Source: Candidatus Rifleibacteriota bacterium (lineage in GTDB: Bacteria; Muiribacteriota; Ozemobacteria; Ozemobacterales; Ozemobacteraceae). Taken from it: a stretch of 49,764 bases of DNA. The first letter of the stretch is position 1, and the number at the start of each line of letters is the position of its first letter. Positions 1 through 49,764 of this stretch are shown in pieces. The notes under the pieces were generated by a model. That model had not been told where the DNA came from. It searched no databases and was given only the letters and a program-made list of their open reading frames with translations. Position numbers and translations under genes: made by a program. The DNA lies in assembly GCA_012517355.1 (NCBI GenBank), contig JAAYVD010000178.1:1-49764 (forward strand), in the 5' to 3' direction.

Positions 1-305
1 CCGGCGGCCGGACGGCCGGGAAGCGGGTGGGCGGCGGGGCCGGCGGGAGGCCCCTTGGCCGGGGCGGCCGGCCCGGACGGGGGCGGGTGGGCGCCGGGGG
101 CCTCGGGAGGCGGCACGGCCTTGGGGTCGAGCTTGGCCTTTCCCCCTTCCCCGGCGAGTTTTTCGGGGGAGAGTTCCTGGAAGAGGTTCTCGATGTCCTC
201 GGCGGTCTCCTCGGGAGGGGTCTCGGAGAGCTTCTGGCCCGTCGGGACGGGCACCTTGTGCTCCTTGTCGATCTTGATCTGGAAGGCTTTGTAGATCCGG
301 GCCAT
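1..305 (-). CDS. fliH: FliH-like flagellar export protein, N-terminal part (cut by window edge)
   Basis: An open frame on the minus strand starts at ATG 305-303 and runs off the left edge, giving about 101 residues. It begins MARIYKAFQIKIDKEH and passes into a long Pro/Ala/Gly-rich stretch from about residue 60. FliH is the negative regulator and stator of the flagellar export ATPase FliI. Its N-terminus is poorly conserved and often Pro/Gln-rich, so the call rests mainly on position: it lies 19 bases behind the fliG-like gene, where fliH sits in the common fliF-fliG-fliH order. The diagnostic C-terminal domain is outside the window. The start fits the spacing, but no strong ribosome site is obvious. 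Confidence 0.6.
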   Translation of the reverse strand, partial: MARIYKAFQIKIDKEHKVPVPTGQKLSETPPEETAEDIENLFQELSPEKLAGEGGKAKLDPKAVPPPEAPGAHPPPSGPAAPAKGPPAGPAAHPLPGRPAA

Positions 306-324
306 GCGTGCGGCTCCTCAGGCC

Positions 325-774
325 CTAGTCGACCAGGCGGTCGTCGGGGCGCCCCTTCTGGATGAACAGTTCCCGTTTCTCCATCAACTGGCGGGCGGTG
401 GCGGTGATGCGGCGGCGGGCCTCCTCGATCTCGCCCGCCCGGCGCGGGCCGAGGTGGGTGATCTCCTCGCGGAGGTCTTCGATGGCGCGCTGGGACATGT
501 TCTCGGCCAGCCGCTGCAGGACGTTCTCGCCGGCCCCCTTGAGGGCGAGGGCGAGATCGCGCAGGGTCGTGGTCTTGAGCAGTTTCTGCAGGCCGCGGGC
601 ATCGCCGAAGGCGAGGTCCTCGAAGCTGAACAGGCGCTTGCGCAGTTCGCCGGCGACGGCGGGGACGCTGGCCTGGAGGTTCTTGAGCAGGGTGCGGGAA
701 GCGGCCGGCTCCATGTATTGCATGATGTCGGCGAGGATGTCGATGCCGCGGCGGGCGACGAAGGGGCTAACCAA
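325..774 (-). CDS. Half-length FliG paralogue (C-terminal FliG domains only)
   Basis: This 149-residue protein aligns without gaps to the C-terminal half of the FliG encoded just upstream. GIDILADIMQ matches GIDSLVNILN, RKRLFSFEDL matches KKRLFVFEDV, and MSQRAIEDLREEI matches MSKRAAEMLKEEM. The Arg and acidic pair corresponding to the torque-helix residues of FliG are kept, but the N-terminal FliF-binding domain and the EHPQ motif are absent. The only possible start is TTG 774-772, because an in-frame TGA lies directly upstream; this start sits inside the stop region of fliG (TTGGTTAG, 8-nt overlap), so translation is probably coupled. It could add extra C-ring subunits or domains, or be a decaying duplicate. 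The intact frame and conserved charges favour function (inference). Confidence 0.8.
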   Translation of the reverse strand: MVSPFVARRGIDILADIMQYMEPAASRTLLKNLQASVPAVAGELRKRLFSFEDLAFGDARGLQKLLKTTTLRDLALALKGAGENVLQRLAENMSQRAIEDLREEITHLGPRRAGEIEEARRRITATARQLMEKRELFIQKGRPDDRLVD

Positions 775-1819
775 TCAGTTCCTCCTCTCCGGGGCGGGCG
801 ATGATGATCTCGCCCTTGGTCTCCAGGGTCTTCACGATGGCGACGATGCGCTGCTGGGCCTGGTCGACGTCGCGGATGCGGACGGGGCCCATGTAGGCCA
901 TCTCCTCCTTGAGCATCTCGGCGGCGCGTTTCGACATGTTCTTGTAGAACTTCTCCTTGACCTCGTCGGTGACGCCCTTCAGCGAGATCGACAGGTCCTT
1001 GGGGTCGATCTCCTTCATCATGCGCTGGATGCCGCGGTCGTCGATGAGCACGACGTCCTCGAAGACGAACAGGCGCTTCTTGACCTCTTCGGCGAGGCTC
1101 GGTTCCTGCACTTCCATGGTCTCGATGATGGTCTTTTCGGTGGCGCGGTCGACCTGGTTGAGGATGTTGACCAGGGAGTCGATGCCGCCGGCGCTGGCGA
1201 GATCCTGGCCGAGCACGGCCGAGAGCTTCTTTTCCAGGTAGTTCTCGACCTCGCGGGTGACCTCGGGGCTGGTGCGGTCCATCAACGCGAGGCGCTTGGC
1301 GATCTCGGTCTGGGTGTCGGCGGGCAGGGACTGCAGGATCATGGCAGCCTTGTCGGGCTGCAGGTAGGCGAGGATGAGACAGATGGTCTGGGGGTGCTCG
1401 TTCTGGATGAGGGTGGCAAGCTGGCTGGGGTCGGCGGTGCGGGCGGCCTCGAAGGGTCGCACCTGCAACGAGGTGCCCATCCGGGACAGGATCTCGAGGG
1501 CCTTGCCGGGGCCGACGGTCTTCTCGAGCAGGCCCTTGGCATAGTCGAGGCCGCCCTCGGAGTAGAACTCGCGGGCCATCATCAGCTGTTCGAACTCGAA
1601 GAGGACGGACTCCTTGTCCTCGGTCGAGATCTTGCGCTGGCGCGCGATCTCGATGGTCAACACCTCGATCTCGGCGTCGTTGAGGGACTGGAAGATGACC
1701 CCGCTGGTCTCGGGGCCGAGGAAGATGAGGAGGATGGCGGCCTTGGTCTTGCCAGGGAGGTTGACCCGGGGAAGGTCGCGTTCTTCCTCGGTGGCAAAGG
1801 GGGAGGCGGGATCGCTCAT
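767..1819 (-). CDS. fliG: Flagellar motor switch protein FliG
   Basis: A full-length FliG of 350 residues. The N-terminal domain (about 20-110) binds FliF. The middle domain carries the EHPQ motif at 141-144, and the C-terminal domain contains the torque helix MSKRAAEMLKEEM with its conserved Arg and acidic pair. FliG forms the upper part of the C-ring and contacts the MotA stator. The ATG at 1819-1817 starts one base after the fliF stop, and the stop overlaps the TTG start of the half-length paralogue, so fliF, fliG and the paralogue should be co-transcribed. Length and motifs are typical, and nothing appears missing. Confidence 0.97.
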   Translation of the reverse strand: MSDPASPFATEEERDLPRVNLPGKTKAAILLIFLGPETSGVIFQSLNDAEIEVLTIEIARQRKISTEDKESVLFEFEQLMMAREFYSEGGLDYAKGLLEKTVGPGKALEILSRMGTSLQVRPFEAARTADPSQLATLIQNEHPQTICLILAYLQPDKAAMILQSLPADTQTEIAKRLALMDRTSPEVTREVENYLEKKLSAVLGQDLASAGGIDSLVNILNQVDRATEKTIIETMEVQEPSLAEEVKKRLFVFEDVVLIDDRGIQRMMKEIDPKDLSISLKGVTDEVKEKFYKNMSKRAAEMLKEEMAYMGPVRIRDVDQAQQRIVAIVKTLETKGEIIIARPGEEELIG

Positions 1820-1820
1820 G

Positions 1821-3722
1821 TCACTCCTCCAACCAGATTCTCAACACCTGCACGGCGTCGTCGGGCTTGGCGGAAACCAGCTTGCGCACCCGGTCCTCCA
1901 GCTTGGCGCGGGAGTCGGCCTCCTGCTTGAGGCGGTCGAGCTCGTCCTGGCGGGCGCGGTCGCGCTCGGCGATGAGGGCGAGCAGGCGGGAGAGGCCGTC
2001 CTCGAGCGAGCCGTCGGCCTTGCGCTTGAAGGCTTCCTTGTACAGGTATTGCTCTTCGGGGGTCATCTCGTCGAAGTCGATGGGCATGTTCTCGTTGTCC
2101 CGCGCATACAGGTAGGCACGGTAGCGCAGGTCCTGGACCTTGCGGCGTTTCTCTTCCAAATCGGTGATCTCCGGGAAGAAGTTGTTGATGTCCTGGAACC
2201 GGCGGTCCCATTCCTGTTCCTGCTGCTCGCGCAGTTTGGCCTTGCGCATCTCCTCGGCCTTGCGGATGGCCTCGGCCTCGCGCGCGGCCTCTTCCAGCAC
2301 CTGTTGTTCCTGGGCCAGGACGCGGGCGCGGGAGATGCGGACGAAGATGTAGACGAGGCCCAACAGGACCGGAATGGCCATCAACAGGCCGACCACCATC
2401 ATGAACATCGTTCTCTCCTGCCGCTGCCGGTCTTCCAGCTCACGCTTCGCCCGCTCCTCGAGGTCGTTGTTGAAGGGCATGATCATCAGGGTGAGCACGT
2501 CGCCGCGCTTCTTGTTGAAGCCGACGGTGGCCTGGGCGACCGAGCGGAGCTGCTCCTCGAGGTCGGTCCCGAGGCGGCGCGTGTCGCCGTCGAGGATGAT
2601 CGAGACGGTGAGCCGCTTCAGGTTGCCCTGCTCCTTGACGTACTTCTCCTTCGAACGCGTGAACTCGTAATTCTTGATGGCCGCGTTGCGCTTGTATTCG
2701 TTCCAGGTCGAGTCCTCGGTGCCCGGGTAGGCCGGGGCGCCGGGGGGAAGGTTGGAGTTGACCCCCGGTTCGCCGTCCTGCACGAGGTCCTTGCCCCGGT
2801 ATTCCTCGCCCTCGATCTTCTCGGAAATGGTGACGCCCGCCGAGGAACCGTCCACGGGCGGGATGACCACGTCGCTGATCGCTTCCTTCTGATCGAAATC
2901 CATGGCGGCATCGACGCGCACGACCGCCTTGCCGTTGCCGAAGACCTGCTCGAGCTGGCTCTGCAGCTTCTTCTGGATGTCCTTCTCGACTTCCTTCTTG
3001 TGCTTGAACTGGGCGGACTTGATGCGGTCGAGCGACAGCTCCTCGTCCTCCTCGAGCAGGCGGCTGAGGTCGCGGGCGTTGCTGTCGGTGATGCGGACGT
3101 TCTCCGGCTTCAACCCCTCGATGGCGGTGGTCACCCAGTCGCGGATGGCGCGCACCTGCTCCTTGGTGATCTCGTAGCCCGGCTTCAACCGGAGGAAGAT
3201 GCTGGCCGTCGGCTCCTTCTGGTCCTCCTTGAAGACCTCCTTCTTGGGGCGGACGATGTAGACCTTGGCGTTCTCGATGGGCTCGAGGCGGACCAGGCCG
3301 CCTTCCAGCTCCTCCTGCAGGCCGCGGACGTAGTTCAGGTCGAACTCCTGCTGGGTCGTCCCGGCGAAGATCGACCGCTCGTCGATCAGCTTCTGCCAGC
3401 CGGGGCGCGCCTGGGGCAGCGTCTTCTCCTGGGCGAGCTGCAGCAGGATGTAACTCTTGTCGGTGAGGGGAACCAGGATGTCGGTGCTGTCCTTGCCGAG
3501 CTTGTACTCGATGTTCAGCTCGCGGAGCTTGGCGACGACCTTGCCGGCGTCCTCGATCTTGAGGGCTTCCTCGAAGAGCTGGATGTATTCCTTCTGGGAG
3601 CCCCACATCGTGGCGAGAACGATGCCGGTGAGGACCAGCACCGTGATGACGCCCAGCGCAATCTGCTGACTGCGCGGAAGCTTGGCGATCGGTTCCCATA
3701 TCTGCCGCAGAAACTCCGTCAT
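1821..3722 (-). CDS. fliF: Flagellar MS-ring protein FliF
   Basis: A 633-residue MS-ring protein. A first membrane helix at about residues 20-40 (ALGVITVLVLTGIVLATMWG) is followed by the periplasmic ring-building motifs, a long linker, and a second helix near residues 455-478 (MMVVGLLMAIPVLLGLVYIF). The cytoplasmic tail ends RIWLEE, the usual FliG-binding C-terminus. The tail between the second helix and the end is longer and more charged (about 150 residues with heptad-like Glu/Arg/Lys) than in enterobacterial FliF. The ATG at 3722 is preceded by GGGAG sequences about 12 bases upstream. FliF nucleates basal body assembly around the export gate. Confidence 0.97.
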   Translation of the reverse strand: MTEFLRQIWEPIAKLPRSQQIALGVITVLVLTGIVLATMWGSQKEYIQLFEEALKIEDAGKVVAKLRELNIEYKLGKDSTDILVPLTDKSYILLQLAQEKTLPQARPGWQKLIDERSIFAGTTQQEFDLNYVRGLQEELEGGLVRLEPIENAKVYIVRPKKEVFKEDQKEPTASIFLRLKPGYEITKEQVRAIRDWVTTAIEGLKPENVRITDSNARDLSRLLEEDEELSLDRIKSAQFKHKKEVEKDIQKKLQSQLEQVFGNGKAVVRVDAAMDFDQKEAISDVVIPPVDGSSAGVTISEKIEGEEYRGKDLVQDGEPGVNSNLPPGAPAYPGTEDSTWNEYKRNAAIKNYEFTRSKEKYVKEQGNLKRLTVSIILDGDTRRLGTDLEEQLRSVAQATVGFNKKRGDVLTLMIMPFNNDLEERAKRELEDRQRQERTMFMMVVGLLMAIPVLLGLVYIFVRISRARVLAQEQQVLEEAAREAEAIRKAEEMRKAKLREQQEQEWDRRFQDINNFFPEITDLEEKRRKVQDLRYRAYLYARDNENMPIDFDEMTPEEQYLYKEAFKRKADGSLEDGLSRLLALIAERDRARQDELDRLKQEADSRAKLEDRVRKLVSAKPDDAVQVLRIWLEE

Positions 3723-3754
3723 ACCCGACTACTCCCTACTCCCTTAGGTCTGCG

Positions 3755-3781
3755 CCCGCCTGTTTCTTTTTTTTCGGCGGG
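3755..3781 (-). other. A-rich hairpin in the fliE-fliF gap
   Basis: The 102-bp gap between fliE and fliF holds a 6-bp stem CCCGCC/GGCGGG (minus strand). It closes a 15-nt loop that includes eight consecutive A residues. There is no U-tract after it on the coding strand, so it is not a standard terminator. It may be a processing or attenuation element inside the operon, or chance. Confidence 0.3.
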
Positions 3782-3824
3782 ACGATCTGTTCTGGTGCCT
3801 CTGGTCTACCCGGTCACATCACGG

Positions 3825-4124
3825 TCAGAACTGCATGCGCATGACTTCCTTGTAGGCCTCGATGACCTTGCCGCGCACCTCGAGGGTGAGGTTCATGGCG
3901 GTGCGCGCCTTCTCGGCCGCGATCATGACGTCGTGGAGGTTGTCGATGCGTCCCAGCACGGCGTCCTGGGTCAGGCGGTGCGACTCCTTCTCGAGCCCGT
4001 CGACCTCTTCGACGGCGCCCTCCAGCTTCTCGGCGAATTGGTACCACTGCTCCTTGGCGTTCGTCTGCGATGGCCGCAGCCGGCCGGGCAGGTCGACGAA
4101 GGGACTGCGCTCGAGCACTCTCAT
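3825..4124 (-). CDS. fliE: Flagellar hook-basal body protein FliE
   Basis: A 99-residue protein with the FliE signature at its C-terminus: the segment around VMIAAEKARTAMNLTLEVRG followed by a short amphipathic tail ending EVMRMQF. FliE is the adaptor linking the MS ring or export gate to the rod and is exported through the flagellar apparatus. The ATG at 4124 lies 9 bases behind the flgC stop, and an AGGAGG overlapping the flgC end could serve it. The gene belongs to the flgB-flgC-fliE-fliF-fliG operon, and its length matches the family (about 100). Confidence 0.95.
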   Translation of the reverse strand: MRVLERSPFVDLPGRLRPSQTNAKEQWYQFAEKLEGAVEEVDGLEKESHRLTQDAVLGRIDNLHDVMIAAEKARTAMNLTLEVRGKVIEAYKEVMRMQF

Positions 4125-4133
4125 CTTCTCTCA

Positions 4134-4583
4134 TTACCTCCTGCCGCCGATGCCCAGCGCCGAGTTGAACATGTCCTTGGCCGAATTGATGCAGGTCACG
4201 TTCGCCTCGTAGGCGCGGGTGGCGGTGATCATGTCCACCATCTCGTGGACGATGTTGACGTTGGGCATCCGGACATACCCGTCCTTGTCGCAGTCGGGGT
4301 GGTTCGGATCGTAGACGAGCTTGAAGGGGGCCTGATCGGACATGATGGAGGCCACGCGCACGCCGTAGCCGATCTGCTGGGGTTTCTGGCGGTCCATCAG
4401 GGGCCAGCGGGCGAACGGCTTGCGGGCCTGGAAAATGCACAACTGGCGGCGGAAGGGACCGCCGTCCTCGGTGCGGGTGGTGTTGACGTTGGCGATGTTG
4501 TTGGAGATGACGTCCATCCGGAGGCGTTCGGCGGTCAGGCCGGAGGCGGAGACGTCGATGGCGCGGAACATGCCGATGGCCAT
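4134..4583 (-). CDS. flgC: Flagellar proximal rod protein FlgC
   Basis: A 149-residue rod protein. The N-terminal rod motif reads SASGLTAERLRMDVISNNIANVN (key residues SNNIANVNTT), and the C-terminal helix has the family pattern VNIVHEMVDMITATRAYEAN. FlgC polymerises with FlgB, FlgF and FlgG to form the rod through the envelope. The ATG overlaps the flgB stop by one base (TAATG), a sign of translational coupling. Length and both conserved ends are normal. Confidence 0.96.
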   Translation of the reverse strand: MAIGMFRAIDVSASGLTAERLRMDVISNNIANVNTTRTEDGGPFRRQLCIFQARKPFARWPLMDRQKPQQIGYGVRVASIMSDQAPFKLVYDPNHPDCDKDGYVRMPNVNIVHEMVDMITATRAYEANVTCINSAKDMFNSALGIGGRR

Positions 4584-5005
4584 TACGCCCTACCTCCTCT
4601 CGAGATGACGTCGTTGAGGTCGGTGAACATCGAGGCCAGCCGGGCGCTATGGACCTGGTAGGTCATGGTGTTCTTGGCCAGGTCGGACATTTCCACGTCG
4701 ATGTCGACGTTGTTCTTGTCGTTGCGCATGACGTGGGCGCGGTCGGTGATGGTGGTCGGCTTGACCTCCATGTAGTTGACCTGCTCGATGGGGATGTGCC
4801 GGTCGTCGAGGCGCTTGCCGACGAGTTCGATGCGGCCGTCGAAGACCTTGGCCATCTCCTCCTCGAAGGTGATGATCTGGCGCTTGAAGCGGGGGGTGTT
4901 GACGTTGGCGATGTTGTTGGAGATGACACGCTGGCGCTGGGCCGAGACGTCGAGGCCCTTGGCGAGGAGGTTGAAGGTGGAAGTGCCGGTGATCTCAGTG
5001 AACAT
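4583..5005 (-). CDS. flgB: Flagellar proximal rod protein FlgB
   Basis: A 140-residue rod protein with the N-terminal motif LDVSAQRQRVISNNIANVNT and the C-terminal segment VDIDVEMSDLAKNTMTYQ, both typical of FlgB. It is the first rod component assembled on the FliE/FliF base. The ATG at 5005-5003 follows a good ribosome site (AGGAGGG, about 6 bases upstream). In Bacillus subtilis the same place in the cluster follows codY; here hslU precedes it directly with a 129-bp gap and no codY. Confidence 0.96.
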   Translation of the reverse strand: MFTEITGTSTFNLLAKGLDVSAQRQRVISNNIANVNTPRFKRQIITFEEEMAKVFDGRIELVGKRLDDRHIPIEQVNYMEVKPTTITDRAHVMRNDKNNVDIDVEMSDLAKNTMTYQVHSARLASMFTDLNDVISRGGRA

Positions 5006-5134
5006 ACGGGGCCCTCCTGATGATGGATCCCGGGCCGGGCTGCCAACGGACCCGGGCCCAGAGGAGGGGCTCGAGGGCGGGGGTCCGGGGGGCGGTGGCG
5101 CGGGGGGAGAGGGATTCCATGTCGTGCTCCGGGT

Positions 5135-6568
5135 TCACAGGATGAAGCGGGCCAGGTCCTGGTTCTGCAGGACGGGGGTCAGGATGTCGTCGACCATGGT
5201 CGCGGTGATCTCGACCTCGCCCTGGCGCTGGGCCGGCGCCTGGAAGCTGATCTCGTCGAGGAGCAGCTCCATGATGGTGTGCAGGCGGCGGGCCCCGATG
5301 TTCTCCTGGTTGGCGTTGGCTTCGCAGGCGAACCTGGCCAGGCGGTCGATGGCCTCCGGGAGGAAGCGCAGGCGCACGCCGTCGACCTCGAGCAGGGCGG
5401 CATACTGCTTGACCAGGGCGTTCTGGGGTTCGGTCAGGATGCGCCGGAAGTCGTCGACGGTGAGCTTGTCGAGCTCGACGCGAACGGGGAACCGGCCCTG
5501 CAGCTCGGGGATCAGGTCGGAGGGCTTGCTGACGTTGAAGGCGCCGGCGGCGATGAACAGGATGTGGTCGGTCCTGACCATGCCGTATTTGGTCACCACG
5601 GTGGTGCCTTCGACGAGGGGCAGCAGGTCGCGCTGCACGCCTTCCCGCGAGACGTCGGGGCCGGTCTTGCTGACGTAGGAGGCGGCGATCTTGTCGATCT
5701 CGTCGAGGAAGACGAGTCCGCTCTCCTCGGCCAGGCGGACGGCTTCGCGCTGCAGGTCCTCCTGGTCGATGAGGAGATTGATCTCCTCGTTGAAGAAGAT
5801 CTCGCGCGCCTCGCCCACCTTCACCTGGCGCCGCTTGCGGCGGGCCGGGAACAGGTTGCCGAGGGCGGACTGGAACCCCTGCATGTTGAAGCCCATCTCC
5901 TCGATGCCGCTCTGGGAGAAGACTTCCACCATCGGGGTCACGTTCTCGGTCACGTCGATCTCCACCGTCTTGTCGTCGAGTTCGCCGGCGTCGAGCTTGA
6001 CTGCGATCTTGGCCCGGGTGTGCGACTCGGAATCAGTCTCCATACGGTCTATCGTCATTCCGGGCGCTTCCGTTGAGTCCTTTTCGAAACCGCTGAGGGG
6101 ATGGCGGGACCGGGCGGGAGGCAGGAGCACGTCGAGGAGGCGCTCCCGGGCCCGTTCGCGAGCCTTCGGGGAGAGGGTCTCGAGCCGGCGGGTGCGCAGG
6201 AGGCGGATGGCCACCTCGACGAGGTCGCGGATCATCGAATCGACGTCGCGACCGACGTAGCCGACCTCGGTGAACTTGGTGGCCTCGATCTTCAGGAAGG
6301 GGACGCCGGCGATCTGGGCGAGGCGGCGGGCGATCTCGGTCTTGCCGACCCCGGTGGGGCCGATCATCAGGATGTTCTTGGGGCGGATGTCGTCGCGCAG
6401 GTGTCCCTGCAGCTGGCGGCGCCGGAACCGGTTGCGGAGGGCGACGGCGACGGCGCGCTTGGCCTTGGCCTGGCCGACGATGAACCGGTCGAGTTCGGCC
6501 ACCGTCTCCTGCGGGGTGGGTTCCCCGCGTGGGAGGCTGATGACGGGGGGCACGGCCGTCGTGGTCAC
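5135..6568 (-). CDS. hslU: ATP-dependent protease ATPase subunit HslU
   Basis: A 477-residue AAA+ unfoldase. Walker A GPTGVGKT is at residues 70-77, the pore motif GYVG at 103-106 and Walker B VFLDEID at 286-292. The C-terminus LARFIL is the tail that docks into HslV and activates it. The I domain (about 110-250) has a somewhat long variable part around residues 150-185. I chose the GTG start at 6568-6566, which overlaps the hslV stop as GTGA; a frame extending to 6610 would run into hslV. HslU feeds unfolded substrates to the HslV peptidase in the cytoplasm. Confidence 0.95.
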
Positions 6569-7098
6569 TCGAGGGTCTCCAGGCAGATCTGGGCGTTGGT
6601 GTAGATGCACTGCTCGGCGGCGATCTGGAGGGCCTGGGTGACGATCTCGGCCGCGGGCAGGGAGGTGTGGCGGAACAGGGCGCGGGCGGCGGCGAGGGCG
6701 ACGGGGGCGCCGGAGCCGATGGCGGCGATGGGCTCGTCGGGTTCCATGATGTCGCCCTGCCCGGAGATCATCAGGATCTCCTCGCAGTCGGCGACCAGGA
6801 GCATGGCCTCGAGGCGGCGCAGGGCGCGGTCGAGACGCCAGTCCTTGGCCAGTTCGACGGCGGCCCGCTTGAGGTTGCCGGAGGCGGCCTGGATCCGGGC
6901 CTCGAAGCGTTCGAACAGGGTGAGGGCATCGGCGGTGTGGCCGGCGAACCCGCCGAGGATGCGATCCTGGGAGAACCGGCGGATCTTGCGGGCCCGGGCC
7001 TTGATGATCTGGTGGCCGAGGGTGACCTGGCCGTCGCCGGCCATGGCCAATCGCTTGTCACGGATCACGGCGAGGATGGTGGTGCCATGGTAGGTCAC
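6565..7098 (-). CDS. hslV: ATP-dependent protease peptidase subunit HslV
   Basis: A 177-residue proteasome-like peptidase. The N-terminus reads (V)[15 protein letters not shown], giving the conserved TTI core with the Thr nucleophile after processing, followed by GDGQVTLG and [17 protein letters not shown], all family signatures. The GTG start at 7098-7096 overlaps the xerC stop (GTGA), and the TGA stop overlaps the hslU start in the same way, so xerC-hslV-hslU are translationally coupled. HslV forms a double hexamer capped by HslU. The open frame continues upstream to 7503, but that part lies inside xerC and is not needed. Confidence 0.95.
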
Positions 7099-8045
7099 TT
7101 CTTCTTTCCTCCGGCGCGGGGATGGCTGCTGTGGTAGACGCTCTTGAGGCGTTCCTTGCTGAGGTGGGTGTAGATCTGCGTGGTGGACAGGGAGGCGTGC
7201 CCCAGCATCTCCTGGACCGCACGGAGGTCGGCCCCGCCGTCGAGCAGGTGGGTGGCGAAGGAGTGGCGAAGGGCATGGGGACTGACCCGGTCGGGGAGGC
7301 CGGCCTGCAGGGAACGGCGGGCGAGGAGGCGGGCCATGCTGCGGGCGGTCAGCGGGGTCGCGAACCGGTTCAGGAAAAGGGCCGGAAGGGCTGCGCCGGC
7401 GGGTTGTTCGTGCTCCCGCCTGTCGAGGTAGCCGGAAACAGCCTGGGCAGCGGCGGGAGAGAGGGGCACGACCCGGTCCTTCCGACCCTTGCCGCGTACG
7501 CACAGGGTGCGTTCATGGAGATCGACCGCCCCGATCGTCAAGCCGGCCACTTCGGAGACTCGGAGTCCGCTTCCATACATGATTTCGAGGATGGCCCGGT
7601 CCCGGGTGCCGAGGAGGGAGCTGTCCGGTGCCCCCAGCAGGCGCTCGGCTTCGGAGGGGGAAAGGACGCGGGGCAGGGGGCGGACGGATTTGGGGGAATC
7701 GAGGGCATCCATGGGGTTGCGGGAGAACCACTGGCGGCGGACGCCGAACCGGAAAAAGGACCGGAGGGCCGACTGGGTCCGCCGCAAGCTGGAGGAACCA
7801 AGTCCCCGTTGGCGGCGGGCGGCCAGGAAGCCCCGGATCTCGGCCGGGCGCAGGGCTTCCAGCCGGCGGGCATCGAGGGAACCGAGGGTTTCCCGAGTCC
7901 AGTTCGCGAAAAGGCGGAGATCGACCCGATACCCACGCACGGTATGCGGCGACAGGGACCGCTCTTTTTCACAGGCCTGGAGGAAATCCAGGATCAGGGA
8001 ATCCAAGGGGGTGTCCACCTCGGTGCTGCAGGGATGGCCCAACAT
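7095..8045 (-). CDS. xerC: Tyrosine recombinase XerC
   Basis: A 316-residue site-specific recombinase. The N-terminal SAM-like core-binding domain (about 13-105) is followed by the catalytic domain with Arg162 (GSGLRVSE), Lys186, His257 and Arg260 ([10 protein letters not shown]), His283 (LGHASLSTT) and the nucleophile Tyr292 (IYTH). It resolves chromosome dimers at dif with a partner recombinase. I chose ATG 8045 because it follows a G-rich ribosome site, and the further upstream ATG at 8126 would lie inside the -35 box of the likely promoter. The xerC-hslV-hslU-flg order matches the codV-clpQ-clpY-flgB cluster of Bacillus, minus codY. Confidence 0.92.
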
Positions 8046-8097
8046 AGCACAACCCCCCCGGGCAGACAAGAGGTTGTGCACGAATTTTTTACAAAAT

Positions 8098-8126
8098 TTC
8101 ATATTTTCATGAAACGCTTCTATCAA
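8098..8126 (-). promoter_or_regulatory. Likely promoter of the xerC-hslVU-flagellar operon
   Basis: On the minus strand TTGATA (8126-8121) and TATGAA (8103-8098) are separated by 17 bases within an AT-rich patch that stands out from the GC-rich surroundings. Transcription would begin near 8091, leaving a leader of about 45 bases before the xerC ATG. Confidence 0.6.
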
Positions 8127-8729
8127 TCACTGTTTGCCAAGAAGGAACCGGGGAGGCTCCTGCACAGAAGGGTGCACCAGGGAAGCCCCCGCAGGACCAG
8201 CCGGAAACGGGGCAGACTAAAGGGCACGTCAACCCTGGAGTCCTGGACGCGGTTTCCCGCAACAGCAGACATCTGCCGGCAACTTGTACAAGTTCCGCCG
8301 ACGTGACGGAACCCGCACTGAGATCGATCAGAAAGGCCCCTGCCTCTCGTGACGCCCGGAGCCACCTTCGGCCATGGTTCCCGATCCGGTGGCGGAACTC
8401 TTGCTGGACGTCTGCTCTTCGGGACTGCACCGAACCGACAGGAACCGTGAATTGGCGGAGGAAGGGGCGGAATGGCCAAAGGGCGTTGCCAACGAATCCT
8501 CGCCGGCTTTCCGGAACATGCAGGTGAGGATGCCCTCCCGCGAGTCGACAGCCTGCCGTGAGGCCGGGATGGCACGCCGCCGGCTGCCATTCCCGCCATG
8601 AGCTTCGAAGCGGTTTTCCGGGCTGCTTCGGCCGGATCTGTCGGAAAGGTCAGGGCCTGAGGAGATCCCCGTTCATCAGAAATGACCCCGATCGCTGTAT
8701 GGAGAATTGCTGCACGGCGGGCGCCCGCC
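8127..8729. other. Intergenic region between divergent operons
   Basis: About 600 bp between the divergent promoters of xerC and the GNAT/LuxE/LuxC operon. Open frames here lack ribosome sites and recognisable motifs, so I call no gene. The noticeable content is a cluster of palindromes at 8265-8312, described separately. Confidence 0.5.
8265..8312. promoter_or_regulatory. Cluster of three palindromes, possible operator
   Basis: Three dyads lie side by side: GCAGA-CA-TCTGC (8265-8276), a perfect 14-bp palindrome AACTTGTACAAGTT (8281-8294), and GTTCCG-n9-CGGAAC (8292-8312). The core CTTGTACAAG occurs again inside the promoter at 44651-44678, and CTTGTAC occurs in the promoter at 8730. This suggests a shared regulator-binding site (inference). 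Confidence 0.4.
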
Positions 8730-8758
8730 TTGACTTGTACCGGAGTCGTCCGTATAAT
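8730..8758 (+). promoter_or_regulatory. Near-consensus sigma-70 promoter of the LuxE/LuxC operon
   Basis: TTGACT (8730-8735), a 17-base spacer and TATAAT (8753-8758). The start point should be near 8765, about 35 bases before the ATG at 8800. CTTGTAC overlaps the end of the -35 box. Confidence 0.85.
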
Positions 8759-8799
8759 ACTCTGGGGTTCCGGGTCTCTGCCCGGGCTCCCAGCCAGAC

Positions 8800-9987
8800 A
8801 TGATCCGAATCACCCTCCAGGACGGCCGCGTCATCCACTGCCAAGCCGGGCAGCCCCAGGACATTCCCGGGATCATCGACCTGTACCAACGCGTGTATCA
8901 CGGCAAATACACGCTCAAGGAAGTGTCGGACCCCGAGGCCATCCGCAGCCGCCTCGACGACCCGAACTATTTCTGGACCCTGGCCTTCCTCGGGAAGGAG
9001 ATCATCGGTTCGGTGATCTTCTCGATCGACCCGGTGAACAAGCTCGGCAAGCTGTATGCCGCGGTGGTCCTGCCGGAATTCCGGGGGCAGGATGTCATGC
9101 GGAGCATCGTCCGCCAGGGCCTCGAACGGCTGACCGAACGCACCCGCACCTGCGACGTCCTGTATGCCACGACCCGCACGGTCAGCGTGGCTCCGCAGGT
9201 CGTCCTCGAACACCTCGATTTCTTCCCGATGGGCATCTTTCCCAACGTCCGCAAGGTCGAGTCGTTCGAGACCCACGGGCTGGAGATCTATTTCCGGAGG
9301 GGCTGCCTCGACCTGCGCCGGAAGCGGCCCCAGCTGGTTCCCGAGATCCGCGAATTCTACAAGGTGGTCCGCGACGTGCTGCATCTCGAGGACGAGGAGA
9401 AGGTCGACCTGCCCCTGTCCGACCCTCGGAAGATGGGTGACCCCCTCCCCTTCGAGATCGACGATGACGCGCGCCGCCTGCGGAAGCGGTTCGACGCCCT
9501 CCAGAACAAGGACCAGATGGACAAGGTGTTCTTCCCGTTCATGGAACCCAACCTGCTTTTCCATACGCCCGACCGCTCCGCCGAGTTTTTCGTGAATTTC
9601 AACGATGCCGACGGGTTCGGGGTGATCATCGGCTACAAGATCGGAACCACCGACCTGCGCCGGGCGCTGATGTGGTTTGCCGAGGTGGCCGCCCGGTCGG
9701 GCATGCGCTACATCGAAATGCTGGTCAATGCGTTCCGTCCTGACCTGCAGCGGATCGCGGTCGATGCCCGGTTCCTGCCCACCGCCTATTTCCCCGCGAT
9801 GCGCATGACGGAACGGGGAGAGCGGGAGGATTACGCCGTCTTCTCGCGATCCTTCGAGAGCCTCGATTTCATGAACATGAACCTGGTGGACACCAACCGC
9901 CGGTTCCTCGACGCGTTCATGAAGTGCTGGTACGAGATGCTGGTGCGGTGTCAGCCCGACTTCGACGAGGAGTGGCGGATTGGCTGA
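8800..9987 (+). CDS. GNAT-like acetyltransferase with a long C-terminal domain
   Basis: A 395-residue protein. The N-terminal half resembles a GNAT domain, with the acetyl-CoA loop pattern VVLPEFRGQDVMRSIVRQ at about 89-106. The C-terminal half (about 200-395) has no motif I recognise; it includes an acidic and basic linker and a region reading FFVNFNDADGFGVIIGYKIG. It is the first gene of an operon, and its TGA overlaps the TTG start of the LuxE-like gene by 8 nt (TTGGCTGA). The ATG at 8800 fits the promoter at 8730-8758. Its substrate is unknown; from context it may modify or transfer the acyl group handled by the next two enzymes (inference). Confidence 0.75.
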   Translation: MIRITLQDGRVIHCQAGQPQDIPGIIDLYQRVYHGKYTLKEVSDPEAIRSRLDDPNYFWTLAFLGKEIIGSVIFSIDPVNKLGKLYAAVVLPEFRGQDVMRSIVRQGLERLTERTRTCDVLYATTRTVSVAPQVVLEHLDFFPMGIFPNVRKVESFETHGLEIYFRRGCLDLRRKRPQLVPEIREFYKVVRDVLHLEDEEKVDLPLSDPRKMGDPLPFEIDDDARRLRKRFDALQNKDQMDKVFFPFMEPNLLFHTPDRSAEFFVNFNDADGFGVIIGYKIGTTDLRRALMWFAEVAARSGMRYIEMLVNAFRPDLQRIAVDARFLPTAYFPAMRMTERGEREDYAVFSRSFESLDFMNMNLVDTNRRFLDAFMKCWYEMLVRCQPDFDEEWRIG

Positions 9988-11107
9988 GGGCAAGCCGTTC
10001 GAGGCGTGCGGGCGGCTGTTCGCCACCAGCCAGGCCTTTGGCCATTCCCCGGCCACCGACCGGCTGTTCGACGAGGCCATGGGGGAGGCCCTGCGCTGGC
10101 ACCAGCAGCGGTGCCCCGAGTTCCGGGGGTTCCTGGCCCGCCACGGCTTCACGGGAAAGCGGCTGCCGGTCACTCCCGAAGAGATTCCTCCGCTGTTCGT
10201 CACCATCTTCAAGGAACACCGGCTGGTGTCGATCCCCGACGAACGGATCAGGATCGAGCTGACCTCGTCGGGCACGGGGGGACAACGCAGCGCCATCGTG
10301 CTCGACCACCGGTCCTACCGCCGGATCCTGCAGATCGTCGACCACATCTTCGATTCGCTCGGCCTGATGGCGCGCGACGAGGCGGTCAACTACCTGTGTT
10401 TCACCTACGACCCGCGGGTGGCGAAGAACGTCGGCACCGCGTTTTCCGACAAGATCCTGACCGGGCTGACCCGGCGGCGGCGGGTGTTCTACGCCATCCG
10501 GTGGGACGAAGCGAAGGGCGAGTTCGCGTTCGACCTGGCGGCGACGGTGGCCCGGCTGCAGCGGTTCGCGCGCCGGCCCGACCCGGTCCGGATCCTGGGT
10601 TTCCCGGCGCACCTGTGGCAGGTGTGCGACGCGCTCGAGCGGGCGGGGGTGCGGCTGCAGCTCGGGCCCCGGTCGTTCATCATCACCGGGGGCGGCTGGA
10701 AGGTGCACAAGGACCAGGAGGTGACCAAGGACGTCTTCCGGGAGCGGGTCTGCCGCGTATTGGGCCTGCCCAGGGAGAACCTGCGCGACACCTTCGGCAT
10801 GGTCGAGCACGGGATTCCCTACGTCGATTGCGAGCGGGGGCGGCTGCACGTGCCGATCTACGCGCGGGTGCGGGTGGTGGACCCGGAGACCCTGGCGCCC
10901 CTGCCGGTTGGCAGCCGGGGCCTGCTGCACCTGATGACGCCCTACCTGTCGAGCTACCCTTCGATCTCGCTGCTGTCCACCGACCTGGCGGTGGTCGAGC
11001 CCGGGTGCCCCTGCGGGCGGCCGGGAGACACCATCCGCATCCTGGGGCGGGCGGGCCTGGCCAAGCACAAGGGCTGCGCCATCACCGCGCTCGAACTGCT
11101 GACATGA
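9980..11107 (+). CDS. LuxE-like acyl-protein synthetase
   Basis: A 375-residue member of the LuxE acyl-protein synthetase family. The ATP-binding loop SSGTGGQRSAI is at about 96-106. The central ITGGGWKVHK and FGMVEHG motifs follow, and the C-terminal KHKGCAITALE contains Cys366, matching the acyl-accepting Cys near the end of LuxE. In Lux systems LuxE activates a fatty acid as acyl-AMP and passes it to LuxC. The start is TTG 9980-9982, overlapping the upstream stop by 8 nt; an ATG is not available nearby. No luxA, luxB or luxD is present, so light emission is unlikely. The substrate acid is unknown. Confidence 0.88.
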   Translation: MAEGKPFEACGRLFATSQAFGHSPATDRLFDEAMGEALRWHQQRCPEFRGFLARHGFTGKRLPVTPEEIPPLFVTIFKEHRLVSIPDERIRIELTSSGTGGQRSAIVLDHRSYRRILQIVDHIFDSLGLMARDEAVNYLCFTYDPRVAKNVGTAFSDKILTGLTRRRRVFYAIRWDEAKGEFAFDLAATVARLQRFARRPDPVRILGFPAHLWQVCDALERAGVRLQLGPRSFIITGGGWKVHKDQEVTKDVFRERVCRVLGLPRENLRDTFGMVEHGIPYVDCERGRLHVPIYARVRVVDPETLAPLPVGSRGLLHLMTPYLSSYPSISLLSTDLAVVEPGCPCGRPGDTIRILGRAGLAKHKGCAITALELLT

Positions 11108-11114
11108 GGAACCC

Positions 11115-13697
11115 GTGATCGGCTACACGCTGGCCTTCGGCCACAAGGCTCCCCCTGCCCCGCCCCTCGAGGGCGGCCTGGCAGGGGTGCTGGCCGCGGC
11201 GCGGGCGGCGGCGCAGCGCGCGGCGGCGGCCCCGGTGGACGGGATCCTCGAGGTGCTGCACCGGGTCGGCCGGCGGTGGGCCGATCCCGCCTATCCGCTG
11301 CGGCAGAAGGCGCAGGAGGATCTTCCCGGCCAGATCGGGTTCAGCCCGGAGATGGTGCGGGAAGGACTGGACGTGGTGGCCGCCCTGTGTTCGCGGGAGG
11401 GCCTGGAGCGGCGGCTGACCGGGGAACTGGGCGGCAAGCGGTTTTTGGCCGGCTGGCAGGAGCGCCCCGGGCTGGACCACGACCTGCGGGCGGTGCCGCG
11501 CGGGGTGGTTGTGCACCTGGCGGCGGGCAACGTGTTCGTCGGGGCGGTGGACAGCCTGGTGGCCGGCATCATCACGGGCAACGCCAACCTGCTGAAGATG
11601 TCGCGGGCCGACCCGTTGTTCCCGGTGCTGTTTCTGGAGAGCCTGCGGGAGTGCGACCCGGATGGGCTGGTCTGGCCCAACCAGGCGGCCTATCTCTGGC
11701 GTGGCGGCGACCGGGCGGTGGAAGCCCCGCTGCTCGGCGCCGACCTCACGGTGGTGTTCTGGGGGGGCCGCGAGGCCCTGGCGGCGGTGCGGGGGCTGGT
11801 GGGGCCGGCGACCCGCCTGATCGAGAACGGGCCGCGGTATTCCTTCGCGGTGGCCGAGACGGCCTTCCTGGCCGAAGCCCTCGATGCGCGGCTGCTGCGT
11901 GGCCTGGCCCTGGATCTCTGCCGCTGGGACCAACAGGCCTGCTCGTCGCCGCAGATCCTCTACCTGGTGGGGCCGGGCCGGGCCACCGCCGACCAGCTGA
12001 TGGACCGGCTGGTTCCGGTGCTGGACGAACTGGCCCGCACCCTGCCGCTGGGCCCCCTCTCGTTCGACGAGAAGGTGGAGATCCGGCGGGTCCGGGAACT
12101 GGCGGCCATGGCCGAGGTGAAGGGCGAGGGGCGGCTGGTCTGCCCCGAGCGGTTCACCTACTCGCTGATCTTCGAAGAAAACCCGGTGTTCAAGGTGTCC
12201 TGCCTGAACCGGACGCTGTTCGTCAAGCAGGTTCCCGACTTCGACGCCCTGGTGGAGCAGGTCCGACCGATGGCGGCCTGGCTGCAGACCGTGGGCCTGG
12301 CCGCCTCGCCTGGGCGGCAGCGGGAATGGGAGCCACGGCTGCTCGGGCTGGGCGTGAAGCGCCTCACCGAATGGGGAGGGATGAGCCAGGGCAGCGACGG
12401 GGCGCCGCACGAAGGGGCGTTTTTGCTCGGCCAGCTGGTCGACTGGGTCAGTCGCGAGCATCTGCCGGAGGAGCGTTTCCGCAAGCTGGTGCGGGGGATC
12501 CGGCCGTCGCCCTACTACGCGCGGGTGCTGGCCGGCCGGCCGACCGACCCCCTCGATTTCACCGCCCTTCCCCTGCTCGATCGGGAGACCTTCTACGCCC
12601 ATTCCCCGCCCCGGTCGACCGACATCCTGACCGGGCCCATGCAGGACGCCTACGTCTACGCCTCGGGGGGGACCACCGGCGACCCGAAGTTCACCCTGTA
12701 TTCGAACCGCGAGTACCGCGCGGCCACCGACGTTCTGGGCTTCATCTACCGCACCGCCGGCATCGGACCGGGGGACGTGGTGGGGAACCTGTTCATCGCG
12801 GGCTTTCTGTGGACCAGCTTCAACGTCGCCGGCCGGGCGCTGGAGAACATCGGCTGCCTGAACCTGCCGATCGGCGGGGCGACCGACTTTCCGCAGATGC
12901 TCAAATACCTGGAGATCTTCCACGCCACCGCGATCGTCGGCCTGCCCTCGATCATCGTCAAACTGGCCGAGGAGGTTCAGGCCCGGCAGTCGCCGGTCCG
13001 GATCCGCAAGATCCTGTATGGGGGCGAGCACATGCGGCCGCAGACGGCCGACTTCCTGCGCCGGACGCTGGGGGCGGAATGGGTGCGGTCGGCGGGCTAC
13101 GCCTGCGTCGACACCGGGCCGATCGGCTTCCAGTGCCCGCACCTGGTCGGGGCCGTCCACCACGTTCTGGAGGACTACCAGTTCGTCGAGATCCTGCACC
13201 CGCAGGATCAGCGGCCCTGCTCGACGGGCACGATCGGCGAGATCGTGGCGACCAACCTCGACCGGGTGCTGATGCCGGTGGTCCGCTACCGCACTGGCGA
13301 CCTGGGCCGGTGGGTCGGGCAGGCCGAGTGCCCGTGCGGGTTCCGGGGCCGGACCTTCGAACTGCTGGGCCGGTGCGACGACCTCCTGGTCATCGGGGGC
13401 ATCAACCTGCTGCCGCCCGACGTGGCGGCGGGGCTGGCCCGGCTGCCCGGCGTCAGTCCCAACTTCCAGGTGGTGGCCCGGCTCGAGGACCGCCACGACC
13501 TGCTGGTGCTGCGGCTCGAGGCCGAGGCGCCCCTGCCCCGGGAGCAGGTTCTGGCCGCGCTGCGCGAAGGCAGCTACAAGATCGCCGAAGCCCTTGACTC
13601 GAACTGGCTGCGGATCGAGATCGACTGGGTCGGGCCGGGGCAGATCCCCCGCCACCCGCGCACCGGCAAGATCAAGACGGTCGTCGACGAGCGGTGA
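11115..13697 (+). CDS. LuxC-like acyl reductase fused to a PaaK/F390-synthetase-like adenylating domain
   Basis: An 860-residue two-enzyme fusion. Residues about 110-440 are LuxC-like acyl-CoA reductase: PRGVVVHLAAGNVF near 128-141 and the catalytic Cys276 in QQACSSPQ. Residues about 450-860 are an adenylate-forming domain of the phenylacetate-CoA ligase/coenzyme F390 synthetase type, with the P-loop SGGTTGDPK at 517-525, then YRTGDLGRW and the C-terminal HPRTGKIK. Adenylation of one acid and reduction of an acyl thioester to aldehyde could thus sit in one chain. The GTG start at 11115 follows GAGGA; the gene lies 7 bases after the LuxE-like gene. CPCG near the ligase end resembles a structural metal site (inference). 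Confidence 0.88.
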   Translation: MIGYTLAFGHKAPPAPPLEGGLAGVLAAARAAAQRAAAAPVDGILEVLHRVGRRWADPAYPLRQKAQEDLPGQIGFSPEMVREGLDVVAALCSREGLERRLTGELGGKRFLAGWQERPGLDHDLRAVPRGVVVHLAAGNVFVGAVDSLVAGIITGNANLLKMSRADPLFPVLFLESLRECDPDGLVWPNQAAYLWRGGDRAVEAPLLGADLTVVFWGGREALAAVRGLVGPATRLIENGPRYSFAVAETAFLAEALDARLLRGLALDLCRWDQQACSSPQILYLVGPGRATADQLMDRLVPVLDELARTLPLGPLSFDEKVEIRRVRELAAMAEVKGEGRLVCPERFTYSLIFEENPVFKVSCLNRTLFVKQVPDFDALVEQVRPMAAWLQTVGLAASPGRQREWEPRLLGLGVKRLTEWGGMSQGSDGAPHEGAFLLGQLVDWVSREHLPEERFRKLVRGIRPSPYYARVLAGRPTDPLDFTALPLLDRETFYAHSPPRSTDILTGPMQDAYVYASGGTTGDPKFTLYSNREYRAATDVLGFIYRTAGIGPGDVVGNLFIAGFLWTSFNVAGRALENIGCLNLPIGGATDFPQMLKYLEIFHATAIVGLPSIIVKLAEEVQARQSPVRIRKILYGGEHMRPQTADFLRRTLGAEWVRSAGYACVDTGPIGFQCPHLVGAVHHVLEDYQFVEILHPQDQRPCSTGTIGEIVATNLDRVLMPVVRYRTGDLGRWVGQAECPCGFRGRTFELLGRCDDLLVIGGINLLPPDVAAGLARLPGVSPNFQVVARLEDRHDLLVLRLEAEAPLPREQVLAALREGSYKIAEALDSNWLRIEIDWVGPGQIPRHPRTGKIKTVVDER

Positions 13698-13701
13698 TGA
13701 G

Positions 13702-14466
13702 ATGAAGATCGGGTATCCGACGCACCCCCGGCGCGACCTGGTGGAGGAGATCACCTGGATCGGGCGGAACGGGTTCGAGTTCGTCGACCTGTTCCTGGAA
13801 CCCGACCTGGGGGCCGCCGAACGGGTCGACGTGCCCGCGGTGCGGGCCGCCCTGGACGGCTTCGGGCTCGGGGTGGTCGGCCACCTGGCCTGGTATCTGC
13901 CGATCGGTTCCCCGCTGCGACGGTTGCGGGAGGCGGCCGTCGAGGAAGCGGTGCGATATTGCGACACCTTCGCGGCGATCGGGGTGGACCGGGTCACCGT
14001 CCATGCCAGCTGGCCGCCCGGGCTGTTCACCGCCGACGAGGGCATCGACTGGCAGAGCGAGAGCCTGTCGAGCCTCATTCCCGCGGCGGGCCAGAGGGGC
14101 ATCACGCTCCTGTTCGAGCCGGTGGGCCACGGCCACGAGAGCGAAGAGAACCTGGCCCGGCTGTTCGCCCGGCACCCGGAGATGGCCTTCCATCTCGACA
14201 TCGGGCATTTCAACCTGAACCACCGCTCGCCCGCCCGCTTCGCGCGGGTCTTCCGCGACCGCCTGGGCCACGTGCACCTCCACGACAACGACGGCACGAA
14301 GGACCAGCACCTGCCGATGGGCACCGGCCGCGTCGAGTGGGAGCCGCTCCTGAAGGAGCTGAAGGGATTCTACACCGGCACGGTCACGCTGGAGATCTTC
14401 ACGCCGGTGCGGGAATACGTGCTGGTCTCGCGCGACCTGCTGCGACGGATGTGGGCCGCGGCCTGA
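13702..14466 (+). CDS. Xylose-isomerase-like TIM barrel protein
   Basis: A 254-residue protein of the sugar phosphate isomerase/epimerase (AP endonuclease 2-like) fold. Candidate metal and active-site residues appear in order at strand ends: HASWPPG, LLFEPVGHG, HLDIGHFNLN, HVHLHDNDG and TLEIFTP. The pattern Glu-Asp-His-Glu is typical of divalent-metal isomerases of this superfamily. The ATG at 13702 lies 4 bases after the stop of the LuxC fusion, so it is the last gene of the operon. The substrate cannot be told from sequence. Its presence suggests the pathway handles a sugar or hydroxy-carbonyl compound (inference). Confidence 0.8.
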   Translation: MKIGYPTHPRRDLVEEITWIGRNGFEFVDLFLEPDLGAAERVDVPAVRAALDGFGLGVVGHLAWYLPIGSPLRRLREAAVEEAVRYCDTFAAIGVDRVTVHASWPPGLFTADEGIDWQSESLSSLIPAAGQRGITLLFEPVGHGHESEENLARLFARHPEMAFHLDIGHFNLNHRSPARFARVFRDRLGHVHLHDNDGTKDQHLPMGTGRVEWEPLLKELKGFYTGTVTLEIFTPVREYVLVSRDLLRRMWAAA

Positions 14467-14533
14467 CGATTCCCTCGCCGGGCCCGAGACGAGGGTTTCC
14501 CGCTTCCCTCCCCGCCGGCGGCGATGGGAAAGG

Positions 14534-14714
14534 CCGACGTCGTGCCGGTCGGCCCCTTTGCGATGCACGAAACTGCCGTTTCGCGCCGCCATCCGTGGCG
14601 GCAAAGGGGTATGGCCGACATCGTGTCGGTCGGCCCCTTTGCAATGCGCGAAACTGACGTTTCGCGCCGCCATCCTTGGCGGCAAAGGGGCACTTCCGAC
14701 CTCGTGTCGGTCGG
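14534..14714. repeat. 81-bp tandem hairpin repeat, two full units plus a partial third
   Basis: Two contiguous 81-bp units start at 14534 and 14615, and the start of a third is at 14696. Each unit has a small palindrome (CCGACATCGTGTCGG, 14615-14629), then CCCCTTT pairing with AAAGGGG about 50 bases on. That outer stem encloses two hairpins: GCGCGAAAC/GTTTCGCGC with loop TGAC (14646-14667), and GCCGCCA/TGGCGGC with a 4-nt loop (14666-14683, sharing two bases with the first). The drawing is a three-way junction. The element lies between convergent genes. Relatives occur at 30530-30700 and 38428-38524, so it is a dispersed family of the REP/BIME or palindromic-element kind. Confidence 0.9.
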
Positions 14715-14715
14715 G

Positions 14716-15312
14716 TCAGGGCTGACTCAGGGTCTGCCGAAGGGTGTTGCCGACGTTGCGGAGGCGGCGGGCAGCCTCCACGCGTTCCTTGACCGAGGGC
14801 AGGCCGACCTTCTGCAGCAGGTCGCCCTCGCCCGACGACTCGGGAGGGGCCGCCTGGAAAGCCAGCTCCGAGACCCAGCCGTCGTAACCGACGCCGGCCG
14901 AATCGGTGCCGAGGAAGCGGAACCAGCGGATGCCGTCGACCACCGCCCAATCCTTGCCGCGAAGGCCGGGGTCGGTGACAGGCGCGGCGGGGGGGCCCAT
15001 CCGCTCCTTCACCCACTGATCGAGCGAGAACCCCTGGTGGAGGAACAATCCGAAGATGCCGACGATGGCGAAGGCCAGGGCCAGGCGGCCGTTCGATCGG
15101 GGGAGCGGAAGGCGGGGGGCATAGGGGTTTTCGGTTTCCCAGGCGGGTTCACCCGCGGCCAGGGCCTCTTCGGGCGGAGCGGGTTCCTCCCGTTCCCCGA
15201 AGGAGGCGATCCGTTCGGGGGCGACGCCCCGGGCCCTGGAGGAAAACATCCGCAGGAAGCCGTAGGCGAAAGCCAGGATGATCAGGAGGTGGAAGACGGA
15301 TTCGGCTTGCAT
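14716..15312 (-). CDS. Two-helix membrane protein of unknown function
   Basis: A 198-residue protein I do not recognise. It has an N-terminal hydrophobic helix (FHLLIILAFAYGFLRMF, about 7-23), a charged Pro/Glu-rich loop to about residue 72, a second helix (LALAFAIVGIFGLFLHQGF, about 77-95), and a soluble C-terminal domain rich in Trp and Gly that ends in a basic helix. The ATG at 15312 follows GAGGCGGG and lies 15 bases behind the stop of the prepilin-like gene, so they are likely one operon. It might be an envelope accessory protein of that pilin-like system (inference). The gene ends at the border of the 81-bp repeats. Confidence 0.7.
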   Translation of the reverse strand: MQAESVFHLLIILAFAYGFLRMFSSRARGVAPERIASFGEREEPAPPEEALAAGEPAWETENPYAPRLPLPRSNGRLALAFAIVGIFGLFLHQGFSLDQWVKERMGPPAAPVTDPGLRGKDWAVVDGIRWFRFLGTDSAGVGYDGWVSELAFQAAPPESSGEGDLLQKVGLPSVKERVEAARRLRNVGNTLRQTLSQP

Positions 15313-15327
15313 GGTCCAGCACCCGCC

Positions 15328-15651
15328 TCAATGGTGGGTGCGGCAGACGACGTTCCCGGAGGGGTCGAGGGTATAGGAACAGGGACACCCCTGGGGGGTG
15401 GGCAGCCCGCCGGGCATGAGCCGGTTCAGGTCGAGGGTCTTCATGGGCTCGTTCTGGATGGCATACAGTTGCAGGGCCTGGGAGATGGTGGCTTTCGTGG
15501 CCAGGCACCGGGCCTCCCAGCCGCGGTCGATGGCGGTGCGCGGGTCGGTCCCCGTGGTGGTGACGCCCTGCCGGCCGAGCATGGCGGCGAGGAAGCCGAT
15601 GATGACGATCCCGAACAGCAGCATGATGATGGCCGATCCGCGTTTCTTCAT
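15328..15651 (-). CDS. Prepilin-like protein from an internal start (alternative reading)
   Basis: The 107-residue C-terminal part of the frame above could be made separately from ATG 15651-15649. Its N-terminus, two Lys, an Arg, then Gly-Ser and a long hydrophobic helix, resembles type IV prepilin or pseudopilin leaders, with cleavage after the Gly; the usual Glu at +5 is missing, as in GspK- or PilX-like minor pilins. A TTGCCA-17-TATCAT promoter ends 6 bases before this ATG, and no ribosome site precedes it, which would give a leaderless mRNA. After processing it would sit in the inner membrane or a pilus-like fibre (inference). Confidence 0.55.
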   Translation of the reverse strand: MKKRGSAIIMLLFGIVIIGFLAAMLGRQGVTTTGTDPRTAIDRGWEARCLATKATISQALQLYAIQNEPMKTLDLNRLMPGGLPTPQGCPCSYTLDPSGNVVCRTHH

Positions 15652-16110
15652 GACGCCATGATACCCAATGGTGCCAGGGTTGGCAACGAGGGGAAGGCGC
15701 ATGAGGCGGTGGGGGATGCCGGCTTCGAAGAATCGTTCCCCCTCGGCCCGGAAGCCGAGGCCGGCGTAGAAACCGACCACCTGTTCCTGGGCGTGCAGGA
15801 CCACCTCTGGGAAGCCGGCGGCCCGGGCCAGGGAAAGCAGGCTTCCCATCATGGCCCGGCCGACGCCCGCCCCGCGGCAGTCGGCCAGGACGGCCAGCCG
15901 GCCGATGTGGCCGTCGGGAAGGAGGCGGCCGGTGCCGACGAACCCGCGGCCCGGCAGCTCGGCGAGGACGTGGCGGCAGGCGGGGTCGCGGCCGTCGAGT
16001 TCGAGATCGGGGGGAACGCGCTGTTCCTCGACGAAGACCTTGAACCGGATGGCCTTGATCGCCTCGGCATGGGTTTCCCACGGGGCCTCGAGCACGCGAC
16101 AGGGTTCCAT
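15328..16110 (-). CDS. ElaA-like GNAT acetyltransferase in frame with a prepilin-like protein
   Basis: One 260-residue open frame joins two unlike proteins. Residues 1-about 141 form a complete small GNAT of the ElaA type (IRFKVFVEEQRVPPDLELDG, then RLAVLADCRGAGVGRAMM). Residues 154-260 form a prepilin-like protein, MKKRGSAIIMLLFGIVIIGF, with a hydrophobic helix and a Cys-containing C-terminus (CPCSYTLDPSGNVVC). There is no stop codon in between; the junction reads LPLVANPGTIGYHGVMKKR. The ATG at 16110 follows a good GGGAGG. Either it is a true fusion, or the second part is also made from its own start at 15651. The frame continues upstream of 16110 only as antisense of prs. Confidence 0.6.
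   Translation of the reverse strand: MEPCRVLEAPWETHAEAIKAIRFKVFVEEQRVPPDLELDGRDPACRHVLAELPGRGFVGTGRLLPDGHIGRLAVLADCRGAGVGRAMMGSLLSLARAAGFPEVVLHAQEQVVGFYAGLGFRAEGERFFEAGIPHRLMRLPLVANPGTIGYHGVMKKRGSAIIMLLFGIVIIGFLAAMLGRQGVTTTGTDPRTAIDRGWEARCLATKATISQALQLYAIQNEPMKTLDLNRLMPGGLPTPQGCPCSYTLDPSGNVVCRTHH
15658..15686 (-). promoter_or_regulatory. Promoter inside the GNAT-prepilin frame, possibly leaderless
   Basis: TTGCCA (15686-15681), 17-base spacer, TATCAT (15663-15658) on the minus strand. The ATG of the prepilin part begins 6 bases after the -10 box, so transcription could start at the A of that ATG. Confidence 0.55.
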
Positions 16111-16130
16111 GGTCCGCACCTCCCGCCGGT

Positions 16131-16159
16131 TTGACAATTCCCGGCCGTCCCCCAATAAT
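16131..16159 (+). promoter_or_regulatory. Promoter of prs
   Basis: A consensus TTGACA (16131-16136), 17-base spacer and AATAAT (16154-16159). The start point is expected near 16166, followed by the ribosome site GGAAGGA and the ATG at 16192. Confidence 0.8.
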
Positions 16160-16191
16160 ATGCCTGAATCCACGGGAAGGAAACCGCCAGC

Positions 16192-17133
16192 ATGATCGAT
16201 ACCCTGAAGATCTTCGCCGGATCCTCGCACCCCACGTTTGCCGAGGAGATCTGCCGCGCCCTCGGCATCATGCCGGGGCGCCTCGACATCAGCCGTTTTT
16301 CCAACGACAACCTGTCGATCCAGGTGCAGGAGAACGTGCGGGAGCGCGACGTGTTCGTGGTGCAGTCGTTCACCGAACCGGTCAGCGACCACATCCTGGA
16401 GTTGTTCATCATCCTCGACGCCCTCCGGAGCGCGTCGGCCAAGCGCATCACCGCCGTCGTCCCCTACTTTTCGTATGCCCGCTCGGACAAGAAGGACGCC
16501 CCGCGGATTTCGATCACCGGCCGGCTCCTGGCCGACCTCCTGGCCTCCGCGGGGGCCAACCGCGTGCTGACGATGGACCTGCATTCCGACCAGGTGCACG
16601 GGTTCTTCAGCGTGCCGGTCGACCACCTGACGGCGATTCCGCTCATCGCCAGCCACATCCGCAAGCAGTTCCCCCTCGACCAGGCGGTGGCCGTCGCCAC
16701 CGACGCGGGGGCGGCCAAGCGGGTCGGCCGGTTCGCGGAGTATCTGAACATCCCGATGGCCATCATCGACAAGCGCCGCCTGAGCGACACCAAGGTCAAG
16801 CACGGCCTGGTGGTCGGCGAGGTTGCCGGCCGGGACGCGTTCGTCTTCGACGACGAGATCGCCGCGGCCAGCACGGTGGTGTCGACGGTGAAGATCCTGC
16901 AGGAGGCCGGCTGTCGGAACGTCTACGCCGCGGCCACCCATGCGGTCTTGTGCGGCCCGGCCGTGGAGCGGCTGCGCGACTGCCCCGTGCAGGGGATCAT
17001 CGGCACCAACACGGTGTTCGTGCCGGAGGCCAAGCGGCTGCCCAAGATCTCGACGATCAGCGTGGCCCCGCTCTTCGCCGAGGCGATCAAGCGCATCCAC
17101 ACCGGGGAGAGCGTGGGCGCCCTGTTCACGTGA
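16192..17133 (+). CDS. prs: Ribose-phosphate pyrophosphokinase
   Basis: A 313-residue PRPP synthetase. Visible signatures are [20 protein letters not shown] near the N-terminus, the ATP/Mg motif [12 protein letters not shown] at about 127-138, and the PRPP loop region [12 protein letters not shown] near residue 221. It transfers pyrophosphate from ATP to ribose 5-phosphate, supplying nucleotide, NAD, His and Trp synthesis. It has its own strong promoter and a good ribosome site. NAD synthetase follows 61 bases later, a sensible pairing because NAD synthesis consumes PRPP. Length is normal (about 310-320). Confidence 0.95.
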
Positions 17134-17194
17134 GGCGCCCCCGCGCCCCCACCCCACCCCACCCCCGGAAAGACGGGAATCCGCAGGAGGCCCC

Positions 17195-19276
17195 ATGAAC
17201 CGTCCGCTCCCCTTCCATTCCCTGTATGCCCACGGGTTCGTCCGGGTGGCGGTCGCCGTCCCCGAGGTGGTCCTGGCCAATCCGGCGGCCAACCTCCGCC
17301 ACACCCTGGCGCTAATCCGGCAGGCGGCGAAGCGGCAGGCGGTGCTGGTGGCCTTTCCCGAGCTTGGCCTGACCGGCTACAGCCTGGACGACCTGTTCCA
17401 GCAGGACGTGGTGCTGGAGCGGGCGGAGCAGGCTCTCCTGGAACTTCGCGCCGCCACCAGCGACCTGGCGCCGGTGGTGGTGGTCGGACTGCCCTGGCGG
17501 GTCGAGGGGCGGCTGTTCAATTGCGCCGCCGTGGTCCACCGGGGACGGGTGCTGGGCCTGGTCCCGAAGTCCTACCTGCCCAACTACCGCGAGTTCTACG
17601 AGAAGCGGCAGTTCAGCCCCGCCGCGCACGCCCCCACCTCGCAGACCGAGGTCGGCGGAGAGGCGGTTCCCTTCGGCACCCACCTGCTCTTCCGCGCCAC
17701 CACCCTCCCCTCTTTCGCCTTCGGCGTCGAGATCTGCGAGGATCTGTGGTCGCCGGTCCCCCCCAGCACCTTCGCGGCGCTGGCGGGGGCGACCGTGCTG
17801 GTCAACCTGTCGGCCAGCAACATCACGATCGGCAAGGCCGAGTACCGCCGGGCCCTGGCCGCCTCCCAGTCGGGGCGCTGCCTGGCGGGCTACCTGTATT
17901 CGGCGGCGGGGTTCGGGGAATCGACCACCGACCTGGCCTGGGACGGCCACGGCCTGATCCACGAGAACGGCCGGCTGGTGGCGGAGACCCCGCGGTTCGC
18001 CACGGGGCCCACCCTGGCCGTGGCCGATCTCGACCTCGAACGCCTGCTGCAGGAGCGGATGCGGGTCACCAGCTTCGGCGACACGGCGGCGGCCTGGCAG
18101 AGCCAGGTCGGTTGCCTGCAGGAGATCCCCTTCGACCTGGAGCCGCCGGCCGGCAAGGTGGCCCTGCTGCGGCCACCGGAACGGTTCCCCTTCGTGCCAA
18201 GCGAGGCGGCGGCACGTGACCAGCGCTGCCTCGAGGCCTATCACATCCAGGTGGCTGGTCTGCAGACCCGGCTGCGCAGCACGGGGCTCGACAAGGTGGT
18301 GATCGGCGTGTCGGGGGGTCTCGACTCGACCCAGGCGCTGCTGGTGGCCGCCAAGACCATGGACCGGATGGGCCTGCCCCGGGCCAACGTGCTGGCCTTC
18401 ACCATGCCGGGCTTCGCCACGAGCGACCGGACGCACCGCAATGCCCGGCGGCTGATGGAGGCGCTGGGAGTGACGGCGGGGGAGATCGACATCACCGCCT
18501 CCTGCCGGCAGATGCTGCAGGACCTCGGCCATCCGTTCGCCAAGGGGAAGCCGGTCTACGACCTGACCTTCGAGAACGTGCAGGCGGGCGAACGCACGTC
18601 GCACCTGTTCCGCCTCGCCAACCTGCACCGGGGCCTGGTGCTGGGAACCGGCGACCTGAGCGAGCTGGCTCTCGGATGGTGCACCTACGGCGTGGGGGAT
18701 CACATGTCGCACTACAACGTGAACGCCTCGGTGCCCAAGACGCTGATCCAGTATCTGATCCGGTGGGTGATCGCGACCGGGCAGTATGACGGAGCCGCCA
18801 ACGAGGTGCTGCAGTCGATCCTGGAGACGGAGATCTCGCCCGAGCTGATTCCGGCGGGGGCGGCCGGCAAAGGCCGCCGGGGCGGACAACCCGCGCAGAG
18901 TTCGCAGGAGGTGGTGGGGCCGTACGACCTGCAGGACTTCCACACCTACTACGTGACGAGGTTCGGGTTCCGGCCCAGCAAGGTGGCGTTCCTGGCCAAC
19001 CAGGCCTGGGGCGAGGCCCGGGCCGGGTCCTGGCCGGCCGACCTCCCTTCCCGGCAGCGGCACGCCTACGACCTGGCCGCCATCAAGAAGTGGCTGGGCG
19101 TGTTCCTGCAGCGGTTCTTCGGCACCGGCTCGCAGTTCAAACGGTCCTGCGTGCCCAACGGACCGAAGGTGGGATCGGGCGGTTCGCTGTCGCCGCGGGG
19201 CGACTGGCGGGCGCCCAGCGACGCCGAGGCCACCATCTGGCTGGAGGAACTGCGCGACAGGGTTCCCGATCGCTAG
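17195..19276 (+). CDS. nadE: Glutamine-dependent NAD+ synthetase
   Basis: A 693-residue two-domain enzyme. The N-terminal nitrilase-type glutaminase domain has the triad Glu56 ([10 protein letters not shown]), Lys125 ([10 protein letters not shown]) and Cys181 (GVEICEDLW). The C-terminal synthetase domain has the ATP pyrophosphatase loop [10 protein letters not shown] at about 370. It amidates nicotinic acid adenine dinucleotide using glutamine, the last step of NAD synthesis. I chose ATG 17195 because AGGAGG ends 4 bases upstream; the longer frame overlaps prs. It is probably co-transcribed with prs, and it converges on the STAS gene with a 7-base gap. Confidence 0.95.
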
Positions 19277-19283
19277 GGGGAAC

Positions 19284-19625
19284 CTACTTCAGGGCCTGGC
19301 GGGCCTCTTCGAGGGTCAGGATCTGGCTGACGAGGTTGAGCAGACCGGCGGCTTCGAGGATGGCCATCAGGTCGTGGCGCACGTCGACGAACCACATCTC
19401 GGCGCCGGCGTTGTCGATCAGGTCGAAGGTGTCGATCAGTTCGCTCATGCCCAGGCTGTTGACCCGGTTGACCCCGGCGAACGAGATGACGATGTTCTTG
19501 TTGCCCTGGTCGAGGGTGGTCTTGGCAGCGGCCTTGATTTTCTCGCCGAGTTCCCGTTCGAGATACCCGGAGGGCTCGATCAACACGCTGTTGGCGGTGA
19601 AATCGCTGATTTTGATGTCTTCCAT
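19284..19625 (-). CDS. STAS-domain anti-anti-sigma-like protein
   Basis: A 113-residue single STAS domain (MEDIKISDFTANSVLIEPSG at the start). The phosphorylation loop NRVNSLGMSELID places the likely phospho-Ser at residue 57, matching DSSGLG of SpoIIAA-like proteins. Such proteins are controlled by a kinase and by SpoIIE/RsbU-type phosphatases and bind an anti-sigma factor or another partner. Two such phosphatases are encoded directly upstream on the same strand. The start is uncertain: ATG 19625 fits the domain but has a poor ribosome site; GTG 19685 has GGAGGGGG just upstream and would add 20 residues, with TATACT inside the extension. Confidence 0.85.
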   Translation of the reverse strand: MEDIKISDFTANSVLIEPSGYLERELGEKIKAAAKTTLDQGNKNIVISFAGVNRVNSLGMSELIDTFDLIDNAGAEMWFVDVRHDLMAILEAAGLLNLVSQILTLEEARQALK

Positions 19626-19740
19626 GGCGGAGGGGGAATCTGCCGATTCCGGGAGGAGTATAGCATGATCCGGGCGTTCATGCACCCCCTCCGGAAAACC
19701 ATTTCCTGAGCGGCGCCAAGCCCCCTCCCCGACCGCCGCA

Positions 19741-22700
19741 TCAGGAGGGGCCGGAAGGGGCCGGAACGAGGGGCGGGGGGGGAAGCGGGGCGGCGGGCGT
19801 GGTCTGCCGGCAGACCACGAGAATGGTCACATCGTCCTGGGGTGCCCCCTGGCCGGTGTACTGCGCGATGCGTTCGAGGACGGCGGCCAGGACGGTGCCG
19901 GGGTCATTCCCGGGGGAGGCGGGGAACCAGCGCTGGAAGCCCTCGTAGCCGAGGAGGTTGCCGGCGGGGTCGGCCGCCTCGAGGATGCCGTCGGTGCAGA
20001 TGATGAGGGTGTCACCGGGCTCGAGGGTGAGGTCATCCTTCCGGTAGGTGCGGTTCTTCAGGGAACCGAGCGGGAGGTTGATCTGCTTGAGATACCGGCT
20101 GCCGGCACGGGCGGAGATCAGCAACGGGTAGTTGTGCCCGGCGTTGGTGAAGGAGAAGGCCCCCGTCGATGGCTTCAGGAAGCCGAGGAAGGCGGTCATC
20201 ATCTTGGTTCGGGAGAGCAGCCGGAGCAGGGTCTCGTTCATGCGGCGGGCGACCTCGTCGATGCCGATGGGTTCGGCGGCCAGCACCATCAATCCCGACT
20301 TGAGCATGGCCATGACGATGGCGGCGGGCAATCCATGCCCGGCCACGTCGCCGACGACCACCAGCACACGGTCGGGGCCGGCCGGCAGCAGGTCGAAATA
20401 GTCTCCGCCGACCTGTGACATCATGACCGACTGGCCCCGCAGGGCGAAGGTGCCGACCTGCAGGCCCTCGGTTGGCAGGAGATTCTCCTGGACCGTCCGG
20501 GCGATGTTCATCTGGCGCAGGCGGTCGAGGGTCTGGTTGAAAAGGTCGGCCAGGGCCCCCAATTCGCCGAACGCGGGGGTGACCCGGGGAGCGGCCACCT
20601 CCCCCCGGCCGATGGCGCCGACCGAGCGCTGCAGATCGGCCAGGGGAGCCAGGAAGACGCGACGCAGGGCCACGGTGGTGCCGGCGGCCAGGGCCAGGAG
20701 CAGGAGGAACCCGGCCCCGATCCATCTTCCCAGCTGGAGGGCGCCCGCGGTCAGCCGTTCGAGGGGCAGGGTCACGAACAGGACGTGGCTGGGCAGGCGG
20801 CTGCTGCAACGGGCCAGGAACAGGGAGCGGGGCCCGGACCCGGTCGCCGGGAGGAAGGCGACCTGCCGCTCGACCTCGGTAAAGGTGCGACGCAACACGG
20901 TGGCCAGCGCGGGATCCAGGATCATCCCGTGGTCGTCCTTGAGGGATTCGAAGGCCACGGCCCCCTGGGGAAACCGCTTCTGTCCACGCCCCTTCAGGTA
21001 GCGCTGGCGCAGGAACTGGTCGCCCAGATTGGTGACCCGGTGGAACAGCAGGGCGGCCATGCGCCCGGAACCCGTGGCGTCCTTGACGATGTCGATGAAG
21101 GCCAGCCCTTCGAAGCTGGCCATCTTGAAGGGGGCGAGGGTCCCCATGCGTCCGAGGATGTCGTTGAGAACCTCGATCTCCCGGCCCTGCAGCACGAGGT
21201 TCAACAGGACCCCGCCCTTGGACTCCTCGATATCCTGGGGGGTGATGGCGGATCCCCGGTTGAAGGCCTGGCAGACCATGCGGGAGACGATGGCGAACAG
21301 CTTCGGATTGAGGAACTTGTTGCTCTTGCGGCCCTCGCGGAACAGGCGGCGGCGCACCTCGACGTCGCCCCGGGCGGGGTCGTCGGCATCGGCCAGCATC
21401 TCCAGTTCGTGCTCGAGAAGGTAGGCCCCCCGGGGGATCCGCTCGAGGAGGAAGGCATCCCGCTCGCGGGCGGGCTTCCGGGAAAGGTGATAGGCGCCCC
21501 AGGAGTACGGCCCCCTGGTCAGGAGCCGGTCGCCGTTTTCCTTCATGAGGTGCAGGAGGGCCACCTGGTGCAGACCGGAGAGGCGTTCGATGATGGGCAC
21601 GCCCCGGCGGGGATCCCAGGGCCAGGGCAGTTGCCGGACGAGGGCGCGATACTCGGTGGACACGGTGTCCAGATACCGGTTGTAATCCTCTTCCAGGCCG
21701 CGCATCTCCCGTTCCGCTTCGACCAGGGAGGTCTGCAGGTCGCGGAAGACCTTGGTGCCAAGCATGCCCTGCGCCACGACGAGGGAGATCAGGAGGGAGA
21801 ACCCCGCTCCCAGCAGGATGCCCAGGGCGAGTTGCCGGGCCACCGGCACGGAGGCGGCCGTGCCTCCCCTGCCCTGCCGCCAGACCACCAGCCAGGCGGC
21901 CAGGCTGAAGGAGAGGTTGACCACCCAGGCCAGCCCGTAGACCGTCCACAGGCCGAGGGGAAGCCGGGTCCTGGCCTCGAGGTGGCCGATGCGTTCGTCG
22001 AAATCGGTGAGCAGGAGATCGCGACCCTGCCGGGACAACTCGCCCGCGACCCCGCCCGCCCCTTCGCCCGGGGGTCGCCAGGCCACGTCGAGGCCCTCCC
22101 GCCGGGCTTCGGCCAGCGACAGGCGGCGCAGCAGGTCATCGGGCAGATGCTGCCGGTGGAAGGTCAGGAGATAGCGCCACCCCGGGCACCCGCGGACATG
22201 GCCGAACGCGGCCCAGGAATGACGCGGGGTGTTGGCCCCGAAGACCACCGTATCGGCGGTCCAGACCCGGTCGAAAATCCGGTTGGCGAGGCCGGGGAAG
22301 GTGGGCAGGGGAATCCAGCGGAAGGTGGAGAACCGCTCGCTGCCCATGTAGTCGAAATCGCGGCGCATGCGGACCATGGCGGCAAACATGTCGGCCACCG
22401 ACCGGGTGGAATCCGCCCGCATGGTGCAGGTGGCCAGGAACCCGCCCAGCAGCGAAGGGTCATACCCGGGGGCGGCGGGAAGGATGGCCTTGCCGTCCGT
22501 CACCAGCAGGTCGTAGGCCTCCGGAGGAAGATCCGCCAGGGCGGAGGTCACCTCGAGCCGCCAGTCGTCGGGGGTTGACGCGGCCGCGGGGGGGGAGGCC
22601 GTCCCGCGGGTATCGACCGTGCGGAGGGCGGCCCGCCACCTCCGCGTCAGGATCTCCTCAGGCTGCAGCAGGAACCGGAACCGCAGGAGGGTCCAGGACA

Positions 22701-22860
22701 GGTCGCGCTGCCGGAGGGCGGCCGCCGCTTCCAGGACCGACTCCTGGGAAAGGTCGAGGCCGTACAGGAACAGGGCCTGCAGGGGAACCCAGACGAGAAG
22801 GAACAGGAGGACCGTCCACATGGCCCCCTGCCAGGTCGCGACCGGACGCGGGTCAGCCAT
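19741..22860 (-). CDS. Membrane-bound SpoIIE-type serine phosphatase with HAMP domain
   Basis: A 1039-residue sensor phosphatase. Membrane helices lie at about 14-36, 302-327, 343-365 and 711-733. The region 37-300 and the region 366-710 look like two sensory domains. A HAMP-like segment (735-785) precedes the PP2C/SpoIIE catalytic domain (about 800-1020). The metal-binding Asp residues are present: GGDYFDLL (D820), VVGDVAGHG (D838), ICTDGILEA and APQDDVTIL. It probably dephosphorylates a STAS protein, most simply the one encoded 115 bases downstream. The ATG overlaps the end of the second phosphatase gene by 8 nt, so the two are co-translated. Confidence 0.9.
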   Translation of the reverse strand: MADPRPVATWQGAMWTVLLFLLVWVPLQALFLYGLDLSQESVLEAAAALRQRDLSWTLLRFRFLLQPEEILTRRWRAALRTVDTRGTASPPAAASTPDDWRLEVTSALADLPPEAYDLLVTDGKAILPAAPGYDPSLLGGFLATCTMRADSTRSVADMFAAMVRMRRDFDYMGSERFSTFRWIPLPTFPGLANRIFDRVWTADTVVFGANTPRHSWAAFGHVRGCPGWRYLLTFHRQHLPDDLLRRLSLAEARREGLDVAWRPPGEGAGGVAGELSRQGRDLLLTDFDERIGHLEARTRLPLGLWTVYGLAWVVNLSFSLAAWLVVWRQGRGGTAASVPVARQLALGILLGAGFSLLISLVVAQGMLGTKVFRDLQTSLVEAEREMRGLEEDYNRYLDTVSTEYRALVRQLPWPWDPRRGVPIIERLSGLHQVALLHLMKENGDRLLTRGPYSWGAYHLSRKPARERDAFLLERIPRGAYLLEHELEMLADADDPARGDVEVRRRLFREGRKSNKFLNPKLFAIVSRMVCQAFNRGSAITPQDIEESKGGVLLNLVLQGREIEVLNDILGRMGTLAPFKMASFEGLAFIDIVKDATGSGRMAALLFHRVTNLGDQFLRQRYLKGRGQKRFPQGAVAFESLKDDHGMILDPALATVLRRTFTEVERQVAFLPATGSGPRSLFLARCSSRLPSHVLFVTLPLERLTAGALQLGRWIGAGFLLLLALAAGTTVALRRVFLAPLADLQRSVGAIGRGEVAAPRVTPAFGELGALADLFNQTLDRLRQMNIARTVQENLLPTEGLQVGTFALRGQSVMMSQVGGDYFDLLPAGPDRVLVVVGDVAGHGLPAAIVMAMLKSGLMVLAAEPIGIDEVARRMNETLLRLLSRTKMMTAFLGFLKPSTGAFSFTNAGHNYPLLISARAGSRYLKQINLPLGSLKNRTYRKDDLTLEPGDTLIICTDGILEAADPAGNLLGYEGFQRWFPASPGNDPGTVLAAVLERIAQYTGQGAPQDDVTILVVCRQTTPAAPLPPPPLVPAPSGPS

Positions 22861-25705
22861 CCCGGTCCCCCCCCACCGCCGCCCGGACGGCGATCAGGAT
22901 GGTGCGGTCGTCCCCGACCCAGTCGACGAAGCCCCCGGCGGCCAGCTCGGTCCGGACGCCCGCGATCATCCGGTCGGGATCGGGGTTTTGCGCCCGCTCG
23001 ACGCAGGCGGCGAAGGGATCGAATCCCAGGGGATGGCCCTGGCGGTCGAGGGTTTTGACCCACCCGTCGGTATGCAGGACCAGCGCATCGCCGGGTTCCA
23101 GCGTTCCGGCATGCACGGTGAAGGGTCGCCGCACGGCCGCGCCCAGCGGCGGGTCACGCACGGGCAGGAAACGGGGTCGGCCCCCCCGGACCAGCAGTGG
23201 CGGGCAGATGCCCGCCCCCAGCCACTCGAAGCGGCCGCTGGGGCGGTCGAGCAGCGCCAGCCCGAAAGCCATGTGCTTGACCACGCTGCGCACGCGCAGG
23301 AAATGGTCACGGAGGGCGGAGGCCAGGGCGACCGCCGACCAGTCGGGATGCTGTTCCACGTGCAGGCGCAGGGCCACCCGGACCGAGGCGACCAGCAGGG
23401 CCGTCTGCCAGCCTTCCCCGAACACGTCCCCGATCGCCAGCAGGTAGCGGTCGGAACCGATCGGGAAGGCATCCATGTAGTCACCCCCGGGATCGGCGCC
23501 CGGGTCGAAGCCGCCGGCCACGCGGTAATCGGGCCCGGCCAGGGGCTCGGCCCGGACGAGGGTTCCCTGGATGGGCAGCGAGGAATAGACCTCCTCGAGG
23601 GTGACCGCCGCATGTTCGAGGCCCCGGGCCAGCTCGGCGAACTCGTCCCCATCCGGGCAGGCCAGTTTGAGTTCGGCACGATGGGCGGCGATGAGGTCGA
23701 GGCCCCGGCCGATCTCCCGCAGCCGGGCGAGGATGAAGGTGACGAGCGACCAGCCGGAGGCCAGGGCGAGCAGGAACCCGGCCCCCAGGGTGGCCAGCAT
23801 CCAGGACCGCAGGCGGGCCCCGGCCGCGACCACCCCTTCCACCGGCACCGCCCCGACCAGGAGATACCCGGTGAGGTTGCGGCCGGGCATGCAGGTGACC
23901 AACAGAGGAACCCCGCGGGAGGTGGTCAACCGGGCATCCATGGCCTGCCCCTGCATCAGGACCTTCTCGCCCAGCCGGCTGCCGTCATTCCAGGCGCGGA
24001 ACCGCCTGGGCAGGGAATCCACCAGCACCCCTTCGTCGCAGGAGACGAGGGCGAGGGCCAAGCCGCCGCGTTCCTCGGGCCGGGCGAACACCCGCCGGAA
24101 GTAGTCCCGCAGCAGGGGCCGGCGGTCATGGGTGACGAAGACCCCGGTCAACCCTTGGGGGCGGCGCGGGTCGGTCCGCAGGTCCAGCAGCTGGAGGCGC
24201 TGCGAATGCAGGACCTTGCTCTCGGTGAACCACCCGAGGTTCCGCATGAAATGGACGAAGAAGGGATCCTCGAAGTCGGTCATCTCGCGGTTGCCCAGCA
24301 CCAGGCCGAGGAGCTTCTTGACCGTCTCGACGGCGATCTGGCGGTCGGTGGCCTGGTTCTGGCCGGGAAGCCGCAGGACCCGGGTCAGCGACCCCAGTTC
24401 GTCGAACAGGTACCCGCTGAGCAGCCCGGGCGGGCATCTTGGGCGCAAAAGCCCGGACGTGGCCGCCAGGTCGTCGACGGTGAACCCGCCCGGGGGTGGG
24501 TCGGTCCGGCCGGCGATGAACCAGTCGAGCGCCTGCTGATGCTGGCGGGCGATCTTCTGCAGGAAGGCGGAGAAGTTCTGGTCGATCTGTTGCAGGCGGG
24601 CCTCGATGCGGCGGTGGGTCTCGAACGTCTCCTTGTCCAGCAGCCGGCGGCTCTGCTCGGCCATGGCCAGGCCGAAGAACACCTGGATCGGCAGGGTCAC
24701 GCCGAGGACCAGGGCGGGGAGCACCCAGCGCAGGGAGATCGCCCGGGGCGGTTCGAAGATGGTCAGGCGGCCCAGGAACAGGGTCAGGAAGGCCGCCACG
24801 CCGAAGATGACGAGTTGGCCGAGATCCCGTGAGGGGAAACGGCGGACTCCGTGGGGCTGCCAGGCGACCAGCAGATCCCCTCTTCCCGAGCGCCTGACCA
24901 CCCCGTGCCGGCGCCTGGAATCCCATTCCCCCTGCCCCCCCGGCAGGAGGGGAATGGCCCGGCGCAGGTCCGGCGGGAGACGGCGGAAGGACGGCGAGCC
25001 GACCGGGCCGACGAGGGCCAGGCGGAAGCGGCCCCGCAGGCGGGGAGCCACCCGGCGGACCAGTTGGCGGAGGGGATCGACCCTTCGGCCACGCCGGGCT
25101 TTCATCAGCACCAGCAGGTTGAACCGCACCGGGTCGCGGGGGGCGCCGGAGCCGACGCGCAGCCGCCACCAGGCGCCGTGCGAGTAGCGGGTGGGGGTGC
25201 CGAACTTCCGGAAATGGCCGCGGCTGCCGGCCAGGGTGTTGATTCCCGAGCCGTCTCCCAGGATCTGCAGGGACAGTTTCTCCTCGGTTTTGGAGGGGAG
25301 GCGGTTGACGTCCCGGAGCTGATCGACGGAGGCGAACAGGCGGCGGCGGGCGGCCGCCATGACGACGGGATGGCCCGGCAGGGGCAGGGGGTTGCCCCGG
25401 GCGTCGAACAACAGGACGTCGAAGCCGTCACCCAGGCGGACGAGGACCCGCCGCAGGGCCCGTTCGGGAGGAATGCCGCGGCGGATGCGGAACAGCGACC
25501 GTTCGACCAGGCCGCGGGCCCGCCATTCCGGCTGGCTGTCGCGCAGCAGGCGGTGGAGGACGTCCTCCATCTGGGAGCGGGCATCCGCGTCGGCGCGGGC
25601 TTCGAGGTCGCGGAACGAGGAGGTCCAGATCCATTCGGCGCCGACGGCCGGCAGGATCACCAGGAGCAGGACCGCCCACAGGGCCCCCCGCCAGGAATTC
25701 ACCAT
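22853..25705 (-). CDS. Second membrane-bound SpoIIE-type phosphatase
   Basis: A 950-residue paralogue-like sensor phosphatase. It has an N-terminal helix (about 7-22), an extracytoplasmic region, a helix pair near 300-350 (VIFGVAAFLTLFLGRL and VLPALVLGVTLPIQVFFGL), a second sensory region, a helix near 640 and a C-terminal SpoIIE-type domain. The catalytic Asp pattern is kept: GGDYMDAF, GDVFGEG, LHTDGWVK and VGDDRTIL, although GDVFGEG departs from the usual GDVxGHG. ATG 25705 is preferred over ATG 25714, because TAGAAT at 25718-25713 overlaps the latter and looks like a -10 box. Having two different sensors on one strand suggests heteromeric or two-signal input to one STAS switch (inference). 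Confidence 0.85.
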   Translation of the reverse strand: MVNSWRGALWAVLLLVILPAVGAEWIWTSSFRDLEARADADARSQMEDVLHRLLRDSQPEWRARGLVERSLFRIRRGIPPERALRRVLVRLGDGFDVLLFDARGNPLPLPGHPVVMAAARRRLFASVDQLRDVNRLPSKTEEKLSLQILGDGSGINTLAGSRGHFRKFGTPTRYSHGAWWRLRVGSGAPRDPVRFNLLVLMKARRGRRVDPLRQLVRRVAPRLRGRFRLALVGPVGSPSFRRLPPDLRRAIPLLPGGQGEWDSRRRHGVVRRSGRGDLLVAWQPHGVRRFPSRDLGQLVIFGVAAFLTLFLGRLTIFEPPRAISLRWVLPALVLGVTLPIQVFFGLAMAEQSRRLLDKETFETHRRIEARLQQIDQNFSAFLQKIARQHQQALDWFIAGRTDPPPGGFTVDDLAATSGLLRPRCPPGLLSGYLFDELGSLTRVLRLPGQNQATDRQIAVETVKKLLGLVLGNREMTDFEDPFFVHFMRNLGWFTESKVLHSQRLQLLDLRTDPRRPQGLTGVFVTHDRRPLLRDYFRRVFARPEERGGLALALVSCDEGVLVDSLPRRFRAWNDGSRLGEKVLMQGQAMDARLTTSRGVPLLVTCMPGRNLTGYLLVGAVPVEGVVAAGARLRSWMLATLGAGFLLALASGWSLVTFILARLREIGRGLDLIAAHRAELKLACPDGDEFAELARGLEHAAVTLEEVYSSLPIQGTLVRAEPLAGPDYRVAGGFDPGADPGGDYMDAFPIGSDRYLLAIGDVFGEGWQTALLVASVRVALRLHVEQHPDWSAVALASALRDHFLRVRSVVKHMAFGLALLDRPSGRFEWLGAGICPPLLVRGGRPRFLPVRDPPLGAAVRRPFTVHAGTLEPGDALVLHTDGWVKTLDRQGHPLGFDPFAACVERAQNPDPDRMIAGVRTELAAGGFVDWVGDDRTILIAVRAAVGGDRDG

Positions 25706-25712
25706 GGGGATC

Positions 25713-25718
25713 ATTCTA
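25713..25718 (-). promoter_or_regulatory. Candidate -10 box, leaderless start of the second phosphatase gene
   Basis: TAGAAT on the minus strand ends 7 bases before ATG 25705. The -35 region is weak. If used, transcription would start at or next to the start codon. Confidence 0.35.
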
Positions 25719-25853
25719 CCCCAGGTGGTCTCCGGTCACCAGGGAAACGGAGGTCCGGGAGCGGCAGGATGGCTCCACCGGCTGGGAAGGAGATCGCCCG
25801 CTTCCCGGGTCGGGGGGAGCGGGCGATGGCGGGGTGCGACGGTCGGGGGGGGG

Positions 25854-26396
25854 TCAGCTCTGGAGGCGCATGGCCACGCGGCGTCGGGCATCTTCCAGCC
25901 AGGACTTCTTCAGGGTCTTGGCGGGCCCGTTCCCGGCCGGGTCGGCGGCGGTCGGGGTGGGCTGGTTCATCTGGGATCCGGCGGCCGGCAGCTGGACGCC
26001 GGCCGGGGCGGACACCGGCTTCACCTCGGCACCGGGCGCGGGAACGACGGGAGAGACGGCAGCCGGGTTGGCCGGGGCGGCGGGACCGTCATGGAACAGG
26101 ATGGTCACCGTCACGTCGCGGCGCTTTTCCAGGGCTTCGCTTTCGGTGACGGCGTCGGCGGGTTTGTCCGCGGGGGTCATGGCGGGGGGGGTGGCGGGAG
26201 CGGCTGCCGGCTGCTGGCCGGAGGGCTCAGGGGTGGTGGACTGCCCCGGGAGGGATGGGTCGCGGTAGTGGTCGAGACGCTCCCGCAGGGCCTGGATGCG
26301 CCTGGTGATGTCCCGGATGTCCTCCTCCGCCCGCACCAGACCGGGCTGGGCCAGCAACAGCCCAACCCCAGCGACGATCAGCCATTTCCGCATCAT
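25854..26396 (-). CDS. Secreted Ala/Pro-rich protein of unknown function
   Basis: A 180-residue protein I do not recognise. It starts MMRKWLIVAGVGLLLAQPGLVRA, a clear signal peptide with likely cleavage after VRA. A short helical segment (IRDITRRIQALRERLDHYRD) follows, then a long low-complexity Ala/Pro/Val region with one more ordered patch (RRDVTVTILFHDG), and a basic C-terminal helix KKSWLEDARRRVAMRLQS. An AGGAGA lies about 9 bases before the ATG. It is 99 bases behind the beta-helix gene on the same strand and may belong to that operon. The role may be structural at the envelope (inference). Confidence 0.65.
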   Translation of the reverse strand: MMRKWLIVAGVGLLLAQPGLVRAEEDIRDITRRIQALRERLDHYRDPSLPGQSTTPEPSGQQPAAAPATPPAMTPADKPADAVTESEALEKRRDVTVTILFHDGPAAPANPAAVSPVVPAPGAEVKPVSAPAGVQLPAAGSQMNQPTPTAADPAGNGPAKTLKKSWLEDARRRVAMRLQS

Positions 26397-26495
26397 GGAA
26401 TCCTGTCTCCTTTGGCCCGTCCGTTCGTGCGTGGGGACGGGAGGTCGTTATCTGTATCGGCAGGCTGGCGCTCCGCCCTTACCACCGGCCGCACC

Positions 26496-28580
26496 TCAGT
26501 CGCCAGCCCAGCCGTAGGCGCCCATCTGGCCGCCGTCGTCGGCCGCGCCCAGCAGGGGGGACCCCTCCCGGAGGTGGTAGTCGTAGTCGGCGCTGCCGCC
26601 TCCCACGAACCGGGGGTCGGTGTTGAGGATGGGCGCCCCGCTCTGGGAGCAGTTCTTCGTGGGGGAAAGGAACCCGAAGATGTTGTTCCAGGGGTAGGAC
26701 CGGCCGGCGGTGCGCTCTTCCAGGCCGTAGCCGGTGCCGGGGGCCTCCCGGTTGACCAGGATGCAGTTGCGCAGGTCGGGCCGGTTGCCCCCGTCGACGA
26801 GAACGCCCGCCGGGGCGTCGACGGTCACGAACTCCACGGTCGAAGACCCCGCCTTGATGCTCATTCCGAGCCGGTCGGCAGCCACGACCCCGCCCCGCAC
26901 CGTGGTGGAAGCGGTGTCTTCCAGCTGCAGGCCGGTGCCGAGCACGTCCCGGATGTCGAACCCGGCGAGGGTGAACAGGCGGTTGCCGCGCAGGGCGACC
27001 CCGGTCGCGCCGCCCCGGACGGTCAGGTCGCCGACCCGGCACCCGATGGTGCCGTCGGCGGCCAGGGCGGTGCCGCAGTCGACGCACGACAGGCCGGCCA
27101 ACCGGGTGCCGCTGGCGCCCTGGATGAGCAGGCCGGTCTCGCACGACCGGGCTTCGAAGGCGCTGACGGTCAGGGCGGTGTCGCTGACCAGCAGGCCGGC
27201 GCGGGCGTTGTTGACGGCCAGGCCGGCCAGCACCGAGCCGGTGACCCCCTGGGGGGTACGCACGCGGATGCCCTGCCAGTCGGTGCGGGTGGGCTGCGCC
27301 GAGGCGGAGATGAAGCGGACCGGCAGGGAGGCCGAGGCGCCGATCAGCAGCCGGCCGTCGGCCACGATCTCACAGGCGTTGGGATCGTAGCCGAGCTGCG
27401 AGGCATCGGAAGCGGCGACGCGCACGGTGACCCCCGGCTCGACGGTGAAGGTGACCCCGGCCGGCACCCAGATGTCGCCCGCCAGGTCGATCGGGCTCCA
27501 GGCGGCTTTCCAGGTCACGTCCGCCGTCAGCTCCCCGGCGGGGTACAGGACGACCTCGCTGGTGCGCGAGGAGACGTTGCCATCGAGATCGACCGCCTCG
27601 AGGGCGAACCGCAGGCGCACTCCGGGCGAGGCATATCCGTCGACCACGAACCGCTCGATGCCGGCCACCAACGTCTCGTCGCGCCAGAGGGTGAGCGGGG
27701 AATCCCCGGTGCCGCGCCAGATGCGGAAGCCGGCCAGGGGGTCGGTGCCGGGGTAGCCCCAGGCCAGGCGCGGGCCCTCGTGGGTCTGGCTCAGGATCAC
27801 CGGGTCGGGGGCAGGCGGCGGTCCGGGTTCATCGCCGGTCGGGGTGGGCCGGAAGGTGCTGCTGGCCGAGAGGTAGCGGCGCCCGTCGGGGGTCTCGCCC
27901 TCGATCTGCAGGTGATAGACGGTGTCGGGCCGCAGGGGGGAAAGGGTGAAGCGGTGTTCGAGGCCCGGATCGGAGGGGGGGGTCCGCAGCGCGGGCAGGT
28001 GTTCCCCCTGGTAGACGGCGACGCACCGCATCGGCTCGACGCTGGTGGCGTCGATGACCACCGCCGTCGGGGCGCGGGAGAAGACCGACCAGGCCAGCCG
28101 GTTGGGCAGCGGTTCCAGGGTGAAATCGACCGCCTGGTCGACCTGGCCGAAATCGAGCGAGATGGTGCGCGAGGCAGGCTGGTAGCCGTCGCGCTGCACC
28201 AGCAACCGGTGGCTGCCGGCGTCGAGCGAGGTGAAGGCGTAGCGGCCGTCCTTCCCGGTCACCGCCTCGTAGAGCGACCGGTGCGAGGTGACCTTCGCCC
28301 CGATCACCCGGTTGCCCTGGGTGTCGAGGACCCACCCCGAGACCACCCCGCGCGGGGTCTTCTGTTCGTTCTCGCACCCCCAGACCCCGATCAACAGGGC
28401 AAGCCCGGCGACCAGGAAAAGGGAGGCCCACGGGCGGCGGGGCGGACCGTCGACGGGGGAAGGGGCCCGCCGGCGGTCTTCCGGGCCGCGCAGCACCCGC
28501 GCGATCTCGCGGTGGAGGCGCGCCTGGAAGGAGGGGCGGGGGCCGTGGGGCGGCTGGTGGAGAGGGATCGGGGTGCTCAT
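26496..28580 (-). CDS. Surface protein: carboxypeptidase-regulatory-like, fibronectin-like and beta-helix domains (paralogue 1)
   Basis: A 694-residue protein. A charged N-region of about 50 residues leads to a hydrophobic segment ending IGVWGC (Cys69), a possible lipoprotein site but with an unusually long N-region. A carboxypeptidase-regulatory-like domain follows (GVVSGWVLDTQGNRVIGAKV, about 78-155), then a fibronectin type III-like domain (LSPLRPDTVYHLQIEGET), a second Ig-like part, and a right-handed parallel beta-helix (about 350-650) ending in GQMGAYGWAGD. Start ATG 28580 lies 4 bases behind the stop of paralogue 2, so translation is coupled. It is probably exported and may bind polysaccharide or form a surface layer (inference). 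Confidence 0.8.
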   Translation of the reverse strand: MSTPIPLHQPPHGPRPSFQARLHREIARVLRGPEDRRRAPSPVDGPPRRPWASLFLVAGLALLIGVWGCENEQKTPRGVVSGWVLDTQGNRVIGAKVTSHRSLYEAVTGKDGRYAFTSLDAGSHRLLVQRDGYQPASRTISLDFGQVDQAVDFTLEPLPNRLAWSVFSRAPTAVVIDATSVEPMRCVAVYQGEHLPALRTPPSDPGLEHRFTLSPLRPDTVYHLQIEGETPDGRRYLSASSTFRPTPTGDEPGPPPAPDPVILSQTHEGPRLAWGYPGTDPLAGFRIWRGTGDSPLTLWRDETLVAGIERFVVDGYASPGVRLRFALEAVDLDGNVSSRTSEVVLYPAGELTADVTWKAAWSPIDLAGDIWVPAGVTFTVEPGVTVRVAASDASQLGYDPNACEIVADGRLLIGASASLPVRFISASAQPTRTDWQGIRVRTPQGVTGSVLAGLAVNNARAGLLVSDTALTVSAFEARSCETGLLIQGASGTRLAGLSCVDCGTALAADGTIGCRVGDLTVRGGATGVALRGNRLFTLAGFDIRDVLGTGLQLEDTASTTVRGGVVAADRLGMSIKAGSSTVEFVTVDAPAGVLVDGGNRPDLRNCILVNREAPGTGYGLEERTAGRSYPWNNIFGFLSPTKNCSQSGAPILNTDPRFVGGGSADYDYHLREGSPLLGAADDGGQMGAYGWAGD

Positions 28581-28584
28581 GGGG

Positions 28585-30714
28585 TCACAGATAGCTCTTG
28601 CCGTAGCGGCCGATCTCGAGGCCGTACTGGTCGGCCAGACGCAGCGCGGAAGCGGGCTGCAGGTGGTAGTCGTAGGGGTTGCCGCCGACGAAGTCGGGGG
28701 CGAAGGAGGCGGCGCCAGCGCCGCCGCTGCAGCCCTGGTAGGCGGTCGCGAAACCGGAAAGGTTGTTGTAGGAGAAGATGGGGCCGGCCGGCCCGGTCAC
28801 CTGGATGCCGTAGGTGCCGTCGCCGTCCAGGTTGACCACCAGGTTGTTCTTCACCCGCGGGGTGCCGCTGGCGATGCGGATCCCGATGTCGGCCACGACC
28901 GTGCAGTGGTCGAGGTCGTTCTCGGCGCCGTCGGCGGCGAGGTAGTCGAACCCGATGCCGTCGGGGCAGGTGACCAGGCAGTTGGCGAAGACCGACCGGC
29001 TGAACCGTCCGGTCACGCCCCGGCTGATCGCGTGGATGTGGGTCTCGCGCATGGTCAGCCGTTCCTCGGCCTCCTGCGCCTCGTGCCAGACGCCCACCCC
29101 GGCATCGGTGACGGTGCAGCCCTCGATCGAGAAGCGGCGGCAGCCCCGCACGCTGATGGCCGCCGAGGCCACGTCGTCGAAGGTGCAGGCGGTCAGGGCG
29201 GGGGCGTTGCGGGTGTCGTCGAACCGCACCCCGCCCTGGGTATAGCGGATGGCCAGGTTCTGCAGGGAAGCCGCGACCCCGTCGACATGGACCGCGTAGG
29301 GGGAACAGCCGAACAGGCGGACGTAGGACAGTTCGGAGTTGCCGGTGCCGCCGGGGCGGATGCGGATGCCGCCCCAGTGCGCGCGGGAAGCCGCCCCGTC
29401 GAGGGCGGAAAACCCGATCGGGGCGTCGGCGGTTCCCAGCATCGACACCCGGCCCTGGACGAGGATCTCGACCCGGTCGGGGTCTTCCCCGAGCCGGAAG
29501 GTGTCGACGCTGGCCACCCGGATGTCGACGCCGGGTTCGACGGTGAGGGTGACCCCGACGGCGACGATCAGGTCGCTGACCAGGATGTAGGGCGACCCCG
29601 AGGCGGTCAGGCGGAGGTCCTGGGTCAGGAACCCCGGCATGAACACGCGGGGCGACAGGGTCATGGCGGAGGGGCCCCCGAGCACGTTGCGGGCGACCAC
29701 CCCGTAGCGGTAGAAGTGGCCGCCCACCGCCGTCTGGTCCTGCCAGGCGGCGGTGTCGCGGTCGAGGAGGTCGGTGGTCATGAGGGCCCAGGGGCCGTCG
29801 TTGTCGCTGCGCCAGACCTGGTAGGAGACGGCGGAGGTGGAGGTCGACAGGTCCCAGGCCACGTCGACGAGGCCATAGGCGGGCAGGCCGGCGAGGCGGA
29901 CGGCGGGCGGCGGGGTGGGCCCGTCGCCGGCGCTGGTCTTGAAGGACAGGTCGTAGGAGTACCAGGTGACCGACGACGAGTCGGTGAAGCGGACCCGGAA
30001 GTGATAGAGGGTTTCGGGGGTCAGGCCGGTCAGGGTCAGGGCGTGGTCCTCGGCGGGATCGTGCTCGCCGACCGTCTGGCCGTAGCTCTGGGTGGGGCCG
30101 TATTCCACCTCGCAGACCAGGGGTTTGTAGGTCTTCCAGGTGACGACGGCGGTCGAGGAGCCGACGGTGTCGGCGCGCACCTGGCTGATGAACTTGACCG
30201 CCCCGCCCTGGTTGAGCCGGATCTCCTCGACGCGGACGGTCTCGTTGGCGGGAATCACGAACTCGCGGACCTCGCGGGTGTAACTGGCGTGGGTGATGAC
30301 GATCTGGTTGCGGCCGGCCGGCAGTTCGGAAAGGTAGAACACGCCGTCGGTTCCCGACCAGACCTTCTCCTCCTCGGCGAAGAGGGAGTAGACCTGGGCG
30401 TAGACCACGACGTTGCCGGCGGCGTCGAGGAGGCGGCCATGCAGGCTGCCGGTCTGGGGCTGGCGCAGGCCGCAGCCGACGCTGGCGGAAATGACGATCA
30501 GCAGCGCGAGGGCGGCGAGGCGGGCGGCGGGCCTCCTGGCGATGGGCGACCCGGGGCTGGCGAGCCGCCATCCGTGGCGGCGAGGGGACCCTTCCGACGT
30601 CGTGGGGGTCGGCCCCCCGGCATGGCGGAGGGCCGGCGCTTCGCGCCACCCTTCCTGACAGCCAGGGGGCACTTCCGACGTCGTGCCGGTCGGGAGGTGG
30701 CGCTCAGGGGACAT
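28585..30714 (-). CDS. Surface lipoprotein with the same architecture (paralogue 2), N-terminus encoded by the hairpin repeat
   Basis: A 709-residue paralogue. The lipobox SASVGC (Cys81) ends a hydrophobic segment LAALALLIVISASVG. A carboxypeptidase-regulatory-like domain (LHGRLLDAAGNVVVYAQV), a fibronectin-like domain (LTGLTPETLYHFRVRF), an Ig-like part and a right-handed beta-helix (about 330-640) follow. The only ordinary start codons in frame are ATG 30714, overlapping the upstream stop by 11 nt, and GTG 30672. Both lie upstream of or inside the degenerate 81-bp repeat, so residues of roughly 9-63 are repeat-derived (TSEVPPGC, PTTSEGSPRRHGWR). This long N-region is odd for a lipoprotein. 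A non-standard start after the repeat cannot be excluded. Confidence 0.75.
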   Translation of the reverse strand: MSPERHLPTGTTSEVPPGCQEGWREAPALRHAGGPTPTTSEGSPRRHGWRLASPGSPIARRPAARLAALALLIVISASVGCGLRQPQTGSLHGRLLDAAGNVVVYAQVYSLFAEEEKVWSGTDGVFYLSELPAGRNQIVITHASYTREVREFVIPANETVRVEEIRLNQGGAVKFISQVRADTVGSSTAVVTWKTYKPLVCEVEYGPTQSYGQTVGEHDPAEDHALTLTGLTPETLYHFRVRFTDSSSVTWYSYDLSFKTSAGDGPTPPPAVRLAGLPAYGLVDVAWDLSTSTSAVSYQVWRSDNDGPWALMTTDLLDRDTAAWQDQTAVGGHFYRYGVVARNVLGGPSAMTLSPRVFMPGFLTQDLRLTASGSPYILVSDLIVAVGVTLTVEPGVDIRVASVDTFRLGEDPDRVEILVQGRVSMLGTADAPIGFSALDGAASRAHWGGIRIRPGGTGNSELSYVRLFGCSPYAVHVDGVAASLQNLAIRYTQGGVRFDDTRNAPALTACTFDDVASAAISVRGCRRFSIEGCTVTDAGVGVWHEAQEAEERLTMRETHIHAISRGVTGRFSRSVFANCLVTCPDGIGFDYLAADGAENDLDHCTVVADIGIRIASGTPRVKNNLVVNLDGDGTYGIQVTGPAGPIFSYNNLSGFATAYQGCSGGAGAASFAPDFVGGNPYDYHLQPASALRLADQYGLEIGRYGKSYL
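30530..30700. repeat. Degenerate copies of the 81-bp hairpin repeat inside a coding region
   Basis: Two diverged units. GCCGCCATCCGTGGCGGC at 30565-30582 is identical to the second hairpin at 14585-14602. TTCCGACGTCGTG occurs twice, about 80 bases apart, each followed by GGTCGG. GGCGC-TTC-GCGCC keeps a hairpin with different bases. The element fills the space between the stop of paralogue 3 and the signal peptide of paralogue 2 and stays open in the reading frame of paralogue 2. Confidence 0.75.
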
Positions 30715-32701
30715 CGAAGGCCCCGATGTCCTCGCCGTTGTAGCCCGCCCCCTTCAGGTTGCTGCCCGAGGGCCGGTAGTCGAAGGCGGCGTTGGGGGTC
30801 TCGGTGAAAGGGCTGCCGCCCTGCAGTTGCGGGTCGAGGGCGACCGGGTTGGCGATCCCGGTCAGGGCGCCGCCCGCCGCATCGACGTAGCGGCGGGTTT
30901 CGGTGGCGGTGAGGTTCCAGACGTCGTTGAAGGCGATGGTGTGGGAGGCGGCGGCGTAGGCGGCGTCGCCGTTGTAGCGGACCCCGGTGGTTCCCTGGCT
31001 CCGGTCGGCCAGGATCAGGTTGCTGCGGATGGTGCCGCGGCCGGTGCCGCGGATCTCGACCCCGGTCTGGGCCTGCAGGGTGTTGCGACGCAGCTCGTCC
31101 TTCCCGCGCAGGATGACGGCGATGCCGTGGGGGCCGGGGGCCACGAGGTTGCGGACGGCCCGCGACTGGACGGAGGGGTTGCCCAGGTCGAGACCGGCGA
31201 CGTCCCAGAACTGGACGGTGTTGCCGGAGATCTCGGACAGCCCGTTGTTCCGGGAGACGATGCCGGTGAAGCAGCGGACGGCGGTGCAGGAGGCGACGCG
31301 CACCAGGACGTCCGTGTTGGTGGCCAGCAGGAACCCGGCGACGCAGCCGTCGGCGGTGGAGCCAAGGATGGTCACGTCCTGGCGGGCGCCGGTGCATTCG
31401 ATGCCGGAGTCGCTGCAGTTCGAGAAGGTGGAGCCGCTGATGGCGGGGATCCCTTTCTCCCCGCGGATGCCATCGACGGCGAAGGAGAGGTGCAGGCCCG
31501 CGATCTGGGAGGTGCCGAGGTTGGCGATGGGATCGAAGGTGATGCCCACCCAGTCGCCGGCCCTGGGGTTGCCGGCGGCCGAGGTGATGACCACCGGTTC
31601 GGCGGCCAGGCCCTGGATGGCCAGGGTTCCCGAGATCTTCAGTTCGACCTTGCGGTCCGAGCCGGCGTCGGTGTCCCACTGGTCGGCGGACGACACCTTC
31701 ACCACCACGCCGGGGGTCATGGTCAGGCTGTAGCCTTCGCGCACCCACAGGTCTCCGGTGAGTTCGTAGGGGTTGTTGGCGGCCGTCCAGACGAGGTTGG
31801 AGCGGGCCGCCCCGGGCAGGAGGAAGGAGACGACCTGGCCGGGCGGGCTTTCCTCGCCCGCGCCCGAGACCCTGGTCAGGCGGTAGTAGACCTTCTCTCC
31901 GGGCATGACCGCGGTATCGGTGTAGGAGGTGTTCAGGGTGGGGGCGGAGGCGACGGGGACGAACGGGCCGGCGGCGGCGGCGGCGCGATAGAGGTGGTAG
32001 CCGGCCAGGTCGCCGCCGGTGTCGGCATCCCAGGAGAGGATGACCGCGTCGATGCCGGCCTCCTTGCGGGCGGCCAGGTTGGTCGGGGGGTTGCCCCGGG
32101 CGGTGTAGAGCGTGGAGAAGGTGTAGTCCTTCCCGGTGAGGGTGCGGCTCTTGGAGTCGGTGGCCCGGCCGCGCACGTGGTAGGTGGTGAAGGGGGTCAG
32201 GCCGGTGAGGGCGAACTGGTGGAAGGTGGTGGCGGTGGCCGTCTTGGCGGAGGAGGATTCATACAGGGTGTTGGGGCCGTATTCCACCCAGGCGGTGCAG
32301 GCTTCGCGGGTGTAGAAGCTCACCGTGGCCTCGGAGGAGGTCACGTCGGAGATGCCCAGGCCGTACAGGGCCCCCTTGTCGACGAGGGCGAACAGCAGGT
32401 TTTCGACGATGGTTCCGGACAGCACCTCCACCTCGCGGCTGTGCGGCTCGTAGCCTTCGCGCTCGGCGATGACCGAGTAGAACTGGGGTTCCAGGTCGTC
32501 GAGGGCGAACGCCCCCGAACTGTCGGTGTAGGCCGAGGTGCCGCCCGCGGTGACGCGGGTGCCGCCGAGGGGCTTGCCGGCGATGTCGGTGACCACGCCG
32601 CGCAGGCCGCCCCGGGCGGGGGAACTGGTCGACAGGCATCCCTGGATTCCCCAAAGGGCCCAGACGAGGCAGAAAACAACGATGGTGCGCCGATGTTTCA
32701 T
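30704..32701 (-). CDS. Surface lipoprotein with the same architecture (paralogue 3)
   Basis: A 665-residue lipoprotein, the first of the three-gene set. It has a compact classical signal: MKHRRTIVVFCLVWALWGIQ then GC, with lipidated Cys22. A carboxypeptidase-regulatory-like domain follows (GLRGVVTDIAGKPLGGTRV), then a fibronectin-like part (YGPNTLYESS, LTGLTPFTTYHVRGRA), an Ig-like part (PPTNLAARKEAGIDAVILSW) and a right-handed beta-helix (about 350-630) ending NGEDIGAFDVP. The start at 32701 has AGGAGG only one base before it; ATG 32722 (MFRITGG), with a run of G upstream, is an alternative that would lengthen the signal by 7 residues. Confidence 0.82.
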   Translation of the reverse strand: MKHRRTIVVFCLVWALWGIQGCLSTSSPARGGLRGVVTDIAGKPLGGTRVTAGGTSAYTDSSGAFALDDLEPQFYSVIAEREGYEPHSREVEVLSGTIVENLLFALVDKGALYGLGISDVTSSEATVSFYTREACTAWVEYGPNTLYESSSAKTATATTFHQFALTGLTPFTTYHVRGRATDSKSRTLTGKDYTFSTLYTARGNPPTNLAARKEAGIDAVILSWDADTGGDLAGYHLYRAAAAAGPFVPVASAPTLNTSYTDTAVMPGEKVYYRLTRVSGAGEESPPGQVVSFLLPGAARSNLVWTAANNPYELTGDLWVREGYSLTMTPGVVVKVSSADQWDTDAGSDRKVELKISGTLAIQGLAAEPVVITSAAGNPRAGDWVGITFDPIANLGTSQIAGLHLSFAVDGIRGEKGIPAISGSTFSNCSDSGIECTGARQDVTILGSTADGCVAGFLLATNTDVLVRVASCTAVRCFTGIVSRNNGLSEISGNTVQFWDVAGLDLGNPSVQSRAVRNLVAPGPHGIAVILRGKDELRRNTLQAQTGVEIRGTGRGTIRSNLILADRSQGTTGVRYNGDAAYAAASHTIAFNDVWNLTATETRRYVDAAGGALTGIANPVALDPQLQGGSPFTETPNAAFDYRPSGSNLKGAGYNGEDIGAFDVP

Positions 32702-33044
32702 TCCTCCTGTAATTCGGAACATTCCCCCCCGAACATTAGGGGGAAGAGGTCGATTGCCCCGCGGAGTCTCGCCGGGAAATCGCGAAGCCTCATGGGGGCG
32801 GCTTCCCAGGCGGGGTCCCCCGGCATCCTGGCCGGAAGGCCAGGGCAGTTGCCAACCCCCGCTTCCACCGGCGCGGCGAAGGGGTTTCCCGCCGTGCCCC
32901 AACCGCCATGGCGGCTCCTGCCCCACGCGTGGGCCATGCATTGGCGTTGCATAATGGGTCGCCTGGGGTTACCCTGGAGGGCGGCGCCGCCCCAATGGGT
33001 GGGCCCCGTTCCCACCACGGTCAGAAACAGGAAGGAAAGGAAAG
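32702..33044. other. Intergenic region between divergent genes
   Basis: About 340 bp between paralogue 3 and the aminotransferase. It holds a perfect hairpin CCTGGCC-GGAA-GGCCAGG (32827-32844) and a CATAAT (32950-32955) that may be a -10 box for the plus-strand genes, but the -35 is poor. I see no gene. Confidence 0.4.
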
Positions 33045-34280
33045 ATGAAGAACCTGGCTCTCTCGCAGCGTGCCAACCGCATGCCGGCCTCCCCCATCCG
33101 CAAGCTGATCCCGCTGGCCAACGCTGCCCGCAAGCGCGGCGTCACCATCTACCCGCTCAACATCGGGCAGCCCGACATCCACACCCCCGAACCGGTGCGC
33201 GAGGCGATCCGCTCCTTCGACCAGAAGGTCCTGGCCTACAGCCCCTCTCCCGGCGAGGATTACCTGCTGGAAGCCTTCGCCGCGTATTACAAGCAGAACC
33301 AGATCCCGCTCGAGCCCGAGGAGATCATCGTCACCACCGGCGGCAGCGAGTCGATCTTCTTCGCCTACCTGGCCATCTGCGACCCGGGTGACGAGGTCAT
33401 CGTCTTCGAGCCGTTCTACACCAACTACAACGGCATGGCCTTCGAGACCAACGTCACCCTGAAGGCCCTGACCACCTATGCCGAGGACGGGTTCCAGCTG
33501 CCCGCGATGGATGTCATCGAGAAGGCCATCACCCCCAAAACCCGCGGCATCCTGATCTGCAACCCGAACAACCCCACCGGCACCATCTATCCGCGCCAGA
33601 CCCTCGAGGGGCTGGGCTACCTCGTCAAGAAGCACAACATCTTCCTGCTGGCTGACGAGGTCTACCGCGAGTTCACCTACGACGGGCTGTCCCACACCTC
33701 GATCATGCAGATCCCCGGCCTCGAGGAGCACGCCATCCTGCTCGACAGCGTGTCGAAGCGGTACTCGGCGTGCGGCGCGCGCATCGGCACCATCTGCAGC
33801 AAGAACAAGGCGGTCGTGGACGCCTGCCTGCGGTTCGCCCAGGCGCGCCTCAGCTCGCCGACGGTCGAGCAGTGGGCCAGCCGGGCCGGCCTGATGATGG
33901 ACCCCTCCTACTTCAAACCCATCCTCGAGGAGTACCAGCGCCGGCGCGACGCCGTGATGACCGGCCTGGCGGCGATCCCGGGGGCGGTCTGCAAGACCCC
34001 GACCGGGGCGTTCTACGTCATCGTCAAGCTGCCGATCAAGGATGCCGAGCTGTTCGCCCGCTGGCTGCTGACCGACTTCCAGGCCGACGGGGAGTCGGTG
34101 CTGGTGGCGCCGGCCGCCGGGTTCTACGCCAACCCCGGCCTGGGGAAGGACGAGATCCGCATCAGCTACGTGCTCGAGGTCGAGAAGCTGAACCGGGCCA
34201 TGAAGGCCCTGGCCGCCGGGGTCAAGCAGTTCCAGAAGATCGAGGGACACCCAAAGGCCGAGAACGTGGCGGTGGCCTGA
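33045..34280 (+). CDS. Class I PLP-dependent aminotransferase (aspartate aminotransferase-like)
   Basis: A 411-residue fold-type I aminotransferase. Signatures are [26 protein letters not shown] (substrate region), [23 protein letters not shown], and [14 protein letters not shown] with the PLP Lys at 238. The ATG at 33045 has a purine-rich ribosome site (AGGAAAGGA). It is followed without gap by dut and then dapB. Because DapB makes tetrahydrodipicolinate, the aminotransferase may act in aspartate or lysine/diaminopimelate synthesis, for example as an aspartate or succinyl-DAP aminotransferase (inference). Exact specificity cannot be read from sequence. Confidence 0.9.
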
Positions 34281-34281
34281 C

Positions 34282-34776
34282 ATGCCCCGGACCGCCCCCG
34301 CCGCCCACCCCCGCCCTGCCCCGGAAGCGGCCGTTCCTGCCGGTCCCGTGGTCACCGTCGAGACGGTGGGGGGCGGGGCGGTGGCCCTGCCCGCCCGGGC
34401 CACCCACGGGGCTGCCGGCTACGACATCTGTTCGCGGGAAACCCTGACCATCGCCCCCGGCCGTTTCGCCAAGGTCCCGACCGGTCTCAAGCTGGCCATT
34501 CCCGAAGGGTTCGAGGCCCAGGTGCGGCCCCGGTCGGGGCTGGCGGCGAAGCACGGGGTGACCGTCCTGAACGCCCCCGGCACGATCGACAGCGATTACC
34601 GGGGCGAGGTCTGCGTGTTGCTGGTCAACCACGGCCCCGAGCCCTTCACGGTCGAGGCGGGCATGCGCATCGCCCAGATGGTGTTCGCCCCGGTCACCAC
34701 GATGGCCTTCGCCACGGTGGCCTCCCTCGCCGGGTCGGCGCGGGGGGAGGGCGGGTTCGGATCGACCGGCCGGTGA
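34282..34776 (+). CDS. dut: dUTP pyrophosphatase (deoxyuridine triphosphatase)
   Basis: A 164-residue trimeric-type dUTPase. All five motifs are visible: [41 protein letters not shown] and the C-terminal [10 protein letters not shown]. It hydrolyses dUTP to dUMP, keeping uracil out of DNA and feeding dTMP synthesis. An N-terminal Ala/Pro-rich extension of about 25 residues precedes the core. The ATG follows the aminotransferase stop by one base, so the two are coupled. Downstream there is a 60-base gap to dapB. Confidence 0.95.
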
Positions 34777-34836
34777 CCGATAGTAGAAGAGAGATTCCAG
34801 CCGGGTCCGCCCATGGGCGGAAAAGGAGCGAGTGAG

Positions 34837-35589
34837 ATGAGCGGCAAGCCGCGGGTGTGTGTGGTCGGGTGTACGGGAAAGATGGGGCAGGTCATCTGCC
34901 GGGGCCTGCTGGCCAGCCAGGAGTTCCAGCTGGTGGCCGGGGTCGACGTGGCCCGGGCGGGCGACGACATCGGCCAGGTGGTCAATGTCGGGCACATCGG
35001 CATCCCGGTGACCACCAATCTGCAGACCACGCTGTCCGACGCGAAGGTCGACCTGGCCATCGACTTCACCGTTCCCCACGCGGTGACCAACAACGTGGCC
35101 ATCTGCCTGCAAGAGAAGGTTCCCGTGCTGGTGGGCACCACCGGCCTGTCTCCCGAGGACGTCGAGAAGCTGCAGCACCTGGCCGGCAAGACCGGCACGC
35201 CGGTGCTGATCGTTCCCAACTTCGCCATCGGGGCCCTGCTGATGATGGAGTTCTGCCAGAAGGCGGCCCGCTACATGCCCCACGTCGAGATCATCGAACT
35301 GCACCATCCCCAGAAGATCGACAAGCCGTCGGGCACGGCGCGCCGGACGCGCGAGTGCATGATGCAGGCGATGGGCCGCGCCGACGTCGAGGACCCGGAG
35401 CAGGTGCCGATCCACTCGGTGCGCCTGCCCGGCCTGGTGGCCCACCAGGAGGTCATCTTCGGGGATGTCGGGCAGGTGCTGACCATCCGGCACGACAGTT
35501 TCCAGCGAGAGTCGTTCATGCCCGGGGTCATCCTGGGCTTGCAGAAGCTGCAGAAGATCAAGGGGCTGAAGATCGGCCTCGACCTGTGA
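34837..35589 (+). CDS. dapB: 4-hydroxy-tetrahydrodipicolinate reductase
   Basis: A 250-residue DapB. The N-terminal dinucleotide-binding motif VVGCTGKMGQVI is near residues 7-18, and the catalytic and substrate motif ELHHPQKIDKPSGTA is at about 153-167 (usual form E.HH..K.D.PSGTA). It reduces hydroxy-tetrahydrodipicolinate with NAD(P)H in the lysine/diaminopimelate pathway. ATG 34837 has AGGAG 8 bases upstream; the frame reaches back to 34813, but that start is less well placed. DapA and other pathway genes are not in the window. It shares an operon with the aminotransferase and dut. Confidence 0.93.
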   Translation: MSGKPRVCVVGCTGKMGQVICRGLLASQEFQLVAGVDVARAGDDIGQVVNVGHIGIPVTTNLQTTLSDAKVDLAIDFTVPHAVTNNVAICLQEKVPVLVGTTGLSPEDVEKLQHLAGKTGTPVLIVPNFAIGALLMMEFCQKAARYMPHVEIIELHHPQKIDKPSGTARRTRECMMQAMGRADVEDPEQVPIHSVRLPGLVAHQEVIFGDVGQVLTIRHDSFQRESFMPGVILGLQKLQKIKGLKIGLDL

Positions 35590-35602
35590 CCTGAAGGGCC
35601 CT

Positions 35603-35627
35603 GCCGCCGCCCCCGTCGGGCGGCGGC
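35603..35627 (+). other. GC-rich hairpin after dapB
   Basis: A perfect 10-bp stem GCCGCCGCCC/GGGCGGCGGC with loop CCGTC lies between dapB and the small membrane protein. There is no U-tract, so it could be a weak terminator, an mRNA-stabilising hairpin or an attenuator. Confidence 0.4.
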
Positions 35628-35649
35628 CGTGTTTGCGGGAGGAAGAGCC

Positions 35650-35919
35650 ATGGCCGGCGAATCGGATTTCAGCGGGTGCTTCAAGGTGGTGGTCATCCTC
35701 GCGGTCATCCTGGCCGTCTTCGTCTTCCTGTTCGTCAAGAGCGGCACGCTGGAGATGCAGCAGGAGACCTACTACAAGGACGCCATGCCGTATCAGCGCA
35801 CCAACTACCTCTTCCATTGGGACCGCTTCACCGGCTACGTCAAGAGCATCCCGGGACGGCTCAAGAGGATGGCCGGGTATGCCCCCGAGCCGGCCACGCC
35901 GCCGGCGACGAAGAACTGA
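35650..35919 (+). CDS. Small single-helix membrane protein
   Basis: An 89-residue protein of unknown function. One membrane helix (FKVVVILAVILAVFVFLFV, about 12-30) is followed by a polar, Tyr-rich region (YYKDAMPYQRTNYLFHWDRF) and a Pro/Ala-rich end. The ATG at 35650 has a strong GGGAGGA site about 7 bases upstream, which is the best evidence that it is real. It may be co-transcribed with dapB through the hairpin at 35603-35627. Confidence 0.7.
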   Translation: MAGESDFSGCFKVVVILAVILAVFVFLFVKSGTLEMQQETYYKDAMPYQRTNYLFHWDRFTGYVKSIPGRLKRMAGYAPEPATPPATKN

Positions 35920-35943
35920 GGGCAGCTTCGGAACAGGGCCGGC

Positions 35944-35975
35944 CCCCTGTCGCGGATGAGTCCGCAAGGCAGGGG
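35944..35975. terminator. Nested stem-loop between convergent genes
   Basis: An outer stem CCCCTG/CAGGGG encloses an inner hairpin GCGGA-TGAG-TCCGC. It lies 25 bases after the small membrane protein gene and before the end of the convergent RDD gene. No U-tract follows, so terminator function is tentative. Confidence 0.35.
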
Positions 35976-36102
35976 ATTCCCAGAATGCGGGGCGAGGGCA
36001 GAGGCCCCGGGTTCGGTCAGTATCCTGCCGGAGAGCCGACCATAGGGGCGGGCCGGTGACCCGCGCCAACGGCAACCTCGTTCTCCCGAAGCCCGGACCC
36101 GC

Positions 36103-37515
36103 TCAGGCCATGACGACCTCGTCGGAGATATCGAAGCCCCGCAGGCCCCTTCCCATGCGCGCCCCCACATTCACCCCCTGGTGCCGCATCCCGGGCCGAC
36201 CCATGACCGCCTTGGCGGTGACCACTCCCAGCACGACCGCGAGGATGGGCAGGAAGCGGGTGAACAGGCGCACCAGACAAAGGCCGAGAGAGGCGGGATT
36301 GCCGAACCCGTCCACCACCCGCACCCCCAGCAGCATGCCCCCGGGGGTCGCCCCCAGCAGCCATTCGCTCCCGGCGAAATAGAGGCCGTAGACCAGCACG
36401 AACCAGACGATGAACACCGCCCCGGCCAGGGGATCCTTCGACGCCTCGACGAGCGGCAGGAGGCCCACTGACCCGATCAGCATCAGGACGACACAGGCCG
36501 GCAGATCGATCACCAGGGTCAGCAGCCGGCGGAAGAGGCCGGGCTTCTGGATGCCCACGTCCCGGGGCGGGCGGGGAAGCAGGTTCAGCAGGTCGGCGTC
36601 CTTCCCGGCCTTGATCGTCTCGCGGATCTGGTTCCAGAAGGGGCCGGTCTCCCCTTGCGCCATCCAGGGCATCCGCGCGCGGAACTCGCCCAGCGGCAAC
36701 GGGTTGGCTTCCACCTGGCGAAGCGTCTCCAGAGCTTCCCGCACCTGCGGATCACCGCCGACCGGCGCCGGCGACCCCGCCACTCCAGGCCTCTGATCAT
36801 ACACGGATGGAGCCCCCGCCGGCGGGGGCGGCGGGGCAACCGGGCCGCCGACCGGGTTGCCGCAGGTGGCGCAGAACCGCTGGCCTGGCTGAAGGGCCCC
36901 GCCGCAGCCGGGACAAAAGGCCGGAGATGGCCCTCCCTGGCCCGCCGTTGGAGCGGGCCAGGAGGCGGGAGCCGCCGACGGCGGGGGCGGCATCGCGGGC
37001 CCCCGGCCGGGCAATGGAGGGGGAGGGGGCGACATCGTGGGCCCATGGCCAGGCAAAGGTGGGGGAGGAGGCGGCATCGTGGGCCCCCGGCCAGGCAAAG
37101 GTGGGGGCGGTGCCGCGCCCCACCCGGGAGGCGGCGGGGGAACCGGTCGTGCCGACGGGAATGGCGGAGGCGGGGGCGGTGCCGCCACACCGGCACCCCG
37201 ATAGGGTTTTCCGGTGACCATGATCATGGCCTGGTCGAAGGTGATGTTGCCGTCGGCCTCGGCGGAGTACAGCATGCCCGAACCGTCGACGACCTCGAAG
37301 GAGTGCCGGCCGTGCGGCCCCTGAAGGAGCAGGTGAGGCGGACAGAGGTCTTCCCCGCTGTCGGGCGGCAGGGGCATCCGGGTCATGGCAGCCAGCAGAC
37401 CCGCCACCTGGTCGACGGACAACGTCCCCAGATCGATGGGATCATAGGATCCCGTGGCCCGGGCCCCGTCGGGGGTCATTCCCTGGATTTGCGCGTTCAA
37501 CCAGATTTCGGCCAT
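36103..37515 (-). CDS. RDD-family membrane protein with zinc ribbon and proline-rich repeats
   Basis: A 470-residue protein in five parts. Residues 1-105 are a soluble N-terminal domain (YSAEADGNITFDQAMIMV). Residues 110-180 are proline-rich, with a 14-residue repeat PPPPPLPGRGPTM-like at 134-175. Residues 201-218 form a double-CxxC zinc ribbon (Cys201, 204, 215, 218). Residues 250-320 form a helical segment. The rest is an RDD domain with three membrane helices (about 328-354, 362-382, 415-436). RDD proteins are poorly understood and some act in transport. ATG 37515 has a near-perfect AGGAGGTGGC ribosome site; a candidate promoter TTGCTG-17-TATCTT has its -10 at 37604-37599. The N-terminal domain may sense or bind a partner (inference). 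Confidence 0.8.
   Translation of the reverse strand: MAEIWLNAQIQGMTPDGARATGSYDPIDLGTLSVDQVAGLLAAMTRMPLPPDSGEDLCPPHLLLQGPHGRHSFEVVDGSGMLYSAEADGNITFDQAMIMVTGKPYRGAGVAAPPPPPPFPSARPVPPPPPGWGAAPPPPLPGRGPTMPPPPPPLPGHGPTMSPPPPPLPGRGPAMPPPPSAAPASWPAPTAGQGGPSPAFCPGCGGALQPGQRFCATCGNPVGGPVAPPPPPAGAPSVYDQRPGVAGSPAPVGGDPQVREALETLRQVEANPLPLGEFRARMPWMAQGETGPFWNQIRETIKAGKDADLLNLLPRPPRDVGIQKPGLFRRLLTLVIDLPACVVLMLIGSVGLLPLVEASKDPLAGAVFIVWFVLVYGLYFAGSEWLLGATPGGMLLGVRVVDGFGNPASLGLCLVRLFTRFLPILAVVLGVVTAKAVMGRPGMRHQGVNVGARMGRGLRGFDISDEVVMA
36991..37116 (-). repeat. Tandem 42-bp coding repeat in the RDD protein gene
   Basis: Three in-frame copies encode PLPG(R/H)GP(T/A)M preceded by runs of proline. The units differ by a few bases, so copy number may vary between strains. 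Confidence 0.7.
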
Positions 37516-37718
37516 GCCACCTCCTGAGGGTCGGGGGTCCGGGTTCCCCCCCCCCACCACCACCACCGCCAGACCGTGGGCGGGGGCCCGCCACCCGCAA
37601 GATATCATCCGGGTCCACATCCAGCAAGCCGGACCCAGGAGAAAAGAGCGCATCGAGCCGACGGGCTTCCTCCCGCGCAACAAGCGGGATGAGCAGGAAG
37701 ACATCCTGGAAGGTGATG

Positions 37719-38327
37719 TCAGGGGGTGCGAGAGAGGAGTCGGCGGATGCGTTCGGCGATCCGGGCATGGAAGGGCTTGGTGTAGGGGCCCTGTTCCTGC
37801 CAGGCGAACCGGCCGAAGGCATCGACGGCGATGAGGTTGGGGGTGTCATAACAGACCCTCAGACTGCGACCGACCAGGGAATGCCAGTCGAGCAGGACCG
37901 GCACGGGAGGCTTGTACTGCTGCCAGAGGTCCTTGGCGTGGTGTTCCTGAAGGTCCCAGGGGTAGCGGCTGAGGTTGTGGACCCAGAGGAGATGGATCAG
38001 GCCGGGCCGGCCGAACTCCTCGTTGAGGGCCTCGGCCCATTTCCGCAGATCGTACCGGACGGAGCGGTGGGCGGTCAGCAGGATCACCGGCTTGCCGCGA
38101 AGGGCCTTCAGGTCCCAGGGGCGGTCGCCGACGTCGCTGATGACGAAGGGGTGCAGCGGCTGGCCGGGCGAGATCTTCTCGATCCAGAACGGGGGAAAAT
38201 CGGTGACCGGTTCCGCCGGAGTGACCGCCGCTCCCAGCCAAAGACAGACCGCCAGGGCGGCGAGCGGCAGCCGCCACCCGGTGCCCCGCGGCCGTGGTCG
38301 GAAGGGAGGTCCGTGCCGGTCGATCAT
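37719..38327 (-). CDS. Secreted redoxin-like protein lacking the CxxC motif
   Basis: A 202-residue protein. An N-terminal hydrophobic segment (LPLAALAVCLWLGAAVTPA, about 20-38) looks like a signal peptide. The rest resembles a thioredoxin-fold redoxin: LKALRGKPVILLTAHRSVRYDLRKWAEAL fits the start of such domains, and LIAVDAFGRFAW fits the late strand, but the CxxC position reads HRSVR, so no redox Cys pair is present. The function is therefore unlikely to be classical disulfide exchange. ATG 38327 lies 7 bases after GATAAT of an extended -10 (TGGGATAAT), a possible leaderless start. The frame extends upstream into the hairpin repeat, but I do not think that part is used. Confidence 0.65.
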   Translation of the reverse strand: MIDRHGPPFRPRPRGTGWRLPLAALAVCLWLGAAVTPAEPVTDFPPFWIEKISPGQPLHPFVISDVGDRPWDLKALRGKPVILLTAHRSVRYDLRKWAEALNEEFGRPGLIHLLWVHNLSRYPWDLQEHHAKDLWQQYKPPVPVLLDWHSLVGRSLRVCYDTPNLIAVDAFGRFAWQEQGPYTKPFHARIAERIRRLLSRTP

Positions 38328-38337
38328 GACCGGCATT

Positions 38338-38346
38338 ATCCCAAAT
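38338..38346 (-). promoter_or_regulatory. Extended -10 for the redoxin-like gene
   Basis: TGGGATAAT on the minus strand sits about 7 bases before ATG 38327. The -35 is weak. It predicts a very short leader or none. Confidence 0.4.
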
Positions 38347-38427
38347 TCCGGCCCGGGGCGCCAGTTCCGCCGGCGTGACGGCCGGCGGGGCAGGACCCGC
38401 GATGCCTTCGCATGAACCTGGTTGCCA

Positions 38428-38524
38428 CGTCCCGGCCGGGACGGCCCCTTTGCGATCCGCGAAACTGGGGTTTCGCGCCGCCATCCGCGGCGGCAAGGGG
38501 GAAGCCCTTCCGACATCGTGTCGG
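38428..38524. repeat. Single copy of the 81-bp hairpin repeat
   Basis: The order of parts is the same as at 14534-14714. A palindrome comes first (here CGTCCCGGCCGGGACG, 38428-38443, different in sequence). CCCCTT (38445-38450) then pairs with AAGGGG (38495-38500). The enclosed hairpins are GCGAAAC-TGGG-GTTTCGC (38459-38476) and GCCGCC/GGCGGC (38477-38494). The closing palindrome is CCGACATCGTGTCGG (38510-38524). It lies between divergent genes. Confidence 0.85.
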
Positions 38525-38750
38525 TCGGATCGGGGGCCCGTCCGCCGGCAGCGGACGGCCGGCGTTCCTCCGACCATCGCTGAGCGGGAATGGCCGGATT
38601 CCTGGCAGGAAACCTCCCTCAGCGATCCGAAGCTTTTCTGATGAACAGGGATTTCCCCAGTCCTTGCCTCCATCGACAAGCCAGACCACAACAGCCCGGA
38701 GAACCACTTCATCGGCGATGGGGGGAACTGCCGGATCCTGGGCGGCCGGG

Positions 38751-38779
38751 TTGCCCGTGGAAGCGGGCTCTGGTACCAT
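38751..38779 (+). promoter_or_regulatory. Promoter of the TPR/TerB-like gene
   Basis: TTGCCC (38751-38756), 17 bases, TACCAT (38774-38779). The start point would be near 38786, followed by GGAGGA and the GTG at 38811. Confidence 0.6.
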
Positions 38780-38810
38780 CGGAGCCGAGACCACAACGGA
38801 GGACCGCGGC

Positions 38811-41153
38811 GTGGAGATGAAAGAGACCTTGCAGGACCAGCTGGCCCAGCGGATCGCCCTGCTGCCGGCAGAGGCCCAGGGCCCCTGGCGGGAGTTGGCC
38901 AGGAGCCTGGACGGCGACAACGACAAGCGGGTCGAACTGACCCTGAAGAAGGTCACCGACAGCGATGTCTTCTCCATGCCGGGGAAGGAGCAGGTGGTGC
39001 CGGTGGCGCAGTTCCTGCTGCTGGCGGTGCGTGATGCCTACGCCCGGCCCCGTTCGGGACAGTTCGAGCGCTACACCTCGCTGCTGCCCGTCTTCACCGA
39101 GTTCCTGGGCCGACAGGCCCGGCACCCCGACCTGGCCGACCACCCCAAGCTGCTGCTGACCCTGGGCGAGCAGTTCGTGCTGGCCTTCCACGACCCCGAG
39201 GCGGGGACGACGGTGGCCTTCGACAACTTCTACGAGTTCCAGATGCAGAACGTGCGCGCCTTCCTGGCCTCGCCGGGGTTCAAGGGGTGGCGGACCCAGC
39301 CGGGAACGGAGGAGTTTTTGAAAGCCTGCGTCGGGCGCTGGCTGGTGCACCTGGGCAATTTCGCCCGCAACCGCCGGGAGAAGGCGTTCCTCAACCTGCT
39401 CGACACCGCCCTGTTGCTGCTGCGTTCGGTTCCCGAGCTGCTGCCGCAGTTCCAGCCGATCGCCCTGTTGCTGCCGGGAGCCAAGAAGACCTTCCATTTT
39501 CTCTATGCCGAAGGGGAGGACGCCATCGCGCGCCTGCTGGGCCGCGCCCGCCAGGCCTCCACGGGGGAGGTGCAGGGGGCCATCCGCGAGTGGACCGACC
39601 TCTACACCATCGGGGCCCTGCCCGAGGTGCCGCGCACCGGCGAGATGGAGGAGTCGCCCGACCTGACCGTCCCCTACATCTACCGGTCGCTGCTCGAGGA
39701 GGTCTTGGGGGACGGCACCATCTCGTCGGAAGAGGAATGGGTCGTCAAGAGCATGCGCGACTTCATCGAAATCTCCAACGAGCGGTACCAGAAGATCTTC
39801 GACCAGGTGCAGGAGGCCCGGAAACTCGGGAAGCTGACCGTCCTCGACCGCGACTTCTCGCCGCGGGCCTTTTTGCACCGGATCCTGACCAAGACCGTCG
39901 AGGACGGCGTCATCACCGACGAGGAGCGGGCCCTGGTCGGCCAGACGGCCAACGCCCTGCTGCTCAACCAGGAGACGCTGGCCGAGGTGTTCGCCCAGGT
40001 CAAGGACGAGTTCAAGGCGAAGGGGGGGCCTCCGCCCACCGTCAGCCGCGAACTGGCGCGGCTGCACGACCTGGTCCGCTACACCGCCATGGAAGAGCGG
40101 ATCCGGTCGGTGCTGGTGTCGGACCGGGGCATGCGGATCTACCAGAAGGCCGGCAAGATGCTGGCGCAGCTCCGGCAGGAGGCGAAGCAGCAGGCCCCGG
40201 AGCGGGCCGCCGAGCTGCTGGGCCAGTGGCCGGTGGTCTGTTTCTTCTTCGAGCCGCAGGTCTATCTCTACCCGGTGATCATGCTGTTCATCGAGTCGCC
40301 GAACGTGCATCCCGCCCGCCTGGAATTCAAGGGGGGCCGCATCGACGTGGAGTTCCTCGAGGAGGTGACCGGGACGGCCGGGGAGGATACCTGGGTGACC
40401 GACCGGCCGGTGCTCCGGCTGTACAACGAAGGATTCGAAGCCGAGATCCCGGTCAAGGCGGTGCTGGTCGGCGATGGGCTCCACACCTTCATCGAAGGCT
40501 GCCAGGAGGAGACCGGGGGCCGGTATGCCCTGATGATCATGCACCATTCCCGGATGGCCTCGATCCTGGCCTTGCAGAAGGCCGGGCAGCTCGACTTCAG
40601 TGCCACCCTGGCGGAGGCCCGCCGCGCCCTGGCGGCCGCCCGGCACCAGGAGGCGGTCACCCTGCTGGCCGCGCTGCACCAGCGATCGCCCGGCCTGTTC
40701 GACGTGCAGTACTGGCTGGGGGTGGCCCACGAGCAGATGTCGGCCCGGCTCCCCGATCAGACCGACCTCCGGGAGAAGGCCCTGGGCTTCTACCGGAAGG
40801 AGCTTGCGCTGAACCCCGGTTCCGACAAGGCGATGCGCGCCATCGGGCGTCTGCTGGCGGAAGCGGGGAGGACGGACGAGGCGCTGGACTGGCTGCGCAA
40901 GGCCTGCGAGGCGGCCCCGGCCAGCGTGCAGAACCTGGTGACCCTGGTCGAGACCGCCTACAAACGGGACCAGGCGGCGGGGATCAAGGCCGACAGCCCC
41001 CCCGACTACATCCTGAAGACGCTGGGCGAGGCCTTCCATCTGCACCCCGCGCATCCCCGCGTCCGCCGCCTGGTGGACGAGTTCTCGGTGCGGTTCGGGC
41101 TCGACCTGGCCGCCCAGTTCCGGGGCCAGCCGGTGGCCACGTTGTTCCAGTGA
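38811..41153 (+). CDS. Large cytoplasmic protein with TerB-like and TPR segments
   Basis: A 780-residue soluble protein. The N-terminal 280 residues are helical and unrecognised. Two TerB- or EF-hand-like loops follow, GDGTISSEEE (about 301-310) and EDGVITDEER (about 364), each leading into a long helix. A mixed region with beta-strand character (about 490-580) comes next. The C-terminal third has TPR-like helices (HQEAVTLLAALHQRSPGLFDVQYWLG and similar, about 595-760). I chose GTG 38811 because GGAGGA ends 7 bases before it; ATG 38817 is an alternative. The acidic loops could bind calcium or be plain TerB loops. It looks like a scaffold or stress-related protein (inference). Confidence 0.75.
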   Translation: MEMKETLQDQLAQRIALLPAEAQGPWRELARSLDGDNDKRVELTLKKVTDSDVFSMPGKEQVVPVAQFLLLAVRDAYARPRSGQFERYTSLLPVFTEFLGRQARHPDLADHPKLLLTLGEQFVLAFHDPEAGTTVAFDNFYEFQMQNVRAFLASPGFKGWRTQPGTEEFLKACVGRWLVHLGNFARNRREKAFLNLLDTALLLLRSVPELLPQFQPIALLLPGAKKTFHFLYAEGEDAIARLLGRARQASTGEVQGAIREWTDLYTIGALPEVPRTGEMEESPDLTVPYIYRSLLEEVLGDGTISSEEEWVVKSMRDFIEISNERYQKIFDQVQEARKLGKLTVLDRDFSPRAFLHRILTKTVEDGVITDEERALVGQTANALLLNQETLAEVFAQVKDEFKAKGGPPPTVSRELARLHDLVRYTAMEERIRSVLVSDRGMRIYQKAGKMLAQLRQEAKQQAPERAAELLGQWPVVCFFFEPQVYLYPVIMLFIESPNVHPARLEFKGGRIDVEFLEEVTGTAGEDTWVTDRPVLRLYNEGFEAEIPVKAVLVGDGLHTFIEGCQEETGGRYALMIMHHSRMASILALQKAGQLDFSATLAEARRALAAARHQEAVTLLAALHQRSPGLFDVQYWLGVAHEQMSARLPDQTDLREKALGFYRKELALNPGSDKAMRAIGRLLAEAGRTDEALDWLRKACEAAPASVQNLVTLVETAYKRDQAAGIKADSPPDYILKTLGEAFHLHPAHPRVRRLVDEFSVRFGLDLAAQFRGQPVATLFQ

Positions 41154-41282
41154 GCCGCCGGCCGGCGGCGAGGGCCCGTTCCCCGGCCGGCTCCCCCACC
41201 CCACCCCGCGCGGGCCGGGATTGCCACGCCCGGCGCCGCGCCCCGGCCGACCCGGGTTCCGCCGCTGGGGGTCTTGCGTAAT

Positions 41283-41312
41283 AAACATGGACATTTTTGT
41301 ACCATAATGTTT
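41283..41312 (+). promoter_or_regulatory. AT-rich imperfect palindrome upstream of the SAM hydrolase gene
   Basis: AAACAT (41283-41288) and ATGTTT (41307-41312) flank GGACATTTTTGTACC. It contains TTGTAC and CATAAT but no well-spaced promoter. It may be an operator, given the AT-rich island in GC-rich DNA. Confidence 0.35.
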
Positions 41313-41355
41313 GTTTGTACTTTATGCCGCCAATGATCGGCGAGGAGGATTCCCC

Positions 41356-42129
41356 ATGCGGATCGTGACCATGACCACGGATTTCGGCACCCAGGACTGG
41401 TTCGTCGGGGTCATGAAGGGGGTCATCATGAGCCTGAGCCCCCAGGCCGTGTGCATCGACCTGACCCACGACATCCCGCCCGGCAACGTGCGGGCGGCGG
41501 CGTTCGCCCTGGCCTCCAGCTACTCCTACTTTCCTTCCGGCACCGTCCACCTGGCGGTGGTCGATCCCGGAGTGGGAACCGACCGGCCGGCCATGGCCGT
41601 GGCCACCGACCGCTACCTGTTCGTCGGCCCGGACAACGGGGTCCTCTCGCTGGCCCTCAAGCGGGAGACGGTGCGGGCCTGCCACCGCCTGGAGAACCCG
41701 GCCTTCTTCCGGGAACCGGTCTCGGCGACCTTCCACGGCCGCGACGTGTTCGCGCCGACCGCGGCGCACCTGACCCGCGGGGTCCTGCTCGAGGAGATGG
41801 GTCCCGCCCACCCCGACCCGGTGCAGATCGACTGGCCGAAGCCGGTGTTCGGACTCGACCGGGTGACCGGGGCGACGGTGTACTGCGACCGGTTCGGCAA
41901 CTTCGTCACGAACCTGCCGGGCGAGGAGATCATGGCCCGCGGGGGCAAGCCCCGGGTCAAGGTGGCCCGCCGCGACCTGGTGCTGGTGACCTCATTCCAG
42001 GGGGTGGCCGAAGGCGAGCCGTTGGCCTACATCGGGTCGACCGGCCTGGTCGAGATCGCCGTCAACGGCGGATCGGCGCGGCAGGTGTTGAAGCTGAAGC
42101 TCGACCAACCGGTCGAAGTGACCTGGTAG
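41356..42129 (+). CDS. SAM hydroxide adenosyltransferase (DUF62 family)
   Basis: A 257-residue member of the family that splits S-adenosylmethionine with water or hydroxide to adenosine and methionine, related to fluorinase. Family motifs are visible: MTTDFGTQDWFVG at the N-terminus, IDLTHDIPPG, AVVDPGVGTDRPA, FVGPDNGVLS and FHGRDVFAPTAAHL, then the C-terminal domain with YCDRFGNFVTN. The fluorinase-specific loop is not apparent, so hydroxide transfer is the likely activity. ATG 41356 has GAGGAGG 7 bases upstream. An AT-rich stretch with an imperfect palindrome at 41283-41312 lies upstream and may be regulatory. Confidence 0.92.
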   Translation: MRIVTMTTDFGTQDWFVGVMKGVIMSLSPQAVCIDLTHDIPPGNVRAAAFALASSYSYFPSGTVHLAVVDPGVGTDRPAMAVATDRYLFVGPDNGVLSLALKRETVRACHRLENPAFFREPVSATFHGRDVFAPTAAHLTRGVLLEEMGPAHPDPVQIDWPKPVFGLDRVTGATVYCDRFGNFVTNLPGEEIMARGGKPRVKVARRDLVLVTSFQGVAEGEPLAYIGSTGLVEIAVNGGSARQVLKLKLDQPVEVTW

Positions 42130-42479
42130 TCTCTGGGGAAGAAGGAGGGAAGGAAGGGTAGAAACAGGATAGAGGAAGGTGGTGAAATCGCCCAAGCCCC
42201 GGAGGACTCCGGGGAAAAGGGGTCAAGGGAGAGGGGAGCAGGTTTCACCGCCGGCAAGGACAACTCAAGAAGGAAGCAGGAAACCGAGGATTCCCCGCGG
42301 AGTCACCGAGGTCACGGAGGAATCGGGACTTCACATTTCGACAGAAACCTCGAGGGCGGCAGGGGAAAGGGAGAACGGGGGGGAAATGGCGAAGGGAGCC
42401 GCCGGCACGATCTGCGCCATCAGCATCGATGGATGGATGAAGAACGTGGGTGGATGCGTCCGTCGAAAGGCTGGAGTGT
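42130..42479. other. Intergenic region with purine-rich strand
   Basis: About 350 bp between convergent genes. It has a long purine-rich run (about 42134-42185), a perfect hairpin CCCCGGAG-GA-CTCCGGGG (42197-42214), and the string CGCGGAGTCACCGAGGTCAC at 42297-42316, followed by GGAGG. I see no convincing gene. Confidence 0.4.
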
Positions 42480-44405
42480 CTACTTTTCGCGGGTGACGGC
42501 GAAGGTGCGGATCGGGCGGGTGATGCCTTTCAGCGGCACCGGGTCGAGCTCCTGGGACTCGAACCGGTCGCGGACGAGTTCCCAGGTGGTCTCGCTGAGG
42601 ACGATCCAGTTGCCGTCGCGGGCCCGGGAGCACAGGCGGTTGGCCAGGTTCACGGGGGAACCGATGACGGTGTATTGCAGCGCCTTGGGGCTGCCGATGT
42701 AGCCGGCCACGACGTCCCCGGTGTTGATGCCGATGCCCATGCGCAGCGGGGCCACGCCGGCGGCCCCCCGTTCCTCGTTGAACCCCTGAAGCGATTCCAG
42801 CATGGCGAGGGCGCACCGGACGGCCCGGACAGGGTCGTCCGGTCGCGCGAAGGGGGCCCCGAAAAGGGCCATGATCTCGTCGCCGACGAACTTGTCGAGG
42901 GTGCCGCCGAACCGGAAGATGACATCGACCATGCGCTCGAAAAACCGGTTGAGCATCTGGACGATGGCCCCCGCGGTCATGGCCTCCGACATGGAGGTGA
43001 ACCCGCGCAGGTCGGAGAACAGGATGGTCGCCTTGCGGGGTTCCCCACCCGGCTTGACCTCGGCCTTGCCACTGACCACCATGTCGGCGATGTCGGGGGA
43101 AAACAGGCGCTGCAGGCGGGCCCGGGCCACCGCTTCCTCCTGTTTTTCCCGCACCAGGTGGGAGTTGGCCACGAACATGGCGGCCTGGCCGGCGATGGCG
43201 GTCAGCACCTGCAGGTCCTTGTCGCGGAACACGTTGATGGCGTGCTGGCAGTCGAGCACCAGGATGCCCAGCAGGCGCTCGCGCCAGACCAGGGGCACCG
43301 CCATCGAACTGCGGATGCTCTGCCGGATGACCGACATGGCGGCCTGGAAGCGGGGGTCATTGGTGGCGTCGCTGCAGAGGATGCCGACCCGCTCCCGCTC
43401 GACCATCTTCACCATGGAGGTCGAGATGTCCATCACCTCGGTGGAGTCGGGCTTGCGCAGCAACAGGGCGCGGGGAACGAGGGCCCCGTTCTCCTCGTAG
43501 ATCATGATCACCCCGCGATCGGCGGGCAGCATGTCGAAGCACATCTCGAGGATGCGGTGGAGGAGCGTGTCGAGATCGAGCTCCTGCCCGATGCGGTTGA
43601 TCATCTCGTAGGCGATGCGAAGCCGCTCGTAATCCCGGCGCAGCGCGGCCGTGTCCAGCAGATCCCGTTCCGGCAGGAACCGCCGCGTCTCCAGGGCCAC
43701 CTTTCCCTGGACGGGACTGGCATCGATGGTGATGAACCGGGTCTGGTTCCCCGGCCGGGGCGGGGGTGGAGGGATGGCCCCCCCGGAAGGCGGAGGAGTC
43801 GGGCGCCCGGGCGGGTCGAGGGCCGGCGGGAAAGCCATCGCGGCCGGCCCCCCGGAGACAGGCGGCGATGAGGCGGCCGGGACGGGGGCACCGGCGGGGA
43901 AAGCTGGGCTGGCCGGGGGAGCGGCAAAGACGGGAGGCGGGGGCGGAGGTGGCGACCCCGCCTGTCGGGGAACGACCGCCGGCCTGGCCACCGGGGTCGG
44001 AGCCTCCGGCGAGGCGGAGGGAGCAGCTGGGGAAGAGGGTTTCGGCGGAAGGGAAGGCACCGGCGCGGGCGGGGGTGGTTTGGAAGGCGGCAAGACGGCC
44101 GGCGCGGGGGCAGCCGCGGGGGAATGGAGGAACCGGGCCTGGACGTCGGACATGGTGATGACGTCCCCGTCGCGGAGGAGGATGCGGCCTTCGGCCCGCC
44201 GACCGTTGACCAGGGTTCCGTTGAGGGAGCCCAGGTCGGTGAGGAAGAACTCGCTGCCCGCCTGCTCGATCAGGCAGTGCCGTTTCGAAACCTCGCGGTC
44301 ATCGAGCTTGATGGCATTGCCGGCCTGCCGGCCGATGGACACGGACCCCTGCAGGTCATACCCCGCCTGCAGACGTTCGGGCGCCTCGATCACCAGCCTG
44401 GCCAT
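42480..44405 (-). CDS. FHA-GAF-class III adenylate/guanylate cyclase
   Basis: A 641-residue signalling protein. The FHA domain (about 22-90) has GR at 25-26, SKRH with Ser40 and His43, and SLNGT with Asn62, so it should bind phospho-Thr peptides. A proline-rich linker (97-235), a GAF domain (about 265-415) and a class III cyclase domain (about 450-625) follow. Cyclase metal Asp residues are in FSDLRGFTSM and GDEIMALFG; the substrate Lys is in LDKFVGDE; and the transition-state Asn and Arg are in NLANRL. The position that is Asp or Thr in most adenylate cyclases reads Ser (VIGSPVNLA). cAMP is the likely product, but this is not certain. A promoter and the ribosome site GGAGAGTGAGAG precede ATG 44405. 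Confidence 0.9.
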   Translation of the reverse strand: MARLVIEAPERLQAGYDLQGSVSIGRQAGNAIKLDDREVSKRHCLIEQAGSEFFLTDLGSLNGTLVNGRRAEGRILLRDGDVITMSDVQARFLHSPAAAPAPAVLPPSKPPPPAPVPSLPPKPSSPAAPSASPEAPTPVARPAVVPRQAGSPPPPPPPVFAAPPASPAFPAGAPVPAASSPPVSGGPAAMAFPPALDPPGRPTPPPSGGAIPPPPPRPGNQTRFITIDASPVQGKVALETRRFLPERDLLDTAALRRDYERLRIAYEMINRIGQELDLDTLLHRILEMCFDMLPADRGVIMIYEENGALVPRALLLRKPDSTEVMDISTSMVKMVERERVGILCSDATNDPRFQAAMSVIRQSIRSSMAVPLVWRERLLGILVLDCQHAINVFRDKDLQVLTAIAGQAAMFVANSHLVREKQEEAVARARLQRLFSPDIADMVVSGKAEVKPGGEPRKATILFSDLRGFTSMSEAMTAGAIVQMLNRFFERMVDVIFRFGGTLDKFVGDEIMALFGAPFARPDDPVRAVRCALAMLESLQGFNEERGAAGVAPLRMGIGINTGDVVAGYIGSPKALQYTVIGSPVNLANRLCSRARDGNWIVLSETTWELVRDRFESQELDPVPLKGITRPIRTFAVTREK

Positions 44406-44435
44406 CGCCTCTCACTCTCCGGTCGTTCCGGCACC

Positions 44436-44465
44436 AGTATACATGGTCGGCCACCGCCACGCCAA
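44436..44465 (-). promoter_or_regulatory. Promoter of the FHA-GAF-cyclase gene
   Basis: TTGGCG (44465-44460), 18-base spacer, TATACT (44441-44436) on the minus strand. The leader before ATG 44405 would be about 25 bases. Confidence 0.6.
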
Positions 44466-44650
44466 AGGTCACCCGAACGTGCCGGCGACCGGCGAGGAAG
44501 CGGATGCCAAGCGGCTCTGGACGGCCGAAGGAACAGCCCTGGCGGGATTCGACTGGACCGTCAGGGGCCAGGCCGATCCCCATGGGTCGTCGGATACGGA
44601 GTGACCACCGGGCGGAGGGTATGGCAGTTCCCCCGCCCTGGCATTTTCCC

Positions 44651-44678
44651 TTGACTTGCGAACTTGTACAAGGATAGT
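44651..44678 (+). promoter_or_regulatory. Promoter with an internal CTTGTACAAG palindrome
   Basis: TTGACT (44651-44656), 16-base spacer, GATAGT (44673-44678). The perfect 10-bp palindrome CTTGTACAAG lies at 44663-44672 between the two boxes, where a bound repressor would block polymerase. The same core is in the palindrome at 8281-8294. Confidence 0.55.
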
Positions 44679-44831
44679 ACTTGGGCTGACGTCGGAGGGA
44701 CGAGGGGAGTCCCCTTCCCCGCTCCCGAAATGGGCCGCCAGACGAGGTCCCTGCCCGGATCCGCTCCGGGAGTCAATGACCGTCCACCCCGCCGGGGAGC
44801 CGGCGCGGGAAGTCTCGATGAGGAGCTTGCC

Positions 44832-46988
44832 ATGCGTCATGCCGTTCCGGTTCCCCTGATTGCCGTTCTGCTGGTTTTCTGCCTGGTCGGCGGAGCCCTG
44901 TTCGCCGTCCCCCCTTCCGAAAGTGCCAAACAGGACCTGCTGAAGGCGGTCTCGGCTCTTGCCGAGGCGACGTCCGCCCCCCTGGCGAAGTTCGACGCTT
45001 TGAAGGCCGCCAACCAGCTGGGCGAGCTGGAGGGGCAGAAGGAGGCCCGGCAGATCGGGAAGGATCTGGCGCGGCCGATGCTCGAGGCCATCGACGCCTA
45101 CGACGCCGCGATCGCCGGCGGCGGCGGGCATGACCCCTGGCCGGCCACCGATCCCGACATCGCCAAGGCCCGCCAGACCATCGACGAGATGCGCGCAAAA
45201 CTCGAGGCGGCCGGGATGTTCACCATGCGCCTGCCCGGCGAGCCGGCGGCCCCCTTCCAGGACCGCGTCGACGTCATCTACTACACGGCCTGGGATGCCC
45301 TGCTGACCGCGAAGGAAGGGAAGACCGACGAGGCCCGCGACAGCTTCAAGCAGCTCGACAGCCGCGTCGAGGGGGCGAAGGCCGAGGCCGGTGCCGCCGA
45401 CCACCCGGGATTCAAGCGGTTCCTGGCCGCCTACGACAAGCTGAAGGCCGAGGCGGGAACCTTGTTCGCCCAGGCCGACACCGCCCGCGGCGGCATCGAC
45501 AAGGAGGTTGCCGATCTCACCGCCACCTACGGGAAGGTGCAGACCTGGTTCCAGGAAATCGAAAAGCGGAAAGGGGGGGGCACCGAGGAGGCCATCCTCG
45601 CCGCGATGAGCGAACTGGCCACGATGACCGAGAACTTCGAGAAGAACGACCTTCCCGCGGTCACGAAACAGATGGAGGAGTTCGCCGCCAAATACGGGAA
45701 GTCGAGCATGGAGATCGACAACAAGATCCTCGAGGTGAACGGCAAGAACGACTACAACCCCTCCCCCGGCTATGTGTATGACCGGCTTTCCGAGTATCTC
45801 GCCAAGTCGAAGGAGATGAAGACCGAGCGGGCCGCCGACCTGTATGCCGACGCGGTGCGCACCCTCGACGGGATCAGCGAGTTCGCCGAGAAGATCCAGG
45901 TGGAGCGCATGCTGGTCTGCAAGACCAAGCTGCAGCTGGCCGCCCAGCTCGACCCCGCCAACGCCCCGGTCAAGGAGCGGCTGGCCGGCGTCGATGCCGA
46001 GATCGCCTCGCGCAGCACCACGCTCGAGAAGGAGATCGACGAGCGGGTGTGGGCGGGCCATTCCCCCACCTTCCAGGGGCCCGGCAGCGCCGACGCGTTG
46101 GCCGCCGAAGCGGTCACCTACCTGAAAAACACCGGCTGGGAGGCGAATCCCCCCAAGGAGCTGCTGGCGGTACGCATCGTCGGCCCCTGGACCAACGGCG
46201 ACAAGAACCTGCTCGGCGAGTTCATCAACTACCAGCTGCCCATCGAGGCGGTGTTCCGGATGAAGGGCCCGGCCGAGGAGGCCAAGGACCTCGCCCGGGT
46301 CTTCGAGTTCTCGCTCTACACGCAAGACAAGGTCTACAGCCCCCCGTTCAGCAAATCGGCGATCCTCGGCAGCTGGTACATGCGGGCTTCCAAGGTTGCC
46401 GCCGGCGGGGCGGGCGGCGCGGCGGGGGCCGGGCCGTCGGGCGGGTGGGGCCTGTTCGCCATCGTGTTCTGGCTGGGCCTGGCGCTGGTCAACCTCGCGG
46501 CCGGCTTCCTGGCCGCCGAGCCGCTGCTGACCGCGAAGGCGCCACCGCTGGTTCCGGTCACCAAGGCTCTCGCGCCGCTCAAGGTCACCGTCGGCCTGGC
46601 CGCCATGGCCATCGGCGGGATCGCCTTCCTGCGGGCGCTGGTACTGTATTTCGCCCCGCTGGCCGACCTGCTGCCCCAGGCGGCGGCCATTCTCGCCGGC
46701 CTGCTGCTGGCCAGGGAACGCCTGAACGTCGTGGCGACGGGCATGACCGCGGCCATGGCGCAAGCGGGGAAGGCGGCCCCGGCCGACGGCGCTCCGGCGA
46801 CCGTCGCCGATGGAGCTCCGGCGGCGGCCCCGGCCGACGGCGGCGGCGCCCCGGCCAAGCCGGCGATCACCCCCGAGGTGGCGGTGGCCAAACTGGCCGC
46901 CCTCGAGCCCTTGGCCGTCCCCATCGGCCTGGCCTGCCTGGCCCTGGGCGTCCTGCACCTCGTCCTGGGCGGATTGCCCCTGATCTGA
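44832..46988 (+). CDS. Exported helical protein with C-terminal membrane helices, unknown function
   Basis: A 718-residue protein I do not recognise. It has a signal peptide or anchor at about 7-25 (PLIAVLLVFCLVGGALFA), then about 500 residues of mainly helical, Lys/Glu/Ala-rich sequence. Four C-terminal membrane segments lie at about 539-561, 590-612, 615-632 and 690-714. An Ala/Pro/Asp/Gly-rich linker of near-repeats (ADGAPA) occurs between the last two. ATG 44832 has AGGAG about 7 bases upstream; the leader from the promoter at 44651 is about 145 bases. The large N-terminal part should face outside the cytoplasm. A terminator follows the stop directly. Confidence 0.7.
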   Translation: MRHAVPVPLIAVLLVFCLVGGALFAVPPSESAKQDLLKAVSALAEATSAPLAKFDALKAANQLGELEGQKEARQIGKDLARPMLEAIDAYDAAIAGGGGHDPWPATDPDIAKARQTIDEMRAKLEAAGMFTMRLPGEPAAPFQDRVDVIYYTAWDALLTAKEGKTDEARDSFKQLDSRVEGAKAEAGAADHPGFKRFLAAYDKLKAEAGTLFAQADTARGGIDKEVADLTATYGKVQTWFQEIEKRKGGGTEEAILAAMSELATMTENFEKNDLPAVTKQMEEFAAKYGKSSMEIDNKILEVNGKNDYNPSPGYVYDRLSEYLAKSKEMKTERAADLYADAVRTLDGISEFAEKIQVERMLVCKTKLQLAAQLDPANAPVKERLAGVDAEIASRSTTLEKEIDERVWAGHSPTFQGPGSADALAAEAVTYLKNTGWEANPPKELLAVRIVGPWTNGDKNLLGEFINYQLPIEAVFRMKGPAEEAKDLARVFEFSLYTQDKVYSPPFSKSAILGSWYMRASKVAAGGAGGAAGAGPSGGWGLFAIVFWLGLALVNLAAGFLAAEPLLTAKAPPLVPVTKALAPLKVTVGLAAMAIGGIAFLRALVLYFAPLADLLPQAAAILAGLLLARERLNVVATGMTAAMAQAGKAAPADGAPATVADGAPAAAPADGGGAPAKPAITPEVAVAKLAALEPLAVPIGLACLALGVLHLVLGGLPLI

Positions 46989-46997
46989 CCGGCAACC

Positions 46998-47029
46998 CTG
47001 CCGGCCGGTCCCGCGGGGCCGGCCGGCAG
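46998..47029 (+). terminator. Terminator-like hairpin
   Basis: A perfect 11-bp stem CTGCCGGCCGG/CCGGCCGGCAG with a 10-nt loop is followed by ATTGTCTTGT, a short T-rich tail. It begins 10 bases after the stop of the preceding gene. Confidence 0.7.
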
Positions 47030-47111
47030 ATTGTCTTGTCGGGAATTGTCTGCCGGGGCTGATTCTGGAAGGCGATGGCCATAACCCCGTGGGTGGCGCG
47101 GAGGTCCCTGG

Positions 47112-47939
47112 TCATTTGACGAACCCCAGGCGGGCCCCCGGGCCGCGGGGCAGGTCGTCGGCGGCGGGGCGCAGGCCGCCGCGGAGGCGGCCGAGGCCGC
47201 GCAGCCAGCGGTCGAGCCGTTTCTCGATCTCGTCGAGGGTGGCAGCCATGAAGGTGGCGGCCTTCTTCCGGTCGAAGGTGGGGCGGCCGCGCGGATCCCC
47301 GTCGTAGATCAGCACTTCGCCGGGAGTCGGGTAACACCAGATGCTGTCTTCGGGGGTGAAATCGTCGGTGGGCGGGGAGTATCGCCCCTCGTCGACGAGG
47401 TCGGGCCGCAGGGTCATGACGGCGGCGGTCTCCTCGACGGCGGCGTGGCCGCCGCGGGCGCCGTAGACTCGCCTGGCCACGGGCTCGGCCAGCAGCCACC
47501 AGTTGACCACGCAGACCGCGACCGGCGATTCGCGGATGACCAGGCGGGCGGTGTGCTTGAGGGCTTCGGTGTTGCCGCCGTGGCCGTTGATGACCACGAG
47601 GCGGTCGAACCCGTGGGCCCGGAACCCGCGCAGGGTGGCCTTGACGAACTCGCGGTAGAGGTCGTCGGGAAAGAAGCTGCCCGGCGCGGTCTGCGCCAGG
47701 AGGTTGGTCAACCCGTAGGGCAGCGCCGGGGCGACGGCCCCGCCGAACCGCTTCGCCAGTTCGCGGGCAACGCCGCTGGCGCAGAGGGTGTCGGTGCCGA
47801 CGGGCAGGTGCCGGCCGTGGGCTTCCAGGGTGCCCACGGGGAAGAACAGCGGGGCGCGCCGGTCGAGCAGGTGCTCGACCTGGGGGGTGGTCATCTCGTC
47901 GAGCAACAGGGGGGCGGTCGTGGGCTTGGGCCGGGCCAT
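47112..47939 (-). CDS. Creatininase-family amidohydrolase
   Basis: A 275-residue metal-dependent hydrolase of the creatininase family. Metal ligands are visible in GTLEAHGRHLPVGTD (Glu39, His41, Asp50), the NGHGGN motif at about 117-122, and the late Glu in HAAVEETAAV. The family includes creatininase, and the F420 and mycofactocin pathway amidases and peptidases. The specific substrate is unknown, and no pathway neighbours are recognisable here. ATG 47939 has GGAGG 6 bases upstream. The frame runs on to 48833, but that part is antisense to the next gene. An extended -10 (TGGGATCAT) lies about 30 bases before the start. Confidence 0.88.
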   Translation of the reverse strand: MARPKPTTAPLLLDEMTTPQVEHLLDRRAPLFFPVGTLEAHGRHLPVGTDTLCASGVARELAKRFGGAVAPALPYGLTNLLAQTAPGSFFPDDLYREFVKATLRGFRAHGFDRLVVINGHGGNTEALKHTARLVIRESPVAVCVVNWWLLAEPVARRVYGARGGHAAVEETAAVMTLRPDLVDEGRYSPPTDDFTPEDSIWCYPTPGEVLIYDGDPRGRPTFDRKKAATFMAATLDEIEKRLDRWLRGLGRLRGGLRPAADDLPRGPGARLGFVK

Positions 47940-48132
47940 GGCGAACCTCCGGATGGCAGATTTCCGTGGCCATGATCCCACAGGCGGGGAGGAAACGCAC
48001 CTTTCCGACGGAACTGCGGGAACCGCGATGAATGAAGAGGCGGCCGCGTCCCCCTGCAGCAAGGGTGTGTCGGCCACCAGGCTCCTCCCCGGACGGGGGG
48101 GAGCCCCAGGAGATCCGCTCGGGAAGAGCGGC

Positions 48133-48161
48133 TTGCCGGAAGGGCGAATTTTCCGTACAAT
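48133..48161 (+). promoter_or_regulatory. Promoter of the secreted protein gene, overlapped by direct repeats
   Basis: TTGCCG (48133-48138), 17 bases, TACAAT (48156-48161). AATTTTCCG (48147-48155), AATTTCCG (48159-48166) and GAATTTCCG (48172-48180) form three direct repeats across and downstream of the -10 box, a plausible operator. Confidence 0.75.
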
Positions 48162-48194
48162 TTCCGAAATTGAATTTCCGAGAAGGAGTTTTGC

Positions 48195-48815
48195 ATGAAC
48201 CGCTGTTCCGCATTCCGGTGTCTCGTGGCCCTGGTGCTTGCCGTGTTCGTTGCCGGCGCGGCCCACGCCGCGACCTACGGGTACGTCGTGGTGAAAGGGA
48301 AGAGCGAAGAGGCCCTGGACCGCGAGGTCACCACGATCGAGCGGCTGATCAAGGGCTGGGACAAGGGTGAGATCCTGTTCAAGCACAAGGTCGCCAACGG
48401 CATCGTCTTCTTCAAGAAGTACACCGTCACCATCATCTTCGCCGGGCTCGAGAAGGACGTCACGCCCTTCCTGTCGAGCGGCCCCTACGAGGGCGATTTC
48501 GTGAAGGACGTGGTGGCCAACTTCACCTACTCCAGCAAGGCCGACCCGCAGACCGGCGAGAGCGAGGTCACCACCGTGGTGACGAAGAAGTTCCCGAACA
48601 TCCGCACGGCGGTGGCGGCCATCAAGGGCAAGTCCGAGACCACGCTGTGGAAGGCCTTCGAGGCGGCGACCCCGGCCAAATACCGCCGGCACCTGCTCGG
48701 CGGCAAGCTGGTCGACCCGCGCATCAACGTGGTCTTCTTCAGCCTCAAACCGGTCGAGGAGAACCGCATCTTCAGCATCACCTTCGCCGAGGGCTCGACC
48801 CGCACCCTCGACTGA
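48195..48815 (+). CDS. Secreted protein of unknown function
   Basis: A 206-residue protein with a clear signal peptide (CLVALVLAVFVAGAAHA, cleavage likely after AHA at about residue 25). The mature part is rich in Val, Lys and Thr with alternating hydrophobic residues (YGYVVVKGKSEEALDREV, KKYTVTIIFAGLEKDV, RINVVFFSLKPVEENRIF), suggesting beta-strands. It has only a short conserved-looking repeat, KGKSE, at two places (about residues 34 and 142). The ATG follows GAGAAGGAG. I do not recognise the family. A terminator follows it, so it is probably a single-gene transcript. Confidence 0.75.
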   Translation: MNRCSAFRCLVALVLAVFVAGAAHAATYGYVVVKGKSEEALDREVTTIERLIKGWDKGEILFKHKVANGIVFFKKYTVTIIFAGLEKDVTPFLSSGPYEGDFVKDVVANFTYSSKADPQTGESEVTTVVTKKFPNIRTAVAAIKGKSETTLWKAFEAATPAKYRRHLLGGKLVDPRINVVFFSLKPVEENRIFSITFAEGSTRTLD

Positions 48816-49151
48816 TCCGGCTTTTCCTTCCACGCCCGGCCTGCAGCCGAGGCGGCCCCGACGGGTCGCTTCGGCTGCCGCTTTTCGGGCGGTTCTCCAC
48901 GGGTTTTCGAACCGGCGATGGGGTGGGGGGTGGAAGCCCCTCTCCTCTTCGTCGCGCGACTCCCAGGCCAGGGGCCTGTGGCCCCTGGCGAGGGGGTCGG
49001 GAGGAGTGGAGATCCTCCCGCTCTGACCGCGTTTCCAAGGCTTGCCTTCGCCCTGGGGGATCGGCCCGGTGCCACCCGGAAATCGGCCCCCGTGGTATCA
49101 TCATGGAGTCCACCCGGTGACCCATTTCTCCGTCCTGTGGGAGGAATCTGC
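48816..49151. other. Intergenic region with hairpins and a -10 box
   Basis: About 335 bp. It holds a terminator (48843-48885), a perfect hairpin CCAGGGGCC-TGT-GGCCCCTGG (48968-48988), and an extended -10 TGGTATCAT (TATCAT at 49096-49101) about 50 bases before the next gene. I see no coding sequence. Confidence 0.5.
48843..48885 (+). terminator. Terminator after the secreted protein gene
   Basis: GCAGCCGA (48843-48850) pairs with TCGGCTGC (48871-48878). The 20-base interior can form further pairs, and CGCTTTTC follows. Confidence 0.6.
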
Positions 49152-49764
49152 ATGCGACTTCGTCTCTCGCACCCCGTTCTCGCCCTTCTGGTTCTGGTTG
49201 GCCCGATGACCCCCTGCTTCGCCGGCAGCCTCGAGGCTCCGGCAGGCCCAACGAGCCCGACGAGCGCCATGTTCAGGTTGGAAGACCTGTACGACCGGCT
49301 GGTCACCGGCACCACGGGCAGCAAGCGGTCGGGAGCCTTCGCCGAACCGGCCAACGCGCCGGGATCGACCTGGCACACCATCGACGAGATCATGGGCAAG
49401 GCCCCGGCGGCTGACAGCGTCAATGGTGCCGGCCCGGCCGACGTCCTCACCGGCAAGACCTTCTGGGGTCTGCAGCCGGGCACCTGGGGGCCGCGGATCG
49501 GCGCCATGCCCGACCGCGGCGCGGTCACGCTTACCCCGGGCGCGGCCACGCAGACCATCGCCGCCGGCTTCCACAACGGCGCCGGACAGGTGGTCGGCGA
49601 CGCCAACCTGGTCGGCGCCAACATCAAGGCCGGCACGACCATCTTCGGGGTCAGCGGCAGCAACACAGTGACCGATTCCTCGTCGGGCAACGCCACGGCC
49701 GGCGAGGTGCTGACCGGCCGCAAGGCCTGGGTCAACGGCAACGAGGTCACCGGCGCCATGCCCG
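49152..49764 (+). CDS. Secreted repetitive protein, N-terminal part (cut by window edge)
   Basis: An open frame runs from ATG 49152 to the right edge, about 204 residues. It has a signal peptide (HPVLALLVLVGPMTPCFA, about 7-24) and a good GGGAGGAATC ribosome site. The body has Gly/Thr/Asn-rich units: VLTGKTFWGL, GAMPDRGAVTLTPGA, AAGFHNGAGQVVGDANLVGA, NIKAGTTIFGVSGSN, then VLTGRKAWVNGNEVTGAMP, which begins a second unit. Similar segments occur in secreted proteins that end in a DUF1566-like domain or in phage-tail-like fibres. Whether that holds here cannot be seen. Confidence 0.75.
   Translation, partial: MRLRLSHPVLALLVLVGPMTPCFAGSLEAPAGPTSPTSAMFRLEDLYDRLVTGTTGSKRSGAFAEPANAPGSTWHTIDEIMGKAPAADSVNGAGPADVLTGKTFWGLQPGTWGPRIGAMPDRGAVTLTPGAATQTIAAGFHNGAGQVVGDANLVGANIKAGTTIFGVSGSNTVTDSSSGNATAGEVLTGRKAWVNGNEVTGAMP

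Follow-up and report, generated by a model that had tools for sequence, protein, structure and literature searches.

The window analyzed here (a whole stretch of 49,764 nucleotides, from a 7.1-Mb Riflebacteria genome) carries adjoining genes for a tandem-GNAT acyltransferase, a LuxE-family acyl-protein synthetase, and a fusion of a LuxC-type reductase with a PaaK-like adenylation domain (LuxC::PaaK). Of 40 genomes of the phylum, 19 carry this trio as contiguous genes with an unchanged order, and it is best classed as a reduced version of a leupeptin-like module for aldehyde assembly. Leupeptin is acetyl-Leu-Leu-argininal and, by analogy with its logic, we see about an even chance that the trio would carry out the NRPS-independent synthesis of an N-acylated amino-acid aldehyde or short peptide aldehyde.

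Operon layout and domain content

An earlier note, made from the sequence of this stretch, had described four open reading frames behind a promoter, and our coordinates agree with it in both respects. All four genes lie on the + strand: the tandem-GNAT gene at 8800..9987 (395 aa), the LuxE gene at 9980..11107 (375 aa), the LuxC::PaaK fusion gene at 11115..13697 (860 aa, with a full-length fusion in many relatives), and, adjoining the trio, a TIM-barrel (AP_endonuc_2) gene at 13702..14466. They are separated, in that order, by an 8-nt overlap, a 7-nt gap, and a 4-nt gap. The promoter, a sigma-70-like TTGACT-17-TATAAT with 11 of 12 matches, is found at 8730..8758 (+), and it is the only such site in 8300-14800 (6.5 kb; 0.3 expected). 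Nine other genomes from this family have a TTGACT-17-TATACT version 71-88 nt upstream of GNAT, and the promoter is weaker or differently placed in three more. Among the more distant members checked, no promoter upstream of the trio outscored shuffled sequence.

An 81-nt intergenic repeat was also found in the window, as two copies arranged head to tail at 14526-14687, along with a related piece at 38457-38486. Similar repeats occur at at least 40 sites across the same genome, and searches of G001, its sister species, and of G010 gave none. The repeat resembles a REP- or MITE-like element that has spread recently.

Within their families, LuxE is known to adenylate a carboxylate, hold the acyl group on a Cys residue, and pass it to LuxC, which reduces it to the aldehyde. 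PaaK-like proteins adenylate acids, and GNATs transfer acyl groups from CoA to amines. The first protein of the operon, already described as GNAT-like, matches Pfam PF00583 (E 5.6e-8), and its AlphaFold2 model (pLDDT 88.8) adds a second GNAT fold, with an N-terminal unit at residues ~11-165 and a C-terminal one at ~219-351. Foldseek matched this model to GNAT structures, including the tandem acetyltransferases 7q3a and 5kgh, which likewise have two GNAT folds per chain and share ~11-12% identity with the window protein. In most relatives, the GNAT gene adjoins LuxE.

The second protein matches PF04443 (155.9 bits) and the LuxE chain of the Photobacterium fatty-acid reductase complex (7xc6_E, E 5.4e-32). 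The C-terminal acyl-accepting Cys attributed to it earlier is residue 366, within the motif K-x-K-G-C-A; its codon lies at 11075..11077 (+), and the residue is kept in all 25 aligned relatives that cover the position. In the third protein, the LuxC reductase domain spans residues 37-443 (11223..12443, +; PF05893, 260.8 bits) and matches 7xc6_A in both sequence (E 3.8e-33) and fold, with the catalytic Cys276 encoded at 11940..11942 (+). It is followed by the PaaK-like adenylation domain at residues ~463-860 (12501..13694, +), which matches the PaaK-type ligases 4r1l (E 9.4e-38) and 2y27 by sequence and fold, and where Pfam reports AMP-binding and AMP-binding_C_2 over residues 508-860. This domain holds a P-loop, S517-K525 (12663-12689, +), and a catalytic Lys852 (13668-13670, +). 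The fusion, its Cys276, and its P-loop are thus as the earlier note had proposed. Loss of the catalytic Cys or the P-loop in relatives, which that note regarded as telling against its reading, was not seen: Cys276 is kept in 31 of 33 relatives and is invariant in alignment A2, K525 and Lys852 are each kept in 32 of 32, and D729, R753, and D755 are conserved as well. Both domain folds were recovered when the fusion was modeled, whereas their mutual placement is not fixed (pTM 0.55). The fusion is 78% identical to that of G001 (Candidatus Ozemobacter sibiricus BY5), a member of the same genus, and our literature search found no paper on LuxC::PaaK fusions.

Compared with the LuxC-LuxE complex 7xc6, the window proteins have the same LuxE and LuxC folds, the acceptor and catalytic Cys residues, and adjacent genes. 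In contrast to lux, the operon contains no LuxD, LuxA, or LuxB, its LuxC bears a PaaK domain, and the tandem GNAT is an additional component. Scores against the NCBIfam equivalogs fall below the cut-offs for both LuxE (133.4 of 550 bits) and LuxC (130.4 of 750 bits). Since these cut-offs are not reached and the operon lacks LuxD and luciferase, it is not a lux system. Similarly, the PaaK-like domain shares its fold, P-loop, and catalytic Lys with the CoA ligases 4r1l and 2y27 but, unlike them, is fused to a reductase and scores 110.2 of the 646.3 bits required by TIGR02155.

These scores bear on a pathway to a fatty or aryl aldehyde that involves no peptide chemistry. There, LuxE and the PaaK-like domain would activate two acids (or one acid by an acyl-S-enzyme and an acyl-CoA route) for a single LuxC, the GNAT would acylate an amine made later, and a signal or a membrane component would result. 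Characterized LuxE and LuxC do use fatty acids, PaaK uses phenylacetate, and both are the nearest solved structures; however, the window proteins score far under all three equivalog cut-offs, and no aminotransferase, LuxD, ACP, or fatty-acid gene is conserved near the trio. We therefore consider this pathway unlikely.

The trio as a conserved unit in Riflebacteria

In addition to the 19 genomes with a contiguous trio, four more (G002, G004, G008, and G033) have it cut by contig ends. The GNAT gene is nearby in a different arrangement in G037 and G028, and LuxE and the fusion occur with no nearby GNAT of this family in G038, G024, G007 (second copies), and G123. Flanking genes vary among families, which argues that the unit is these three genes. 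The Riflebacteria trio has no free ligase beside it and in most cases no exporter; MFS genes lie near several second copies (L039, L046). The copies with no GNAT nearby and this shortage of ligases and exporters count against a peptide-aldehyde route.

Three loci have features of their own. In G008, L063 (2323-5466) contains a 1,048-aa frame that apparently combines LuxE, LuxC, and PaaK-like parts beside a glycosyltransferase. In G024, the LuxE gene at L044 (6530-7630) is broken into two adjacent frames, possibly by a frameshift, a stop, or an assembly error, and the fusion gene that follows is intact. The record L005 (DYKG01000009.1) is titled Candidatus Methylomirabilis sp., and the same contig is present in G009, which belongs to the window's own family; L005 is probably a mislabeled MAG.

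The earlier note had held that all four genes act together, and this view was not supported by the comparison of genomes. The TIM-barrel protein is xylose-isomerase-like (PF01261, 121 bits), and against the CbiR phosphodiesterase equivalog NF041277 it scores 55.6 bits, below the cut-off of 105. Of 42 genomes searched, only four hold an ortholog with at least 56% identity, and in two of them, the window and G010, it lies beside the trio; in G003 and G004 the ortholog is elsewhere or on a fragment. Thus, the trio does recur as a set of neighbors in other genomes, whereas the complete set of four is confined to the window and G010. A single pathway that includes the fourth gene, in which the TIM barrel would act on an aldehyde or ketose derived from a sugar, could draw on the 4-nt gap after the fusion gene and on the same downstream position in G010. 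Nevertheless, it is very improbable: both other genomes of the genus keep the trio and have no TIM-barrel ortholog, the G003 ortholog is on another contig, and the gene is absent beside all other copies seen. Given this rare adjacency and the absence from genus-mates, we rejected the TIM barrel as a conserved partner, and the gene is probably not part of the module. Of the acyl-aldehyde pathway suggested earlier, the two acid-activating sites, the single reductase, and the conserved residues and gene order stand, while the sugar-isomerase-like gene drops out as a partner.

Flagellar genes lie upstream of the operon in the window, and flagellin glycosylation islands contain LuxE and LuxC (PMC7874193, PMC4875605), as the operon does, without luciferase. 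An acylated sugar or glycan precursor could then be the product, and LuxE and LuxC also occur in glycan-like clusters on Deinococcus and Rhizobium plasmids. Unlike the operon, however, the flagellin islands include ACP, KR, glycosyltransferases, and a separate AMP-dependent synthetase (PMC7874193, PMC4875605). The conserved neighbors of the trio include no glycosyltransferase, ACP, or sugar gene, and the flagellar block is not retained beside it in most other families. Moreover, LuxC from the Deinococcus and Rhizobium plasmids falls on a distant branch, outside the other rows of our LuxC tree, with a support of 100/99. A glycan role is accordingly quite improbable.

The makeup of the loci also bears on how the parts cooperate. 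For loci that extend at least 2.5 kb to each side, 23 of 29 fused LuxC genes have a GNAT of this kind nearby, as against 0 of 11 unfused genes (Fisher p 5e-6, which overstates the significance, as the loci are related). Since the GNAT accompanies fused LuxC and no unfused LuxC, the GNAT and the PaaK-like domain seem to act jointly. In genus g11, LuxC has no PaaK part, and no GNAT was found in any of the four genomes. LuxC from this genus and from Streptomyces europaeiscabiei nests among the fused proteins, so that loss of the PaaK part is likely there, in a tree whose deep part is unsure and has long branches.

Upstream of LuxE and unfused LuxC, the g11 loci L054 (7816-15568) and L056 carry a gene for a 378-aa protein that belongs to no known family, together with DUF1538 and two SPFH (Band 7) genes; this is a different use of LuxE and LuxC within the same family. 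The 378-aa gene upstream of LuxE was considered as a GNAT homologue and rejected, as it showed no similarity.

Related modules and leupABCD

Searches beyond the phylum uncovered related modules in several bacterial groups. A Streptomyces plasmid carries genes for a free PaaK, an MFS exporter, a GNAT, LuxE, and the fusion, which overlap or abut, and plasmid searches found the module in two further Streptomycetaceae. Salmonella enterica plasmids encode LuxE, the fusion, a free PaaK, and a GNAT. This four-gene form was also present, by genome search, in two genomes of one Enterobacteriaceae genus (L140 and L141), which were placed in that family on two grounds: a neighboring PEPCK 87% identical to that of E. 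coli, and the presence in the family of tiny genomes like those of endosymbionts. The genome search also found a HATPase::GNAT protein, MFS, two PaaK-like genes, LuxE, and the fusion in the phylum of G135. No relatives of the module were found in viral contigs, and no DNA similar to it in E. coli genomes.

In L091 (16770-18203, in G135), the GNAT shares a chain with a HATPase_c_2 (RsbT-like) domain, which may provide a regulatory link, and L046 (11278-12765) may have a similar layout. At L111 (3986-12444; S. europaeiscabiei NZ_CP109155.1), LuxE and an unfused LuxC lie beside YcaO, DUF692 (MNIO), MBL-fold, and MFS genes and tiny ORFs; this cluster is RiPP-like, and its LuxE and LuxC might reduce a peptide end. 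Two other candidate roles for the trio were rejected: anti-phage defense, as PADLOC gave no hit, and a ribosomal precursor peptide, as no small ORF is conserved beside the trio.

The four-gene form can be compared with leupABCD, a set of four genes spanning ~5.78 kb with an adjacent transporter (PMC8283571), which makes leupeptin in K. oxytoca and Photorhabdus (PMC11480411) and is hosted by the Klebsiella oxytoca complex, Photorhabdus, and Xenorhabdus (PMC8283571, PMC11480411). The L140 module comprises four genes over 5,763 nt, and the leupA/leupB junction sits where a 1.14-kb LuxE gene would place it. In a primer comparison made after the leup hypothesis had been formed, the leupA primer peptide MKIAIHN aligned with the L140 LuxE start MSVDMQN at a BLOSUM62 score of 13, which is reached by 3 of 346 other gene starts, and the L140 fusion has SEQLAEQE at the position where one frame of the leupB reverse primer encodes EQLKDH. 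The leupA start was not found in viral contigs, in the fetched loci, or in 265 Enterobacteriaceae genomes. Collectively, gene number, operon length, and the two primer sequences suggest that leupABCD may be the same module as L140; the likeness covers these features and the first junction. By analogy, two ligase sites, an amine acyltransferase, a carboxylate reductase, and an exporter would match what leupeptin requires. The window differs from leupABCD in having three module genes rather than four, with no free PaaK-like ligase and no adjacent transporter, and its fusion is 28% identical to that of L140.

A possible route to peptide aldehydes

Under leupeptin-like logic, the PaaK-like domain would first adenylate an amino acid or other acid and either join it to an amine or convert it to a CoA thioester. 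The tandem GNAT would then cap the free amine by acyl transfer from acyl-CoA, after which LuxE would adenylate the remaining carboxylate, load it on its own Cys366, and hand it to Cys276 of LuxC. Reduction of this thioester by LuxC with NAD(P)H would release the aldehyde, and the product may be a reversible protease inhibitor of the leupeptin type or a signal derived from one. We infer the substrates, the order of the steps, the peptide nature of the product, and the biological role of the trio from this combination of genes. Where the earlier note had an unknown product, the peptide-aldehyde hypothesis is narrower, and it draws on how widely the module is distributed. Given that the Riflebacteria trio has one PaaK-like domain where the enterobacterial and Streptomyces versions have two, its product would contain one amide bond fewer.

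A broader proposal, which we put forward tentatively and regard as somewhat unlikely, is that this aldehyde assembly line is widespread in several phyla, that the count of amide bonds follows from the number of PaaK-like domains, and that the Riflebacteria product is a shorter aldehyde, of the N-acyl amino or dipeptide kind, that acts physiologically in signaling or protease control. If the leupeptin-like reading of the trio is right, aldehyde synthesis of this type would reach beyond a few enterobacteria and actinomycetes into an uncultured phylum, most genomes of which carry it. A LuxC::PaaK fusion beside LuxE and a GNAT would then serve as a sequence signature for new aldehyde protease inhibitors, and a chemical role would be given to genes annotated only as "acyl-protein synthase" or "acyl-CoA reductase," some of them with the term bioluminescence.
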